Assembly (NCBI GenBank): GCA_001829495.1
Contig: MIBJ01000062.1
Location: 1 to 64,000 of the forward strand
Length of the DNA stretch: 64,000 nucleotides
Origin: Spirochaetes bacterium RBG_16_49_21
Lineage (GTDB): Bacteria > Spirochaetota > UBA4802 > UBA5550
Reading direction: 5' to 3'
The notes beneath the pieces were generated by a model that worked only from the letters and a program-made list of their open reading frames with translations, made no database searches and was not told where the DNA came from. Below are positions 1-64,000 of the stretch, piece after piece (positions within the stretch are counted from its first letter, which is position 1; every line of letters starts with the position of its first letter). The position numbers and the translations under genes are program-made.

Positions 1-74
1 TGCGGGGGCCGCCGGGTAACCGGCGGTTCTACCGTGACTACGCCATTTTGCATTTTTATTATTTATTATTTTCC

Positions 75-120
75 TTGACAAATATTCATACCTGTATTAC
101 ATTTTATTACAGCTAATACA
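75..120 (+). promoter_or_regulatory. Promoter and likely operator of the toxin-antitoxin pair
   Basis: TTGACA at 75-80 and TACATT at 98-103 are separated by 17 bases, a good sigma-70-type promoter. An inverted repeat TGTATTA (93-99) / TAATACA (114-120) overlaps the -10 box, the usual place for an RHH antitoxin to bind and repress its own operon. The promoter is seen directly; the operator role is inferred. Confidence 0.55.
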
Positions 121-133
121 ATAGGTAATTATT

Positions 134-352
134 ATGAGAGAAATACTAACAATTAGTGTTGATAAAGCTTTAAAAACTAAAGTTGAAAGAGCCGCCAAGC
201 GTTTAAAGGTTTCAAAAAGTGAATTAGTTAAAAAGGCTATTGAAAAGTATATTGTTAAAGAAGAGTTACAGGACATAAGGGCTTTATTAATGCCTTATGC
301 TGAAAAAGCCGGTTATTTTACTGACGAAGATGTTTTTAAAGATATTTCATGA
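134..352 (+). CDS. Ribbon-helix-helix (CopG-like) antitoxin
   Basis: A 72-residue protein. The N-terminal strand (residues 4-9, LTISVD) followed by two helices rich in Lys/Arg and the turn around KVSKSELVKKAI is typical of RHH DNA-binding antitoxins. The acidic C-terminal part (about 45-72) would be the toxin-binding tail. Its TGA stop overlaps the ATG of the next gene by 4 bases, so the two are translationally coupled. It probably neutralises the PIN RNase downstream and represses the promoter at 75-103. Codons and flanks are much more AT-rich than the rest of the window, which suggests horizontal acquisition. Confidence 0.8.
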   Translation: MREILTISVDKALKTKVERAAKRLKVSKSELVKKAIEKYIVKEELQDIRALLMPYAEKAGYFTDEDVFKDIS

Positions 353-744
353 AAATTGTCTTTGATACTAACGTCATATTATCTGCTTTAATCTCCCAGG
401 GAATTTCTTTTAGAGTACTAGATATCTGTATTGATAAACATCAATTATTTATCTCTCCTTGGATTATTCATGAAGTTTTATTAAAGTTAGATACGAAATT
501 GCATACTCCCAAATCTGAAATTGAGCGAGTTAATTTATTTTTAGATTATGTTTTTATTAACATTAACCCTGATGGCCCCTTACCTACAATTTGCAGAGAC
601 AAGGATGACAATAATATTTTATTATTAGCTCAACATGTAAAGGCCAACTTAATTATTACAGGCGATAATGATCTATTATCATTAAATAATTATTTAAATA
701 TAAAAATAATTTCTCCTCGACAATTTATTGAAAATCATAAATAA
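349..744 (+). CDS. PIN-domain toxin (putative RNase of a TA module)
   Basis: A 131-residue single PIN domain of the COG1569 type. The metal-binding acidic residues are visible: Asp6 in FDTN, Glu42 in HEVLLKL, Asp84/86/87 in CRDKDDNN, and Asp106/108 in TGDNDLL. PIN toxins of such pairs are Mg-dependent ribonucleases that act on tRNA or rRNA when the antitoxin is lost. It starts inside the antitoxin stop codon (ATGA). Length and motif order are intact, so I expect an active protein. The actual RNA target cannot be told from sequence. Confidence 0.85.
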   Translation: MKIVFDTNVILSALISQGISFRVLDICIDKHQLFISPWIIHEVLLKLDTKLHTPKSEIERVNLFLDYVFININPDGPLPTICRDKDDNNILLLAQHVKANLIITGDNDLLSLNNYLNIKIISPRQFIENHK

Positions 745-1211
745 TCATAACAATTATACTGTTGGGCAAAACGGCGTATAACACGCCGTAGCCACAATGG
801 CCGTAAAGAACCGGCCACTGCGGCTACGGCGGAGACATTGTGCGTAATTTGCAAAATTTTAATGCCTGATAAATAATATGAACTTCTTCAAATATTTGCA
901 GGATCAATCAATAACAAATATTATCCATGCATATAAATGGAAAAAAGCAAAAATCGAATTGGTTTATTAAAATAGATGGAATAAATTCAAAAATTATTCC
1001 TTTTTCTTTAATGCGAAAAATTATTTTAGATTTAAAATGGATTATAATAATATTATATGCTCCTTTTTTTATATTAAATTATTTATTATAAAGATAATAA
1101 AGATATAGATAGTGGAATTTTGCAAACTACGCCCAACGAGGCTGTAGAAAAACCCTAGAATTAATTTAAATTTAACAATTGTTATGCTATTCTGCCTTAT
1201 TAGGAGGCGCC
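745..1211. other. Gene-free AT-rich stretch with a long palindrome
   Basis: No convincing gene. GTTGGGC (761-767) and GCCCAAC (1131-1137) are reverse complements. A long imperfect palindrome (about 788-834) pairs CGCCGTAGCC with GGCTACGGCG around a smaller stem. TGCGTAATTTGCAAAATTT (839-857) recurs inverted near 1118-1136. The interior is very AT-rich. The 7-base seams fit the consensus of integron attC core sites (GTTRRRY / RYYYAAC), but no integrase is in view and their order is not that of a single attC. Confidence 0.4.
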
Positions 1212-1384
1212 ATGGCACGATATAAAGATTATTCATATACCCAGGGGATCATGATTCCGATTGATTTCACCAAACAGATAGTCCCCGGCACGCTTGAGCA
1301 CAACCATACACCGGCTCATGGATAATAAGATCGATCTAGCCGAGATAGAGAAGAGATACACAAACGATGACACTGTCCCCTAAT
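1212..1384 (+). pseudogene. Frameshifted N-terminal remnant of an IS1182/IS4-like transposase
   Basis: A ribosome site (AGGAGG) precedes an ATG that opens with MARYKDYSYTQGIMIPIDF, the start I associate with DDE transposases of the IS1182-like group. After GTLEH (about 1299) the frame breaks: one extra base gives a stop at 1325, while the other frame continues as TIHRLMDNKIDLAEIEKRYT up to a stop at 1384. The remaining three-quarters of the transposase, including all DDE residues, is missing. This is a dead fragment; family assignment rests on my recognition of the N-terminus only. Confidence 0.65.
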
Positions 1385-1399
1385 TGTTGCAATATAATT

Positions 1400-1433
1400 A
1401 AAAAGCCCGATAAGATATGAAATCGGGCTTTTT
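1400..1433 (-). terminator. Rho-independent terminator (bidirectional)
   Basis: The stem AAAAAGCCCGAT / ATCGGGCTTTTT with a loop of about 10 bases lies just past the cold-shock gene on the minus strand. Its A/T tracts make it work in either direction. Confidence 0.85.
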
Positions 1434-1454
1434 ATGTTTAAGCGTCAAGTAAGG

Positions 1455-1655
1455 CTATATAATTGAAACTTGAATGGCTTTAGGGCCTTTCTCACCCTGC
1501 GCGATCTCAAACTGCACGTCCTGACCTTCAGGAAGTGATTTAAAACCTTCACCGATAATGCTTGTGTGATGCACGAAATAATCCTTTCCATCACTGGCAG
1601 TTATAAAACCAAAACCTTTTTGATCGTTAAACCATTTAACTGTACCTTGTGTCAT
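1455..1655 (-). CDS. cspA: Cold-shock protein (CspA family)
   Basis: A 66-residue single cold-shock domain. The RNA-binding motifs RNP1 (KGFGFI, residues 16-21) and RNP2 (YFVHHTSI) are intact. It binds single-stranded RNA or DNA and acts as an RNA chaperone. I place the start at 1655 (MTQGTVKWF) rather than at the upstream in-frame start at 1688, because AGGAG sits 7 bases ahead and the shorter form matches family length. A small hairpin ACGGGT-TTTG-ACCCGT lies in the leader near 1680-1695, and a strong terminator follows at 1400-1433. It is a monocistronic gene. Confidence 0.93.
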
Positions 1656-1994
1656 ATTGGTGACTCCTATGATTTTATTACGGGTCAAAACCCGTCTAGA
1701 TTAGCTAAAAAACTACTATGAAGTATACCCTGGAAATATTCTGGTAGGTTTATAGAAGAATTTCTAGTACTTAATCTTGTTAGAGACAATATACATAGAA
1801 ACATGATTAATATCAACATAATAATTCAGATCTTTGCTGCTCATGAACGCTTCTATTCTCCGGGGGTAATACTTTCCTTATTACGCTAATTTCGATCCTT
1901 TTGTTATATTTCATCGCTGCCTCCTGATTTATTTCAGGCGGCAACTATGTTGGCACAGAGGGGGCTGGTCATTGTGGGAAACTGTTTGAGTGAG
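1656..1994. other. Intergenic stretch, no gene seen
   Basis: It contains the leader and promoter region of the cold-shock gene (minus strand) and the 3' end region of the next minus-strand gene. I see no ORF with a ribosome site and no strong repeat other than the small hairpin near 1680-1695. Confidence 0.4.
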
Positions 1995-2840
1995 CTACTT
2001 GTTGAGACTGCCGAGCTCTTTCTTCATGGCATTGAACTTTTCGAGGTACATGTTGTAGATCTCCGGCGTGGTAAGGAATTTCTGCTTCCCGTTCACATTG
2101 ATGAGCCGGCGCTGGGATTTTTTCTTTTTTAAAATGAGGTAGGCTGCTTCAAGAATCCCCAGTGCCTGGCACGCATACACCGCTATATCGCGGTAGGTAT
2201 AATTCGCGTGGCCGAATTTTATCAGTGCTCCGGCCTCAAGGGCCACCGCTTCGCGGGAGTCCGCTCCGGTGTTGATTTTTTTTTCATAGTAGTAATCAAG
2301 GAGGAAAAAATAGGTGGGCTTCATGGCGCCGAGGATTCCCGAAGCCGACTGATAAAATTTTTCAAGCTTCTGCAAAGGGCTGCCATCGGATGCGGCATCG
2401 TCGATGAAATCCTCTTTAATAAGATTCGCATTTTCAATCTGGGTTATAAAGCTTGCCCCTAACGGGTAATATTTCTGCATTTTATTCCGGTATTCGTCCA
2501 TGGCCGGAAAGATATCCTGGTATGACTTATTCCTTTTTAAAAAATTTTTCCACACGCTGCCGAGCCATTTTATGATCTCGTCGGTAAGGGCGAGATCTCC
2601 CTGACGCTTCAGGCTGTAGAGAATGTTGGAGAGGAAGAAGAGGATATAATTGCTCCCGGTCGATTTAAGGCACTCCGCGCACTCCTTCATGTTCGCCGGC
2701 TTTGACATGATGGCATCGATGGTTTTTATGGTTAATTCGATTTTATGCAAAGGATAGGGCTTGTACGCCAGGGCCATCATGACCGCATCGCTTATCTCAT
2801 CAAGCGCCTTGGGCATGTCCGATATCATTGTTTCATTCAT
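1995..2840 (-). CDS. Uncharacterised 281-residue helical protein
   Basis: I do not recognise the family. The protein is soluble, without a signal peptide or membrane segment, and appears mostly alpha-helical, with a Lys/Arg-rich stretch (KKKKSQRR) near residue 240 and two Cys in a CAEC motif near residue 55-58. A GAGG-type ribosome site precedes the ATG at 2840. It is divergent from the TetR regulator; the 145-base gap holds the TetR operator, so it might be co-regulated, but its start is about 100 bases from that operator. Function unknown. Confidence 0.7.
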   Translation of the reverse strand: MNETMISDMPKALDEISDAVMMALAYKPYPLHKIELTIKTIDAIMSKPANMKECAECLKSTGSNYILFFLSNILYSLKRQGDLALTDEIIKWLGSVWKNFLKRNKSYQDIFPAMDEYRNKMQKYYPLGASFITQIENANLIKEDFIDDAASDGSPLQKLEKFYQSASGILGAMKPTYFFLLDYYYEKKINTGADSREAVALEAGALIKFGHANYTYRDIAVYACQALGILEAAYLILKKKKSQRRLINVNGKQKFLTTPEIYNMYLEKFNAMKKELGSLNK

Positions 2841-2921
2841 CCCGCGAACCTCATGGGGAGCTTATGTATAGAGTCATGAATAACAAAAGTTTAGTCAAGC
2901 ACTATTAAGCATAAAACAGTT

Positions 2922-2950
2922 GACAACGCCGGCATTTTATCGATTTTAAC
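2922..2950 (+). promoter_or_regulatory. Promoter of the tetR-tolC pair
   Basis: TTGACA at 2922-2927 and TTTAAC at 2945-2950 are spaced by 17 bases. The -10 box lies inside the palindromic operator, which fits autorepression by the TetR-type protein encoded just downstream. Confidence 0.5.
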
Positions 2951-2964
2951 CGTGCGGTTAAAAT
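2943..2964. promoter_or_regulatory. Palindromic TetR-type operator
   Basis: A perfect 22-base palindrome, ATTTTAACCG-TG-CGGTTAAAAT, overlaps the -10 box of the regulator gene. A further half-site CGGTTAA lies at 2976-2982. Such dyads next to a TetR gene are normally its own operator. Confidence 0.65.
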
Positions 2965-2985
2965 GTTTAATCATACGGTTAATTC

Positions 2986-3756
2986 ATGAAGGCCAGAATC
3001 AAATCGAGTCAGCCGAAGGAGCGGATCATCGCAGCAGCAAAAAGGGAATTCTCCGAGCTGGGCTTCAGCGGTGCGCGGATGTCCGGCATAGCCCGGAGGG
3101 CGTCGGTGAACAAGGCGCTCATTCACTATTACTTTAAGGATAAAGACACCCTGTACAGGGAGGTGTTGAAAAGAATTTTCACCGGAACGGGCGCTGCTTC
3201 GTACCTTCCCGATTATTTCGGGAAGTGGGAGCTTTCTCCTTCGCAGAAATTGTATATCTGCATATATTTCATCGTTAATATTTTCCTGAAAGCCACGGAT
3301 CCCGACGCTCTCCGGATTATTTTCTGGGAGATCGCCGAAGGGAGGAAAAACCTGGATACCCTGGTGATGGAATACAATGTGCCGCGGCAGAAGGTGCTCG
3401 CCGAGGTTGTGAGGGAGGGCATTAAAAAAAAGGAATTTGAAAGCCGGTATCCCCTGCTATCGGTCATGAACATCATTTCATTCATCTTGATCTACATAAT
3501 AAACAGAGAAATTTATAACGGGAGATCCGTATTTCTTGAGATATACGGGGATGCCGATGAAAAGGACGTGTTCGAATTCGTTCTCGATTTTGTATTTAAG
3601 TCGCTGAAGCCGAAAAACAGGGGGCTGGAAATCCCAAGAATACCGGATGATTTAAAGACGCTGCTTGAGGAGCTCCTCAGGGTACTCATTGAAAAAAAAG
3701 ACGAGGGAGCCAACGAGGAGATTTTCAAGCACATAGAGCACATTTTAAAGAGTTGA
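2986..3756 (+). CDS. TetR/AcrR-family transcriptional regulator
   Basis: A 256-residue regulator. The N-terminal helix-turn-helix is clear: RIIAAAKREFSELGFSGARM, then IARRASVNKALIHYYFKDKDTLYREV (about 12-63). The C-terminal ligand domain shows a long helical stretch and an extended tail of about 50 residues beyond usual length (typical 190-220). It probably represses itself and the TolC-like gene 14 bases downstream through the dyad at 2943-2964, releasing on binding a small hydrophobic compound. The ribosome site before ATG 2986 is weak. Confidence 0.88.
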   Translation: MKARIKSSQPKERIIAAAKREFSELGFSGARMSGIARRASVNKALIHYYFKDKDTLYREVLKRIFTGTGAASYLPDYFGKWELSPSQKLYICIYFIVNIFLKATDPDALRIIFWEIAEGRKNLDTLVMEYNVPRQKVLAEVVREGIKKKEFESRYPLLSVMNIISFILIYIINREIYNGRSVFLEIYGDADEKDVFEFVLDFVFKSLKPKNRGLEIPRIPDDLKTLLEELLRVLIEKKDEGANEEIFKHIEHILKS

Positions 3757-3770
3757 GATGAGGTGGTTTA

Positions 3771-5393
3771 ATGAATACCGGCATGAAAAAAATTATAGCG
3801 ATTATTGTTGGAGTCATGATAGCCCGGTGCGTATACGCGCAGGAGACGTTGGGCGGCGGCAATGCCCGGCCGATCACCATCGAGCTGTCCGACCAGCCGG
3901 CCCTGGTTCTCGGCGCCATGAGGATAACCCTGGGCCAGGCCATCGAGTGGGCGGTGAAGCAGAATTTCGACATGCTGTCGACCAGCTATGACGTGGCCAT
4001 GGTTGATACGCAATATAATCAATTCCTGAAAAAGTTCGCGCCCGCGATTTCACTCGAGGCCGGCGGCAGTTATGCAAAGAACGTCCCGTCCCAAAGCACG
4101 TTCATGGGTGAGTCTCAAAAGCAGGCTAAGGCGGGCGCATCGCTGTATAAAAATTTTTCCTCCGGAACAACGCTTGCCGCCGGATTGGACTACGAATATG
4201 ACAATATTAAGCGAAACAATCTGGTTAATCTTATCATTCCTGGAATTTCGTATGCCTTGGGCTCAAACGTAAGGCATAAGCCGGGCGTCTTTATTTCAAT
4301 CCAGCAGGAGCTTCTCAAAAATGCCTTCGGATATAATGACCGTTTGCTGGAAGAGATTCTTAAAAACGGGGCTAAAATGCAGAAGGAAGCGGTCATCTTT
4401 CAGCTCTCCATCGTCATCGTTCAGGTTATCGGCGAATACTGGAACACGGTGATCAGCAAGGTGTCGCTTGAGAACGCGGAGCTGCAGATCAATGAGACGA
4501 AAAAGGTGAGGGATTTAACCGCGCGAAACGCCCGGTACGGCCTTGCCGATGAATACAATCTCAATTACTACAATTCCCTCCTTGCCGGGGCTGAGGCCAG
4601 GTTTGAGATGACGCGCCAGAGATACCGGGAATCCCTCAGGAGCTTTCTTACGACGATCAATGTGAGCGAGAACACCGAGGTCACGGGAACCGCCGTCTTT
4701 TCCAATAAATATCAGAAAGTCAATGTCGATGAGGCGCTCATGAGCGCTTATAACAAACGGGCTGATTACCGAATCGCCTTTACTGCGCTGGAGAACGCGA
4801 AGATGAGCCTACAAGTGGCTGAAAACAACACGCTTCCCTCTCTTACCGCCTCTTTTGTAGGCCGCTTGAATTCAGAGAGCAGCAAATTTTCCGGGACGAC
4901 CGGAGGATCCGGGTCTGTCGGACAAATTTCCGGTTTTCAGTACCCGGGATATGAGGGAAAGATCACGGTTACGTATCCGATCGGGGATACGGATCTGTAC
5001 ACCCAGGAGCGCAATGCCCGGTTTAAGCTGAAGCAGGCGGAGATACAGCTTGATAAATACCGGCGCACGGTCAGGGACGACGTTATGAATTCCACCGACA
5101 ACATAGAGACAACCTACAAGGTTTATCAGAAAACCATTGAGGCGCGGCGGCAGTCGGAGCTTTTCTACCGGGGGATGGTCAATAATCTCAGGCTGGGGAG
5201 AATCACCTCCGCCGTCGCGAAAAACGGGCTTGACGCGCTGGTGCAGAGCCGCGAGCAGGAGCTCCAGGCCCTGGTGGGCTACAATATCGCCCTGCTGCAG
5301 TTCGACGTTGCGCGGAACGTCCTGTTTGAAAAATACAACATCGACGTGGAAAAATATATTCCGAAAGATAAAAAGTCCCGGAGTAATAATTAG
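3771..5393 (+). CDS. TolC-like outer-membrane efflux channel
   Basis: A 540-residue protein with a signal peptide (MKKIIAIIVGVMIARCVYA, cut before QE) and the repeated helical-hairpin organisation of outer-membrane efflux proteins: two coiled-coil halves (about 190-310 and 400-510) separated by beta segments. It would form a trimeric channel from periplasm to outside. The ATG at 3783 (MKKII) is an equally good start. It follows the TetR gene by 14 bases, so they form an operon, but no membrane-fusion or inner-membrane pump gene follows. The TAG stop overlaps the end of a palindromic element (5391-5477). Confidence 0.85.
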   Translation: MNTGMKKIIAIIVGVMIARCVYAQETLGGGNARPITIELSDQPALVLGAMRITLGQAIEWAVKQNFDMLSTSYDVAMVDTQYNQFLKKFAPAISLEAGGSYAKNVPSQSTFMGESQKQAKAGASLYKNFSSGTTLAAGLDYEYDNIKRNNLVNLIIPGISYALGSNVRHKPGVFISIQQELLKNAFGYNDRLLEEILKNGAKMQKEAVIFQLSIVIVQVIGEYWNTVISKVSLENAELQINETKKVRDLTARNARYGLADEYNLNYYNSLLAGAEARFEMTRQRYRESLRSFLTTINVSENTEVTGTAVFSNKYQKVNVDEALMSAYNKRADYRIAFTALENAKMSLQVAENNTLPSLTASFVGRLNSESSKFSGTTGGSGSVGQISGFQYPGYEGKITVTYPIGDTDLYTQERNARFKLKQAEIQLDKYRRTVRDDVMNSTDNIETTYKVYQKTIEARRQSELFYRGMVNNLRLGRITSAVAKNGLDALVQSREQELQALVGYNIALLQFDVARNVLFEKYNIDVEKYIPKDKKSRSNN

Positions 5394-5477
5394 ACTTGTT
5401 GCATAACTAAATTATAATTGAAATTTGCCCCCGCCGCCGGAAAAGTCAAATATTATTGCAGTTTTGCAACAATTCTA
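5391..5477. repeat. Short palindromic element with TTGTTGC ends (family T)
   Basis: About 87 bases bounded by TAGACTTGTTGCATAACT and, inverted, AGTTTTGCAACAATTCTA. The left end supplies the TAG stop of the TolC-like gene. Related ends occur at 29704, 32928-33302 and 35423-35570. It encodes nothing; it looks like a non-autonomous (MITE-like) insertion. Confidence 0.6.
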
Positions 5478-5561
5478 TTAAATCGAAACCTTCTACGGAC
5501 AGTAATTTCGAAATTGACAATTTTAAGATTTGTACATATATTGGTAATTAATTCGAGTTAG

Positions 5562-7655
5562 GTGATTTTAAATAGTATTATCCACTTTATCATGAATATT
5601 CCCAAAAACCTGATCAGCAGGCTATCACGCTATTTTGACAATTCGGCTTCATCCTCTGAAACAAACCGCGAATTGCCCCGCGGAATTGACGACGAGCTCT
5701 TGCGCATCTCTGAATCAAGCAGCGCTCTGCAGCATCAGGGGAGCGCCGAGAGGTACCGTTTCCTCGCAGAGAATATATTCGATGTGGTCTGGGTGATAGA
5801 GATGGACCTGAAATTTCAGTATATCAGCCCTTCCTGCAAGACCTTGCTCGGCTACACTGCCGAAGAAGCCATGAATATGAAAATAGAGGATATTCTCACT
5901 CGTCCATCCTTTGATGTGGCGATGATTTTGCTGTTCGAGGAGCTGAAGCGTGAGGTGGAGGGAAACGCGGATCCGGCGCGGACCATATATCAGGATCTGG
6001 AATTCAACCGCAAGGACGGCGGAACGGTCTGGGCTGAATCGCGGGTCATGTTCATCAGGGAGAAGGGGAGGCCCGTGGGGCTTTTGGGAGTGACCAGGGA
6101 TAATACCGCCCGGCGGGATGCCGAGGAGGGTCTCCGGAGGAGCGAGGAGAGATACCGCACAATTCTGGAAACAATCGAGGACGGCTACTATGAGGTCGAT
6201 CTGTCCGGCAGGCACCTGTCTTTTAATTCCGCTTTTTGCAGAATGATGGGCTATGAGCCGGAGGAGCTGAAGGGGATGAGCTACAAGACCTTGGTGCCCG
6301 ATGATGCGCGCAAGGGGCTTTTTTCTAAATTTCATGAAGTATATATGAAGGGTACCCCGTTGAGGGTGGTGGCACACCGATACATACGAAAGGACGGTAC
6401 CCCCGGCTATGGAGAGGTTTCGGTATCGCTCAGATACGATCCGCAGGGCAACAAGATCGGCTTCTGCGGCATTCTCCGCGATATCACTGAGAAAAAAAAG
6501 ATGGAAGAGGCGCTCAAGAAGAGCGAACAGAAATGGCGGAGCCTTTACAGCAGCATGCCGGGAGGAAGCTATGTGATCGACTCGGACCGCACCATATCCG
6601 ACGCCAACGCCATCACCTGCTCCGTCACCGGATACCGGTATGAAGAGCTGGTTGGGCAGAAGTGCAGCATCCTATGCAGTGAAGATACCGACGGATGCTC
6701 ATGCCTTCTGTTCGATCGCCGGAGCGGTAAAAGCGACAACAGGGAGAGCGTCATAAAGACGAAGGACGGGAGGAGGGTCCCGATCATACTAAGCGCCCAG
6801 AGAATCAAGGTTTCCGAGGGGGATATCGTCTTAAACAATTTCCATGATATAACCAAGATGAAGGAGATCGAGGAGGCTCTGCGAAAAAGCGAGGAGGCCC
6901 TGCGCGCGCGGAACCGGGTGATCGAAAAGGACCTTCTCACTGCGCAGCTCATTCAAAAGTCGCTTTTATCCGTGAATATTCCGGAGCTCGGCTGGGTGAA
7001 GGCCGGCTACCGCTATCTCCCCCTGGACGCGGTCGGCGGCGATTATTTCTCATTGACACCCCTGCGGGAAGGCGGCCTGGGCGTGTTTATCGGCGATGTC
7101 TCAAGCCACGGTGTGACCGCGGCCCTGTTCCTTTCGCTGGTAAAAGCGACTTCGGATCGCATATGCCGCGGTTATGCGCTCAAGCCGGCCCAGTTTATCA
7201 CCACGCTGAATCAGGAGCTCTACGGCAACATGCCCCTCAGCTTCCTGACTGCCGTATACGGCGTTTTCGGATTAAACGGCGACGGCAGGACGAATTTCAT
7301 CTTCAGCTCAGGCGGGCATCCGTATCCGATATTGTTCAGGGCTGATTCCGGAAAAGCGGATTTCGTGAACTGCAAGGGAACGCTCATCGGCATGTTCAGT
7401 GATCTTGAGTTCCAGGAAAAGAATATCATTTTGGAAAAGGGGGACCGGGTATTCCTGTATACCGACGGCATACCGGAAACGATGAATGAGAACAGGGATA
7501 TGATCGGGTTTGACAGCCTCCCTGAATTGGTGAGGCAAGCCAACGACAGCTCGCTAGGGGCCACCCTGGATAATATTATGGAGGAGATCAACCGGTTTAA
7601 GGGGAATGCCGCCCTGAGCGATGACATAGTCCTTCTTGGATTCGAGGTGGTGTGA
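5562..7655 (+). CDS. Triple-PAS sensor PP2C-type phosphatase (RsbU/SpoIIE family)
   Basis: A 697-residue soluble sensor. Three PAS domains start near residues 63 (RYRFLAENIFDVVWV), 198 (RYRTILETIEDGYYEV) and 323 (KWRSLYSSMPGGSYVI), linked by short coiled coils. The C-terminal PP2C/SpoIIE domain (about 470-697) keeps its metal-binding acids: GGDYFS, GDVSSHG, YTDGIPE and DDIVLL. Such proteins dephosphorylate a serine-phosphorylated anti-anti-sigma factor. The third PAS carries a cysteine cluster (CSILC...CSC, about 367-380). No sigma-factor partner genes lie nearby. Start is GTG at 5562; ATG at 5592 is an alternative, and neither has a strong ribosome site. Confidence 0.9.
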   Translation: MILNSIIHFIMNIPKNLISRLSRYFDNSASSSETNRELPRGIDDELLRISESSSALQHQGSAERYRFLAENIFDVVWVIEMDLKFQYISPSCKTLLGYTAEEAMNMKIEDILTRPSFDVAMILLFEELKREVEGNADPARTIYQDLEFNRKDGGTVWAESRVMFIREKGRPVGLLGVTRDNTARRDAEEGLRRSEERYRTILETIEDGYYEVDLSGRHLSFNSAFCRMMGYEPEELKGMSYKTLVPDDARKGLFSKFHEVYMKGTPLRVVAHRYIRKDGTPGYGEVSVSLRYDPQGNKIGFCGILRDITEKKKMEEALKKSEQKWRSLYSSMPGGSYVIDSDRTISDANAITCSVTGYRYEELVGQKCSILCSEDTDGCSCLLFDRRSGKSDNRESVIKTKDGRRVPIILSAQRIKVSEGDIVLNNFHDITKMKEIEEALRKSEEALRARNRVIEKDLLTAQLIQKSLLSVNIPELGWVKAGYRYLPLDAVGGDYFSLTPLREGGLGVFIGDVSSHGVTAALFLSLVKATSDRICRGYALKPAQFITTLNQELYGNMPLSFLTAVYGVFGLNGDGRTNFIFSSGGHPYPILFRADSGKADFVNCKGTLIGMFSDLEFQEKNIILEKGDRVFLYTDGIPETMNENRDMIGFDSLPELVRQANDSSLGATLDNIMEEINRFKGNAALSDDIVLLGFEVV

Positions 7656-7663
7656 GAGGGACT

Positions 7664-7857
7664 GTTTAAAAAGTCTGGCACGCCCTCCTAAATCCCTCTC
7701 GACCTCACCCGCGCGCTGCGCACCCTCTCCCATTAATCTCGGAAGAAAGGAGAGGGTTTCCGAAACAGTAAGCCTCATCCTTAGACTCCCCCTCTCCTTT
7801 TTTCACTTCTTAATGGGAGAGGGGGCCGGGGGGTGAGGTCGAGAGGGGTTTAGGGGC
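7664..7857. repeat. Palindromic intergenic element (family C)
   Basis: Outer arms CCTCCTAAATCCCTCTCGACCTCACCC (from 7684) and the inverted GGGTGAGGTCGAGAGGGGTTTAGGGG enclose inner arms CCCTCTCCCATTAA / TTAATGGGAGAGGG. The left edge CTGTTTAAAAAGTC recurs at the edge of the element near 17100. Related copies lie at 17094-17260, 28687-28911 and 47079-47384. Confidence 0.7.
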
Positions 7858-7915
7858 ATGAAAGAATGAAATGTGGGTAATAGTTAACTGTATGATAAGG
7901 AGCCAGCAGGATAGT

Positions 7916-8179
7916 ATGAAGCGCTGTATTATAATGATGCTCGCCTTCGTGCTCACCATCTCCTGCGCAAAGAGCCCTTCCCCCACTCAGGGTTCCCGGG
8001 ACCGGGAGCGCGAATCTGAAAGCGGCAGGAATGTCACGCCTCGGCCGGGGGAGTCAGATAAAGAAGGCGGTCCGCAAAAGAGGGATGTTAGATCCGTAAA
8101 AACTGGTTCCCGGGAAAAGCATGGACTTCCGGACGGGGTTCTGGAAAAGCCGCGGGTGGATCTCCCGGAGGCTCGATGA
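7916..8179 (+). CDS. Small putative lipoprotein, function unknown
   Basis: An 87-residue ORF from ATG 7916. Residues 1-17 form a lipoprotein signal (MKRCIIMMLAFVLTISC, lipobox LTISC), followed by a hydrophilic, Arg/Glu/Ser/Pro-rich low-complexity tail. I chose 7916 over an upstream in-frame ATG at 7871 because it gives the clean signal peptide and follows AGGAG. Its last 126 bases overlap the 3' end of the repeat protein on the opposite strand, so one of the two C-termini may be partly spurious. No family recognised. Confidence 0.5.
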   Translation: MKRCIIMMLAFVLTISCAKSPSPTQGSRDRERESESGRNVTPRPGESDKEGGPQKRDVRSVKTGSREKHGLPDGVLEKPRVDLPEAR

Positions 8180-9727
8180 ATGATGCAGTCTCTCCAATCC
8201 CTTGAGGCGCAGGCCGCAGTTTCTAATCCCGAGTTCCGATCCCGCCTTTTTATATAAGGATTCCGCCTCCCGGTACAGGTCTGCGGCTTTCCGGTACCGT
8301 CTCTCATGAAATGCGATATCACCGATGCTGAAGATGCAGTTTGCCTCGCCCACGACCGATCCGGCTTTCGAGTACCGGTCACGGGCCGCCAAATACTGTT
8401 TCCGCGCCCTGCTGAGATCGTATCTTCTCAGGAGGATATCAGCCTGCATGGAGAGGCAGTTCGCTTCACCGAGGGTTGCCTGTGCGCTTTTGTAAAGGGC
8501 GAGAGCGCTTGAATACAGGCGCTCGGCAGCGCTCGTATCGTTTTTTTGTATGCAGATATCCGCCCGACGATACATGCAGTTGGCGCTTCCGATCGGGGAA
8601 AGAGCCGCACCGTACAGGGAACCTGCCTCCCGGAAGAGCCGGTCGGACGCATCAAAGCGGGAGTAATTAAAGGCGACTGAGGCGAGGCTGTAGACCTGAT
8701 TGGCGGTGGAAAGGCTGGCCCCGGCCTTTTTGTACAGGATAAGGGCGTCAGCCGTCAACGTGTCCCCTTTCTTGAAATTTTTTTTCTTGTATTCTAAGGG
8801 GATGAGCCCTTTAATACAACCGGCCTCTCCCTGGCTCGAGTTGATCTTCCGGTACAGCCCCATGGCTTTCCGGTAATTTCGCTCGGCGGTTTTTTCATTT
8901 TTTTGATGATAGGCGAGCTCTCCGAGCATCCTGATGCAGTTAGCCTGACCCAGAAGGGATCCGGCACGGGAATACAGATCAAGGGCTGCGGTATACAGCT
9001 CATGAGACTTCACCCGGTCAGAAGTATAAAATGCGATATCCCCGAGACGTTTCAGGCAGTTCGCGACCCCAAGCGTGCTGCCGAGTTTTCTATACCGCGA
9101 AAGCGCCTCAGCGTAGTGATTGTGCGCAACCGTGAAATCCGATTTCAGAACGGCGATGTCTCCGAAGCGCTTGAAACAGTTGGCTTCGCCGAACTCCGAT
9201 CCGGCCTTCCGGTAAAGCGGGAGAGCGGTTTGATATCGATTTTCCGCGGCCCGGTAATCCCGTTCCCGGTAAAAGACATCCCCGATCCGGTTGATGCAGC
9301 GCGCCTGCCAGAGAACGTTTCCATCGCTCCGGGATAATGCGAGCGCGCCGGAGTATGCTTTTTCCGCCATGCGGTAATTGTATTTGTAATCGAGCCATAT
9401 ATCCCCGCTCGTGTACCGTGCGGTTATGATATTCGTTGTTAAACCCTTCCGGCGTGCAATCTCTTCCAGAGCCTCCGCCATGCGCAGTCCGGTGTCTGTG
9501 GTATAGTTGCTTTCCAGTGCATAGGCGTATCGTGCGGCAGCGTAAAGCCAGTCCGCATTTATGATCCGGAGATTTTTTTCATATATTTTTTTTTGTTCTT
9601 GGAGGGTTCTTTTTTGAATAATGCTTTTTATAAGGTCTGCATCCGGCTTGTCCCATGCGGCAGTTTCGGCAGACAGGGTCGGAAGGCACAGGCTTATAAT
9701 GAATAACAGCAGAACCGCACTTCTCAT
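8054..9727 (-). CDS. Exported protein with ten 40-residue TPR-like repeats
   Basis: Start chosen at ATG 9727 (557 residues); a GTG at 9739 directly follows the kinase stop. Residues 1-21 form a signal peptide (MRSAVLLLFIISLCLPTLSA). About residues 105-505 hold ten tandem 40-residue helical repeats of the type GDIAF-x-YRAAENRY-x-AL-x-LYRKAGS-x-GEANC, a TPR variant with near-regular length. A cysteine recurs at the same place (ANC) in nine of the ten. It probably forms a periplasmic superhelical scaffold. It lies at the 3' end of the giant kinase gene, so they likely form one operon. The final 40 residues overlap the opposite-strand lipoprotein gene. Confidence 0.85.
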   Translation of the reverse strand: MRSAVLLLFIISLCLPTLSAETAAWDKPDADLIKSIIQKRTLQEQKKIYEKNLRIINADWLYAAARYAYALESNYTTDTGLRMAEALEEIARRKGLTTNIITARYTSGDIWLDYKYNYRMAEKAYSGALALSRSDGNVLWQARCINRIGDVFYRERDYRAAENRYQTALPLYRKAGSEFGEANCFKRFGDIAVLKSDFTVAHNHYAEALSRYRKLGSTLGVANCLKRLGDIAFYTSDRVKSHELYTAALDLYSRAGSLLGQANCIRMLGELAYHQKNEKTAERNYRKAMGLYRKINSSQGEAGCIKGLIPLEYKKKNFKKGDTLTADALILYKKAGASLSTANQVYSLASVAFNYSRFDASDRLFREAGSLYGAALSPIGSANCMYRRADICIQKNDTSAAERLYSSALALYKSAQATLGEANCLSMQADILLRRYDLSRARKQYLAARDRYSKAGSVVGEANCIFSIGDIAFHERRYRKAADLYREAESLYKKAGSELGIRNCGLRLKGLERLHHSSSLREIHPRLFQNPVRKSMLFPGTSFYGSNIPLLRTAFFI

Positions 9728-9739
9728 CACCGGCGTCAC

Positions 9740-12700
9740 CTACCGCAAAACACAGTTGATCGCGGCTTTAAGGTCTTCCATCCGGTACGGTTTCGCCACT
9801 ACGCCGCAAAATCCATAATCAGCGTAATTGGCCATAACCGGATCATTGGAATATCCGCTGGACACGATTGCCCGGACATCCGGATTGATCTCTTTAAGCC
9901 GGACGATCGTCTCCTTGCCTCCCATCTTCCCCGGGATGGTGAGGTCCATGATGATAAGATCATAGGGACGTCCCTCCTGAACGGATTTCATATACAGCTC
10001 TACGGCCATCTCTCCATGGGTGGCAAAATCGGCTGAAATACCCATATGGGAAAGCATGTTTCCGGCTACCCGCAGAACCACCTCGTCGTCGTCCATGATG
10101 AGAACCCTTACTGCTGGAAGAACATTTTTTTGCTCCATCGTCTCCTCCGTGCACACGCATTCTCTCGATGAAGGCAGGTATACGAAAAAGCTCGTCCCTT
10201 TTCCCAACACCGATTCGAAAGCGATATGTCCCTCATGCCGGTTGATTATTGAGTATGATACGGTCAGCCCGAGACCGCTTCCGTTCTGCTTTGAGGTAAA
10301 ATAGGGGTCAAAAATATATTTTTGATTTTCCGGCGGTATGCCGGTGCCGTGGTCCGTTATTTCTATCTTTATATAATTCCCGGGCTTAAGCGGATGCCGG
10401 GATCTGCTGTCGATCATCTCGTTCTTCGCCGCGACCTCGATGACGCCTCCTTCCTGCATGGCCTGCATGGCGTTGATGACGAGATTATGGATGACCTGGG
10501 TGATTTGGCCCTCATCAATCTCCGCATTCCAGAGGTCGTTCTGAATGGTGTAGATGCATACGATATTTGATCCGCTCAGGGCAAAATCAATTGTCTGCCG
10601 CAGGAGCTTTTTAATGGAGGTTGTTTTTTTGATCGGCGCGCCGCCCCGGGAGAAGGTCAAAAGCTGCTGCGTCAGGTCCTTTGCCCGCATGGACGCGTTT
10701 TCAGCCTCATCCAGAATCGTAAATATCTCGCTGGTTATGGGGAGATTAAGCTTCGCCAGGGAGATGTTTCCGATTATGGCGGTGAGTAAATTGTTGAAGT
10801 CATGCGCAATTCCGCCCGCGAATACGCCCAGTGATTCGATCTTCGTCTGCTTGAGCAGGTCCTCTTCCATTTTCTTCTTAGTGGTGATATCGGTGAAGAG
10901 GCCGAAGCTTCCCTTGAAGTTCCCGCTTGAATCGAACATCGGGCGGGGCGATACCATGGTCGAGATGATCCTGCCGTTCCTGCTCACCAGTTCGATCTCG
11001 TACGGCACATGCTCGCCCCTTCTTCTTTTCATGAGCTGCTCTTCCAAAATGGCTTTGCTCGGCTCGCTCGCGAAGTCTTCCAGATAGCGGCCCAGGACTT
11101 CCTCGCGTTCATATCCGAGTATCTCGCAGAATCGGGTGTTGATGAAGCCGATTCTGCCTCTATCGTCCACCACGCAGATACCCTCGTTCATCGACTCAAC
11201 CACCAGGCGGTGACGATCCTCGCTTTCCCGCAGCGCGGATTCGACCTCCCGGTGCTGGGCTATTTCCCGCTTGAGCTTGTCATAGAGCTGCGCAATCTCC
11301 AGTGATATTGCGGCCTGGGATGCAATGAGTTCCAGAATCCCGATGTGATCCGCGGTAAAGGCCCCGGCAACGGCGCGGTTTTCCAGATACAGGATGCCGA
11401 TAAGCTGGGTGTGCCTGATAACCGGCAGACAGAGCACGGACAGGGGTTTGTTATCGTCAAGGTATCCGTCAAGGGGGATATTCTCTTCCAGCCGGGCGTC
11501 ATTAATGACCAGGTATTTTTTCAGATTCATCACATAGTTGATGACCGGCAGCAGGATGTCTTTTTTGGCGGCAAGAGGAACGCTCCTGATGACGGTCTGT
11601 ATGTCGTCCTCTGCCCTGGTTTCGGCGATCACGGTGCCATTGGTTCCTTCCATTGATATAAAAAGCCCTCTGTCCGCACCCGCATTTTCAATGGCGATTT
11701 CCATGAGGCTTTTCAGAAGCTCATCCATGATGATCTCGCTTGAAATCGCCTGAAGGGAGTTCACGATGGTGGTATAATTCAGGGACCGCTGGATGACGCC
11801 CGCTTCGGCCGGCCTGGCTTCGTGGAGGAGTACCGAGTATCTCTGCTCCAAATCCCGGAGCTTTGCATCCGCTCCCCATTCGCGGTAGCAGTTTCTCGCC
11901 TGTATGAGGTGGGCTTTTGCCGATACGGTATTATCTTTTTGGATAAAAAATTCAGTGGCCCGCTCGCAGATGATCGCCTCATGGTTGATGTAGCCGTTTT
12001 TTCGCGAATGCTGTATCGCCTGTGCGTAGTATTTCATGGCTTCCTGGTCATTGCCGGCGATCCGCGATTGTTCAGCCCTGAGCAGGAGATACTGATGAAG
12101 AAAGTTCTCCGGACAATTGTCGGACCATTTTTTGAACAAGCCCACGCTTTTTTTCAGAATCGCGGCTTTACGTTTTTTTTCCGTGCGGGAAAGATGATCA
12201 TACCATGCGGATATTGACAAGGATAAGTAAAAGTAGTATTCCGTAATGTGTACCAGGCCGAACAGAGACTTGTCTATATAGGCATGAATCGAGGAGGCCA
12301 GCAGCAGCGCTTTCTCATAGTTCAGGAACATATACGCGGTCACCATTTCGGTAAGATTATAAAGGCACCGGAAGTAGATGTTGTTTTCCGCCGGCATCTT
12401 CATCCTGATTTCATCAAGGCCGTCCGATTCGCGTTCCGATTTATCCGGCGCCGTTCCCTTGAGCCTCCGGAGCATCAGGTAAAACAGTTTCATGAGAATG
12501 AGGAAATGAACCGACCGCGTCAACTTGACAAAGTTGATATGCGTTTCATAGATTAACATCAAGGAGTTGATTTCCTTGCCCTTTCTTATGGAGTGGAGAA
12601 AAATATTTGATATGGCGACGTTCGTAAAATGGAAATCGCCCGATGTCATTCCCGACTGGAACGCCGTCGAAAAATATTCAATATAATCATGAAAGGGACT

Positions 12701-15667
12701 GTTCCAGAATTTTATCGCGGCAAAGAGGCTGTAGATATTGGCTTCCAGCTCGATGTCATTGAATTTTTCCTTGAGGTCGATCCCCAGCTTGCCGAATTTA
12801 TAGGCATTCTTATGATCGCCGAACCACATGCCCAGCATGGCCCCATAAATGATGTATGTGTAGGGCGCATATTTTGAATTCCCCTTTTTCAGGGTTATTT
12901 CGATCAGATTCAATATTATGAGAAAGAGGAGCCTGAGGTGCGACCCTCTGTCCGAGTAATACACCGGTACGGTGATCTTCACCAGAAGGTTCATGAGCTG
13001 GAGGAGATCGGGGTCTTCTATGTTAGGGAGGTTGAAGAGGTCTTCGATCTTTTTTTTCTTAAGCCTTCTTCTGACCCGTATGAATTTAAGCAGCACGAGG
13101 GGAAGGCTGGGAACCGCCGGTGAATTCAATTTATAGATTTTACACGCTTCAAGGCCGATCTGTATGGCCTCGTCTATCCTGTTCTGATGCGTCCGCAGAA
13201 CGACAAGAAGGCTGTATATTTTTACCCGGTCGTTATTGTTTTTTGCCCTGGCCAGCAGATCGGTAAAGCGTTCCCCGTCTTTTTGGAGAGTTCCGGCGAG
13301 ATATTCCGATTCGGCTAATTCAAAAAAGATTGAAAAAGCGAGGCCATAGTCCGCCTCCCATACGTTTTCCGGGAGGAGGGAAATCGCGAATTTCAGATAG
13401 TTGACAACGGAGACGTAGGCTGCGGAAAACTTGGCTTTTTTCGCAGCCAGAAGGTTGAGCTTGACTATGGAGTTCTTTTCTTCCTGATCGGTGATGATCT
13501 CCCGGCACTGATTGAAATGATCAACAATGACGAATATTTTTTCATAGAGATCCCCCTTGGACGCCTGCTGGAGAAGGTAGTTGCCGCTGCGGCGGTGGAG
13601 GTTTTTTTGTTCCTCTTCCGGCGTGATGGAGAGAATCGAGTCATGTATCCGGTCGTGGGCGAAGGAGTATCCCGGCGGCGAATGCACCAGGAGTTCATTC
13701 CGGACCGATTCGTTTAAATTAATGATGATGTCCATTATCGGCATGCCGCTGATTTCGGCCAGAGCCTCCGGATTGAACCGGCTGCCGATGATCGCCGCAA
13801 CTTTGAGTATTTTCAGGGTTTCATCCTTCAAGCGCGTGATCCGCTCGATGGTCAGCTCAATAATGTTATCCGTGGCCTGCATGTTCCGTATCAGGCTTTG
13901 ATCCCAGCGCCAGCCGGACGCGGAGGTATAAACAAGAAGCTCATCCTCATACAGCCGCTTGAGGAACTGTTTTATGAAAAAGGGATTCCCCCCCGTTTTT
14001 TGATAAATGATCTCGGCAAGGCTCGCGCAGGTATCGGCGGTGCAATTCAAGGTGTCGATGAGCATGTCTATCAGATCCGCGAGCGACATCGGGTGTAATG
14101 CTATTTCCGTTATTTCAACATTCCTGTTCCTGATGTCCTTAAGCCAGTCGGTGAGAACATGCGAATGGGCATTAGCGTCGTCGCGGAAGGTGGCGATGAA
14201 GAGGATATAGGAAAGTTCGGGATCGGTAATCAAGCTCTGCAACAGATTCAGGCTCCCCGCATCCGCCCACTCAATATCTTCCAGAATGATCGTAAGGGGA
14301 TGCTCCTTACGGGCGAAGAGTTTTATGAAATTCTTCAGCACCAGGATGAATCTATTCTGTGATGCTTCCGGATCCATGTACTGTATCTCCGGCTGGCTCC
14401 CGATGAGAATCTCCGCTTCCGGTATGATATCGATGATGATTCTCCCGTTTTGGCCGACGGCCTCTGAAAGACCCGCCTTCCAGATCTGAACCCTTTGCTC
14501 GCTTTCGGACAAGAGCTGTTTTATGAGTCCCTGGAATGCCTGGATAACCGCGCTGTAAGGTGTGTCGCGGTTCAAGCGGTGAAACTTGCCCGCTGCATAG
14601 TATCCGCGGTGCCGGGTGACCGGTTTATGAAGTTCATGGATGAGCGTGGATTTTCCGATTCCCGCATAACCGGTCACCAGTAAAAAACGGGTCTTCCCCC
14701 CGCATATCTGCTCGAACTCGGCCCATAGAGTTTCGATTTCTTTTTTTTTACCGTATATTTTTTCCGGGATGTTGAACCGGTCCTGGATATCGTTTCTTCC
14801 CAGAAAGAACGGCTCGATCGTTCCGGTGTTGTTTAACTGGGTCAGGCATTCCTCAAGGTCGGAAAGTATACCGTGTGCGCTCTGATATCTGTTTTGGGGA
14901 TTTTTTGAAATCAGCTTCATGACGATGTCGGATATCATCCGGGGCGTATTGCTGTTGATTTCCATAGGAGGCTGCGGCTGCCGGGCGATATGCCCGTGGA
15001 TTATTTCCATGGGATCCGTGTACGGAAACGCGGGTACGCCGGTCAATACCTCATACAAGGTCATGCCCAGGGAGTAGAAATCGGAGCGGTAATCGATATT
15101 TTTGCTCGTGCGGCCTGTCTGCTCCGGCGAAATATAGGGAAGATTGTTCTGTACAAAATCGGGACCATATATCTCTTCGATTTTATATGCGGCGACCGCA
15201 TTGAATCCGGTATCCTTGATCTTGAGATTGCGCATTTCAGGATTGACGAATATTGTATTTGGATTAATATCCGAATGGATAATTTCGTTTCGGTGCAGCT
15301 CTTTCAGGCCGCTCGTTATCTGGATGGCGATATCGAGAAATTCCCTGAAGGGTATTTTTTTCTGTACGAGGTACTGCTTGAGCGGAATTCCGGGAGGTCT
15401 TTCAATAAAGAAGATCATGCCGTTCCACTGCTCATCCCGGATTTTTTCGCAGCCGTATATCTTCGCTACGTGGTCGGATTCCATAAGCTGGGACTGCTCG
15501 TATTCGTAGGTGAGCTGAATGATGTGCGAGGGAGTAAGCTCATCGAAGGGGAAATATTTAATAATAACCGGCTTGCCGGTGGTGGACTGTATTCCGGAAT
15601 AAGTGGTGCTGCGCGATCCCCGGTGAATTTCTTTAATGTTGCTGTACTCGTTGATATATATCAACAC
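9740..15667 (-). CDS. Giant hybrid Ser/Thr kinase - AAA ATPase - GAF - PAS - histidine kinase - receiver
   Basis: A 1975-residue cytoplasmic signalling protein. In order: Ser/Thr kinase (1-280; Lys37 in VIIK, catalytic HSDINPNT near 131, then KDTGF in place of DFG); AAA ATPase (310-560; P-loop GYAGIGKST near 334, Walker B IILEDIEWAD near 466); long helical TPR-like region (680-1280); GAF (about 1300-1450); PAS (about 1480-1590); HisKA with GGIAHDFNNLL near 1619; HATPase with N box near 1729, DHGTGIP and GSGLGL; and a receiver (1858-1975) with DDD, MDLTIPG near 1909 and KPY. The architecture is that of the cyanobacterial/leptospiral trifunctional kinases. Start is GTG 15667 or the adjacent TTG, behind GGAG. 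No dedicated output gene is adjacent except the repeat protein. Confidence 0.93.
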   Translation of the reverse strand: MLIYINEYSNIKEIHRGSRSTTYSGIQSTTGKPVIIKYFPFDELTPSHIIQLTYEYEQSQLMESDHVAKIYGCEKIRDEQWNGMIFFIERPPGIPLKQYLVQKKIPFREFLDIAIQITSGLKELHRNEIIHSDINPNTIFVNPEMRNLKIKDTGFNAVAAYKIEEIYGPDFVQNNLPYISPEQTGRTSKNIDYRSDFYSLGMTLYEVLTGVPAFPYTDPMEIIHGHIARQPQPPMEINSNTPRMISDIVMKLISKNPQNRYQSAHGILSDLEECLTQLNNTGTIEPFFLGRNDIQDRFNIPEKIYGKKKEIETLWAEFEQICGGKTRFLLVTGYAGIGKSTLIHELHKPVTRHRGYYAAGKFHRLNRDTPYSAVIQAFQGLIKQLLSESEQRVQIWKAGLSEAVGQNGRIIIDIIPEAEILIGSQPEIQYMDPEASQNRFILVLKNFIKLFARKEHPLTIILEDIEWADAGSLNLLQSLITDPELSYILFIATFRDDANAHSHVLTDWLKDIRNRNVEITEIALHPMSLADLIDMLIDTLNCTADTCASLAEIIYQKTGGNPFFIKQFLKRLYEDELLVYTSASGWRWDQSLIRNMQATDNIIELTIERITRLKDETLKILKVAAIIGSRFNPEALAEISGMPIMDIIINLNESVRNELLVHSPPGYSFAHDRIHDSILSITPEEEQKNLHRRSGNYLLQQASKGDLYEKIFVIVDHFNQCREIITDQEEKNSIVKLNLLAAKKAKFSAAYVSVVNYLKFAISLLPENVWEADYGLAFSIFFELAESEYLAGTLQKDGERFTDLLARAKNNNDRVKIYSLLVVLRTHQNRIDEAIQIGLEACKIYKLNSPAVPSLPLVLLKFIRVRRRLKKKKIEDLFNLPNIEDPDLLQLMNLLVKITVPVYYSDRGSHLRLLFLIILNLIEITLKKGNSKYAPYTYIIYGAMLGMWFGDHKNAYKFGKLGIDLKEKFNDIELEANIYSLFAAIKFWNSPFHDYIEYFSTAFQSGMTSGDFHFTNVAISNIFLHSIRKGKEINSLMLIYETHINFVKLTRSVHFLILMKLFYLMLRRLKGTAPDKSERESDGLDEIRMKMPAENNIYFRCLYNLTEMVTAYMFLNYEKALLLASSIHAYIDKSLFGLVHITEYYFYLSLSISAWYDHLSRTEKKRKAAILKKSVGLFKKWSDNCPENFLHQYLLLRAEQSRIAGNDQEAMKYYAQAIQHSRKNGYINHEAIICERATEFFIQKDNTVSAKAHLIQARNCYREWGADAKLRDLEQRYSVLLHEARPAEAGVIQRSLNYTTIVNSLQAISSEIIMDELLKSLMEIAIENAGADRGLFISMEGTNGTVIAETRAEDDIQTVIRSVPLAAKKDILLPVINYVMNLKKYLVINDARLEENIPLDGYLDDNKPLSVLCLPVIRHTQLIGILYLENRAVAGAFTADHIGILELIASQAAISLEIAQLYDKLKREIAQHREVESALRESEDRHRLVVESMNEGICVVDDRGRIGFINTRFCEILGYEREEVLGRYLEDFASEPSKAILEEQLMKRRRGEHVPYEIELVSRNGRIISTMVSPRPMFDSSGNFKGSFGLFTDITTKKKMEEDLLKQTKIESLGVFAGGIAHDFNNLLTAIIGNISLAKLNLPITSEIFTILDEAENASMRAKDLTQQLLTFSRGGAPIKKTTSIKKLLRQTIDFALSGSNIVCIYTIQNDLWNAEIDEGQITQVIHNLVINAMQAMQEGGVIEVAAKNEMIDSRSRHPLKPGNYIKIEITDHGTGIPPENQKYIFDPYFTSKQNGSGLGLTVSYSIINRHEGHIAFESVLGKGTSFFVYLPSSRECVCTEETMEQKNVLPAVRVLIMDDDEVVLRVAGNMLSHMGISADFATHGEMAVELYMKSVQEGRPYDLIIMDLTIPGKMGGKETIVRLKEINPDVRAIVSSGYSNDPVMANYADYGFCGVVAKPYRMEDLKAAINCVLR

Positions 15668-15825
15668 TCTGCTCCGCAGGCGGTTAAATCCATTTATTGA
15701 AACGCATTGGTCATACAGAATTTATCGTAAAACGTCAACATATTATTTGATAGCTGGATTTTTATCTTGATTTATTTATCCGGAGACATTACACAAACAC
15801 TATTTCTTTAAAAGGCGGTCATCAC

Positions 15826-16323
15826 ATGAGAATTTGGCATTTGATTTTGTCCGGTTTGATCTTTTTTTCCGGATGCGGCAGACTTATCAAGGTACCCGAG
15901 CAGAAACGGGCTATCACGCAGGTATACCCGATACAGCTTTCGAAAGATGAGATATATGACCGGGCGCTTGAATGGTGCGCGAAAAGATATATATCCGCCG
16001 ATAACGCCATTGTTGTGAGGGACAAAGAAAAGGGCAAAATCATCTGCAGGGGAACTGCTCAGTATTCAGAGTATTTTAATTTTCTGGTAGACCGGCCGTT
16101 CGGGTATTCCCTGACGATTGAGGTTAAAGACAATAAATACCGGGTGAGCTTCGATAGCTTTATCGTTTATTACAGCGAGCGCGATCTCAAATCTGGTCCC
16201 GCAGAATATGAATTTGAAATCAGCAAGATAAAAAGGATTCTCGCTAAAGTAGCGGAGAGCCTGCGCGATTATATATCCAGCGGCGTTTCAGAAAAGGAGA
16301 AAAAAACAGAGGAGGAATGGTAA
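15826..16323 (+). CDS. DUF4468-like lipoprotein
   Basis: A 165-residue protein with a lipoprotein signal (LIFFSGC at 11-17). The body matches the pattern I know from DUF4468 proteins, with a TBP-like fold: DEIYDRALEWCAKRY, then VRDKEKGKIICRGTA, and a long beta-rich part ending in an amphipathic helix. These are surface or periplasmic proteins of unknown function, common in Bacteroidota and spirochaetes. It is preceded by AAAGGCGG and stands alone. The C-terminal tail is rich in Glu and Lys. Confidence 0.65.
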   Translation: MRIWHLILSGLIFFSGCGRLIKVPEQKRAITQVYPIQLSKDEIYDRALEWCAKRYISADNAIVVRDKEKGKIICRGTAQYSEYFNFLVDRPFGYSLTIEVKDNKYRVSFDSFIVYYSERDLKSGPAEYEFEISKIKRILAKVAESLRDYISSGVSEKEKKTEEEW

Positions 16324-16391
16324 TAAAAAATAATCTTTGCGACTGTGTGTCTTTGCGAGAAATAACCGAGCAGTTTCAAAAAAGCCTCCTA

Positions 16392-16853
16392 TCAAGTGAT
16401 ATGAGGCACCAGTGCCCCCGTAATGACCCAGGTGCCGCTCTGCGGATGCAGATCGAGGCAGAGTATCCCGCCGTTCTGAAATTTAAACACGGGCCGGACA
16501 GATGAGCCGGTTATCAGATATGAGGCCAGCCGCTCCATAAAGGGGAGGTGCCCTACGTACAGTGAATTTTTTCCGGCATCGAGCCGGGCAGAAAATGCGA
16601 CGACATCGTCATTGGGGTCCATGCCGGACGATTCATCGAGCCGCATCTGCGGCCCGAGCTCGGCTGCTAAAATCTCCGCCGTCTCGCGGGCCCTCTTTTT
16701 CCCGCTGTGGATGATTGCATTTATCTTTATGCCGCTTTCTTTTGCGGCGCGCGCGATATGCGCCACCTCCTCGCGGCCTTGATCGGTGAGGCCCCGCTCC
16801 GGATCAATCTCCCCGGGATGGCTTTTTCCGTGCTGGACCAGATATAGTGCCAT
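16392..16853 (-). CDS. sixA: SixA-like phosphohistidine phosphatase
   Basis: A 153-residue histidine phosphatase. The catalytic motif LVQHGKS places the nucleophilic His at residue 8, with Gln instead of the usual Arg before it, as in many SixA proteins. Further signature: DPERGLTDQGREE, then the arginine SGKKRARETAEIL, and the second catalytic His in VGHLPFMERLASYL. SixA removes phosphate from histidine-containing phosphotransfer proteins; here it could quench the histidine-kinase relays encoded nearby, which is inference. Convergent with the DUF4468-like lipoprotein gene. Confidence 0.88.
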   Translation of the reverse strand: MALYLVQHGKSHPGEIDPERGLTDQGREEVAHIARAAKESGIKINAIIHSGKKRARETAEILAAELGPQMRLDESSGMDPNDDVVAFSARLDAGKNSLYVGHLPFMERLASYLITGSSVRPVFKFQNGGILCLDLHPQSGTWVITGALVPHIT

Positions 16854-17093
16854 AGGCGTCTCCCGTCATGATGGTATATAAGATAATCCGTCAACCTTGA
16901 TATCATATTCATAATAAAAATCAATTCAATTTTATTTAACCGGACCAGCGGCCAGAGGGTGCACCCCAGCCAGACCAGAATTGAGATAATAGAATCTGCC
17001 AGATGAATAAATTATAAATTACTAGGGCAGGAATTAATACTGTAACTTTATTTATTATTTAACAGACTAAAAAGTATTAATTATATATTCCCG
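16854..17093. other. Intergenic, AT-rich, no gene seen
   Basis: Upstream region of the SixA gene, on the left of the palindromic element. No ORF with a ribosome site and no clear hairpin. Together with the element and the 120 bases after it this is a gene-free gap of 527 bases. Confidence 0.4.
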
Positions 17094-17280
17094 GGCTGTT
17101 CAAAAAGTCATGTTATATTCGTACAAAGTCGCAAAGAATTCCTTCTCTGACCTCACCCCGCCTCCGGCGCGCCCTCTCCGACTCGGAGAGGGCTTCGTAA
17201 AAAGAATCTCTCCCCCTCTCTTTGAGGAGAGGAGGCCGGGGGGTGAGGTCCTCTCTGCGAGGGTATCTTTTCAGATAGCC
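17094..17280. repeat. Palindromic intergenic element (family C)
   Basis: GACCTCACCCCGCC at 17149 pairs with GGGGTGAGGTC ending at 17250; inside, CCCTCTCCGACTCGGAGAGGG is a tight hairpin. The outer edges GGGCTGTTCAAAAAG and CTTTTCAGATAGCCC are themselves imperfectly inverted. The core is the reverse complement of the element at 28830-28911. Confidence 0.7.
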
Positions 17281-17380
17281 CTGGAATAATATAATAAAGC
17301 ATATTATTTAACATGATGCATATTTATCTGATATGTCGAATAGTTGCTACAATTTTAATGTAATCGTAGGAGATTGAAGA

Positions 17381-18541
17381 ATGAAAAAAACGCGCACGTT
17401 ATTTCTTATGGCTGTACCGACACTGTCGGTTTATCTTCTTCTTTCATTGTTTCACCAGGCATCCTGCGCCGGCGGCGGAAACGGCGGAGGGCTTTTCGGC
17501 GCTCCCGGAGAATCCCCCCTGAGAGGCGGCGGCGCTATAGCGGATGCCGCCAAGGTTCAGGACGCCTTTCAAAAGGTATTCGATCTTAACAACCATCGGG
17601 TGGTGTATATCAGCACCGAGCAGACGGTAAAGCTTCCGCCGAACCCTTTTTTCAATGACCCCTTTTTCAAGCAATTTTTCGGAGACCAGGGGCCGGCCCA
17701 GCCCCGCACCCAGAAGAGGACCGGCCTGGGCACCGGATTCATCCTTTCCTCTGACGGCTATATCTGCACCAACTATCACGTGATTGCCGGCGTCGACAAG
17801 ATCAAGGTGAAGGTCGATGCGATCGTCTACGATGCTTCAGTCGTCGGCTACGACGAGCGTACGGATATCGGGCTGCTTAAAATAAATCCCAAAGAGAAGC
17901 TTGAGCCGGTGTACCTGGGAAACTCTAATACGGTAAAGGTGGGGGACTGGGCCATTGCGATAGGCAACCCCTTCGGGCTCGACCGGACATTCACCGTGGG
18001 AGTGATAAGCGCGATAGGGAGGAGGGATCTCGACCTCATGGGCGGGTCCCAGACCCACATTCAGACCGACGCTTCGATCAATCCGGGCAACAGCGGCGGT
18101 CCCCTGCTTAATATCTACGGCGAGGTGATCGGCGTCAACCGGATGATCTATTCGCAGAGCGGCGGGAACATCGGCATCGGTTTCGCCATCCCCGTCAATA
18201 CCGCCAAGGTCGTGCTGGAGCAGTTAAAGCTGCACAAGAAGATCAAGCGCGGATATATCGGCGTGCAGATCGTTCCGTTCACTGAAGACTATGCAAAAGA
18301 GCTCGGCCTCCCGAATACTGAAGGCGCGCTGGTGGGAGCGGTCGTGGACGGCGGCCCGGCGCAAAAGGGCGGCTTGCTTGTCGGCGATATAATCCTGAGC
18401 GCCGGCGGCATGAAAACAAAGGATGTCAGCGATCTGATCGGCATTGTGGAAAAGACGCCGATCGGTAAGGCCCTCAAGATCGAAGTATGGCGTAATAAAA
18501 CAAGGGTAAATCTCTTCATAACAATCGGCGAGCGGCCTTAA
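17381..18541 (+). CDS. HtrA/DegP-family periplasmic serine protease
   Basis: A 386-residue protein. The N-terminal export signal ends near residue 29 (SLFHQASC, a possible loose lipobox), followed by a Gly-rich linker. The trypsin-like domain carries His in TNYHVIAG, Asp in RTDIGLLKI and Ser in NPGNSGGPLL. A single PDZ domain follows (about 290-380: GYIGVQIVP, GGLLVGDIILSAGG). It would degrade or refold misfolded envelope proteins. One PDZ rather than two makes it DegS/HtrA-like in layout. AGGAG precedes ATG 17381. It lies next to the heat-shock gene hsp20, fitting a stress role. Confidence 0.93.
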   Translation: MKKTRTLFLMAVPTLSVYLLLSLFHQASCAGGGNGGGLFGAPGESPLRGGGAIADAAKVQDAFQKVFDLNNHRVVYISTEQTVKLPPNPFFNDPFFKQFFGDQGPAQPRTQKRTGLGTGFILSSDGYICTNYHVIAGVDKIKVKVDAIVYDASVVGYDERTDIGLLKINPKEKLEPVYLGNSNTVKVGDWAIAIGNPFGLDRTFTVGVISAIGRRDLDLMGGSQTHIQTDASINPGNSGGPLLNIYGEVIGVNRMIYSQSGGNIGIGFAIPVNTAKVVLEQLKLHKKIKRGYIGVQIVPFTEDYAKELGLPNTEGALVGAVVDGGPAQKGGLLVGDIILSAGGMKTKDVSDLIGIVEKTPIGKALKIEVWRNKTRVNLFITIGERP

Positions 18542-18664
18542 CCGTCCTTACTCCGAATGCACCCCCATACTGAGGAAAACGGATAGCCCGGCTGCTGAAG
18601 ATGGCGGGAAAAGAGCCGAACCAGGGGGGGGACAGAGCCTGCATGAAAAAAATTTCATGGGGTA

Positions 18665-18693
18665 TTGACGTTTTGTCATTTAAGCAGTATATT
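18665..18693 (+). promoter_or_regulatory. Sigma-70-type promoter of hsp20
   Basis: TTGACG at 18665-18670 and TATATT at 18688-18693 are spaced by exactly 17 bases. Transcription would begin near 18700, placing the CIRCE operator at the start of the transcript. Confidence 0.75.
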
Positions 18694-18707
18694 ATTTATA
18701 GAAATTG

Positions 18708-18734
18708 TTAGCACTCATTTTAAATGAGTGCTAA
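18708..18734. promoter_or_regulatory. CIRCE element (HrcA operator)
   Basis: TTAGCACTC, 9 bases, GAGTGCTAA: a perfect match to the CIRCE consensus bound by the heat-shock repressor HrcA. It lies between the promoter and the ribosome site of the small heat-shock gene. Confidence 0.95.
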
Positions 18735-18754
18735 CAAAAATTAGGAGGTTTACC

Positions 18755-19189
18755 ATGAAATGGGGATTAGCTAAATTAAATGATCTGGATTTCACTTTTC
18801 CTGCCGTTCTTGACGACTTTTTCAGAATGACGCCGTCTACCCTGTTTGATTATAAGTTGATGCCGAAAGTCGATGTTCATGAAGACGACAAGGCGATATA
18901 TGTAAAGGCTGAAATACCCGGTCTTGAAGAAAAAGACCTTCAAGTTAGCCTGAAAGAGAATATGCTGACCATCTCCGGTGAGAAGAAAGAAGAGAAGACC
19001 GAAGAGGACAAAAAGCGGGATTATTACTATTGCGAGCGGAGATTCGGCTCCTTCAGCCGCGCGATCGAGCTGCCGGCAAGCGTCAAGGCTGATGCGGTAA
19101 AGGCTAAATATCATAATGGCGTGCTGGAGATCGAGCTTCCCAAAAGTGAAGAAGCGCAGCCGAAAAAAATCAGCATAAATGTTAATTAA
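18755..19189 (+). CDS. hsp20: Small heat-shock protein (Hsp20/alpha-crystallin)
   Basis: A 144-residue chaperone that holds unfolding proteins without ATP. The alpha-crystallin domain spans about 38-135, starting PKVDVHEDDKAIYVKAEIPG and including the conserved GVLEIELPK near the C-terminus; the tail IxI-type motif reads KISINV. Start at ATG 18755 is fixed by AGGAGG six bases ahead; an upstream GTG at 18728 would lie inside the CIRCE operator. Control by HrcA through CIRCE is expected; CIRCE on an hsp20 gene, rather than groE or dnaK, is less common. A terminator follows at 19269. Confidence 0.94.
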   Translation: MKWGLAKLNDLDFTFPAVLDDFFRMTPSTLFDYKLMPKVDVHEDDKAIYVKAEIPGLEEKDLQVSLKENMLTISGEKKEEKTEEDKKRDYYYCERRFGSFSRAIELPASVKADAVKAKYHNGVLEIELPKSEEAQPKKISINVN

Positions 19190-19268
19190 GGCGGTGTGAC
19201 GGATTATCTGCCTACAGCAGGGAATAAGTGAACGAAATTTGACAACGATACAACGGCAAGGGAAAGAG

Positions 19269-19307
19269 GCCCGGCTCTGTAGAGATAATGGAAGCCGGGC
19301 TTTTTTT
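19269..19307 (+). terminator. Rho-independent terminator of hsp20
   Basis: GCCCGGCT (19269-19276) pairs with AGCCGGGC (19293-19300), followed by seven T. It is about 80 bases after the hsp20 stop. Confidence 0.9.
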
Positions 19308-19347
19308 ATTAATTGACAAGCAAGGTCAAGCGGCACTACGATGAGCT

Positions 19348-19836
19348 ATGAGACAAAACCTGATCATATCATTTCTGATTATTGGAATAACGTCCTGCAG
19401 TTCCAGCCGCTATCTGATGGAAAGGTACGGGGTTCGGGAGATCAGATTACGTCATGACGGCAGGGAGCGGTCCTGCCTTATTCATGTTCCCCAAAAGAAT
19501 TCCAGCGGCAGGATGCCGCTCCTGTTGGTGCTTCATGGCGGTGGAGGCGATGCCCGGCGGATGCTGAAGCTGACCAGAAAAAGATTCAACGAGCTCTCGG
19601 ACGCACCGGCGATACAGGACCTGCCGGATAGCAATCCCGATGACGGCACAAAGGTAAAAAAAATATCCTATGGCCCGTGCAGCGGCGACACGCGTGTGAT
19701 ACTCTACAGCATCGAGGGCGGAGGACACACCTGGCCGGGCGGGATTCAATATCTGCCGAAACAGATCGTCGGCAACACGTCGCGTGAAATTAACGCCGGT
19801 GACCTGATTTGGGATTTCTTCAGCAGCGCCCGATAA
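19348..19836 (+). pseudogene. Internally deleted esterase (LpqC/PHB depolymerase-like) lipoprotein
   Basis: A 162-residue reading frame starting with a lipoprotein signal (IIGITSC). The N-terminal part (HVPQKNSSGRMPLLLVLHGG) and the C-terminal part (VILYSIEGGGHTWPGG, then an ending in DLIWDFF) match the two ends of LpqC/feruloyl-esterase-like alpha/beta hydrolases. That family is normally near 300 residues; the central half with the nucleophile motif GxSxGG is missing between about residues 85 and 95, yet the frame is kept. It keeps the catalytic-His region (GGGHTWPGG) but can hardly be an esterase. I read it as a decayed gene with an in-frame deletion. Confidence 0.65.
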
Positions 19837-19846
19837 AGCAGATCTC

Positions 19847-20755
19847 ATGAATCATGATACTTCCTACGATGACCTATCAATCATAAGTGACTTTCGCGAA
19901 CGATACTGCTTCGGCAAAATCGGGAAGCGGAGCGGCCCGCCTCTCCTATCTTCTCCAACGATTCAGAGCTTCAGAGATATCATATACGGGTATTACCGAA
20001 GATTTAAGCGGGATTTTCCCTGGCGGCATACGGATGATCCGTACCATATCCTCGTTTCGGAAATAATGTTGCAGCAGACCCAGGTCCGCAGGGTTTGCGA
20101 CAAGTTTCCGGAGTTTACAAGCTCTTTCCCCACTATCGAGGCTCTCGCAGCTTCTTCCCTCAAAGATGTGCTTACGGTATGGCGGGGAATGGGATACAAC
20201 CGCCGCGCCCGGTACCTCCGTGACCTGGCACTACAGGTGAAGGAACGGGGATCGGGGAAAATCCCGGATTCGCCTGAAAAGCTGGCGCGCCTGCCCGGCA
20301 TCGGCAGAACCACGGCTGCATCCATCTGCGCCTTTGCTTTTAACCTTCCGATGGTTTTCGTCGAGACCAATATTCGATCGGTATTCATACATTTCTTTTT
20401 CCCTTCGGCGGGTATGGTGCATGACCGGGAGATCATCCCGCTGGTGGAAGCCACTCTTGACCGGAAAAATCCCCGCTCCTGGTATTCGGCGCTGATGGAC
20501 TACGGCGCGATGCTCAAGGTGCGCCATCCGAACCCTTCGCGGAGGAGCGCGCACCACCAGAAACAGCCTCCCTTCAAGGGTTCGCGGCGGCAGGCACGGG
20601 GACTGATACTGGGGACGCTGCTTGTACATAAGGGCATATCCGTGAAGCGGCTCGCGGCCATGATCGATGTGCCGGAGGATGTTGTAGTTTCCGTCATTAA
20701 TGAGCTTCTAAAGGAAGAACTTGTGCGGAAGAAGGGCAAGATTCTGTATATTTAA
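19847..20755 (+). CDS. MutY-like HhH-GPD DNA glycosylase lacking the Fe-S cluster
   Basis: A 302-residue base-excision repair protein. HhH-GPD core (about 45-250): FPWRHTDDPYHILVSEIMLQ, QTQV, and the helix-hairpin-helix LPGIGRTTAASI with the MutY-type pattern. Where MutY has catalytic Asp in DGN and EndoIII in DTH, this protein reads VETNIRSV, i.e. Glu. The four Fe-S cysteines are replaced by NPSRRSAHHQKQPPFKGSRR, and the NUDIX-like 8-oxoG domain is replaced by a short winged-helix-like tail. It belongs to a recognisable Fe-S-less clade of COG1194; substrate is uncertain. A 45-residue N-terminal extension precedes the core. Confidence 0.82.
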   Translation: MNHDTSYDDLSIISDFRERYCFGKIGKRSGPPLLSSPTIQSFRDIIYGYYRRFKRDFPWRHTDDPYHILVSEIMLQQTQVRRVCDKFPEFTSSFPTIEALAASSLKDVLTVWRGMGYNRRARYLRDLALQVKERGSGKIPDSPEKLARLPGIGRTTAASICAFAFNLPMVFVETNIRSVFIHFFFPSAGMVHDREIIPLVEATLDRKNPRSWYSALMDYGAMLKVRHPNPSRRSAHHQKQPPFKGSRRQARGLILGTLLVHKGISVKRLAAMIDVPEDVVVSVINELLKEELVRKKGKILYI

Positions 20756-20760
20756 GCCAT

Positions 20761-21270
20761 TTACACCGGCTTGAACGTGACGACGAGCACCTCGTCGAAG
20801 CCTTCGCTTTTTTCAGGAGGCTCAATCTTATAGAAGAGGCTCGTCACCACGTCCTCCGGAACCATGGCCATGTTCTGCGCGTTCCGCGCCAGGCACTGCT
20901 CCAGGGGCCGCTCAAGAAAGATCGCGCCGATGGGTTTCTTCATTTCATGAGCCGTTTCGATGAAACGCCTGCGCGATTTCTTCGTGACAAAGGTGTTTAC
21001 GATCAGCACCTTCCGCTTGTTGTGGAGGAAATGTTCCAGAATCTTTCGCTCGATATGCTTCACCAGGGCATCGTTCTCCTCGGTAAAATTGTCCGATGAC
21101 CACTTCTCGCCGAAATGCGTCATCTCGAACATATATTTCCGTATCTCGGAGCGGCTGATGCGGCTCCGCTCCTTTCCCTTGAAGTATTTTATTGCGAACT
21201 CTGTTTTTCCCGATCCATACAGGCCGCACAAGAGAATGATATTGAGCTGGTGGAATCTGGTCAGGTCCAT
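20761..21270 (-). CDS. P-loop kinase-like ATP-binding protein
   Basis: A 169-residue protein with an N-terminal Walker A motif (GLYGSGKTEFAIKYF, about 16-30) and a layout like polynucleotide-kinase/zeta-toxin-type small kinases (AAA_33): a lid region with Arg/Lys, a hydrophobic strand VLIVNTFV and the acid/Arg motif LERPLEQCLARN. No substrate-specific motif is recognised. It is convergent with the glycosylase gene (5 bases between stops). Its product is probably a phosphotransferase; what it phosphorylates is unknown. Confidence 0.7.
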   Translation of the reverse strand: MDLTRFHQLNIILLCGLYGSGKTEFAIKYFKGKERSRISRSEIRKYMFEMTHFGEKWSSDNFTEENDALVKHIERKILEHFLHNKRKVLIVNTFVTKKSRRRFIETAHEMKKPIGAIFLERPLEQCLARNAQNMAMVPEDVVTSLFYKIEPPEKSEGFDEVLVVTFKPV

Positions 21271-21475
21271 TGGCGTTCTCCTGTTTCCCTAGTATGGATT
21301 AGTATCGCAATTATGTCAATTAAAATGATGCTTCCGCTGCTATTCGGCGCCGGTATTCGGCGTATTTTACTTGACGGCGATGCTTCATGGTAATAATATA
21401 ATATGTGATTCACCAAAACCGAAATTTTGTCGAGATATAGATAACCGCAAAATTCATGACTAAAGGGTTTTGATA

Positions 21476-22705
21476 ATGAGCAAGTGGTCGATTTCAGGCG
21501 GTACGATACTGACGCCGGAGAAAATAATAAAAAAGGGCGTTATTCATATCAGCAATGGGAAGATAGGCAAAATAACGACTAACGACGCAGCAAGTCAGAT
21601 TAATATAGACGCGGATAAAACCGTTATTGTACCGGGGCTGATCAACTCCCATGACCATCTTCTGGGTACCTATTATCCCAAGGTAGGGAACGGCCCGTAC
21701 CTCAACTGGCTGCCCTGGGATAATGACCTGAAGAGCTCGCCGGTGTACGAGGAGCGGCAGCGGATCGAGAACCGCGATCTGTATCTCCTCGGCGCGTACC
21801 GGAACCTGATCTCCGGCGTGACGCTGATTTCCGATCTTATTCCTCATTTCGTCGGCGAACCCTTTTACGGCATTCTGCCGACCAAGGCCATCAAGCGATT
21901 CGCCCTGGCCCATTCAGTGAATTCTTTCGCTTTGCTCTGGGGCGAGGGCATCACCGAGGAATACCGGAAAGCGGAAAAAGAGGATATTCCCTTCGTTACC
22001 CATATTGCCGAGGGATATGACGAAGAGACCAGGCAGGATGTCAGGACGATCGAAAAGCTCGGCGGCCTGGGAGACCACTCGGTGTTCGTCCACTGCCTCG
22101 CTTTTTCCGAGGGGGACATGGATCTGGTTAAAAAGCGCGGTGCTTCATGCGTCTGGTGCGGCAACTCGAATATGTTCATGTACAGTAAAACCATGGACGC
22201 ACGTAAGTTCATCGAGAAGGATATCAATCTCTGCATCGGGACCGATTCTCCCATGACCGGCGGCGAAAATTTATTGTATGAAATGAAATACGACAAGGTC
22301 CTGTACGAGCGTCTCTATCGCGAAGAACTGCCGGATGACCTGATTGTGAGGATGGTCACTATTAATGCGGCTCGCGCCTTTCACCAGAAAAAGACGGGCC
22401 TTATTGAAGAAGGGTATACCGCCGATATCTGCGTCTGCAAAGACAGGAGCGGGGAGCCGGCTCATTCCATAGTTCAGGCGGGGCTCAAGGATGTGATGCT
22501 TGTGGTGATCGACGGAAATCCGGTTTACGGCGACAGCAGGTACAAACCCGTGTTCGATGAGCTGGGCGTACAATATCAGGAGATCAGGCTCCAGGGTGTT
22601 GATAAGATAGTCATAGGCGATCCCGTCGGATTGCTGCGGAGAATAAGCAGGGCGGTGGGATTTAAAAAGGAATTTCCCTTTCTGCCTGTTGAATTTGACG
22701 TATAG
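21476..22705 (+). CDS. Amidohydrolase-superfamily enzyme (deaminase-like)
   Basis: A 409-residue metal-dependent hydrolase from ATG 21476 (AAGGG ahead; a TTG six bases upstream is less likely). The metal ligands are in place: HxH in NSHDHLLG near residue 60, His in VTHIAEG, His in FVHCLAF and Asp in IGTDSPMTGG. Layout matches the ATZ/TRZ/guanine-deaminase branch, in which a mononuclear metal deaminates or dechlorinates a ring, with GLIEEGYTADICV as the closing beta-sandwich motif. The loops around residues 70-90 (GPYLNWLPWDND) are unusual, so substrate is unknown. It stands directly before the cNMP-binding gene (12 bases). Confidence 0.82.
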   Translation: MSKWSISGGTILTPEKIIKKGVIHISNGKIGKITTNDAASQINIDADKTVIVPGLINSHDHLLGTYYPKVGNGPYLNWLPWDNDLKSSPVYEERQRIENRDLYLLGAYRNLISGVTLISDLIPHFVGEPFYGILPTKAIKRFALAHSVNSFALLWGEGITEEYRKAEKEDIPFVTHIAEGYDEETRQDVRTIEKLGGLGDHSVFVHCLAFSEGDMDLVKKRGASCVWCGNSNMFMYSKTMDARKFIEKDINLCIGTDSPMTGGENLLYEMKYDKVLYERLYREELPDDLIVRMVTINAARAFHQKKTGLIEEGYTADICVCKDRSGEPAHSIVQAGLKDVMLVVIDGNPVYGDSRYKPVFDELGVQYQEIRLQGVDKIVIGDPVGLLRRISRAVGFKKEFPFLPVEFDV

Positions 22706-22717
22706 CGAGGTCGGACG

Positions 22718-23920
22718 ATGACAAACGGCGCTTCAGCAGGTCCATCGGGCGTTATAACGAGGACATACAAGCCGGGGTCGATCATTTATTTTGAGGGCGA
22801 CAAGAGCGACTACATATATATATTGAAATCCGGGAAGGTTGTGCTCACGTCGATAAAGCTTGATACGGGCGAGGAGGTTAAGGAAGAAGTCAGGCAGGGG
22901 GAATTTTTCGGCGTCAAATCCTCGCTCGGTAAATATCCCCGCGAGGAAACGGCCCAGACTACGGGCAATACCATGGTGCTGGTTCTGATGCCGGCGGATT
23001 TTGAGCGGCTGGTGCTTAAAAATTCCAGCGTCGTTCGGAAAATGCTCCGTGTTTTCAGCAACCAGCTGCGCCGCATAGTAAAAATGGAGCGCTCGGTCCT
23101 GGGAGAGGGCGAAATAGTGAATCCCGACGCGGAGCTGTTTAAGATCGGCGAGTATTATTATAAAGAAGGCATTGGGCAACACGCGCAGTACGCCTACAAA
23201 AAATACATGGAATATTATCCCGACGGCGAGCACGCGGCGCTGGCGATGAAGAGGATCAGGGCCATTGATTCAGGCGAGGCCCTGCCGGACGAGGCGGCCG
23301 GCGGCCCGCACACAGACCAGGGCACGGGAGGCGCCGGCGGCCATTCCGCGGATGATTTGAGCGGCCCCGCAGATATGCTGGACTTTGACGATACAGCGAC
23401 GCCGGAAGACGGCCCGGTTGATCCGGGTGCCGGTAGAACGGCCCTGTCGGATGAGATGGACGATTTCCTTTCGAATCCGGGCGCCGGCGGCGCTGACGAC
23501 CGCGCCCTTGACGACATGGCCGCGGGTTCCGTTTTCGAGATGAGCGATTCCGCCGGGGCTTCGATGTCCAGGGGGAGTTACAGCACCGCCCTTGATCTCT
23601 ATCGAAAGATACTCTCCATGAATAAAAATTCAAATCCTGAGGAGAAAAAAATCTTTGAGGAGGCGCATTTCAACGCCGGCAGATGCCTCATGGAGCTCAA
23701 GAAGTCTGCGGATGCGCTTGATCTGTTTTCAAAGATATTACGGAATTTTCCCAGCTCACCCTATCTTAAAAACGCCATATTCAATATCGGGATCATATTC
23801 GAATCGGCCAACCAGAAGGAGAAGGCCATCACTTATTTTAATAAGGTGCTCAACATGCCGCCGAGGGATAAATTGAATAGTGACGCGCTCACCAAGATAA
23901 AAATTCTTCAGGGGAAATAA
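22718..23920 (+). CDS. cNMP-binding domain fused to TPR repeats
   Basis: A 400-residue protein: a CRP-like nucleotide-binding fold (about 12-125: YKPGSIIYFEGDKSDYIYIL), a short TPR segment (145-190), a 110-residue Gly/Ala/Asp-rich acidic linker (190-300) and two or three TPRs (about 300-395: FNAGRCLMELKKSADALDLF, AIFNIGIIFESANQKEKAI). It has no DNA-binding domain. The phosphate-binding cassette reads GEFFGVKSSLGKYPREETA: the conserved Glu is Val while Arg is kept, so binding may be altered. I associate this fusion with spirochaetes. It probably works as a scaffold with the CRP-like protein 4 bases downstream. Confidence 0.82.
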   Translation: MTNGASAGPSGVITRTYKPGSIIYFEGDKSDYIYILKSGKVVLTSIKLDTGEEVKEEVRQGEFFGVKSSLGKYPREETAQTTGNTMVLVLMPADFERLVLKNSSVVRKMLRVFSNQLRRIVKMERSVLGEGEIVNPDAELFKIGEYYYKEGIGQHAQYAYKKYMEYYPDGEHAALAMKRIRAIDSGEALPDEAAGGPHTDQGTGGAGGHSADDLSGPADMLDFDDTATPEDGPVDPGAGRTALSDEMDDFLSNPGAGGADDRALDDMAAGSVFEMSDSAGASMSRGSYSTALDLYRKILSMNKNSNPEEKKIFEEAHFNAGRCLMELKKSADALDLFSKILRNFPSSPYLKNAIFNIGIIFESANQKEKAITYFNKVLNMPPRDKLNSDALTKIKILQGK

Positions 23921-23924
23921 ACAA

Positions 23925-24575
23925 ATGGCGATGGCTCTTGATGAAAAATTTTTCGAGAAATTCGGCATTGAATATGCTCCCAATGAAATCATATTCTGCG
24001 AGTTTGAGCCGGGGAACGAATTTTATTTCATTCAGTCCGGAAGAGTCAGGATCGTGAAGCTCATTCAGAACCGCGAGAAGAATTTGACGGTTATGACCGA
24101 AGGGGATGTTTTAGGAGAAATGGCGATCCTTGAAGAGCAACCCCGCTCCGCCACCGCCATAGCGATGGATCACGTGAAGCTCCTCAAGTTCCACCGGGAT
24201 AATTTCGATGCGCTCATCTCGGGCAATCCCCAACTGGCATACAAGCTCCTCGTCATATTCTCCAAGAGGATATATGAAGCCAAGCGCCGGCTGATGATTC
24301 TCCTCCTGGAGGAGCCCCAGCTCAAGGTGATGGACGTTCTGGTGATGCTCGTCGAGCAGGATCCCCACCTTGACATGCAGAACGTAGTCTCCCTCCAGGT
24401 CACCGCCCAGGACGTAGCCCGTTGGGCGGGCATAACCGAGGATGAGACGCAAAAAGAATTGACACATTTAAGCCGCCTTGACAAGATTGAATTGTTCGGA
24501 GACAGGATTGTCGTAAAAAAAATCAGGGAGTTTCAACGGCTTGTCGCCTCGAAACGCAAGAGCATGTATCAGTAA
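23925..24575 (+). CDS. CRP/FNR-family cyclic-nucleotide-responsive regulator
   Basis: A 216-residue protein. N-terminal cNMP fold (about 10-125) with an intact phosphate-binding cassette GEMAILEEQPRSATA (Glu and Arg present), a long dimer helix (about 115-150) and a C-terminal winged helix (about 160-216; VTAQDVARWAGITEDETQKE). It should bind cAMP or cGMP and DNA. It follows the cNMP/TPR gene by 4 bases; the pair would be co-expressed. A hairpin at 24600 ends the unit. Confidence 0.88.
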   Translation: MAMALDEKFFEKFGIEYAPNEIIFCEFEPGNEFYFIQSGRVRIVKLIQNREKNLTVMTEGDVLGEMAILEEQPRSATAIAMDHVKLLKFHRDNFDALISGNPQLAYKLLVIFSKRIYEAKRRLMILLLEEPQLKVMDVLVMLVEQDPHLDMQNVVSLQVTAQDVARWAGITEDETQKELTHLSRLDKIELFGDRIVVKKIREFQRLVASKRKSMYQ

Positions 24576-24599
24576 CACCGCGGTAAATTTCAATATTAT

Positions 24600-24634
24600 G
24601 AGGGTAACCCCCGCCTCCGGCGGGGGTTACCCTC
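24600..24634 (+). terminator. Strong hairpin after the CRP-like gene
   Basis: A perfect 16-base stem (GAGGGTAACCCCCGCC with its inverted copy) and a 3-base loop, followed by ATTTAG. The T tract is weak, but position and stability suit a terminator or an mRNA 3'-end protector. Confidence 0.6.
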
Positions 24635-24651
24635 ATTTAGACGTGGTCATT

Positions 24652-24725
24652 GCTCCCGTAGCTCAGGAGGATAGAGCAGTGGTTTCCTAAACCATGTGCC
24701 GGAGGTTCGAGTCCTCCCGGGAGCG
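24652..24725 (+). tRNA. tRNA-Arg (anticodon CCT)
   Basis: A full cloverleaf by eye: acceptor GCTCCCG / CGGGAGC, D arm GCTC-AGGAGGATA-GAGC, anticodon stem GTGGT / ACCAT with loop TTCCTAA, T arm GGAGG-TTCGAGT-CCTCC, discriminator G. Anticodon CCT reads AGG. CCA is not encoded. It sits between the CRP-like gene and prfA. Confidence 0.95.
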
Positions 24726-24775
24726 ATTCAGAGCACATAGGCGGCCTTGACCGCTCTCTTTTTTTTCGGAGGACA

Positions 24776-25846
24776 ATGGACGAGAAATTAAATAAAGTCG
24801 CCGGCCGGTTCCGCGATCTGGAGCTTGAGATGAGCAGGCCGGAGGTCATAGCCGACCAGACCCGGTTTAAGCAACTTACCCGGGAGCGGGCCCAGCTCGC
24901 TCCGGTCGTGCACGCGTACGAGGAATACACTAAATTCAAACAGGAGCTTGTCGATTCGGAATCCCTTCTTAACAACGAAAGCGATCCTGACATGCGGGAG
25001 CTTCTTCAGTCTGAAATCAGGGAGCTTAAGGTTAAAATCGACGAATACCGCAATAAGCTTGTCATCATGCTCCTTCCCAAGGACCCCAACTCGGGCAAGG
25101 ATATGATCATGGAGATCAGGGCCGGCACCGGCGGCGAGGAGGCGGCCCTGTTCGCCGCCGATCTGCTCCGGATGTACAGCCGCTACGTGGATATGAAAGG
25201 ATGGAGGATCGAATATTTAAGCATCAGCGCAACCGGCATCGGCGGATACAAGGAGATAATCTTTTCCGTCAGAAGCCCGGAGGCTTACGACAGTTTGAAG
25301 TATGAATCCGGCGGGCACCGGGTTCAGCGCATTCCCGTGACCGAGGCGGGCGGAAGAATCCATACCTCGGCGGTTACCGTGGCGGTATTGCCGGAAGCGG
25401 AGGAGAATGATATCCGGATCAATCCGGATGACCTTCGCATCGACGTGTACCGTTCCTCCGGCCATGGAGGACAATCGGTCAACACCACCGATTCAGCGGT
25501 GCGGATAACCCATCTGCCCACCGGCATGGTCGTCACCTGCCAGGATGAGAAGTCCCAGCATAAGAACAAGGCGAAAGCGCTCAGGGTGCTGCGCGCGCGT
25601 CTTTTCGAAAAGGCGAACCGGGAGCGGATGGAGCGCGAGGCCGCCATGCGTAAATCCCAGGTGGGTTCGGGAGACCGGAGCGAGCGGATACGCACCTATA
25701 ATTTCCCCCAGTCGCGCATGACGGACCACCGGATCGGCCTCACCCTCTATTCGCTGGAGAAAATTCTTCAGGGCGATCTTGATGCGGTCATCGACGCCCT
25801 GAAGAAGAATGAAATAGAAGAACAGCTCCGTAAAATCGAGATATAG
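24776..25846 (+). CDS. prfA: Peptide chain release factor 1
   Basis: A 356-residue class I release factor reading UAA and UAG. The catalytic GGQ loop is clear (SSGHGGQSVNTTDSAVRI, about residues 225-242), which triggers peptide release in the ribosome. The RF1-type ending and N-terminal coiled coil are complete. CGGAGG stands close before ATG 24776. prmC follows by 13 bases; its product methylates the Gln of the GGQ motif, so the two form a functional operon. Confidence 0.97.
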   Translation: MDEKLNKVAGRFRDLELEMSRPEVIADQTRFKQLTRERAQLAPVVHAYEEYTKFKQELVDSESLLNNESDPDMRELLQSEIRELKVKIDEYRNKLVIMLLPKDPNSGKDMIMEIRAGTGGEEAALFAADLLRMYSRYVDMKGWRIEYLSISATGIGGYKEIIFSVRSPEAYDSLKYESGGHRVQRIPVTEAGGRIHTSAVTVAVLPEAEENDIRINPDDLRIDVYRSSGHGGQSVNTTDSAVRITHLPTGMVVTCQDEKSQHKNKAKALRVLRARLFEKANRERMEREAAMRKSQVGSGDRSERIRTYNFPQSRMTDHRIGLTLYSLEKILQGDLDAVIDALKKNEIEEQLRKIEI

Positions 25847-25859
25847 CCGGGGTCTTAAG

Positions 25860-26696
25860 ATGCGGATCTCAGAGATCATCTCCCGTACGGTAAACGAACT
25901 CAAGCAGGCGGGAATCCAGAATCCCGTTCTTGACGCCGAGCTCTTGGTCTCCCAACCGCTGGCCGTTGATCGGATGCGCCTTCATGTTGATGCAGACCGG
26001 GAGCTCACCTCAGCCGAGGTTGGCCGGATCAGGCGGCTGGTCGGACGCAGGCTCCGTTTCGAGCCGATCGCCTATATCCTCGGCAAAAAGGAATTCTATT
26101 CGCTTGAGTTTCAGGTAAACCGGGACGTGCTCATACCGCGGCCCGAGACCGAGCTCGTGGTCGACCTGGTGATATACTATGCCCGACCGGGCGCCCGGAT
26201 CGCGGATATCGGCACCGGCTCAGGTGCGATCGCCGTTTCCGTAAAACATTCCCGGCCGGACCTTGAGGTTCACGCGACCGACATATCGGCAAAGGCCGTC
26301 AGCGTGGCGCGGAGGAACGCCTCCGCTATTTTGGGGAAAAATAAAATAAAATTCCACCAGGGAGATCTTTTTGAGCCCCTTGCCGGCAGCAGGTTTCAGG
26401 TAATCGCGGTTAATCCGCCGTATATCGACCGGGAGCGTTCCGGCTCTTTGCAGCAGGATCTGAGCTATGAGCCGGAGGCCGCGCTTTTTTCCGACGGGGA
26501 GGGGGGAGCCGTGATCGGGAAGATCATCAGGGATGCGGGCGATTATCTCTATCCCGGCGGAATGCTGCTCATGGAGATCGGGGATACGATGAATGACTTT
26601 GTGCAAAAGTCCGGCGAGCGCGGCGGCTTCACCGTATCAGTATTAAACGACTACGCGGGTCTGCCCCGGGTAGCAATAATGAAGAGCACGGCTTAG
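25860..26696 (+). CDS. prmC: Release factor glutamine methyltransferase
   Basis: A 278-residue SAM-dependent enzyme that N5-methylates the GGQ glutamine of release factors. N-terminal helical substrate-recognition part (1-85) and Rossmann methyltransferase domain: IADIGTGSGAIAVSV (SAM loop, about 112-126) and the catalytic NPPYIDRE (about 184-191). It also keeps the family motif VLIPRPETELVVD. Directly behind prfA, as in many bacteria. Confidence 0.96.
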   Translation: MRISEIISRTVNELKQAGIQNPVLDAELLVSQPLAVDRMRLHVDADRELTSAEVGRIRRLVGRRLRFEPIAYILGKKEFYSLEFQVNRDVLIPRPETELVVDLVIYYARPGARIADIGTGSGAIAVSVKHSRPDLEVHATDISAKAVSVARRNASAILGKNKIKFHQGDLFEPLAGSRFQVIAVNPPYIDRERSGSLQQDLSYEPEAALFSDGEGGAVIGKIIRDAGDYLYPGGMLLMEIGDTMNDFVQKSGERGGFTVSVLNDYAGLPRVAIMKSTA

Positions 26697-26703
26697 TAAA
26701 CAC

Positions 26704-28056
26704 ATGGCTGCAAAAAGCATCGTTAAAGATCAGATAAAAAGGGCGACGACTTTCATCTATATACTGATCCTCCTTTTTATCATCAATATAATCTTTAACC
26801 TCAAATTCAAATGGGACGTCATTCCGGTCATCGTGAATGTCTATCTGTTCGTGTTTTCGTTTTATCTGATTTTCAATTTTTCATTGATCGACATCCCTCC
26901 TCTTAAAAATGAATACCGGACAATCTATCGGAGGTTCGGCCATACGATCCTGTTCATCAAGACCCGGATCGTCCCCTTCGTCATCATCATCTTCATCACC
27001 GCGCTCTATACCCTGATAAACTATCTGGATAAAGATCATTGGCCCTGGAACCCGATACTCGAGCTTCTGGACGGCAGGTTTTCCAACACCGTATTTTATT
27101 CTCTCATACTCCTTATCATCCTGAAGTTTAACCGGAGGCCGCGGATAACCGTTTACCTCTTTGTTGCAGGAGCAGCGATCTATTTTTTGCTATACCAGCT
27201 CGTATATTACTTCTCCCCCAGCGGGGCGGTCGTGTCCGGATTGAAATTTTTCCAGATAACGGTTGCGCTGATACTGCTCATGTATGAATTTGTGTCGGAT
27301 AAGTTTGCTATTGACCGGAAAAAAATCGCGAAATCGATCGCCCTGGGCGTGCTCATCGGCATCTCCACCTATTCTTCATTTGTGGGAATCCATTACCTGA
27401 TATACCGTTTCTCGCCGTTTTCCTCCTATCCCCAGGCCCGGTCAGCGCAGATTCTGATGAGGGTGGGATATTCCTTTCCGCTGAAGAGATTCAAGTCCAT
27501 CGTGACGGAAACATCGGATCCGTATCTCCTCTATGATCTTATCTATTATTCACGCGCTTACCGCCGTCCCCTGACGCTCACCTCGGCGGAATGGGAAAAC
27601 CTGATACTCTCCGGATCAATGGAGGTCGCCAACGTAATCGCTTTTTATGTCGACAGCATGAACATAGAGCTCTCGTATCAGCAGATCATATCGTACGCCG
27701 AGCGCAGGTCGATTGATTCGGGGGAATCGCTCCTGAATTCCACCTTTTTTATCAGATACGCCTCCCGCTTCTGTGAAGACAATGTCGATGATTTAATCAA
27801 GAGATATGCAAACGGCAATTATTATTTTAAAATATGGATAATACGGACGACGGCGGAATCAAAGTGCTATGCCGCGATTCCCTTCCTGATCAGGCTCTTG
27901 ACGGATATTGATGTGGCACTTTCCCAGGAGGCATACGCATCCCTGGCGAGGATCACCCGGCTTGATCCGGCTAAAAACCAGAACGGGCGCATCAACAGCC
28001 CTACGGTGCTGCTTGCGTTTAGCGAATTTTATCAGGGCTATCGCAATAAGCGTTGA
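26704..28056 (+). CDS. Multi-spanning membrane protein with HEAT-like C-terminus
   Basis: A 450-residue protein of unknown family. Hydrophobic segments are visible near residues 15-35, 42-63, 80-105, 130-150, 155-175, 180-200 and 212-235, i.e. about six or seven membrane spans, followed by a soluble helical domain (about 250-450). Around 380-420 (YFKIWIIRTTAESKCYAAIP, then DVALSQEAYASLARIT) it resembles a HEAT-like repeat. It starts 7 bases after prmC. The last 38 bases overlap, tail to tail, the endonuclease III gene. No enzymatic motif seen. Confidence 0.75.
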   Translation: MAAKSIVKDQIKRATTFIYILILLFIINIIFNLKFKWDVIPVIVNVYLFVFSFYLIFNFSLIDIPPLKNEYRTIYRRFGHTILFIKTRIVPFVIIIFITALYTLINYLDKDHWPWNPILELLDGRFSNTVFYSLILLIILKFNRRPRITVYLFVAGAAIYFLLYQLVYYFSPSGAVVSGLKFFQITVALILLMYEFVSDKFAIDRKKIAKSIALGVLIGISTYSSFVGIHYLIYRFSPFSSYPQARSAQILMRVGYSFPLKRFKSIVTETSDPYLLYDLIYYSRAYRRPLTLTSAEWENLILSGSMEVANVIAFYVDSMNIELSYQQIISYAERRSIDSGESLLNSTFFIRYASRFCEDNVDDLIKRYANGNYYFKIWIIRTTAESKCYAAIPFLIRLLTDIDVALSQEAYASLARITRLDPAKNQNGRINSPTVLLAFSEFYQGYRNKR

Positions 28057-28654
28057 TCGGGCACTGGTGGCAGAGCGGCTTCCTCGCCCGGCAGAGCGAT
28101 CTCCCGTGCTCTATGAAGAGCAGGTGGGCGAGCTTCCATTTTTTTTCCGGAATGAAGGACATCAGGGCCTTTTCAACAGCCAGGGGTTTTTTCAAGTCGG
28201 TATACGCAAGCCGGTAGGCCACCCTGAGCACATGCGTATCCACGGCGAGCGCAGGTTTGCCGAAGCCCATTGCGAGAATCACGTTCGCGGATTTTCTGCC
28301 TATGCCGGGAAGCGTGACGAGCTCCTCCCGGACATCGGGCAGGCGTCCGCTGAAGCGCTCCATCACCTGTTTTGCGAGATTGACGATGTTCTTCGACTTA
28401 TTCCGGTAAAAGCCGGTGCTCCGTATCATTGTCCGGACGTCAGCGAGCCTGGCCTGCGCCAGGGTTTTAAAATCGGGATATTTGCGGAAGAGGGCTCCGG
28501 TCACTGAGTTGACCTGGCGGTCCGTGGTTTGGGCTGACAGTACAACCGCGACAGCCAGCTCATACAGGTTCGCGTACCGGAGATTCGGGCTCACGTTTCG
28601 GTAATATTTTTGCAGTCCTGCTATTATTTTGTCGGAGAGATCCTTGGTCATCAT
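28019..28654 (-). CDS. nth: Endonuclease III
   Basis: A 211-residue bifunctional glycosylase/AP lyase that removes oxidised pyrimidines. Helix-hairpin-helix LPGIGRKSANVIL with the catalytic Lys (near 120), catalytic Asp in AVDTHVLRV (near 138), and the complete Fe-S ligands C-x6-C-x2-C-x5-C at the C-terminus (CRARKPLCHQCPINAYC). This contrasts with the Fe-S-less relative at 19847. It overlaps the membrane protein gene by 38 bases at the 3' ends. Confidence 0.96.
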   Translation of the reverse strand: MMTKDLSDKIIAGLQKYYRNVSPNLRYANLYELAVAVVLSAQTTDRQVNSVTGALFRKYPDFKTLAQARLADVRTMIRSTGFYRNKSKNIVNLAKQVMERFSGRLPDVREELVTLPGIGRKSANVILAMGFGKPALAVDTHVLRVAYRLAYTDLKKPLAVEKALMSFIPEKKWKLAHLLFIEHGRSLCRARKPLCHQCPINAYCDSPDKIR

Positions 28655-28686
28655 ATACGCTTTCTCAGTTACGCATGTTATATTCT

Positions 28687-28911
28687 CGCAGAGAGGACCT
28701 CACCCCCCGGCACCTGCCGGACAGGATGTCCCAATGGCAAGCTTGATCGGGCCCTCCTGGCCCGTGCTTGCAGGCGAACCTCCTGTTCGCGCCCGGCGGA
28801 GCCAGGAGGGCGGAAGCCGGCCTCTCCTCAAGGAGAGGGGGAGATATCCTTTTTACGAAGCCCTCTCCGAGTCGGAGAGGGCGCGCCGGAGGCGGGGTGA
28901 GGTCCCTCTCC
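28687..28911. repeat. Palindromic intergenic element (family C), long copy
   Basis: Bounded by GACCTCACCCC (from 28696) and GGGGTGAGGTC (to 28904). It carries about 115 bases (28714-28828) nearly identical to 47096-47206, with internal hairpin arms GAGCCAGGAGGG and GGGCCCTCCTGG, then the CCTCTCC / GGAGAGG and CCCTCTCCGAGTCGGAGAGGG hairpins seen inverted at 17160. Confidence 0.75.
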
Positions 28912-28940
28912 AAGAGCATCTTTTTATACAACCTCTATGT

Positions 28941-29534
28941 TTAAATCAGCGAGAGCAATAGCTCCCGTGCCGCACCCAGGGCCCGTGCGCGGTGGCTGAT
29001 TTTATTCTTCTCTTCCAGAGTCAGTTCCGCCATTGTTTTCCCGATTTCCGGCAGATAAAATATCGGGTCATATCCAAAGCCGTGTTTCCCTCTCATTGAA
29101 TCGGCGATCATCCCATCGCACCTCCCGGCTGAAAAAAAGCATTTCCCGTCGGGAAAGGCGAACGCGATGACGCACACGAACCGTGCGCTCCGCTTATCCG
29201 GCCGTATCCCCTGCAGCTCCTCCAGGAGCATCAAGTTTCGGTCTTTGTCCGTGGCGTCCGCCTTCCCGTACCGCGCGGATAAGATCCCCGGACGTCCGTC
29301 AAGAGCGTCGACCACGAGCCCTGAATCGTCCGCCATTGAGGCCAGGCCCGTGAACCGGGCGATGCCCAAGGCCTTCTTAGCCGCATTTTCATGGAATGTG
29401 GCGCCGTCCTCAATAATTTCAGGCGGATTCGGGATATTTGAAAGGGGGATCAGGGTAAGGCCTCTTATGTCGGAAAACTTATCCTTGATTTCCCGAATCT
29501 TGTTTCTGTTGTTTGTTGCTAAAACAAGTTTCAT
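28941..29534 (-). CDS. rdgB: XTP/dITP diphosphatase (Ham1/RdgB family)
   Basis: A 197-residue house-cleaning nucleotidase that hydrolyses ITP, dITP and XTP to monophosphates. Family signatures: LATNNRNKIREIK (residues 4-16), DDSGLVVDALDGRPGILSAR (about 68-87) and the C-terminal GKHGFGYDPIFYLPE with AELTLEEKNKISHRARA. Length is typical. It is a single gene on the minus strand between a family C element and an inverted-repeat element. Confidence 0.95.
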   Translation of the reverse strand: MKLVLATNNRNKIREIKDKFSDIRGLTLIPLSNIPNPPEIIEDGATFHENAAKKALGIARFTGLASMADDSGLVVDALDGRPGILSARYGKADATDKDRNLMLLEELQGIRPDKRSARFVCVIAFAFPDGKCFFSAGRCDGMIADSMRGKHGFGYDPIFYLPEIGKTMAELTLEEKNKISHRARALGAARELLLSLI

Positions 29535-29555
29535 GATACTATAACAAATTTATTA

Positions 29556-29697
29556 GGGTGTGCATTATTTTTCGGGTAAAACCGAGGCGCTCACATTTTT
29601 TTAGACCCTCCCCATCCCCCCGAGGGGGCGTTTTTACATCCCCTTTCGGGGGAGAGGGGGTCTAAGTGAGAAATTTCCCGAAATTTAATTCACACCC
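29556..29697. repeat. MITE-like element with 21-base inverted ends
   Basis: GGGTGTGCATTATTTTTCGGG (29556) and CCCGAAATTTAATTCACACCC (ending 29697) are inverted with three mismatches. Inside, AGACCCTCCCC and GGGGAGAGGGGGTCT form a second nested stem. No ORF. Confidence 0.6.
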
Positions 29698-29703
29698 ATC
29701 TAT

Positions 29704-29721
29704 TAGACCTGTTGCAAAATT
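29704..29721. repeat. Solo end of a family T element
   Basis: TAGACCTGTTGCAAAATT matches the left end of the family T palindromes. No matching right end is seen nearby. Just downstream lies the promoter region of the sensor kinase gene. Confidence 0.4.
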
Positions 29722-29799
29722 AAATTTTTTTTAGAAAAACAGATTGAAATGCCGGCAAAAATTTATCAAATATAATTTAAAGGAGTATCTGAAATACTT

Positions 29800-31842
29800 A
29801 TGAAATCATCAGTCTTCAGGTCACTAATTCTTTTAATCTCCGATGCAATTCTTGCTTTTATACTATTCTATTTTTATTTTAGATTTCATATAATTGGTGC
29901 TGATATTTTAGATTACCTTATCGGGATCGTGGTTGTTTTCATCATTGCCCGGGGTCTTCTTTTCTTCATCGGCAGCGCATTCTTTTACCGGCGGAAGATC
30001 AACGCTATTCGGGAGGTGATAGCGGAATTCAAAAAGGGGAAATTCATCCAGCCGAACAGTATCCCCGTGGTCTACAACGAGTTCGATGAGATCCTAAAAG
30101 AGTTGATTACCGTAGGGCGGCATCTTGAGAGCATCGTATCCTCGCAGAAAAAGGAGATCGACAGCTTTATCGAGCTGTACAACGGCATTATTTTTTCAAT
30201 GACCTCGTATTTTATCGTTCTCGGCGAGGACGAGCGGGTGCTGTTCGCCAATGACGGCTTCTATAAAAAGTTTCAGTTCCAGCGGGATGAGATTTATAAC
30301 AAAAAAATTGACGACATATTCTATTTCGTTAATGCGCGCCTCAAGGGCGGCATCGCGCAGGTCAAGCTGAGCGGCAAAACCGTCGTTCTCGAAAAAACCC
30401 ACCTCCTGACCCTGAACAAGGTCTCCATCATCGCTGATATTAAAATATCGAATATCGTCGTGAAGGAAAGCAACCAGATAATCATCATCATAGATGACGT
30501 AACGAAAAAGCTGCGGAACGATTACCAGATATCGCTCATGAGCCAGATATCCGAGTCAATTCAGAAGGACGACGAGATTGAGCGGGTGCTGTTCACGATA
30601 CTCACCGGCGTTACCTCGGGGGCTGGGCTCGGATTCAATCGCGCAATGCTGTTTCTGGTTGAGGATGCGTATCTCGCGGGCAAGATGGCGGTCGGCCCCG
30701 ATTCATTTGAAGAGGCCATCGAGATATGGACCGCAGCATCGTCGGATGTACGCTCCGCTACGGAGATCGTCCCCGACGAGATAAAGGCCGGGATTAATTT
30801 GTTTAACCGCGTGCTTAACGCCCGATACTCTCTGATCAAAAATTCAAGCATTTTCATCCGGTCGGTAATGAAGAAGGAAACCATACATGTCTACGATATG
30901 TGGCATGATGACCGCGTCAATCAGGATATTCGGGAGCTCATGGACGTGAAGGAATTTCTTATCGTTCCCCTCATCGTGGTCAACAGGGCGATCGGGCTCA
31001 TCGTGGCCGACAACAAGTTCAACAATGCCCCGATCGGGAAGGAGAGTTCGGAGCTCCTCTCGATCTTTGCCGCCCAGGCGGCCATGTCCATAGAAAGCTA
31101 TACGAATCTGGACACCCTGCGGAACGAGATGCAGAAGCTGTCCGAACGGCAGGAAGCGATCGTTGAATCGGAAAAGTTTGCAGCCGTAGGCCGAATCGCC
31201 GCGCATATGGCCCATGAGATACGTAATCCTTTGGTGACTATGGGCGGGTACGCGCGCAGGATCATGCAACTGCCCAAGGAAAAATCGAAGACAAGCAAGA
31301 AGATTGATGACTCCGCGGAGATCATACTCAAAGAATGCGAGCGGCTCGAAAAGACCCTCTCGAACGTGATGGATTTTTCCCGTCCTTCAAAGTTTATAAA
31401 AGAGTTCAATAATATGAATGACATTATCTCCGATACGGTGAGCCTGCTCAAGAACACGTTTCAGGAGAAAAAGCTCAAAGTCGAGCTTGATTTCGGCACC
31501 GACATACCGCTGGTGAAATCCGATTTTAATCAGATGAAGCAGGTCATGCTGAATCTACTGCAGAATTCAATCGATGCCACGCCAACGGGCGGCAGCATCA
31601 GCGTTAAAACCGAAAGCGACGGGGACGCGATCTGCATCATCTTGAGGGATACCGGGTGCGGTTTCGCAGAGGAGGATCCGAATGCCGTTTTCGAGCCCTT
31701 TTATTCGACCAAGGTTTCCGGCGTGGGCCTCGGTCTCGCCATAGTAAAAAAGATCATCAAGGATCACGACGGCTCGATAAAGGCGAGGAACAGGAACAGG
31801 GGGGGGGCTGAATTTGCCATCCGACTTCCCATACCGGGGTAA
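29800..31842 (+). CDS. Membrane sensor histidine kinase (PAS-like, GAF, HisKA, HATPase)
   Basis: A 680-residue kinase. Two membrane spans near residues 6-28 and 38-60, a short linker, a PAS-like part (about 130-225), a GAF domain (about 255-440), then HisKA with phospho-acceptor His in AAHMAHEIRNPL (near 470) and HATPase (about 570-680; NSIDATPTGG, DTGCGFAEED, GVGLGLAIVKKI). The input is probably internal, since the loop between the spans is only about ten residues. It is followed by a single-domain response regulator on the same strand; an inverted-repeat element of about 155 bases separates the two. Confidence 0.9.
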   Translation: MKSSVFRSLILLISDAILAFILFYFYFRFHIIGADILDYLIGIVVVFIIARGLLFFIGSAFFYRRKINAIREVIAEFKKGKFIQPNSIPVVYNEFDEILKELITVGRHLESIVSSQKKEIDSFIELYNGIIFSMTSYFIVLGEDERVLFANDGFYKKFQFQRDEIYNKKIDDIFYFVNARLKGGIAQVKLSGKTVVLEKTHLLTLNKVSIIADIKISNIVVKESNQIIIIIDDVTKKLRNDYQISLMSQISESIQKDDEIERVLFTILTGVTSGAGLGFNRAMLFLVEDAYLAGKMAVGPDSFEEAIEIWTAASSDVRSATEIVPDEIKAGINLFNRVLNARYSLIKNSSIFIRSVMKKETIHVYDMWHDDRVNQDIRELMDVKEFLIVPLIVVNRAIGLIVADNKFNNAPIGKESSELLSIFAAQAAMSIESYTNLDTLRNEMQKLSERQEAIVESEKFAAVGRIAAHMAHEIRNPLVTMGGYARRIMQLPKEKSKTSKKIDDSAEIILKECERLEKTLSNVMDFSRPSKFIKEFNNMNDIISDTVSLLKNTFQEKKLKVELDFGTDIPLVKSDFNQMKQVMLNLLQNSIDATPTGGSISVKTESDGDAICIILRDTGCGFAEEDPNAVFEPFYSTKVSGVGLGLAIVKKIIKDHDGSIKARNRNRGGAEFAIRLPIPG

Positions 31843-31847
31843 ACGTG

Positions 31848-32003
31848 CCAACCTCTACCCATATTTTCATGTGTAAGATAAGGGGATATGATGATTGAAG
31901 AGATTGGGGGATGATTTTAATATTATTTCATTTAAAACATATCTCTATAATCACTTCCATCTCCCTATCCCCATTTCTTACACATTTATGGGTGGAAGTT
32001 AGG
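31848..32003. repeat. Inverted-repeat element between kinase and response regulator
   Basis: The left half (CCAACCTCTACCCATATTTT, then CATGTGTAAGATAAGGGG) and the right half (CCCCATTTCTTACACATTTA, then TGGGTGGAAGTTAGG) are imperfect inverted copies of about 60 bases around an AT-rich centre. It may form a long RNA hairpin. It looks like an insertion into a former two-gene operon. Confidence 0.55.
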
Positions 32004-32087
32004 TAAAATCGGGAGATAAAAAAATGATTGAATTATTTCGTTCATTGATACCTTGTTTCAAATGTTACACGTATATTGGAGGTGCGT

Positions 32088-32447
32088 ATGGCAAAATTAC
32101 TCATTGTTGAGGATGAGAAGCACCAGCGTGAGCTGTATGCCATGGAATTTGAAGACGAGGGATATGAAGTCGATCAGGCGGTCAACGGCAAGGAGGCTGT
32201 TGATTTGGTTAAGAACAATAAGTATGATCTTGTGATAATGGATATCCGTATGCCTGAAATGGATGGAATTGAAGCCCTGGGCAAGATCCTGTCCCGCGAT
32301 AAAAAGATACCGATAATAATTTATACCGCCTATTCCAATTACAAAAGCAACTTCATGACGTGGACCGCGGATGCGTACGTGACAAAGTCGTCCAATCTCG
32401 GTGAAATTAAAGATAAGGTCCGGGAAATTCTGGCATCCAGGACCTGA
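32088..32447 (+). CDS. Single-domain response regulator (CheY-like)
   Basis: A 119-residue stand-alone receiver domain from ATG 32088, behind GGAGG; an upstream in-frame TTG at 32076 is unlikely. The acidic pocket (VEDE), phospho-acceptor Asp in VIMDIRMPEMDG (near 51), Thr in YTAYS and Lys in VTKSS are present. With no output domain it works through protein contacts, probably phosphorylated by the kinase upstream. This type, with TA(Y/F)SNYKxxFxxW after the Thr, occurs next to histidine kinases in several phyla. A terminator follows. Confidence 0.92.
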   Translation: MAKLLIVEDEKHQRELYAMEFEDEGYEVDQAVNGKEAVDLVKNNKYDLVIMDIRMPEMDGIEALGKILSRDKKIPIIIYTAYSNYKSNFMTWTADAYVTKSSNLGEIKDKVREILASRT

Positions 32448-32475
32448 CATCCCTTTATAGCGGAGCAGGGACAAA

Positions 32476-32503
32476 AAAAAGGATGCTTCTTTGCATCCTT
32501 TTT
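32476..32503. terminator. Bidirectional rho-independent terminator
   Basis: AAAAAGGATGC (32476-32486) and GCATCCTTTTT (32493-32503) form the stem. It lies between convergent genes: the response regulator and the small lipoprotein. Confidence 0.9.
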
Positions 32504-32531
32504 ATGTTGCAAGAAATTTACTTTAATTCGA

Positions 32532-32705
32532 TTACTTTTTCTCCGCCGGTTTTGCTTCTTCCATTTTTTCAGCCGGAGCAGCTTCGCCTTCTTTTTGCTC
32601 AGTCATTTCTGTTTCTTCAGCCGGTTTTTTCTTGCATGACATGATACCCGCACTGAAAGCAACTGCAAAAATGGAGATAAAAATAAAAGTAAAAATTCTT
32701 TTCAT
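32532..32705 (-). CDS. Small lipoprotein with acidic Ala/Pro/Glu/Lys tail
   Basis: A 57-residue protein. Start at ATG 32705 (GGAAGGAG ahead) gives a good lipoprotein signal, MKRIFTFIFISIFAVAFSAG, with the lipid Cys in IMSCKKK; an upstream ATG at 32774 is rejected. The mature part is only about 34 residues, built from repeats of PAEE, PAEK and EKMEE, unstructured and charged. Such small lipoproteins may coat the outer membrane. Function unknown. Confidence 0.75.
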   Translation of the reverse strand: MKRIFTFIFISIFAVAFSAGIMSCKKKPAEETEMTEQKEGEAAPAEKMEEAKPAEKK

Positions 32706-32927
32706 ACAATGTACTCCTTCCCTTTGTAGTTTAAATTTTTGTGCATCATGAAGATAATGCCTCAAAAAAATCAATTAAAAATTGAAAAAAATTTAAATTA
32801 ATTGATCTTTTCCTAAAAAAATTTAAGATTTTTTATCGGCCTTTCTCTTTTTTGATTAAATCCATACACTCCATAGAATTGAAAAATAGTCAATATTTTT
32901 TTGTAAAAAATAAGCAAGACATTATTT

Positions 32928-33302
32928 GACTTGTTGCGAGACTCCCGTCTCGCGCTCGCAGGGAGCCCTGCGGGGCTTTGTAAGGCCGGCTTTATTGAAA
33001 CCTCCTGTTCGCTCGGGCTTCGCCCCTTAACCCCATACCCGCCCAAGGCGGCGGGAGGATTATATATTAGATTTGTTGCAAAACTCGCTGTCATTGCGAG
33101 CGTAGCGAAGGCCGCTCTCGTACATCCATGTACTCCGCGGCACTCGGCCATCCTGGCCAGCGCAATCTTTAATTTTAATTTAAACAAGGATTGCTGAAAC
33201 CAGGGATGGTTTCGTGCCGGCGCGCACAGGATGTGCAAAAAGCGCCGGCCCTCGTCGCTGGCGCTCCTCGCAATGACATTTGAGGCAGTTATGCAACAAG
33301 TC
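32928..33302. repeat. Composite palindromic element (family T), 375 bases
   Basis: Exact 10-base ends GACTTGTTGC (32928) and GCAACAAGTC (33293). It holds a first part resembling 35424-35540 (CTCCCGTCTCGCGCTCG, CTGTTCGCTCGGGCTTCGCC) and a second, nested palindrome from 33067: TTAGATTTGTTGCAAAACTC, then TGTCATTGCGAG with its inverted copy CTCGCAATGACA at 33267. It fills the gap between two minus-strand genes; no ORF believed. Confidence 0.75.
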
Positions 33303-33304
33303 GA

Positions 33305-34339
33305 TTATATGAAATTTGCAAGCAATTTGGATATCTTTTCAACATTCTTCCTGCTCAGTGTAGGGTAAAGCGGTATCGCGTACAGCTTTTTGGAATATCT
33401 CTCGCTGTTGGGGAATTCGGAGCCGCTTAGTCCCCTGAGGCTATGAAGCGGGTATTTCAGGATACGGACGACCTCGATTCTGTTTTTTTTCCAATAGCCT
33501 TCGATTTTTTCATTGGATGCTTCGAAGAGAACAGGATAGGAGTGATAGGCAAATTTATCATTATAGTGAAATGGCGCTTTATGCGGGGTTATGCGAAGGG
33601 ACTCACAATATATGTGTGCGATCTCCCTTCGCCGTGCCAGGAGATCGGGCAGTTTCGCAAGTTGTGAAATCCCCATGGCCGCCTGAAAGTCTGTCATAAG
33701 GTAATCGAGATGAATGCACCCTTCATGCCCGCCCCGGAGGTCTTTCATTGATGAGTAATATCTTGAATTATTGGTGCAAACCGCGCCGCCGTTGCCCGTC
33801 GTGATTATCCCCGATGGGTCAAATGATGCGACCGTGAAGGAACCATTGGCGCCGCAGGGGATTTCGTCTATTTCCGTGCCTATGGCATGGGAGATGTCCT
33901 CGATCACCGGAATGTTGATATCTTCCAATTCCTTTGCGGGGTAATGATAGCCGAAGAGATGACCGACAACTATCGCTTTTGTCCTTTCCGAGATTTTTTC
34001 TTTTATTTGGGCCGCCGACGGGAAGAGAGTATCTTTTTCGTTATCGGCAAAAACAGGCTTTCCGCCGGTCATTGACAGCGCGCTCAGCGGAGGCTGCGGA
34101 AAGAACGAGGGCATGATTACTTCATTCGATTCTCCGATCCCGAGGGCTTTAAATATAAGGTGGTAAGCGGAAGTGAGGGAATTGGTCGCCAGGGAATAAT
34201 GAAGCCCGGTCGTTTTGGCGATGCCGGCCTCAAAGGCCTTGACCGATTCTGCGGCCACCAACTCGTCATTGATCAGACAGTCGAGGACCGCTTCAAGCTC
34301 CTTCCGGGTAATTGTCGGTTTGCTTGATACGATTTTCAT
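33305..34339 (-). CDS. DegT/DnrJ/EryC1-fold protein lacking the PLP lysine
   Basis: A 344-residue protein with the fold pattern of sugar aminotransferases: N-terminal SLATNSLTSAYHLIFKALGI, conserved VIEDISHAIGTEI (PLP-ring Asp kept) and ASFDPSGIITTGNGGAVCTN. In active members the last motif reads SFHPxKxITTGEGG; here the Schiff-base Lys is Gly and the Glu of GEGG is Asn. It therefore cannot form the internal aldimine; it may be a pseudo-enzyme, a PLP-binding dehydratase variant or a partner subunit. No sugar-nucleotide genes are near. Frame is intact and full length. Confidence 0.82.
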   Translation of the reverse strand: MKIVSSKPTITRKELEAVLDCLINDELVAAESVKAFEAGIAKTTGLHYSLATNSLTSAYHLIFKALGIGESNEVIMPSFFPQPPLSALSMTGGKPVFADNEKDTLFPSAAQIKEKISERTKAIVVGHLFGYHYPAKELEDINIPVIEDISHAIGTEIDEIPCGANGSFTVASFDPSGIITTGNGGAVCTNNSRYYSSMKDLRGGHEGCIHLDYLMTDFQAAMGISQLAKLPDLLARRREIAHIYCESLRITPHKAPFHYNDKFAYHSYPVLFEASNEKIEGYWKKNRIEVVRILKYPLHSLRGLSGSEFPNSERYSKKLYAIPLYPTLSRKNVEKISKLLANFI

Positions 34340-34548
34340 AAATTTGCTTCTTGGTGATTATTTCTCATATTCCACTTCGCACACCTGTGTAGCGGTATTG
34401 GTTGTGTCGATTCACCACTAAGAAAATTAATTGAAATGGTCAAGAATGTTTTATGTCTCATGGCAGTATTTTATCATAAAGCTAATTTGAATTATGTCCG
34501 ATAAATAGAAATAACCATAGGTGCAAGACAGGACAGGGAGGTATATAT

Positions 34549-35424
34549 ATGAGAGCTATAGCCGGAGTTTGGACAGTGTTACTGACATTGTCTGTAGGTC
34601 TGTCGCTCGTAAGCTGTACGCCCGAGCATTCCTTGATAAAACGTGATTACCGGAACGCGAAAGCGGACAATGGCGCGAATAATCCGAGATCTGAGGATGA
34701 AAAGTATGATTCCGATGACGGCCGGACCGAGAATGATTTCTCCAATAAAATATATCGGAACCCCGCTCAAGAATCGGAGGGGAACAATGCTGATTCCGCA
34801 TACAAAAAAGAAAAATTTTATCAGACCGGCGTAGCCTCATGGTATGGCAGGGAGTTTCATGGCAAAAAGACGGCTTCAGGCGAGTTATTTGACATGAATA
34901 TATTAACGGCCGCGCATAAGAATCTTCCCTTTGGCACGGTTATCAAGGTGAAGAATTTAAACAACGGCAAAACCGTTACGGTACGGGTCAATGACCGGGG
35001 CCCTTACAAAGGCAACAGAATTATTGATCTCTCATACGTTGCAGCAAAAAAATTGGATATGTTGAAAAACGGTAAAACCTTGGTCGGGATCAGTATTCTG
35101 AAAGATGGGAGCGGCATCGATGAAGATGATCAGAAGAGCGCCCCCGACAGCCTTGAGGCAGTATCGGACGATGAGGCTGGGGATAAGTCCGCTGATTCGG
35201 GCAATTTTATTTTGCAAACAGGTGCTTTTTATTCCAAGAGGAACGCTGAAAACTTGAAGGGCAAGATCGAGGAGATGATTAGCACTTCCGTTGTCGTTGT
35301 TCATGACGGCGATCTGTATAAAGTACGCGTCGTAGGGTTGCCGACGAAGCATGATGCCGACAGATGCAGAAAGACACTCTCCAGAGAAGATATTTCATCA
35401 TACATCATCCGCAGAAACGAGTAG
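34549..35424 (+). CDS. rlpA: RlpA-like lytic transglycosylase lipoprotein with SPOR domain
   Basis: A 291-residue lipoprotein (signal to LSLVSC, Cys23). After a charged linker comes the double-psi beta-barrel (about 95-190): GVASWYGREFHGKKTASGEL, VRVNDRGPYKGNRIIDLS, with the conserved Asp of NDRGP. The C-terminal SPOR domain (about 222-290; LQTGAFYSKRNAENLKGKI) binds glycan strands lacking stem peptides at the septum. It cleaves such naked strands during division. AGGGAGG precedes the ATG. Its TAG stop is formed by the left end of a family T element. Confidence 0.93.
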   Translation: MRAIAGVWTVLLTLSVGLSLVSCTPEHSLIKRDYRNAKADNGANNPRSEDEKYDSDDGRTENDFSNKIYRNPAQESEGNNADSAYKKEKFYQTGVASWYGREFHGKKTASGELFDMNILTAAHKNLPFGTVIKVKNLNNGKTVTVRVNDRGPYKGNRIIDLSYVAAKKLDMLKNGKTLVGISILKDGSGIDEDDQKSAPDSLEAVSDDEAGDKSADSGNFILQTGAFYSKRNAENLKGKIEEMISTSVVVVHDGDLYKVRVVGLPTKHDADRCRKTLSREDISSYIIRRNE

Positions 35425-35570
35425 ACTTGTGGCGAAACTCCCGTCTCGCGCTCGGGGAAGCCCCTGCGGGGGGCTTTTTAAGGCCGGCTTTGTTGAACAT
35501 CCTGTTCGCTCGGGCTTCGCCCCTTAACTCTGATTGAATATTGATATTTGCTTAAATGTCGCAACAAGTC
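35423..35570. repeat. Palindromic element (family T) at the rlpA stop codon
   Basis: GACTTGTGGC (35424-35433) and GCAACAAGTC (35561-35570) are inverted with one mismatch. The interior (CTCCCGTCTCGCGCTCG, then TTCGCTCGGGCTTCGCCCC) repeats 32941-33026. The left end completes the rlpA stop TAG. A separate GC-rich hairpin (35587-35612) follows. Confidence 0.7.
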
Positions 35571-35586
35571 TAATAATTATTTATTG

Positions 35587-35612
35587 CCCCCGCCGCCTTC
35601 GGCGGCCGGGGG
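35587..35612. other. GC-rich hairpin
   Basis: CCCCCGCCGCC pairs with GGCGGCCGGGGG, one bulged base, TTC loop. No T tract follows, so it is a stem-loop of unclear role, possibly an mRNA 3' end after rlpA. Confidence 0.5.
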
Positions 35613-35663
35613 TAAACATGAATTATTAATTTTAGTTTTCAACAAGTTTATTAGGCAAAATTG

Positions 35664-35691
35664 TTGACAAAAAAGGGGGTGTTTCTATTAT
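35664..35691 (+). promoter_or_regulatory. Promoter of tRNA-Thr and the rpmG-secE-nusG operon
   Basis: TTGACA at 35664-35669 and TATTAT at 35686-35691 with 16 bases between. Transcription would start about 8 bases before the tRNA. It could also drive the ribosomal and RNA-polymerase genes that follow. Confidence 0.7.
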
Positions 35692-35705
35692 TACCACCTA
35701 CCTCT

Positions 35706-35778
35706 GCCCACGTAGCTCAGTCGGTAGAGCATTTGCATGGTAAGCAAAAGGTCACCAGTTCAATTCTGGTCGTGGGCT
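35706..35778 (+). tRNA. tRNA-Thr (anticodon GGT)
   Basis: Acceptor GCCCACG / CGTGGGC, D arm GCTC-AGTCGGTA-GAGC, anticodon stem TTTGC / GCAAA with loop ATGGTAA, T arm ACCAG-TTCAATT-CTGGT, discriminator T. Anticodon GGT reads ACC and ACT. CCA is not encoded. It stands ahead of rpmG-secE-nusG, where tRNA-Trp is commoner. Confidence 0.95.
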
Positions 35779-35828
35779 CATAACGTTTGAAATGACGTTC
35801 GAATGAGCTCACATTTTCAATCCGCAAG

Positions 35829-35844
35829 GGGAATTCCAATTCCC
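35829..35844. other. Perfect hairpin between tRNA-Thr and rpmG
   Basis: GGGAATT-CC-AATTCCC is a 16-base palindrome in the leader. It may mark processing of a joint tRNA-mRNA transcript. A TTGACG box at 35855 might belong to a second promoter, but no good -10 is seen. Confidence 0.35.
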
Positions 35845-35914
35845 ATAAAAGTGGTTGACGGTAGAATAACTGCAATTTTCTTTGTAATAATTTGTCTTAG
35901 CTGAGGAATGGTAT

Positions 35915-36067
35915 ATGCGAGAAGTCATACTATTGGCCTGCCAGGAATGCAAGAGGCGCAATTATTCAGCCACCAAAAATAAAAAGAATCAGACCGGCAA
36001 GCTTGAGGTCAAAAAGTACTGTAAATTTTGCAATAAACACACCGTACATAAGGAAACGAAGGCATAG
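35915..36067 (+). CDS. rpmG: 50S ribosomal protein L33
   Basis: A 50-residue protein ([20 protein letters not shown] and on). It keeps the two zinc-binding pairs CQEC and CKFC, so it is the zinc form. Start at ATG 35915 follows GAGG; the stop TAG is at 36065. It lies 6 bases before secE, the usual rpmG-secE-nusG order. Confidence 0.95.
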
Positions 36068-36073
36068 GCGGCA

Positions 36074-36298
36074 GTGGGAAAAGTTCGCGCATTTTTCGGA
36101 GATTTTATTACGGCATTCCGTACCTCCGTTGTGTTTGTCCGTGATGCACGGGAAGAATTAAAGAAGGTAACCTGGCCCTCACGGGATGAGGTGACCAGCT
36201 TCACTATTGTCGTGGTCATAACGGTTATTATTCTTTCTGTATTTTTATGGCTTGTCGATTCCGGCCTTGTGTTTTTGATCAAATATGTGACGAAGTAA
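36074..36298 (+). CDS. secE: Preprotein translocase subunit SecE
   Basis: A 74-residue protein with GTG start. The amphipathic segment REELKKVTWPSRDEV is the SecE signature, followed by one membrane span (about 42-65). It clamps the SecY channel, whose gene is at 61687. nusG follows after 3 bases. Confidence 0.94.
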   Translation: MGKVRAFFGDFITAFRTSVVFVRDAREELKKVTWPSRDEVTSFTIVVVITVIILSVFLWLVDSGLVFLIKYVTK

Positions 36299-36301
36299 TA
36301 T

Positions 36302-36844
36302 ATGGGAAAAGAATGGTATGTCGTTCATACTTTTTCGGGACATGAGAATAAGGTTAAACGTGCTCTTGAAAAAAAGGTTGAAGGTCTCGGACTCCTCGAT
36401 AGGGTTTTCCAGGTAAGAATCCCGACCGTGGAGGTTCCCGAGGTCAAGGACGGCAAGAAACGGATCAAGTCGAAAAAGTTCTTCCCCGGTTATGTTCTGG
36501 TGGAGATGGAATTGGACGATGATACCTGGAGCCTGGTAAAGAGCATTCCCGGCATCACTAATTTCGTCGGCGCTTACGGATCAAACAAGCCGAAGCCGCT
36601 GTCCCGGGAGGAGGTAAGCTCCCTGTTCGACCAGATGGGCGAGCAGAAGACCAAAGAGAAGATCGCCGCGGTAGTCGATTTTTCCGTGGGCGAGCATGTG
36701 AAGGTGATTGACGGTCCCTTTAACAATTTCAGCGGCGTTGTGGAAGAGGTGAATCCTGAGAAGGGAAGGCTGCGCGTAAAAGTCGAGATATTCGGCAGAG
36801 GCACACCGGTGGAGCTCGATTTCCTTCAGGTAGGCAAAATATAG
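36302..36844 (+). CDS. nusG: Transcription termination/antitermination factor NusG
   Basis: A 180-residue protein. N-terminal NGN domain ([20 protein letters not shown], 3-22; [12 protein letters not shown]) binds RNA polymerase; the C-terminal KOW domain (about 125-180, [19 protein letters not shown]) binds S10 or Rho. It couples transcription with translation. Gene order secE-nusG-rplK is canonical. Confidence 0.97.
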
Positions 36845-36857
36845 TATCGAGGCGTAT

Positions 36858-37292
36858 ATGGCTAAAAAAATAAAAACCGTAGTTACCGAAATTAAGCTCC
36901 AGATTCCCGGAGGGCAGGCGAATCCGGCGCCTCCGGTAGGCCCCGCGTTAGGCCAGCATGGGCTCAACATCATGGATTTCTGCAAGTCTTTCAATGAAAG
37001 GACAAAGGATCAGCAGGGGACGATTCTGCCGGTGGTCATTACGGTGTATGACGACCGTTCATATACCTTTATCATCAAGACTCCTCCGGCTTCTGTTCTG
37101 ATCAAGAAGGCGCTGAAGATTGAAAAGGGTTCTCCGGAGCCGAGCAAGCAGAAGGTAGGTACCATCACCAGGGCTCAGCTTGAGGAAATCGCAACCCTTA
37201 AGATGCCGGATATCAACGCCAATGATTTGAAGGCGGGGGGTAACATCATTGCCGGCACGGCCCGGTCCATGGGAGTCGATGTCGAGGATTAA
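36858..37292 (+). CDS. rplK: 50S ribosomal protein L11
   Basis: A 144-residue protein of the GTPase-associated centre. The proline-rich N-terminal motif [16 protein letters not shown] contacts 23S rRNA and thiopeptide antibiotics; the RNA-binding C-terminal half (about 72-144) is complete ([20 protein letters not shown]). It starts 13 bases after nusG; rplA follows 38 bases later. Confidence 0.98.
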
Positions 37293-37330
37293 GGTGATCG
37301 CATAATTAAGGATTTCGAGGTATTTACGAA

Positions 37331-38014
37331 ATGAATCGTGGGAAAAAGATTCTTGAAGCGCGTAAAAAGGTGGACAAGAACAGGCTCTACAACATTGAGG
37401 AAGCCGTTTCATTGATGAAAGAATGCAAATACACCAAGTTCGACGAGACCGTGGACATGCAAGTCAAGCTGATCCATAAAAGCTTTCAGAATATCCGCGG
37501 CGTAGCGAGCCTCCCGGCCGGAACCGGCAAGGAGAAAAAGGTGCTCGTCATCTGCAAGGGTGACAAGCAGAAAGAAGCCAAGGAAGCGGGAGCCGATTAC
37601 ATCGGAGCGGAGGATATGATTGAGAAGATCAAGGCCGGGTGGATCGATTTCCAGGCGGTCGTGGCCACGCCTGACATGATGAAGGAGGTGGGGAAGCTCG
37701 GCCCCGTTCTCGGCAAAAAGGGGCTTATGCCGAAGCCGAAATCCGGCACCGTGACCGAAGACATAAAGGGGATCGTCAAGGAGCTCAAAGGCGGTCGGGT
37801 TGAATATAAGGCGGACAAGACCGGCGTCATCCACATGGGCATCGCCAAGGTTTCGTTCCCCGACGACGCGATTATCGGCAACGCCAAAGCCTTCTTTAAT
37901 CAGATAATGAAGGACAAGCCCTCTGATGCGAAGGGGAATTATATCAAATCGGTGTTCATCAGCTCCTCTATGGGGCCGGGTATAAAGATCAATCATAAGG
38001 GGATTGAGAAGTAA
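37331..38014 (+). CDS. rplA: 50S ribosomal protein L1
   Basis: A 227-residue protein of the mobile L1 stalk, which helps eject deacylated tRNA from the E site. The signature [19 protein letters not shown] and the following [10 protein letters not shown] are present. In other bacteria L1 represses the rplK-rplA mRNA. Its TAA stop shares one base with the rplJ ATG, so L10 synthesis is coupled to it. Confidence 0.98.
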
Positions 38015-38535
38015 TGGTTAAGCAGAACAAAGCAGACGAAGTGGCATTTCTGGTTTCCAGGCTGAAAGAGAGGAGCAACCTGATACTCACGAATTATTCC
38101 GGCATAAAGGTTAAAGACTTGAGCAAGCTTCGTAAAATGCTCCGGAGTAAAAATACTGAATACCGCGTGGTAAAAAATACGCTCTTCAAACGGGCTTTAA
38201 AAGAGGTCGGGATCGAGGGCCTGGAGGATTACCTGAAAGGTCCGGTGGCGGTCGCATTTATTAAGGAAGAGATCGGCGAGATCGCCAAGGCGCTCAAGGA
38301 TTTTGCAAAGGATTTTGAAAAATTCAGCTATTCAGCCGGCATCCTGGACCGGGTTGTTTACACACGGGAGCAGATCAAAAAGATTGCGGACCTCCCGACA
38401 ATGGATGTCCTGCTTGCCCAGGCAATGTCTCTGATAAACGGACCGGCGCGAGGGGTGGCCTTCGGCATGAATCAGATCATAGCTTCCGTCGCCAGAGGGA
38501 TTAAAGCCGTGGCGGAATCGAGAAGCCAGCAATAG
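38014..38535 (+). CDS. rplJ: 50S ribosomal protein L10
   Basis: A 173-residue protein: globular RNA-binding part (1-130; LILTNYSGIKVKDLSKLRK) and a long C-terminal helix that carries the L7/L12 dimers. It overlaps rplA by one base, so there is no separate leader for L10 autoregulation. The rplL gene comes only after a 152-base gap that holds two tandem hairpins. Confidence 0.97.
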   Translation: MVKQNKADEVAFLVSRLKERSNLILTNYSGIKVKDLSKLRKMLRSKNTEYRVVKNTLFKRALKEVGIEGLEDYLKGPVAVAFIKEEIGEIAKALKDFAKDFEKFSYSAGILDRVVYTREQIKKIADLPTMDVLLAQAMSLINGPARGVAFGMNQIIASVARGIKAVAESRSQQ

Positions 38536-38541
38536 AGGGAG

Positions 38542-38621
38542 ATATGGAGGCAGGATGAAGGCGAGGATGCGCATCCTCCCTTCATCCTGCCTCCATATTG
38601 TATTGTATAAATCTACAATAC
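38542..38621 (+). promoter_or_regulatory. Long hairpin plus short hairpin between rplJ and rplL
   Basis: Left arm 38542-38570 and right arm 38571-38598 (centre GGATGCGCATCC) pair over 28 bases with a single bulged G and no loop. Right behind it GTATTGTA (38600) and TACAATAC (38614) form an 8-base stem. The TTTTT after 38630 is weak. It is well placed to trim or stop the rplJ message before rplL, which is needed in excess. Confidence 0.7.
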
Positions 38622-38687
38622 CTTTATAAGTTTTTACGCACTGTCGTATTAACTTGAAAATATTCACTAAGTATAAAGGAGTTTACC

Positions 38688-39065
38688 ATGTCAAAAGTAC
38701 AGGATTTGTTGGATGCTATAGGCAGTTTGACGGTGCTTGAGGCGTCGGAACTGGTTAAAGCAATGGAAGAAAAATTCGGCATTTCCGCAGCAGCGCCCAT
38801 TGCGGTCGCGGCAGCGGAAGGGCCTGCCGGCGGGGCGGAACCTGCCGAGGAGCAGACCGAATTTGACGTAATACTTACCGGGTTCGGCGACCAGAAAGTG
38901 GCCGTCATCAAAGAGGTGCGGGCCATCACCGCCCTTGGATTGAAGGAGGCAAAAGAGCTCGTTGAAGCCGGGGGCAAGCCGGTTAAAGAAAAGGTATCCA
39001 AGGAAGAAGCTGAAAAAATCAAGCAGCAGCTTGTTGCGGCGGGTGCAACGGTTGAGGTCAAATAA
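38688..39065 (+). CDS. rplL: 50S ribosomal protein L7/L12
   Basis: A 125-residue stalk protein that recruits and stimulates translation GTPases. N-terminal dimer domain (1-33), Ala/Gly/Pro-rich hinge (about 36-58, [15 protein letters not shown]) and C-terminal factor-binding domain with [27 protein letters not shown] precedes ATG 38688. Several copies per ribosome are required, which fits the hairpins on either side of the gene. Confidence 0.98.
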
Positions 39066-39099
39066 TCAGGCGCGTAATCATGTTTCTCCCCATAATGAT

Positions 39100-39144
39100 G
39101 AAACAACAGGTTTGGTTGGTAACAATCAAACCTTTTCGTGTTTC
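39100..39144 (+). promoter_or_regulatory. Attenuator-like hairpin between rplL and rpoB
   Basis: GGTTTGGTTG (39109) pairs with CAATCAAACC (39123) around GTAA, followed by TTTT; flanking GAAACA / TGTTTC extend the stem. In E. coli the same junction holds an attenuator and an RNase III site; the role here is inferred from position. Confidence 0.6.
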
Positions 39145-39171
39145 TTAATACTAATGAAGGTTTAAGCCGCC

Positions 39172-42100
39172 ATGCAGGAAACAAAAAAAGTCGTTAATTT
39201 CGGGAAGATCAAGACGAAATTGGAATTGCCCAATTTAATCGAGATACAGCTTAAGTCCTATGATTGGTTTCTACAGCCCGGCGGAGGTAAGAAAAAGTCC
39301 CAGGGGCTCCAGGCCGTATTCGAGGAGATATTCCCCATCGAAAGCCCTCACGAGGACGTCGTTCTCGAATTCATCGATTACGAGATAGGCATGCCGAAAT
39401 ATTCCGAGATAGAATCCAAAGAGCGCGATGTCACCTATGCGGCGCCGCTCAAGGCCACCATCAGGCTTATCCGGAAAGACAGCATGGAGGTGCGCGAGCA
39501 GACGGTCTACATGGGGGACATCCCCCTCATGACCCCGCGCGGAACCTTTATTATAAACGGCGCGGAGCGCGTGGTGGTTAACCAGCTCCACCGGTCTCCC
39601 GGCATTTTTTTCTTTTATGAGGAAGCCGAGCGGATATACAATTACCGGGTCATCCCGGATCGCGGGTCGTGGCTCGAGTTCGAGATGGACCCGAAAGGAT
39701 ATATCATAGCCCGGATCGACCGGAAAAAGAAATTCCCGGTCACGCTCCTCATTAAGGCCCTCGGCTATGAGACCGATGAAGAGGTCGTGAAGTTATTCTA
39801 TGACACAAAAACCGTAAGACTCCGGAGCGACGAGGATTTCGAATTCCTGAACGGGAAGCGCGTGGCCCGGGACGTGGTGAGCAAGCAGTCCGGCGAGGTG
39901 ATCGTGGAGGTCGGGGAGCGGATCGGCATCGATATCATCGACCGCTTGAAGGAAGAGAAGGTCCATGACGTGGTGGTAGTCGAATTCCCCAATAACAAGG
40001 AAGACTCATTTCTCTCAACCACCCTGGAGGTGGAGAAGGAATTCATCAAGAAAAATCTCCGCATCGGCCCCGACCACCAGTACAAAAATTCCGAGCTCGC
40101 GGTGCTGGCTATTCATTCCATCATGCGGCCCGGGGAGCCCACCAATCTGGAAAACGCAAAGACCGAGCTTGCCCGGCTTTTTTTCAACCCCAAGACCTAT
40201 AGCCTCGGCGCCGTGGGCAGGTACAAGATCTCCAGCAAGTTCGGCCTGAATGATTACCAGACACAGACTCTTAAAAATGAAGACATCATCTATTCATTGA
40301 AATATTTCCTGTTTTTGATCGCCGAAGCCGATGGGTATGAAATCGATGATCCTGATCCGCGCGCAAAAACCAAGAAGCGGTTCATCCCCACGGTCGTGGA
40401 CGACATCGACCACCTGGGTAACCGCAGGGTGCGCTCGGTCGGCGAGCTCATTATGAACCAGATAAAAGTCGGGTTCCAGCGGATGGAGCGGGTCATCAAG
40501 GAGCGGATGACCATCCAGGACCTGGACGTGATCACCCCGCAGGCGCTCATCAGCATAAAGCCGATCACCGCGGTGATCAATGAGTTTTTCGGGTCAAGCC
40601 AGCTCTCGCAGTTCATGGATCAGACGAATCCCCTGGCGGAGCTTACGCATAAGCGACGGCTCAACGCGCTCGGTCCCGGCGGGCTGTCCCGGGAGCGTGC
40701 GGGCTTCGAGGTACGGGACGTTCACCCCTCTCATTACGGCAGGATGTGCCCGATCGAGACGCCGGAGGGCCCGAACATCGGCCTTATCGTTTCCCTGAGC
40801 ACGTATGCCCAGATTAACAACTACGGCTTTCTGGAAACGCCCTACCGCTATGTCGACAACGGCAAGGTAACCGACCAGATTGATTTCCTTACCGCGGACA
40901 GGGAAGACCTCTACTTCGTCGCGCAGGCTAACGCCGAACTGGATGAAAAGGGGAATTTCATCAAGAGCCTCATCCCCTGCAGAAACCGGGGTAACTTTCC
41001 GTACAAGCGGCCCAAGGAGATCCAGTATATGGACGTTTCGCCGAGCCAGATCTTTTCGATATCCACCTGCCTTATCCCCTTTCTGGAGCACGATGACGCC
41101 AACCGCGCCCTCATGGGCTCCAACATGCAGCGCCAGGCGGTGCCGCTCATGATCGAAGAGGCTCCCTACATCGGGACCGGGATGGAGTCCAAGGCCGCGT
41201 ACGATTCCGGGGTCATGATCATCTCGGACCGCTCGGGCGACGTTGAGTATGTCGATGCGAATATCGTAAGGTTGAAAACCTCCTCCGGAGAGAGGGTGGA
41301 ATATCCCTTGATGAAATTCAAGCGCACCAACCAGGGAACCTCCTTCAACCAGCGGCCGGTGGTGCGCAAGGGGCAGAAGATCAAAAAGGGGGACGTGCTC
41401 GCGGACGGCCCGGCCACGGACATTGGGAGGCTGGCTCTGGGCAAGAACATCCTCGTCGCCTTCATGCCCTGGATGGGATATAACTTCGAGGACGCAATTC
41501 TGATATCGGAGCGGCTTGTCGAGGAGGACAGCTATACCTCCATCCATATCGAGCAGTTTGAGGTTGAGGCGCGCGAAACCAAGCTCGGCAGAGAGGTCAT
41601 AACGCGGGACATCCCCAACCTGTCCGAGAAGGCGTTCCGCGATCTGGATCAGGACGGCATCGTGCGCAAGGGAGCGTATGTTCAGCCGGACGATATCCTG
41701 GTGGGGAAGGTCACGCCCAAGGGCGAGCAGGACCTGACGCCGGAGTACAAGCTTCTCCATTCGATATTCGGGGAGAAGGCGCGCGAGGTCCGCGACACCT
41801 CGCTTCGGGTTCCGAACGGCGTTGAGGGGATCGTCGTGGACGTGCGGCGCTTTTCGCGCGAGAGCGGAGACGAGCTCGCCCCCGGCGTGGAGGAGCTCGT
41901 CAAGGTCTATATCGCGGACAAGCGCAAGATTTCGGTCGGCGACAAAATGGCGGGCAGACACGGGAACAAGGGCGTTATCTCGAAAATTGTCCCGATATAC
42001 GATATGCCCTATCTGCCTGACGGCACTCCGGTTGATATTGTGCTCAATCCTCTTTCCGTGCCGTCCCGGATGAACCTGGGCCAGCTTCTGGAGACCGAGC

Positions 42101-42705
42101 TCGGATGGGCGGCCCATGAGCTGAATACGATATTTGATTCGCCCATATTCGATGGTGCGTATGAAGACGACATCCGCGAGCTTTTGAAGAAAGCCGGGCT
42201 TCCCCTAAGCTCGAAATCCGTGCTGTATGACGGCAGGACGGGACTTCCCTTTGAGCAGGAGGTCATGGTTGGATACATCTACATGATGAAGCTGGCGCAC
42301 ATGGTCGACGACAAGATCCACGCCCGCTCGACGGGGCCGTATTCGCTCGTGACCCAGCAGCCTCTCGGCGGCAAGGCGCAGTTCGGCGGTCAGCGGCTGG
42401 GCGAGATGGAAGTCTGGGCGCTTGAGGCGTACGGTGCCGCCTACACCTTGCAGGAGCTTCTCACGGTGAAGTCCGACGATATGCTCGGCAGGGCCCGCAT
42501 TTATGAGGCGATCGTTAAGGGAATAAACACGGCGGCGCCCGGAATTCCCGAGTCGTTCAACGTGCTCATCCAGGAGCTGCGCGGGCTTGCGCTGGATGTG
42601 CGCATCTACGACGAACAAGGCAAGGAGATCAGCCTGTCTGAATGGAGCGAGGGATACGGGAAGCCGAAGAGAAGGATTAAGATAGACTCATTGAAGAATA
42701 TTTGA
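39172..42705 (+). CDS. rpoB: RNA polymerase subunit beta
   Basis: A 1177-residue subunit, complete from the opening [19 protein letters not shown] to the end. Key blocks: rifampicin region ([20 protein letters not shown], about 473-492, then [20 protein letters not shown]), [10 protein letters not shown] and [20 protein letters not shown] near the C-terminus. At the site of E. coli Ser531 the codon AAC at 40663 gives Asn498, as in spirochaetes, which are naturally rifampicin-resistant. The wording of the first 100 residues is close to Leptospira. rpoC follows after 89 bases with a hairpin. Confidence 0.99.
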
Positions 42706-42706
42706 T

Positions 42707-42767
42707 AGTGTCGGGTGACGGGTAACGAGGTTCGAGTTCTACAACTCGTCACGCGACACACGACACT
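42707..42767 (+). promoter_or_regulatory. Imperfect 23-base hairpin between rpoB and rpoC
   Basis: AGTGTCGGGTGACGGGTAAC (from 42707) pairs with ACGCGACACACGACACT (to 42767) over 23 positions with about four mismatches; CGAGTT-CTAC-AACTCG makes a second short stem at the tip. Stem-loop is visible; a role in message processing is a guess. Confidence 0.5.
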
Positions 42768-42794
42768 CGATACAATCATACATTGAGGCAAACC

Positions 42795-45700
42795 ATGAGA
42801 GACTTTAACGATTTCAGATCCATACAGATCAAGCTGGCATCGCCGGACATGATCCGGGAGTGGTCGTACGGCGAGGTCAAGAAGCCGGAGACCATAAATT
42901 ACCGGACCCTGAAGCCGGAGCGCGACGGCCTGTTCTGCGAGAAGATCTTCGGTACCACCAAGGAATGGGAATGCTACTGCGGTAAATTCAAGTCCATACG
43001 GTACAAAGGGGTGGTGTGCGACCGGTGCGGAGTCGAGGTGACCCACTATAAGGTGCGGCGCGAGCGCGGCGGCCATATCGAGCTTGCCTGTCCGGTGGCT
43101 CATATCTGGTATTATCGCTCGGTTCCGTCGCGGATGGGCCTGCTCCTTGACCTTACGGTGAACGCTCTGAAATCGGTTCTCTATTACGAGAAATATATCG
43201 TCATTGATCCCGGCGAGGCGGCTGAAGAAGACATTAAAACCGGAGATGTCCTGGATGAGGACACCTACAGCGGTCTATATGAAAAGTACGGCGAAACCAT
43301 GGTCTGCGGCATGGGAGCCCAGGCTATCAAGGACCTGCTGGTCAGGATCGACCTGGACGAGGAGTCCCGGCAAATACGGGCGGAGATCCAGGCGAAATCG
43401 GCCAAGGACGTGAAGATAGACAAAAAGCTCATAAAGCGGCTTGAGATCATTGAGGCTTTCAAGGATTCGGGAAATCAGACCGATTGGATGATACTGGACG
43501 TCGTCCCCGTGATACCGCCCGAGCTCCGTCCCATGGTTCAGCTTGACGGCGGCAGGTTCGCCACTTCTGACTTAAACGACCTGTACCGCCGCGTCATCAA
43601 CCGGAATAACCGGCTCAAGCGTCTCCTCATGCTCCGCGCGCCCGAGATTATCGTGCGCAACGAAAAGAGGATGCTTCAGGAAGCGGTTGACGCCCTCTTC
43701 GACAACTCCCGGCGGAAGCGGGCGGTCAAGGGGAAGGGGAACCGGCCGCTCAAATCCCTCTCCGACATGCTCAAGGGAAAACAGGGCCGCTTCAGACAAA
43801 ACCTTTTGGGCAAGCGGGTGGATTATTCGGGCAGATCGGTAATCGTCATAGGACCGGAGCTGAAACTCTACCAGTGCGGCCTGCCGAAGAAGATGGCTGT
43901 TGAGCTCTTCAAGCCCTTTATCATGAAGCGGCTGGTCGACAAGGACTACGTGCAAAATATCAAATCCTCTAAAAAAATGGTCGAGAACGAGCGTCCCGAG
44001 GTATGGGAGGTGCTCGAGGAGGTCATTTCCGAGCACCCCGTGCTGTTGAACCGGGCGCCGACTCTGCATCGGCTCGGCATCCAGGCGTTTGAGCCTATCC
44101 TGGTGGAAGGGAAGGCCATCCGGCTCCACCCCCTCGTATGCCATGCCTACAACGCCGACTTCGACGGAGACCAGATGGCGGTGCACGTGCCGTTGTCTCC
44201 CCGCGCCCAGCTTGAATGCTGGACCCTCATGCTTTCGTCCCATAACCTTCTCTCCCCGGCTAACGGCCATCCGGTCGTATCGCCGACGCAGGATATCGTG
44301 CTGGGGGTTTACTACCTGACCTCGGTGCTCGAGGGCGCGCCCGGCGAGGGCAAGCTCTTTGACGAGCAGGATGAGATTCACCGGGCCGTGGATTACGGCC
44401 AGATCAAGCTGAGGAGCATGATCAAGTTTTTAAAGAACAATGAAGTCGTTGAGACCACCGCGGGCAGGCTGATATTCAACAACCTGCTTCCCGAGGGGTA
44501 CCCGTTCGTGAATAAAATCATCAACGATAAAGAGCTATCAGCGATCATTTCATCGACACTGAGGGAGTACGGCCCCAATGTCACGGTCAAGATGCTCGAT
44601 GATATCAAGGAGGTCGGATACAAATACGCGACCCTGTTTGCACCCACCATATCCATGTCGGATATCATCGTTCCCTCGGTGAAAAGGGAGATCATCGCCG
44701 AAGAAGATAAAAAGCTTGAGAAGATAGAGAACGAGTACCGGAACGGCTACATAACCAATGAAGAGCGGTATAACCGGGTCATCAACCTCTGGACGAACGC
44801 GAATGAGGTCATAGCAGAAAAGATGTTTGATGAGCTGTCCGGTGATTCGGCCGGGTTCAATCCGATATACATCATGGCGCAGTCCGGATCGCGGGGGAGC
44901 AAGCAGCAGATACGCCAGCTCGCCGGCATGCGGGGACTCATGGCCAAGCCGAGCGGCGAGATCATCGAGGTCCCGATCAGGACGAACTTCAAAGAAGGCC
45001 TCACCGTGCTTGAGTATTTCATCTCAACCAACGGCGCGCGCAAGGGCCTGGCGGATACGGCGCTTAAGACCGCCGACGCGGGATACCTGACCCGACGGCT
45101 CGTGGATATCGCGCAGGACGTGGTCATTTCCATGCAGGACTGCGGTACCACCATCGGCATTGACATCTATGCCATAAAAGAGGGTGACGACGTAATCGAG
45201 TCGCTCGGTGATCGGGCGTTGGGCCGGACCCTCTTATACGATCTTCTCCATCCGGTCACGAACAAGGTCATATGCAAGGCCGACGAAATTGTGACCGAGG
45301 AAATCGCCGAGACGATCGATCAGCTCAATATCGATTCAATCGAGATCCGCTCGGTACTCACCTGCGAGGCGAAGCAGGGCGTATGCTCGAAATGTTACGG
45401 CAGGAACCTGGCCAATGCCAAGCCGGTCGATCTGGGCGAGGCCGTCGGTATCATCGCCGCCCAGTCCATCGGCCAGCCGGGGACGCAGCTCACCATGCGG
45501 ACCTTCCATATCGGAGGCATCGCGTCCCGATCGGTCGAGGAGAGCGAGATCAAGCTCAACTATCCGATCTACGTGAAAGAGATAACATCGAAAACCATCA
45601 GGACCGAAGAAAAGAAGACCATATCGGTCCGCCGGGGATATCTCATCATTCAGCGCGTGGTCGCTGAAATGAACGTCAAGGACGACGCCAAGCTGAAGGT

Positions 45701-47006
45701 CGATGAGAACGAAAAGGTCTATTCCGGCATGGTGCTCGGGAAAAAGAGCGACGGCGATGAGATCATCGCCAAAAACTCCGGGCTTATCAAAATCATGAAG
45801 AACAAGATATACATACTGGGCGATCCGCACTCGATGCCGGTAAACGTAGGCACCGAGATATACACCAAGGCGGGAAAATTTTATGACCGGAATGAAATGG
45901 TGGCTGCTTTTGATCCCTGGTTTGAGCCGATTCTGACGGAGATCGCCGGAAAGGTCGAGTTCGTCGATATCGAGCTTAATAAGAGCCTGCGCGAAGAGAT
46001 CGATGTTGCCACTAACGTAACCAAGCGTGTCATTGTGGAATATAAGACGGAGAAGCTTCAGCCGAGGATCGACATCACCGGCCCGTCCAAGCAGACCATC
46101 ACCTATCTTCTGCCCAAGGGCGCCCACCTCATGGTGGCGAATAACGACAAGGTCGCGGCCGGTACGGTGCTTGCCAAGATCCCGCGCGGTGCGGAAAAGA
46201 CCAAGGACATTACCGGCGGTCTGCCGCGGGTCGCGGAGCTCTTTGAAGCGCGTACGCCCAAGGAGGCGGCCACCCTCTCCGAGATCGACGGCACCGTGGA
46301 GATCGGCGATACGGTGAAGAACAAACGGAAGATCCTCGTGACCGGTGCGGACGGGACGCAGAAGGAATATTCGATTCCGGTTTCAAAATTCCTGCGCGTC
46401 CAGGACCGGGACTTCATAGCCAAGGGCGAGAAAATAGACGACGGCCCGGTTGATCCGCACGAGATATTGAAGATCAAAGGCCCGCGGGAGCTGCAGAAGT
46501 TCCTGGTCAATGAGATACAGGAGGTCTACCGCCTCCAGGGCGTGGCCATAAACGACAAGCATATCGAGATCATAGTCAGACAAATGCTCAGGAAGGTCAA
46601 GGTCACGGATCCGGGCGACTCCTCCTCGGTGATCGAGCAGATCGTCGATAAGTTCTATTTTTCCGATGAGAATGACCGGGTGCATCAGGAGGGAGGCAAG
46701 TCCGCCACCGCCATGCCGGTGCTCATGGGAATCACCAAGGCGGCGCTCAATACCGAGTCCTTCATATCGGCAGCCTCGTTCCAGGAGACCACGAGGGTGT
46801 TGACGGATGCGGCGATCAAGGGAAAAGTCGACCATCTGCATGGCTTGAAAGAGAACGTCATCATCGGGCATCTGATACCTGCCGGGACCGGATTGCGGCA
46901 GTACAACAATATTCAGGTATACCAGGATGCTTTGGGCGATCTGGATGCCGCAGCCGTGGAAGAGCACCTTGAAGCGGAGGCGGAAACGCCGGTTGAGGGC
47001 GAGTAG
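42795..47006 (+). CDS. rpoC: RNA polymerase subunit beta'
   Basis: A 1403-residue subunit. Start set at ATG 42795 ([11 protein letters not shown]) because TTGAGGCAA supplies a ribosome site; an upstream TTG at 42783 is rejected. N-terminal zinc site ([16 protein letters not shown]), catalytic Mg loop NADFDGDQM (residues 454-462), bridge and trigger regions, and a second zinc site [13 protein letters not shown] near 860. The C-terminal end is Ala/Glu-rich. Separated from rpsL by 444 bases occupied by a family C element. Confidence 0.99.
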
Positions 47007-47078
47007 GATTATATAATAACAACGTAAATTCACATAAATATATTGACAAAAAATTCCCGGCTTCGCAAATACGAATCT

Positions 47079-47384
47079 GACCTCACCCCCCGGCCCCTGC
47101 CGGACAGGATGTCCCAATGGCAAGCTTGATCGGGCCTTCCGGGCCCCTGCTTGCAGGCGAACCTCCTGTTCGCACCCGGCGGAGCCAGGAGGGCGGAAGC
47201 CGGCCTCTCCCATTAAGAAATGAAGAAAGGAGAGGGGGAGTCTTAAGGATGAGCCTTAATGTTTCGGAAACCCTCTCCTTTCTTCCGAGTTTAATAGGAG
47301 AGGCTCCCAACAGGATGTTGCAGTGCCGAGCGAGGACAGGAAGTCCAAATAGCGCTCGGCGTGCGCGGCAGCGCGGGTGAGGTC
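47079..47384. repeat. Palindromic element (family C), longest copy, between rpoC and rpsL
   Basis: From GACCTCACCCCC (47079) to GGGTGAGGTC (47384). 47096-47206 nearly repeats 28714-28828; 47207-47300 is the inverted copy of 7741-7820 (GAAGAAAGGAGAGGG, CCTTAATGTTTCGG). The rest of the 444-base gap (47007-47078, 47385-47450) shows TTGACA at 47043 without a good -10. Confidence 0.75.
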
Positions 47385-47450
47385 GAAATTGGGAAATGAT
47401 GCATATACGAGGATGTAATATCTATATAGGATTTTTTATAAGGAGTAATA

Positions 47451-47825
47451 ATGCCGACAATCAACCAGTTAATAAGGAAGGGGCGCGAGCAGAAAAGGAA
47501 AAAGACGAAATCGCCGGCGCTGACCCAGTGCCCGCAGAAGCGCGGCGTATGCACCCGGGTAATGACCTTCACGCCGAAAAAGCCGAATTCGGCACTGCGC
47601 AAGGTGGCGCGGGTCCGGCTTACCAACAGCATCGAGGTCACCGCGTATATCCCGGGCATCGGCCACAATCTTCAGGAGCACAGCGCCGTGCTCATCAGGG
47701 GCGGCAGGGTCAAGGATCTGCCCGGCGTGCGCTATCACATCATCCGGGGAACGCTCGACACCCTGGGCGTTGATGAGCGTAAAAAAAGCCGGTCTAAATA
47801 CGGCACCAAGAGGCCGAAGGCATGA
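47451..47825 (+). CDS. rpsL: 30S ribosomal protein S12
   Basis: A 124-residue decoding-centre protein. The streptomycin-related lysines are the sensitive type ([11 protein letters not shown] near 43; [16 protein letters not shown] near 88). Opening [14 protein letters not shown] is canonical. AAGGAG precedes the ATG. It leads the rpsL-rpsG-fusA-tuf cluster. Confidence 0.98.
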
Positions 47826-47846
47826 TATTTTTAATGAGGAAGTTAT

Positions 47847-48314
47847 ATGCGTAGAAGAAGACCAGTCAAACGAGAGCAGCTGCAGGATCCGAAATACGGC
47901 AGCAAGTTGGTTTCAAAGTTCATCAGCTGTATGATGCTTGAGGGCAAGAAGGGGGTTTCCGAGACCATATTTTATAAGGCGATGGATATCTTGCAGAAAA
48001 AGACTCAAAAGGATCCGATCGAGGTATTCGTCCAGGCCCTTGAAAATACCAAGCCGCTGGTGGAAGTGAAGTCGCGGCGGGTCGGCGGCGCTACGTACCA
48101 GGTCCCGATAGAGATCCGCCCGGAGCGGCGGCAGGCGCTCGGGATCCGGTGGCTCATAAACAACGCCCGGACCAGGTCGGAAAAGACCATGTATCAGAAG
48201 CTGGCGAGCGAGTTCATGGACGCTTACAATAACACCGGCATATCGATTAAAAAGAAGGAAGACATGCACAAGATGGCGGAGGCGAACAAGGCCTTTGCGC
48301 ATTACAAGTGGTAA
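47847..48314 (+). CDS. rpsG: 30S ribosomal protein S7
   Basis: A 155-residue primary 16S-binding protein of the 30S head. Opening MRRRRPVKR and the [17 protein letters not shown] motif are typical. It lies 21 bases after rpsL. In other bacteria S7 represses this operon by binding the rpsL-rpsG gap; here the gap is too short for that structure. Complete C-terminus ([13 protein letters not shown]). Confidence 0.98.
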
Positions 48315-48401
48315 GAGTATAACACGTCTTTTTAGACGACTCCGATGAGGGGCAAGCCCTCTTCCGGGATTGACTAATCATTACCCACATCTATAGATCG
48401 A

Positions 48402-48638
48402 GCCTCTCGGCCCCCTAAATCCCCCGGAGGGGGACTTGAAGATTATATATTATAAAGACATTGTAACTACTCAGGAATAATGGAATAATGATGGAACCGC
48501 CGATGGACGCAGATGAACGCAGATTAGGTTAGAAAGGTAAAAGTAAAACGTATTGTAAACAATTTTTAAATCTGCGTTTATCGGCGTGAATCGGCGGCAA
48601 TATTAGCCCCCCTCCGGGGGGTTGGGGGGGCATGAGAG
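48402..48638. repeat. Nested inverted-repeat elements between rpsG and fusA
   Basis: Outer pair: GGCCCCCTAAATCCCCCGG (48410) and CCGGGGGGTTGGGGGGGC (48615). Inner pair: CCGCCGATGGACGCAGATGA (48498) and TTTATCGGCGTGAATCGGCGG (48577), which resembles a repeat common in environmental genomes. No ORF in the 332-base gap. Looks like one element inserted in another. Confidence 0.65.
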
Positions 48639-48646
48639 AATAGGAT

Positions 48647-50731
48647 ATGCCGCGGGAGCTTCCGCTTAACCGGACACGAAACATCGGCATCATGGCGCAC
48701 ATTGATGCAGGAAAAACCACGCTGACCGAGCGTATACTCTTCTACACCGGCAAGACCCATAAGATGGGCGAGGTGCACGAGGGAACCGCGGAGATGGACT
48801 GGATGGTACAGGAAAAGGAGCGGGGCATCACCATCACCGCTGCTGCCACGACTTGTTACTGGAAGAACGCCATCATCAATATAATAGACACCCCGGGGCA
48901 TGTCGACTTTACGATCGAGGTCGAGCGGAGCCTCCGGGTGCTCGATTCGGCGATAGCCGTATTCGACGGCGTCGCCGGCGTGGAGCCGCAGAGCGAAACC
49001 GTATGGCGTCAGGCTGACCACTACCATATTCCCCGCATCTGCTTTGTGAACAAGATGGACCGGATCGGCGCCGATTTCGGGCGGTGCCTCGACATGATCA
49101 GGAAGAAGCTGTCCGCCACGCCGCTCGTGCTCCAGGTGCCGCTCGGGGTGGAGGAAAACCACCGCGGCGTCATCGATATCATTACGATGAAGGGATACGT
49201 ATGGAGCGATGACCTCGGCCTCGAGATTCAGGAGGTGGAGATACCTGATGAGTATGCCGGCATTGCGGCGCAGTACCGCGAATCCCTTCTCGAGGCCGTC
49301 GCCGAGCACGACGAGGCGATCATGCACAAGTACCTTGAAGGGATCGCGCCCGACGTTCAAGAGATACAAAGCGCGATCCGTGAAATAACCGCCCGGGTCG
49401 CCGTATTCCCGGTGCTCTGCGGTTCAGCCCTCCGGAACAAAGGGGTACAGCCCCTGCTCGACGCGATCGTGGACTATCTCCCCTCGCCGCGTGATATCAA
49501 GCCGGTGGAAGGGCATAGCCCGAAAAAGCCCGAGGAGATTCTCCGGCGGGAGGCGAGCGACAAGGAGCCTTTCTGCGGCCTCGTATTCAAGCTCATGAGC
49601 GATCCGTACGTGGGGAAGCTGTCATTCATGCGCGTTTATTCCGGCCATGTCAAAACCGGCGATCAGGTCTTCAATGTGACCGCGGGTAAGCGGGAGCGGA
49701 TCCAGCGTGTCTTGAGGATGCACGCCAATGATCGGGAGGATATTAAGGAAGTCTACACCGGAGATATCGTGGCGGTGGTGGGCCTGCGGAGCGCCCGCAC
49801 CGGCGATACCCTGGCTGAAGAGAATCATCCGATCCTGTTGGAAAAGATGGAATTCCCCGATCCGGTCATATCGATCGCTATTGAGCCGAAGACAAAGGCG
49901 GACCAGGACAAGCTCACTGCCGCGCTCGATCGGCTTGAGGAGGAGGACCCGACCTTTCACGTCAATGCCGATTCAGAATCGGGCCAGACCCTCATCTCCG
50001 GTATGGGAGAGCTTCACCTCGAGATCATCGTGGACCGACTTATGCGGGAATTCAATATCCAGGCAAATGTCGGCAAGCCGCAGGTGACATATAAAGAAAC
50101 GATAAGCAGGCCGGTTGAATTCGAATACCGATATGAAAAACAGATCGGCGGCAGGGACCAGTTCGGCCATGTCCTGATACGGCTGGAGCCGGGCAAACCG
50201 GGATCGGGCTTTATCTTCAAAAACGGGCTCGTGTCCGGGGAGATTCCCGATCTCTACCTCAAGGATATTGAAGCGGGATTGACCGACGCGATGCAGGCGG
50301 GGGTGATCGCCGGATATAAAATGGATGATGTCACCGCGACCCTTATCGGGGGCTCCTACAATGAAAACGCGTCCGAGGAAACCGCCTACCGGATCGCCGC
50401 CGGCATCGCTTTAAAGGAAGGAGCCCGCAGGGCAGGGCCTGCGCTCATGGAGCCGATCATGAAGCTCGAGGTCGTATGCCCTGATGATTATACGGGCGAT
50501 ATCATAAATGACATTAACTCGCGCCGGGGCAGAATAGAAAGAATAGATATCCGCGGTGGACTCAAGGTCATTGACGCCCTTGTGCCGCTGTCTGAGGTTT
50601 TCGGATATGCAACGAGCGTCCGCTCCATGAGCCAGGGGAGGGCCACGCATACCCTGCAAGTATCGCACTATGAGATCGTGCCGAAGGAGGTTACTGACAA
50701 GATCATTGGCCGAATAACCGGCGTTTTATAA
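48647..50731 (+). CDS. fusA: Elongation factor G
   Basis: A 694-residue translocase GTPase. G1 [10 protein letters not shown] (17-26), G3 DTPGHVDF, G4 NKMD, and all five domains through the C-terminal domain V ([18 protein letters not shown]). It drives tRNA-mRNA translocation and ribosome recycling. The ribosome site ATAGGA is only 3-4 bases before the ATG at 48647, so expression could be modest. It follows an inserted repeat that parts it from rpsG. Confidence 0.98.
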
Positions 50732-50843
50732 CAATTTATTGCCCAACGTTTTTTTCTGACGAGCCAACTCCCCGTCCTCTTTTAATTCAGCTTGATGAAT
50801 AACGGCCCACTCTACAACAAGGCCTAATGTAGTATTTGTAGTT

Positions 50844-50902
50844 GCGCAATAAGTGGAGGGTGGGGCCGTCCGCAGGGCGGCCCCACCCTCCACTTATTGC
50901 GC
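50844..50902 (+). promoter_or_regulatory. Perfect 25-base hairpin between fusA and tuf
   Basis: Left arm 50844-50868 (GCGCAATAAGTGGAGGG...) and right arm 50878-50902 are perfectly complementary, with a 9-base loop. A T-rich run follows about 10 bases on. It lies upstream of the likely tuf promoter and may end or protect the fusA message. Around it, 50732-50843 holds nothing that I recognise. Confidence 0.75.
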
Positions 50903-50979
50903 AGATAGCAATATTTTTATTAAAAATGTTGAATAGTTACGAAATATTTCCAAATTAAAAATATTTTTTGATTAATTTC

Positions 50980-51008
50980 TTGACAGAATAACCATATTTT
51001 TTTTTATT
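50980..51008 (+). promoter_or_regulatory. Probable tuf promoter
   Basis: TTGACA at 50980-50985 in an AT-rich block; the best -10 is TTTATT at 51003-51008 with 17 bases between. A leader of about 125 AT-rich bases follows. The perfect -35 and AT richness support a strong promoter, but the -10 choice is uncertain. Confidence 0.45.
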
Positions 51009-51138
51009 TCATAAACCTGCAATTTATGCGAGAGTTATTATATATATTTTTTTAATTGTTTATAAATATTAGTATTGATGTAACGGTTGTCATACAATCC
51101 ATTATTGTTACGGAAAAATAACAAAGGAGCAATTTCCA

Positions 51139-52353
<1,215 letters not shown>

Positions 52354-52390
52354 CCTTTTCCCTCTTTTGCATTGAAAATTGCATTCTTAT

Positions 52391-52419
52391 GATCAGACCA
52401 TCATGATGATGGTCTGATC
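52391..52419 (+). terminator. Terminator-like hairpin after tuf
   Basis: GATCAGACCATC and GATGGTCTGATC form a perfect 12-base stem with a 5-base loop, followed by TGTGTATTTT. The T tract is interrupted. Confidence 0.65.
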
Positions 52420-52449
52420 TGTGTATTTTAACGATAAAAAATAGTTATT

Positions 52450-52513
52450 CAGATAATTCCTGCCTTTGAAGGCGGGGATGCGCAACCCCGCCTTCAAAGG
52501 CAGGAATTATCTG
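52450..52513 (+). promoter_or_regulatory. Perfect 28-base hairpin between tuf and rpsJ
   Basis: Left arm 52450-52477 and right arm 52486-52513 are perfectly complementary over 28 bases; loop ATGCGCAA. The tip GGATGCGCA is also the tip of the rplJ/rplL hairpin, although the arms differ. It lies 35 bases before the rpsJ start, so the S10-operon message would begin with it if transcribed through. Confidence 0.75.
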
Positions 52514-52548
52514 AAGAGTTATAATAAAAAAATAATCAGGTATTTGAA

Positions 52549-52866
52549 GTGGCAAAGTCTACGGGACAACGTATCCGAGTAAAACTGAGATCGTTTGATG
52601 CGAAATTGTTGGATCAATCAGCTGAGAAGATAGTTGCAACAACCAACCGCAGCGGCGCAAAGGTTGCAGGACCGATACCGTTGCCCACCAAGGTTGAAAA
52701 GTTCTGCGTTCTCAAATCGCCTCATGTGAATAAAAAATCGCGCGAGCAGTTTGAGATAAGGACTCATAAGCGTTTGATTGATATCATTGATCCAAATTCC
52801 GACACTGTTGAAGCATTGATGAAGTTGGAATTACCTGCCGGCGTTTCAGTTGATATTAAATCCTAA
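52549..52866 (+). CDS. rpsJ: 30S ribosomal protein S10
   Basis: A 105-residue protein of the 30S head, also the NusG/NusB partner in antitermination. GTG start; opening [19 protein letters not shown] and [20 protein letters not shown] are diagnostic. First gene of the S10-spc cluster, in canonical order. Its leader carries the 28-base hairpin. Confidence 0.97.
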
Positions 52867-52929
52867 TCTGGCTTAAATTTCATACTCTTGGTTTTAATGT
52901 GCAATCACTTGGATGGATGGATATAAGGG

Positions 52930-53547
52930 ATGAAGAAAGCGCTTATTGGCAAAAAAATCGGCATGACCCAGTACCTGCATGAGGACGGCACGGTTGTTCC
53001 GGTCACGGTGTGCGAGCTCGGACCCTGTATCGTGGTGCAGAAAAAGGGCGCTCAAAAGGACGGATATGCGGCCCTGAAGCTGGGTTTCAGCGAGGTCAAG
53101 GAATTGCGGCTCAGCAAGGCGATCCGGTCCGATCTGAAAAAGAAGGGGCTCAAACCGCTCAGGCATTTTCGCGAGGTTGATCTGTTTGATGATTCCCTGG
53201 ATGTCGGGAGCGTCGTCACCTGCTCCATATTTGCGGAAAACGATATGGTGGACGTGACCGGCGTATCAAAAGGAAAGGGTTTTGCGGGCGTAGTCAAACG
53301 CTACGGCTTCCACGGAGGCGGGGAAACCCACGGATCAACCTTCCACCGGGCGCCGGGGTCAATCGGCGCGTGCGCTTTTCCGAGCGAGGTATGGCGCGGT
53401 CAGGGCATGCCCGGAAGGCTCGGGAACATGACCGTTACAGTGAAAAATCTCAAGATAGTCAAAATTCTTGAGGATAAAAATATAGTTCTGATATCCGGTG
53501 CCGTGCCGGGCAGAAAAAATTCATTGATTACTGTTCGCGGGAGATAG
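52930..53547 (+). CDS. rplC: 50S ribosomal protein L3
   Basis: A 205-residue early assembly protein close to the peptidyl-transferase centre. Opening KKALIGKKIGMTQYLHEDGT and the loop HGGGETHGSTFHRAPGSIGA are typical. It starts 63 bases after rpsJ, the largest gap inside this operon. Confidence 0.97.
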   Translation: MKKALIGKKIGMTQYLHEDGTVVPVTVCELGPCIVVQKKGAQKDGYAALKLGFSEVKELRLSKAIRSDLKKKGLKPLRHFREVDLFDDSLDVGSVVTCSIFAENDMVDVTGVSKGKGFAGVVKRYGFHGGGETHGSTFHRAPGSIGACAFPSEVWRGQGMPGRLGNMTVTVKNLKIVKILEDKNIVLISGAVPGRKNSLITVRGR

Positions 53548-53558
53548 GCAGGCGGCTG

Positions 53559-54185
53559 ATGAAGATCGACAAATATTCAATTGAGGGCGCGGTTGTGGGC
53601 TCGGTCGAGCTGTCCGACAGCGTCTTCGGGTCTGAGATAAACGATATCCTGATATATGAGCTGGTGAAATCAGCCAACGCCAATCTGCACCAGGGGACCC
53701 ATAAGACCAAGGAGCGCGCGGAGGTCAGGGGCGGCGGCGTAAAGCCATGGCGGCAGAAAGGCACCGGAAGAGCACGGCATGGTTCAATCCGCTCCCCCAT
53801 CTGGAAGGGCGGCGGCACCATCTTCGGCCCCCGGCCGCGCACCTACCGGATCGACCTGCCCCGGAGCATCAAGCAGTCGGCGTACCGGTCGCTCTTTTCG
53901 CTCAAGGCGAAGCAGGGAACCATCAAGGTTGTCGAGGATTTCACGGTGAGCGGCAAAACCAGGGAGATAGCGAAAATCGGCAGGGCCTTGTCCGTGTCGT
54001 GCGGTCTCATTATATCCGGAAGCGACGATTTCTCGCTCAGGCGGTCAATACGGAATATACCGGGGCTCGTGTATAATAATGTGAATAGAATATCAGGCAG
54101 GGACGTCTTTTATTCAAAAAATCTCATCATTACTGAGAGCGCGCTTACGCTGTTGAACGAACGATATTCAGAGGTCGGGCGATGA
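53559..54185 (+). CDS. rplD: 50S ribosomal protein L4
   Basis: A 208-residue protein lining the exit tunnel. The tunnel loop KERAEVRGGGVKPWRQKGTG, then RARHGSIRSP, is intact. In E. coli L4 represses this operon; no matching leader is recognised here. The stop overlaps the rplW start (ATGA). Confidence 0.97.
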   Translation: MKIDKYSIEGAVVGSVELSDSVFGSEINDILIYELVKSANANLHQGTHKTKERAEVRGGGVKPWRQKGTGRARHGSIRSPIWKGGGTIFGPRPRTYRIDLPRSIKQSAYRSLFSLKAKQGTIKVVEDFTVSGKTREIAKIGRALSVSCGLIISGSDDFSLRRSIRNIPGLVYNNVNRISGRDVFYSKNLIITESALTLLNERYSEVGR

Positions 54186-54469
54186 TGAATCCGAATGACA
54201 TCATATTAAAACCGGTGATTTCTGAAAAAACCACGGAGATGGCCGGGATGTATAAATACGCGTTTCGCGTGTCAATGAATGCGAATAAGATGAACGTGGC
54301 GCGTGCTATCAGGGAGTTGTTCGGCGTAAAGCCGGAAAAGGTGAATATCATGAGGGTGCGGGGCAAGCTCCGGAGGCTCCGGTATAAGTACGGCAAGAAG
54401 AGTGCATGGAAGAAGGCGATCGTAACGCTTCGGCCGGGAGACAAGATAGAGCTGTTTGAATCCCAATAG
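54182..54469 (+). CDS. rplW: 50S ribosomal protein L23
   Basis: A 95-residue protein at the exit-tunnel rim that docks trigger factor and SRP. Signature ILKPVISEKTTEMA and YAFRVSMNANKMNVARAI. The start ATG overlaps the rplD stop by 4 bases; a second ATG 3 bases later is equally possible. Confidence 0.97.
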   Translation: MMNPNDIILKPVISEKTTEMAGMYKYAFRVSMNANKMNVARAIRELFGVKPEKVNIMRVRGKLRRLRYKYGKKSAWKKAIVTLRPGDKIELFESQ

Positions 54470-54513
54470 CATGACAAAAGCGTCAGATGTTTTTTTGATC
54501 AAGGGACAGAGAC

Positions 54514-55341
54514 ATGGGGCTTAAGAAATTTAAACCAAAAACCCAAACGACACGCTATAAGACGGTGCTCGATTTTTCCGAGCTCACGGCAACGGAGCCG
54601 TATAAGCCGCTGACCAGGGGAAAGAAGGAATACTCGGGAAGGGGATACAAAGGCCAGATCAGCGTGCGCAGGCGCGGCGGCGGGCATAAGCAGCGGTACC
54701 GGATTATAGATTTCAAGCGGAATAAATACGGGATAGAGGGCCGTGTGTCTACTATCGAGTATGATCCGAACAGATCCGCGAACATCGCGCTCATAAATTA
54801 CGCCGACGGCGAAAAGAGATATATTATCGTACCGGAGGCATTGAAGGTCGGAGACACCGTAGTCTCGGGCGCGGATGTGGAGATCAGGATGGGGAATTCT
54901 CTTCCTCTGAAAAATATCCCGCTGGGCACCAATATCTATAATATTGAAATGAGCCGCGGCAGGGGCGGCCAGCTGGCGCGTGCGGCCGGGGCTCAGGCGG
55001 TTATTGCCGCAAAAGAAGGCGACTATTGCCTGATCAAGCTTCCGTCCGGCGAAATTCGGAAGATCCACGAAGAGTGCTACGCAACGATCGGCGAGGTGGG
55101 GAACAAAGACCACGGTCTGGTGACCATAGGCAAGGCCGGCAGGTCGCGGTGGATGAACCGGAGGCCCAAGGTCAGGGGCGTTGCCATGAATCCGATAGAC
55201 CATCCCCTTGGCGGCGGCGAGGGAAAATCCTCCGGCGGAAGGCATCCGTGTTCGCCGACCGGAAAACCCACCAAGGGCTTTAAAACGAGGAAGAAACATA
55301 AGTTGAGCGATAACTATATAGTCAATCGAAGGAAGAAATAA
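54514..55341 (+). CDS. rplB: 50S ribosomal protein L2
   Basis: A 275-residue primary 23S-binding protein needed for subunit joining and peptidyl transfer. [18 protein letters not shown] and the functional loop [20 protein letters not shown] are present. Shares one base with rpsS (TAATG), so the two are coupled. Confidence 0.98.
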
Positions 55342-55628
55342 TGGCCCGGTCAGTTAAAAAAGGTCCCTATATTGATATTAAGCTGTTCAAGAAAATTGAG
55401 GAGATGAATTCCTCGAACGCGAAGAAGGCGCTCAAGACATGGTCCCGCCGTTCTACTATTTTTCCTGAGATGATAGGCCACACGCTGATGGTGCATAACG
55501 GCAAGAACTTTATACCGGTGTATGTTACCGAGAACATGATCGGCCATAAGCTCGGGGAGTTCGCGCCGACGAGGACGTACCGGGGGCACCGGAGTAAAGA
55601 CGACAAGATTGCCAAGAGGAAGAAGTAA
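55341..55628 (+). CDS. rpsS: 30S ribosomal protein S19
   Basis: A 95-residue protein of the 30S head. Opening [19 protein letters not shown] and the signature [20 protein letters not shown] are complete. Overlaps rplB by one base and rplV by one base (TAATG at both ends). Confidence 0.98.
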
Positions 55629-55966
55629 TGGAAGCGACTGCCCATTCAAAGTTTATCAGGGTAAGCGCCTCGAAGGCGAGGCTCGTCGCCAATGAGATCC
55701 GGGGCGAGGAGCTTCCCTACGCGATAGAGATTTTGAAGGCCATGCCGCAAAAGGGAGCCCGCCTCATACTGAAGACGCTGTATTCCGCGGGCGCGAACGC
55801 AAAATACCGGAAGCCTGACATCATAGACAATGATCTCTACGTCAAGAAAATCGTCGTCGACGTCGGACCGACGCTCAAGCGGTACCGGGCCAGGGCGCGG
55901 GGCAGAGGGACGCGCATCCGTAAAAGAACGAGCAATATCCTGATTGTATTATCAGATGAAAATTAA
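55628..55966 (+). CDS. rplV: 50S ribosomal protein L22
   Basis: A 112-residue protein whose long beta hairpin reaches into the exit tunnel. The C-terminal signature VDVGPTLKRYRARARGRGTR is intact, with no insertion of the kind seen in macrolide-resistant strains. Starts on the last base of rpsS. Confidence 0.97.
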   Translation: MEATAHSKFIRVSASKARLVANEIRGEELPYAIEILKAMPQKGARLILKTLYSAGANAKYRKPDIIDNDLYVKKIVVDVGPTLKRYRARARGRGTRIRKRTSNILIVLSDEN

Positions 55967-55984
55967 GGTTAAGGGTATCCTCTA

Positions 55985-56665
<681 letters not shown>

Positions 56666-56681
56666 TTAAGGAACTGATGCC

Positions 56682-57092
56682 ATGTTAATGCCGAAAAGAC
56701 AGAAGTACAGAAAGGTACAGCGCGGCCGGATGCGGGGTGCGGCGTACCGGGGCTCGACGATTGTTTTTGGCGAAATCGGACTGAAATCCCTTGAACCGGG
56801 CGAGATCACCGCGCGGCAGATTGAGGCCGCCCGTGTTGCCATCACGCGGAAGGTTAAGCGGGGTGGAAAGCTCTGGATACGGATATTCCCGGACCGGCCC
56901 TTCACCAAGAAGCCTGCCGAGACCAGGATGGGCAAGGGAAAGGGGAACCCTGAAGGATACGTCTCCAGGATAAAACCGGGCAAGATACTGTTTGAGATTG
57001 CCGGCATTGATGAGACGTTGGCCAAGGAGGCGCTGCAAAACGCGGCGTTCAAACTTCCGCTCAAAACAAAGATTGTCACGTTGAGCGAATAA
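56682..57092 (+). CDS. rplP: 50S ribosomal protein L16
   Basis: A 136-residue protein near the A-site tRNA elbow. Opening [19 protein letters not shown] and [19 protein letters not shown] are diagnostic. The ATG at 56682 may be replaced by the one at 56688 (MPKRQK), the usual N-terminus. Confidence 0.97.
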
Positions 57093-57114
57093 AGGGCGGG
57101 AGGTATGAGGCCAT

Positions 57115-57327
57115 ATGAAAGGAAAACTTGAGGAATTGCCTGTTGAGGAGTTGGAGCGAAGCCTGAACGAATCCAAGGAGCTTTTACGGAAGGAGCGGTT
57201 TAAGGCGGTCACGAGCAAGGTGGAAAATCCCCTGAGGATCAGGGAGTTAAAAAAACATATAGCAAGAATACTGACGATCAAAAAGGAATATGCGCTCGGC
57301 ATTCGTGAGAAACGGGGAGCCAGATAA
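57115..57327 (+). CDS. rpmC: 50S ribosomal protein L29
   Basis: A 70-residue helical protein next to L23 at the tunnel exit. The motif [19 protein letters not shown] and the C-terminal [20 protein letters not shown] are typical. Confidence 0.96.
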
Positions 57328-57350
57328 CGAGAGGGGGAGGACATCATACC

Positions 57351-57602
57351 GTGGAAGCAAAGAGGAAACAACTGTTCGGCAAAGTAGTCAGCAATAAAAT
57401 GGATAAAACCATCGTCGTTGAAGTCGAAAATCTGGTCATGCATTCCTTGTACAAGAAATCGGTCCAAAGAACGAAAAAGATAAAGAGCCATGATGCAAAA
57501 AATGAATGCTCCATCGGCGACCTCGTAAGGGTTGAGGAGACCCGGCCGTTGTCGAAGGAAAAGAGACACCGGTTGGTTGAGATTGTAGAAAAAGCGAAAT
57601 AG
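57351..57602 (+). CDS. rpsQ: 30S ribosomal protein S17
   Basis: An 83-residue OB-fold primary 16S-binding protein. GTG start behind GAGGGGGAGG. Signature [17 protein letters not shown] and [18 protein letters not shown] are present. Confidence 0.97.
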
Positions 57603-57612
57603 AGGAAGGACG

Positions 57613-58005
57613 ATGATTCAGGTTCAAACAATGCTGGATGTGGCAGACAACAGCGGGGTGAAGCGGGTGCAATGCATCAAGGTGCTGGGCGGCACCAGGC
57701 GGCGTTACGCCACGGTCGGTGATGTCATAATGGTTGCGGTCAAGGATTCGCAGCCGTCGTATGGATTAAAAGACACGACCGGTAAGAAGGTCCATGCAAA
57801 GGCGGTGCTGCGCGCCGTTGTGGTAAGAACAAAGAGCCCGGTCAGGCGCAAGGACGGCTCCTATATAAAATTCGATGACAACGCGGTGGCGATCATTGAT
57901 CCCAAGGGAGAGCCCCGGGGCTCGCGGATTTTCGGCCCGGTCGCGCGTGAACTGAGGGATAAGAACTTTTTAAAAATCGTGTCGCTTGCACCTGAGGTTC
58001 TGTAG
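57613..58005 (+). CDS. rplN: 50S ribosomal protein L14
   Basis: A 130-residue intersubunit-bridge protein. Opening [18 protein letters not shown] and [20 protein letters not shown] are canonical. It is about eight residues longer than the common 122, by an insert around residues 48-61 ([13 protein letters not shown]). Confidence 0.97.
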
Positions 58006-58019
58006 AAGGGGAGAACACC

Positions 58020-58349
58020 ATGAATCTGAATAAGGAACAATCCCGCATAAAAGCGAATGACAATGTCGTTGTCACCGCCGGCTCCGACCGGGGAAGGCGG
58101 GGGAAGGTCTTGAAGATCGGCGCAAAGCGCGGCCGGATCATCGTGGAGGGCATTAATAAAAGGAATAAGTATATAAAACCCGGTCCTGAAAGCCCCAAGG
58201 GAGGCACCGCGAATATTGAATTCCCCATCGATATGTCCAATGTCATGATCTTTTGCGATAAATGCAAAAAAGGGGTCCGCATCGGCATAGCGTATAAGGA
58301 CGATAAGAAAACCAGGGTCTGTAAAAAGTGCGGTAAAAATCTTGATTAA
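58020..58349 (+). CDS. rplX: 50S ribosomal protein L24, with zinc-ribbon-like tail
   Basis: A 109-residue assembly initiator. The KOW motif NDNVVVTAGSDRGRRGKVLK is N-terminal. The C-terminal part holds two Cys pairs (FCDKCKKG and RVCKKCGK), suggesting a bound zinc; this C4 tail exists in some bacterial L24 but not in E. coli. Confidence 0.96.
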   Translation: MNLNKEQSRIKANDNVVVTAGSDRGRRGKVLKIGAKRGRIIVEGINKRNKYIKPGPESPKGGTANIEFPIDMSNVMIFCDKCKKGVRIGIAYKDDKKTRVCKKCGKNLD

Positions 58350-58376
58350 CCAGGGCGGCGGAAGAGGATAGTTACA

Positions 58377-58919
58377 ATGGCGTCACGATTGAAAATAGAA
58401 TACGAAAAGAATATAAGAAAGAAGCTCAAGAGCCAGTTTAAATTCAAGTCCATCATGGAGGTTCCCAAGCTTGAAAAGATCGTGCTGAACGTAGGGATCG
58501 GCGAAGCACATTCCAACCCTAATTTATTAAAGGCTGCGATCGAGGAGCTGAGGGCGATAACCGGGCAGCATGCCGTAAAAACCACGGCGCGGAAGTCAAT
58601 TGCGAATTTCAAGCTCCGGGAGGGGTTCGACGTCGGCTGCCGGGTTACGCTGCGGGGAGACCGCATGTATGAATTCCTTGATCGGCTCATCAATATCGCG
58701 CTCCCCCGGGTCCGCGACTTCAGGGGATTGTCGCCGAAGTCATTTGACAATTTCGGCAGTTATAATTTTTCCGTAATGGAGCAGATCATGTTCCCCGAGA
58801 TTAATTTTGATAAGGTCGAAAAGATACATGGTTTCAATATAACCATCGCGATATCGGCGAAAAACAAGGAACATTCAAGGGCATTATTGGACGAATTTAA
58901 AATGCCATTTAGATCATAG
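58377..58919 (+). CDS. rplE: 50S ribosomal protein L5
   Basis: A 180-residue 5S-rRNA-binding protein. [20 protein letters not shown], then [15 protein letters not shown] and [20 protein letters not shown], are all family signatures. Complete. Confidence 0.98.
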
Positions 58920-58930
58920 GAGAAAACACT

Positions 58931-59116
58931 GTGGCACGAACGAGCTTATGGGCGAAACAGGAACGGGGCCCTAAATACAAGGTACGGCGGCATAACCGAT
59001 GCAAAATCTGCGGCAGATCGCGGGCGTATCTGCGAAGATTTGAGATGTGCAGGATTTGTTTTCGAAAGCTTGCCAGCGAGGGTAAACTCCCGGGAGTCGT
59101 GAAATCATCATGGTAG
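58931..59116 (+). CDS. rpsN: 30S ribosomal protein S14, zinc type (type Z)
   Basis: A 61-residue short S14 with two Cys pairs (CKIC...CRIC, spaced by 14 residues) that bind zinc. GTG start, 11 bases after rplE. The short zinc type is usual in spirochaetes and Gram-positives. Confidence 0.97.
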
Positions 59117-59140
59117 AATTAATAGTATAGGGTAGATCTC

Positions 59141-59542
59141 ATGAGTGGTATGACAGATCCAATTGCGGATATGCTGACGCGAGTCAGAAATGCGATAAAA
59201 GCGGGACATTTGCTCGTTGATGTGCCGTCTTCAAAAATGAAGGTTTCGATCGCTAAAATTCTCAAGGATGAGGGTTTCATAAAGAACTTCAAACTGAACG
59301 ATGATAACCGCCAGAAGGTTTTGAGAATTTATTTAAAATACTCCGAGGAAAACAGGCCCGCTATTTTTGATTTGAGAAGAATAAGCATGCCGGGCCGGAG
59401 GGTGTATGTAAAAGCCGACGATCTCTCGCCGGTTTATAATAATATCGGCATTTGGATATTATCGACGTCAAAAGGGGTGATAACGAATAAGACCGCAAAA
59501 AAGATGAATATCGGCGGTGAAGTTTTGTGTGAGATTTCGTAA
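59141..59542 (+). CDS. rpsH: 30S ribosomal protein S8
   Basis: A 133-residue central-domain 16S-binding protein. DPIADMLTRVRNAIKAGH and the C-terminal STSKGVITNKTAKKMNIGGE are diagnostic. In E. coli S8 represses the spc operon at the rplE message; not assessed here. Confidence 0.98.
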   Translation: MSGMTDPIADMLTRVRNAIKAGHLLVDVPSSKMKVSIAKILKDEGFIKNFKLNDDNRQKVLRIYLKYSEENRPAIFDLRRISMPGRRVYVKADDLSPVYNNIGIWILSTSKGVITNKTAKKMNIGGEVLCEIS

Positions 59543-59555
59543 GAGGACGGCTGCC

Positions 59556-60098
59556 ATGTCGCGTGTAGCGAGAAAAACGATTCAGATACCCAACGGCGTA
59601 ACGGCTGATTATAAAGAGGGGACACTCACGGTCAAGGGCCCCCTGGGGGAAGAGAAACTCGCCTTGATGAAAGGCATCGATCTGGGTATTAAAGATAATG
59701 CTATTTCAATCATCGTAAAAACAGACGGCGGGGATAAGAAGCTTACGGCCTCATCGGGTTTGATGCGGTCGCTTGTAAGCAATATGGTGCTCGGCGTATC
59801 AAAGGGGTTTGAAAGAGATCTGGAGATCGTGGGTGTCGGCTATCGGGCGACACAGCAGAAAGGCGCTGTACAATTCCAGCTCGGCTATTCACATCCGATT
59901 CTTTTTACCCCTCCCGCCGGTATCACCATTGAGGTCCTTGAAGCCACAAAACTGAAGGTTAAAGGCGCCAACAAACAGCAGGTGGGCCAGGTGGCGTCGG
60001 ATATAAGAAAACTGCGTCCTCCCGAACCGTATAAGGGGAAGGGAATAAGATATAAAGACGAACGTATACGGAAAAAAGCCGGCAAAACAGGGAAATAA
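59556..60098 (+). CDS. rplF: 50S ribosomal protein L6
   Basis: A 180-residue protein near the sarcin-ricin loop. Start at ATG 59556 (MSRVARKTIQIPNGV) behind AGAGGA; the longer frame overlapping rpsH is not needed. The C-terminal KPPEP-type motif reads LRPPEPYKGKGIRYKDERIR. Confidence 0.97.
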   Translation: MSRVARKTIQIPNGVTADYKEGTLTVKGPLGEEKLALMKGIDLGIKDNAISIIVKTDGGDKKLTASSGLMRSLVSNMVLGVSKGFERDLEIVGVGYRATQQKGAVQFQLGYSHPILFTPPAGITIEVLEATKLKVKGANKQQVGQVASDIRKLRPPEPYKGKGIRYKDERIRKKAGKTGK

Positions 60099-60100
60099 AA

Positions 60101-60466
60101 ATGGATAAGATCGCTGTAAAAAAGAAACGCCTGCTGCGTAGAAGATATCTTATAAAAAAGAAGATACGTATGCACAAGGGGGCTCTGCGCCTCTGTATAA
60201 GTAGAAGCAGCAGAAACCTGTATGCGCAGATTATCGATGACGAGAAACAGCATACCCTGGTTGCTCTCTCTACCTTAGCCAAGGAATTCCCAACGAAAAA
60301 AAACAGGGGGAATACGATCGCGGCCAAAGAGCTGGGCAAATTGCTGACGCTTAAGGCGGTAAATGCCGGAATCACGGAAGTGGTTTTCGACAGAAACGGG
60401 TACAAATATCATGGAAAGGTTAAAGCCTTTGCCGATGCGGCCAGGGAAAACGGCCTGAAGTTTTAG
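60101..60466 (+). CDS. rplR: 50S ribosomal protein L18
   Basis: A 121-residue 5S-rRNA-binding protein of the central protuberance. [19 protein letters not shown] and the C-terminal [20 protein letters not shown] are diagnostic. Two bases after rplF. Confidence 0.97.
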
Positions 60467-60477
60467 GAGTTATCGTA

Positions 60478-60990
60478 ATGAAAATTAAAAGAAAAAAAAC
60501 TTCCCCCGCCGATCTGGAGCTCTCTGAAAAGATAGTCGCCATTAACCGGGTGGCCAAGGTGGTGAAAGGCGGCAGAAGATTCTCGTTTAATGCGCTCGCC
60601 GTTATCGGTGACGGAAACGGGCATGTGGGTATAGGCTTCGGCAAGGCGAATGAGGTGCCGGACGCCATTGATAAAAGTAAAGAGGACGCGAAAAAAAATA
60701 TCTATAGGGTGAATATACATAAACACACGATTCCTCATCCGGTGATCGGCAAGTTTAAGGCCGCCAAGGTGATACTGAAGCCGGCCGCGCCGGGCACCGG
60801 AATAATAGCCGGCGCTTCAGTTCGGGCGGTATTGGAGAGGGCGGGCGTGAGCGACGTGCTGACCAAAGCCCAAGGGTCGAGGAATCCGGTTAATTTAGTC
60901 AAGGCGGCGCTTGACGGCCTGCTTCAGCTGCGGAGCTTTGATGAGGCGGCCCGGCTGCGTGATATTCCTTTGAGCAAGTTATGGGGATAA
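60478..60990 (+). CDS. rpsE: 30S ribosomal protein S5
   Basis: A 170-residue fidelity protein at the mRNA entry. [20 protein letters not shown] and [19 protein letters not shown] are conserved; the C-terminal domain holds [20 protein letters not shown]. Complete. Confidence 0.98.
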
Positions 60991-61002
60991 TCGGGGAGCG
61001 GT

Positions 61003-61191
61003 ATGGCACGGAAAATAATAATACGGCAGATAAAAAGCGGCATTGGCACAAAACCGAAACAGCGGGCCACCCTTAAGGCGCTCGGATTACGGAAGATAAA
61101 TGCGGAGCGCCTTCATGACGACACTCCGGTCATCCGCGGCATGATAGATAAGGTGAGCCATCTGATCAGCATTAAAGAAGTGGATCAATAG
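61003..61191 (+). CDS. rpmD: 50S ribosomal protein L30
   Basis: A 62-residue small protein. IRQIKSGIGTKPKQRATLKA, then LGLRKINAERLHDDTPVIRG, are the family pattern. Twelve bases after rpsE. Confidence 0.95.
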   Translation: MARKIIIRQIKSGIGTKPKQRATLKALGLRKINAERLHDDTPVIRGMIDKVSHLISIKEVDQ

Positions 61192-61203
61192 AGAGACGCG
61201 GTT

Positions 61204-61671
61204 ATGGAAGAATTGTATTTATTAAAAAAACCTGATAACATCAAGAGAATAAAAAGGGTGGGCCGCGGCAACTCGAGCGGCCATGGGAGCCAGGCCGGGA
61301 AAGGGCATGACGGCCAGCTCGGAAGGTCGGGCAGAAAGAGAAGAGCCTGGTTTGAAGGCGGCCAGATGCCGCTGCAGAGGCGGGTGCCGAAGAGAGGATT
61401 CAGCAATTATACCAAGAAGGAATATCAGATTATTAATATATCCCTGTTCGATAAGCTGGGCGTCGGCGAGGTTGGTCCCGAGATCATGAAGAAGAAGGGC
61501 CTCATCACCCGGGTCGACAAGCTCATCAAGGTGTTGGGAAACGGCGATCTCACCAAACCGGTGAAAGTCACCGCCGACGCTTTTTCGGGGAAGGCTGTTG
61601 AAAAGATTAAGAAGGCGGGCGGAGACGCCATTATCCGCGTATTTCCGGACAAAAAGGCGGCGGATATTTAA
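61204..61671 (+). CDS. rplO: 50S ribosomal protein L15
   Basis: A 155-residue protein. The glycine-rich N-terminus RVGRGNSSGHGSQAGKGHDG and FEGGQMPLQRRVPKRGF are typical. Twelve bases after rpmD and directly before secY. Confidence 0.97.
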   Translation: MEELYLLKKPDNIKRIKRVGRGNSSGHGSQAGKGHDGQLGRSGRKRRAWFEGGQMPLQRRVPKRGFSNYTKKEYQIINISLFDKLGVGEVGPEIMKKKGLITRVDKLIKVLGNGDLTKPVKVTADAFSGKAVEKIKKAGGDAIIRVFPDKKAADI

Positions 61672-61686
61672 CTTGTAAGGTAAATA

Positions 61687-63027
61687 ATGCCTAACGTTGT
61701 AACGAACATATTTAAAATTCCTGATTTAAGAAAACGGATTTTTTTCACGCTTATTATTTTAATCGTGTATCGCATTGGAGCGCATATCCCCATTCCCGGG
61801 ATAAATGTAGACGCGCTCAAAACATACTTTTTGCAGGCGCAGAGCTCGGGGCTTCTCGACTTTTTTGATCTTTTTTCCGGAGGCGCTTTCAAGCGTTTTA
61901 CCATATTCGCCCTGGGGATCATGCCCTATATCTCATCATCGATTATTTTCGATCTCTTGAAAGTCGTATTCCCGGCTCTTGAAAGATTGGCTAAGGAAGG
62001 GCATGAGGGGCAGAAAAAGCTTAATCAATATACCCGGTACGGGACGGTGGTACTGTGCGCCGCCCAGTCATTCGGCCTGACCATTTGGATGAAATCCGCC
62101 ATGAGGACGGCTGCGGGGGGCTCGGTCGTATCTGAGGAAGCGGGAATCGGCTTTGTCGTTGTCACGGTTGTCGCGATAACGACCGGCACCATGGTGCTCG
62201 TGTGGATGGGGGATATCATCACCGAACGGGGGATCGGGAACGGCATATCCCTCATTATCATGGCGGGAATCGTTGTCCGCGGCCCGCAGGCAATGATGGC
62301 AACATTGAAAAAAATAGGCGATTCAGGCGAGCCGATAGTCGGAATTATCCTGATCGGCCTGTTTTTCGCCATTGTCGCCGCGTCGATATTGCTGACCCTC
62401 GGCCAGAGGAGAATCCCGGTGCAATACGGGAAGAAGCAGACGGGGAGGACCCTGGCCTCCAGAAGCGCCCAGTACATACCCCTCAGGGTCAACGCAGCCG
62501 GGGTCATCCCGATAATTTTTGCCGCGGCTATAATAACGTTCCCGACGCAGATGATCGGCATGATCGGGGGTACAAGCTCCTCCTTCCTGAACAAGCTGCA
62601 GTACTGGTTGTCGCCCGGCCAGTTGCCCTATATATTTATATACAGCGGTCTGATTATATTTTTCTGTTTTTTTTATACGTCAATACGGTTTAATCCGGTG
62701 GAAATCGCTGATAATTTAAAAAAGTACGGCGGGTTTATTCCCGGAATACGGCCGGGCCAGAATACGTCTGATTATATTATGAACATTCTTAACAAGATCA
62801 ATCTGTCCGGATCTATATTTCTCGCGTTTATCGCGATTGTACCTGATCTTATCTTAAGAGTATGGCCTGAGCAGGTTTCTGTTGAGATGGCTCATCTTTT
62901 CGGCGGCACATCGCTGCTCATAATTGTCGGTGTCGCCCTCGATACGCTCCAGCAGATAGAATCGCAGCTTCTCATGAGGCACTATGACGGTTTCATGAAG
63001 GGGGCCCATATGAAGGGGCGATATTAA
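61687..63027 (+). CDS. secY: Preprotein translocase channel SecY
   Basis: A 446-residue inner-membrane protein with about ten membrane spans. Conserved pieces: RIGAHIPIPGIN, FALGIMPYISSSIIFDLL, ERGIGNGISLIIMAGI, RINAAGVIP-type sequence, and PVEIADNLKKYGGFIPGIRP. It forms the protein-conducting channel with SecE (36074). infA follows directly; adk and map, often found here, are absent. Confidence 0.98.
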   Translation: MPNVVTNIFKIPDLRKRIFFTLIILIVYRIGAHIPIPGINVDALKTYFLQAQSSGLLDFFDLFSGGAFKRFTIFALGIMPYISSSIIFDLLKVVFPALERLAKEGHEGQKKLNQYTRYGTVVLCAAQSFGLTIWMKSAMRTAAGGSVVSEEAGIGFVVVTVVAITTGTMVLVWMGDIITERGIGNGISLIIMAGIVVRGPQAMMATLKKIGDSGEPIVGIILIGLFFAIVAASILLTLGQRRIPVQYGKKQTGRTLASRSAQYIPLRVNAAGVIPIIFAAAIITFPTQMIGMIGGTSSSFLNKLQYWLSPGQLPYIFIYSGLIIFFCFFYTSIRFNPVEIADNLKKYGGFIPGIRPGQNTSDYIMNILNKINLSGSIFLAFIAIVPDLILRVWPEQVSVEMAHLFGGTSLLIIVGVALDTLQQIESQLLMRHYDGFMKGAHMKGRY

Positions 63028-63074
63028 AAATTTTGCGGCCAGGCCGGTGATTACATTAGATTTAGATAAAGAGT

Positions 63075-63296
63075 ATGGCGAAAGAAGAACCAATAGAAGT
63101 TGAAGGCGTGGTTGTTGAACCCCTCCCCAATGCCATGTTCAGGGTCAAGCTGGACAACGGTCATGTGGTGCTGGCGCATATCTCGGGCAAGATGAGAATG
63201 CATTATATCAGAATACTGGCCGGCGATCGGGTGACGGTTGAGCTGTCGCCCTACGATTTGAACCGGGGCAGGATTATTTACCGGTCAAAGAGCTAA
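63075..63296 (+). CDS. infA: Translation initiation factor IF-1
   Basis: A 73-residue OB-fold factor that binds the A site of the 30S subunit during initiation. [20 protein letters not shown], then [20 protein letters not shown], are canonical. The ATG follows secY by 47 bases. Confidence 0.97.
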
Positions 63297-63340
63297 CGTC
63301 CGGTTGCGGCCGGTCGGTGATCATCGATAAGAGGTATGCT

Positions 63341-63475
63341 ATGAAGGTACGGGTATCGGTAAGGAAGATTTGCAATGAATGCAAGGTTATAAAACGCCAC
63401 GGCGTGGTGAGGGTAATCTGCAGTAATCCGCGTCATAAACAGCGGCAGAAAGTCAGAAACGTGAAAAAACATTAA
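63341..63475 (+). CDS. rpmJ: 50S ribosomal protein L36
   Basis: A 44-residue protein ([20 protein letters not shown], then [16 protein letters not shown]). Zinc ligands Cys11, Cys14, Cys27 and His32 are intact. It is about seven residues longer than the common 37-38, with a basic tail VRNVKKH. GAGG precedes the ATG. Confidence 0.96.
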
Positions 63476-63495
63476 GGTAATGTGAAGGTGGGCTT

Positions 63496-63870
63496 ATGGC
63501 ACGTATAGCAGGAGTAGATTTACCGAGCAATAAACGCATAGAGGTGGCGCTGACCTATATTTTCGGCATCGGGCCGTCGATGTCAAAAAAGATTCTGAAT
63601 GAATCCCATGTCGATCCCGATAAACGGGTAAAGGATCTGGCTGATGAGGAGATAAATGATCTAAGAAAAACAATCGAGAAGAACGCAAAGGTGGAAGGGG
63701 ACCTCCGTACCGAGACGGCGATGAATATCAGGCGCTTGATGGATATCGGCTGTTACCGGGGGATCAGGCACCGCCGGGGCCTGCCGGTGCGCGGTCAGAA
63801 TACGAAAAACAACGCGAAGACGAGAAAAGGGAACAAAAGACAGCCGATCGGCGGGAAGAAAAAGAAATAA
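63496..63870 (+). CDS. rpsM: 30S ribosomal protein S13
   Basis: A 124-residue protein of the 30S head that contacts the P-site t[23 protein letters not shown] and the C-terminal [20 protein letters not shown] are diagnostic. Confidence 0.98.
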
Positions 63871-63880
63871 GGAGTAAGAC

Positions 63881-64000
63881 GTGAAAGGGAAGAAGACAAA
63901 GGCGAAGAAGGAAAAGAAAGTAATACCCGTCGGCCGGGCTTATGTCCAGGCAACCTATAATAATACCATCATTACCCTGACGGATATGCAGGGGAATGTT
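63881..64000 (+). CDS. rpsK: 30S ribosomal protein S11 (5' part only)
   Basis: Forty codons from GTG 63881 (GGAG nine bases ahead) to the window edge, without a stop. Residues 19-40, [18 protein letters not shown] then MQGNV, match the S11 start; the first 17 residues are a basic extension. The rest of the alpha operon (rpsD, rpoA, rplQ) would lie beyond the window. Confidence 0.95.

Follow-up and report, generated by a model that had tools for sequence, protein, structure and literature searches.

Two long genes stand one behind the other on the reverse strand of the window, a 64,000-nucleotide stretch of DNA from an uncultured spirochaete: a dual Ser/Thr-like kinase / hybrid histidine kinase of 1975 aa (9740..15667) and an exported-looking TPR protein (8054..9739). 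The question raised by this locus is whether the two products form one signalling unit or are neighbours with separate partners. The preliminary description, whose gene coordinates and strands were correct on recheck, treated them as a functional pair. The reading favoured here, and considered probable, is that two separate things lie on one strand: an ordinary dual kinase of the HstK/Chk1 type, and an exported TPR superhelix whose gene is partnered with a DUF4468 gene.

The window belongs to a contig of 100,670 bases in a source genome of 3.80 Mb and 83 contigs (G000). Genome G001 belongs to the same genus, and the nearest named relative in the collection, the MAG 'Spirochaetes bacterium RBG_13_51_14' (L093), shows 62% identity over the whole kinase. 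Duplicate genomes occur in the locus sets, represented by the same contigs (L091=G005, L092=G007, L093=G001, L110=G007).

Domain architecture of the kinase

The kinase starts at GTG 15667 or TTG 15664, and its orthologues start at the position matching TTG 15664. Pfam gives the domain order Pkinase-AAA_16-(TPR-like)-GAF-PAS-HisKA-HATPase-REC, recovering every domain named in the preliminary description (Pkinase, AAA_16, GAF, PAS, HisKA, HATPase_c and REC). All encoded on the reverse strand, the Pkinase domain (PF00069, 96.5 bits) occupies residues 8-263 (14879..15646), followed by an AAA_16 (STAND-type) ATPase at residues 304-491 (14195..14758) with the P-loop GYAGIGKS present; HstK contains an AAA_16 part as well. 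That description did not mention a TPR-like middle (residues 1122-1232), which PF25503 matches with 27 bits, the cut-off itself being 27 bits. At least one GAF domain falls between the two kinase domains (residues 1315-1456, 11300..11725; PF01590, 46.3 bits), followed by a PAS domain (residues 1495-1595, 10883..11185; Pfam), HisKA (residues 1614-1677, 10637..10828), HATPase_c (residues 1718-1833, 10169..10516; Pfam and orthologue alignment), and a receiver domain, REC (residues 1855-1971, 9755..10105). The H-box GGIAHDFNNLL of HisKA and Asp1908 of the receiver are invariant in 4/4 orthologues, and by orthologue alignment and dN conservation is highest at the end of the protein that holds the histidine kinase and receiver. 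Among the NCBIfam matches listed, no model other than one for a PAS domain exceeded its cut-off in the kinase or the TPR protein. The kinase is presumably cytosolic: a STAND-like ATPase switch and a helical, TPR-like middle are joined to sensor domains (GAF and PAS) and to a hybrid histidine kinase, and its output may pass from His1622 to Asp1908 and on to a phosphotransfer protein or regulator.

Kinases of this kind have been in print since 2001, when HstK of Anabaena was described as a dual kinase with an N-terminal Ser/Thr kinase, a C-terminal His kinase and a GAF domain between them (PMC2176072); such dual kinases (cbSTKIII) have also been surveyed (PMC1262709). As far as these two accounts go, the window kinase shares with HstK and cbSTKIII the N-terminal Ser/Thr kinase domain, the intervening GAF domain and the C-terminal HisKA and HATPase, and differs from them in an added C-terminal receiver and a degenerate Ser/Thr catalytic loop. 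Candida Chk1 is reported with the order S_TKc-AAA_16-GAF-HisK-REC, and Mak2/Mak3 of fission yeast with a similar one (PMC9069115, PMC5383687). The window kinase has this same order, so its architecture is not new; it is likened to these proteins by domain order and by a Pfam TPR_CHK1 match in the middle region. Unlike fungal Chk1 as described, it is bacterial, smaller (1975 vs 2471 aa) and equipped with a PAS domain. On these published accounts, the window kinase is a dual kinase of the HstK / fungal Chk1 type. The preliminary description knew of no named system; this is true of the kinase-TPR pairing but not of the kinase, whose architecture is well known (PMC2176072, PMC1262709, PMC9069115). 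A literature search for 'trifunctional' found no papers, and neither did a pseudokinase search in which four terms were combined.

Catalytic residues of the Ser/Thr domain

Lys37, HSD at residues 131-133 and DTG at residues 152-154 of the Ser/Thr domain are as first described. In active kinases the position D+5 is a metal-binding Asn, which is replaced by Thr138 in the catalytic loop HSDINPNT (residues 131-138; 15254..15277, reverse strand). The statement that the key Asp residues are kept is accurate for the window, where both are present, but it missed the loss of the D+5 Asn and does not extend to the G007 orthologue, where Asp133 is lost. Across four kinase orthologues the D+5 Asn becomes T, S, S and T, and the same replacement is seen in an alignment with PknB that is gap-free at the catalytic loop; the catalytic Asp133 becomes Ser in one of the four (G007).

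These changes bear on the alternative that the Ser/Thr domain is fully active and the protein a bifunctional enzyme like the textbook dual kinases. That view accords with the conservation of the domain and with the retention of Lys37, Asp152 (the DFG Asp) and the APE-type Glu182 in 4/4 orthologues, whereas the loop Asn, present in 77/93 aligned kinase relatives, is replaced in all four orthologues, and the catalytic Asp, present in 69/93, is missing in G007. Full activity is consequently regarded as doubtful, though with an appreciable chance of being right. The 93 relatives are 101 matches minus 8 whose alignment failed to span the Ser/Thr domain, and the subtraction of 2 near-identical rows leaves 91 non-redundant related giant kinases, in 60 of which Lys, HRD-Asp, loop Asn and DFG-Asp are all present. 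The locus sample was selected with a pair of peptide patterns; since Lys37 is part of one of them, the Lys37 counts are biased upward. At least one of the four catalytic residues is missing in 31/91 related giant kinases, L061 and L094 among them.

Because the loop Asn is gone in 4/4 orthologues and the catalytic Asp in one, the Ser/Thr domain is probably a pseudokinase or a weakly active regulatory domain; what has been lost is one metal ligand, which does not by itself prove inactivity. The dN of the domain (0.17-0.25) is no faster than that of AAA or GAF, dN being used alone because dS was saturated or undefined in many cells, and a rate not above these domains indicates that the domain is retained for something. 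In the window lineage it would act as a regulatory module whose catalysis is probably lost or weakened. Ser/Thr ends of giant dual kinases often appear catalytically degenerate, and their default annotation as active is therefore unwarranted.

Further along the window lies a gene encoding three PAS domains and a SpoIIE phosphatase (5562-7655, forward strand), present in this neighbourhood in G005, G004 and G007 as well; its product is a possible partner of Ser/Thr signalling. Nested inverted repeats (7687-7854; complementarity 96% between arms of 24 nt and 81% between inner arms of 37 nt) sit between this SpoIIE-type phosphatase gene and a lipoprotein-like ORF, and resemble a small non-coding repeat element.

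The TPR protein and its genomic partners

The TPR protein, with its likely start at ATG 9727, has by eye a signal-peptide-like N-terminus, MRSAVLLLFIISLCLPTLSA (9668..9727, reverse strand), from which we infer export. Ten 40-residue TPRs span residues 115-514 (8198..9397, reverse strand) by periodicity and model. The ten repeats claimed in the preliminary description are real, with a period of 40 and a self-identity of 0.26 against a maximum of 0.113 in 200 shuffles, and Pfam adds a TPR_12 match at 91 bits. The AlphaFold model (mean pLDDT 84.9) shows a confident superhelix over about residues 31-520, whose closest folds are the TPRs of LGN/Pins; LGN TPRs are 40-residue repeats. With LGN/Pins and the AfsR C-terminus the protein shares a fold class, and TPR profile matches extend over long stretches; it differs from LGN/Pins in looking exported, and at 13-16% identity over the fold matches the likeness is one of fold alone. 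The number of repeats differs among close relatives in the alignment. The non-homologous C-terminal tail (8057..8176, reverse strand) is antisense to the ORF 7871-8179(+), and the last ~40 residues have no counterpart in homologues and a pLDDT <50.

The 3' end of the TPR gene (8054-8179) thus overlaps an antisense, lipoprotein-like ORF at 7871-8179(+), which has longer versions in two relatives, while the TPR protein ends earlier in homologues. Their sequences suggest that the two ends were joined by deletion or stop loss.

Twenty family genomes were searched for the TPR family at E up to 1e-20, and it was found in 8. A DUF4468 protein (>=40% identity) occurs in exactly those 8, with a 31% match in one further genome, and locus maps place the TPR and DUF4468 genes as divergent neighbours in 8/8; in G003 the contig breaks off within the TPR gene, and this case rests on the N-terminal part of the TPR protein. 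In the window the DUF4468 gene (15826..16323, forward strand; N-terminus lipoprotein-like by eye) diverges from the kinase across an intergenic region at 15668..15825 (no strand). The kinase lies between TPR and DUF4468 in G000 (the window), G001, G005 and G007, where it is adjacent to and co-oriented with the TPR gene in 4/4, across two genera; no kinase lies between them in G002, G003, G004 and G015. By synteny, in these 8 genomes, the TPR protein belongs with DUF4468.

An rpoB tree places the kinase-less G003,(G002,G004) in one clade (support 100/97), with G007, G000, G001 and G005 diverging earlier, one after another; the node that unites G005 with this clade has 93/91. Since the kinase-less clade is nested among kinase-bearing lineages, one loss is the simplest account, and the tree suggests one clean loss of the kinase in the G003,(G002,G004) lineage with the TPR gene kept. 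A tblastn search of the TPR-DUF4468 spacers of G002, G003 and G004 found no kinase remnants (best E 0.28, all matches short); G015, where the TPR and DUF4468 genes overlap, stood outside this test, and its kinase was either lost or never present. A functional kinase-TPR tie lost in one clade would give a similar pattern, and the evidence from synteny comes from no more than 8 genomes.

The alternative in which the kinase and the exported TPR protein share an operon and act as a single signalling unit, the kinase being a hub in the cytoplasm and the TPR protein a periplasmic scaffold, draws on the gap of 0-12 nt in the window and on the adjacent, co-oriented genes in 4/4 genomes with the kinase. 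Against it, the TPR gene is retained without the kinase in 4/8 genomes, the two genes are separated by 194-923 nt in 3/4 kinase-bearing genomes and by an antisense gene in 2/4, and the TPR repeat number differs among close relatives. Pfam, the one resource applied to this point, shows no periplasmic domain in the kinase, so that contact with the TPR protein would require a further protein. The probability of this alternative is low, and the claim of a functional pair fails on the persistence of the TPR gene in the kinase-less half of the family genomes that carry it.

The neighbourhoods of related kinases were surveyed more widely. The kinase alignment search yielded 80 loci, and the neighbour survey took in 100 loci holding 106 related kinase ORFs, of which 72 had >=3 kb downstream. 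A gene of this TPR family within 3 kb downstream on the same strand was found in 3/72, all three being orthologues; weak opposite-strand matches in L102 and L170 and a weak match inside the kinase ORF of L066 were left uncounted. The expectation that the TPR gene always follows such a kinase therefore holds for all three orthologues but not for paralogues, which lack it. The source genome carries seven paralogues of the kinase against one TPR gene. Used as a query against the contigs of the collection, the TPR protein gave 43 pattern matches, of which 0 were confirmed. With no kinase in 4/8 of the genomes that carry the TPR gene, the proposed kinase-TPR pair is not a conserved two-gene system.

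The kinase-TPR junction and its transcription

The kinase stop TAG lies at 9742-9740, and the candidate TPR starts are GTG 9739, GTG 9730 and ATG 9727, giving gaps of 0, 9 or 12 nt; ATG 9727 opens the hydrophobic leader. A start within 15 bases of the kinase stop was thus correctly described. Kinase and TPR gene stand 923, 564 and 194 nt apart in the three other genomes with the kinase, and the gap is near-zero only in the window, which, in an 83-contig draft genome, raises the alternative of an assembly artefact. Both ORFs are intact, however, the junction is free of Ns, and gene order and orientation are the same as in G001, G005 and G007, so that an artefact is scarcely credible.

An antisense ORF of 70-79 codons with MKLE.CKKC lies inside the kinase-TPR gap of G001 and G005, and its gene also occurs in G002 and G004, there flanked by DUF4468 on one side and TPR on the other. 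Directly upstream of the TPR gene, G001, G005, G002, G004 and G003 have in common an island with ATG..T.GACAA, present with <=1 mismatch in 5/5 tested; the mismatches sum to 1, and 300 shuffles gave no sum below 9, but this is a post hoc score for a motif chosen after viewing the sequences. Mismatches number 1 in G015, 2 in G000 (the window) and 3 in G007, with shuffles averaging 2.6 per sequence, and near the window TPR start the element was not found at better than these 2 mismatches. To judge from this upstream element, most genomes seem to provide the TPR gene with a promoter of its own, the window being an exception. In the divergent intergenic region, reading by eye shows a TTGACG box ahead of the kinase, followed 17 nt later by TATGAC; TTGACG is aligned in G000, G001 and G005, with the spacing to the second box judged by eye. 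A promoter/terminator scan returned 6 promoter-like sites against 9.0 expected and was thus uninformative.

A small CxxC protein family of ~70 aa without a Pfam match (e.g. L042:8164-8376(-)) has matches, many of them weak, in 17/20 genomes of the family when E values up to 0.1 are admitted; close copies adjoin the TPR gene in four genomes.

Co-transcription, as first proposed, is plausible in the window, with its gap of 0-12 nt and no TPR-promoter element near the start, but not elsewhere, given the long gaps in the other three genomes and the antisense gene between in two. Since the window lineage is without the spacer that carries the promoter-like element, the transcript of the kinase may there extend into the TPR gene.

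One further reading goes beyond this, and is given a very low probability: the exported TPR protein and the DUF4468 lipoprotein would constitute an envelope stress module, and in some members of the spirochaete family its state would be sensed by a dual kinase through a pseudokinase end. If it were true, the spacer deletion in the window lineage would have put the TPR gene in the kinase operon and made a feedback target of a neighbour.

The favoured reading of two separate things on one strand removes a tempting, unsupported 'new two-gene signalling system' and puts a testable picture in its place. The exported TPR superhelix has as its constant genomic partner the divergently transcribed, lipoprotein-like DUF4468 gene; the kinase lies between the two in some spirochaetes and would have been cleanly lost once, with the TPR gene remaining. 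The conserved unit would then be TPR with DUF4468, and the kinase an optional passenger.
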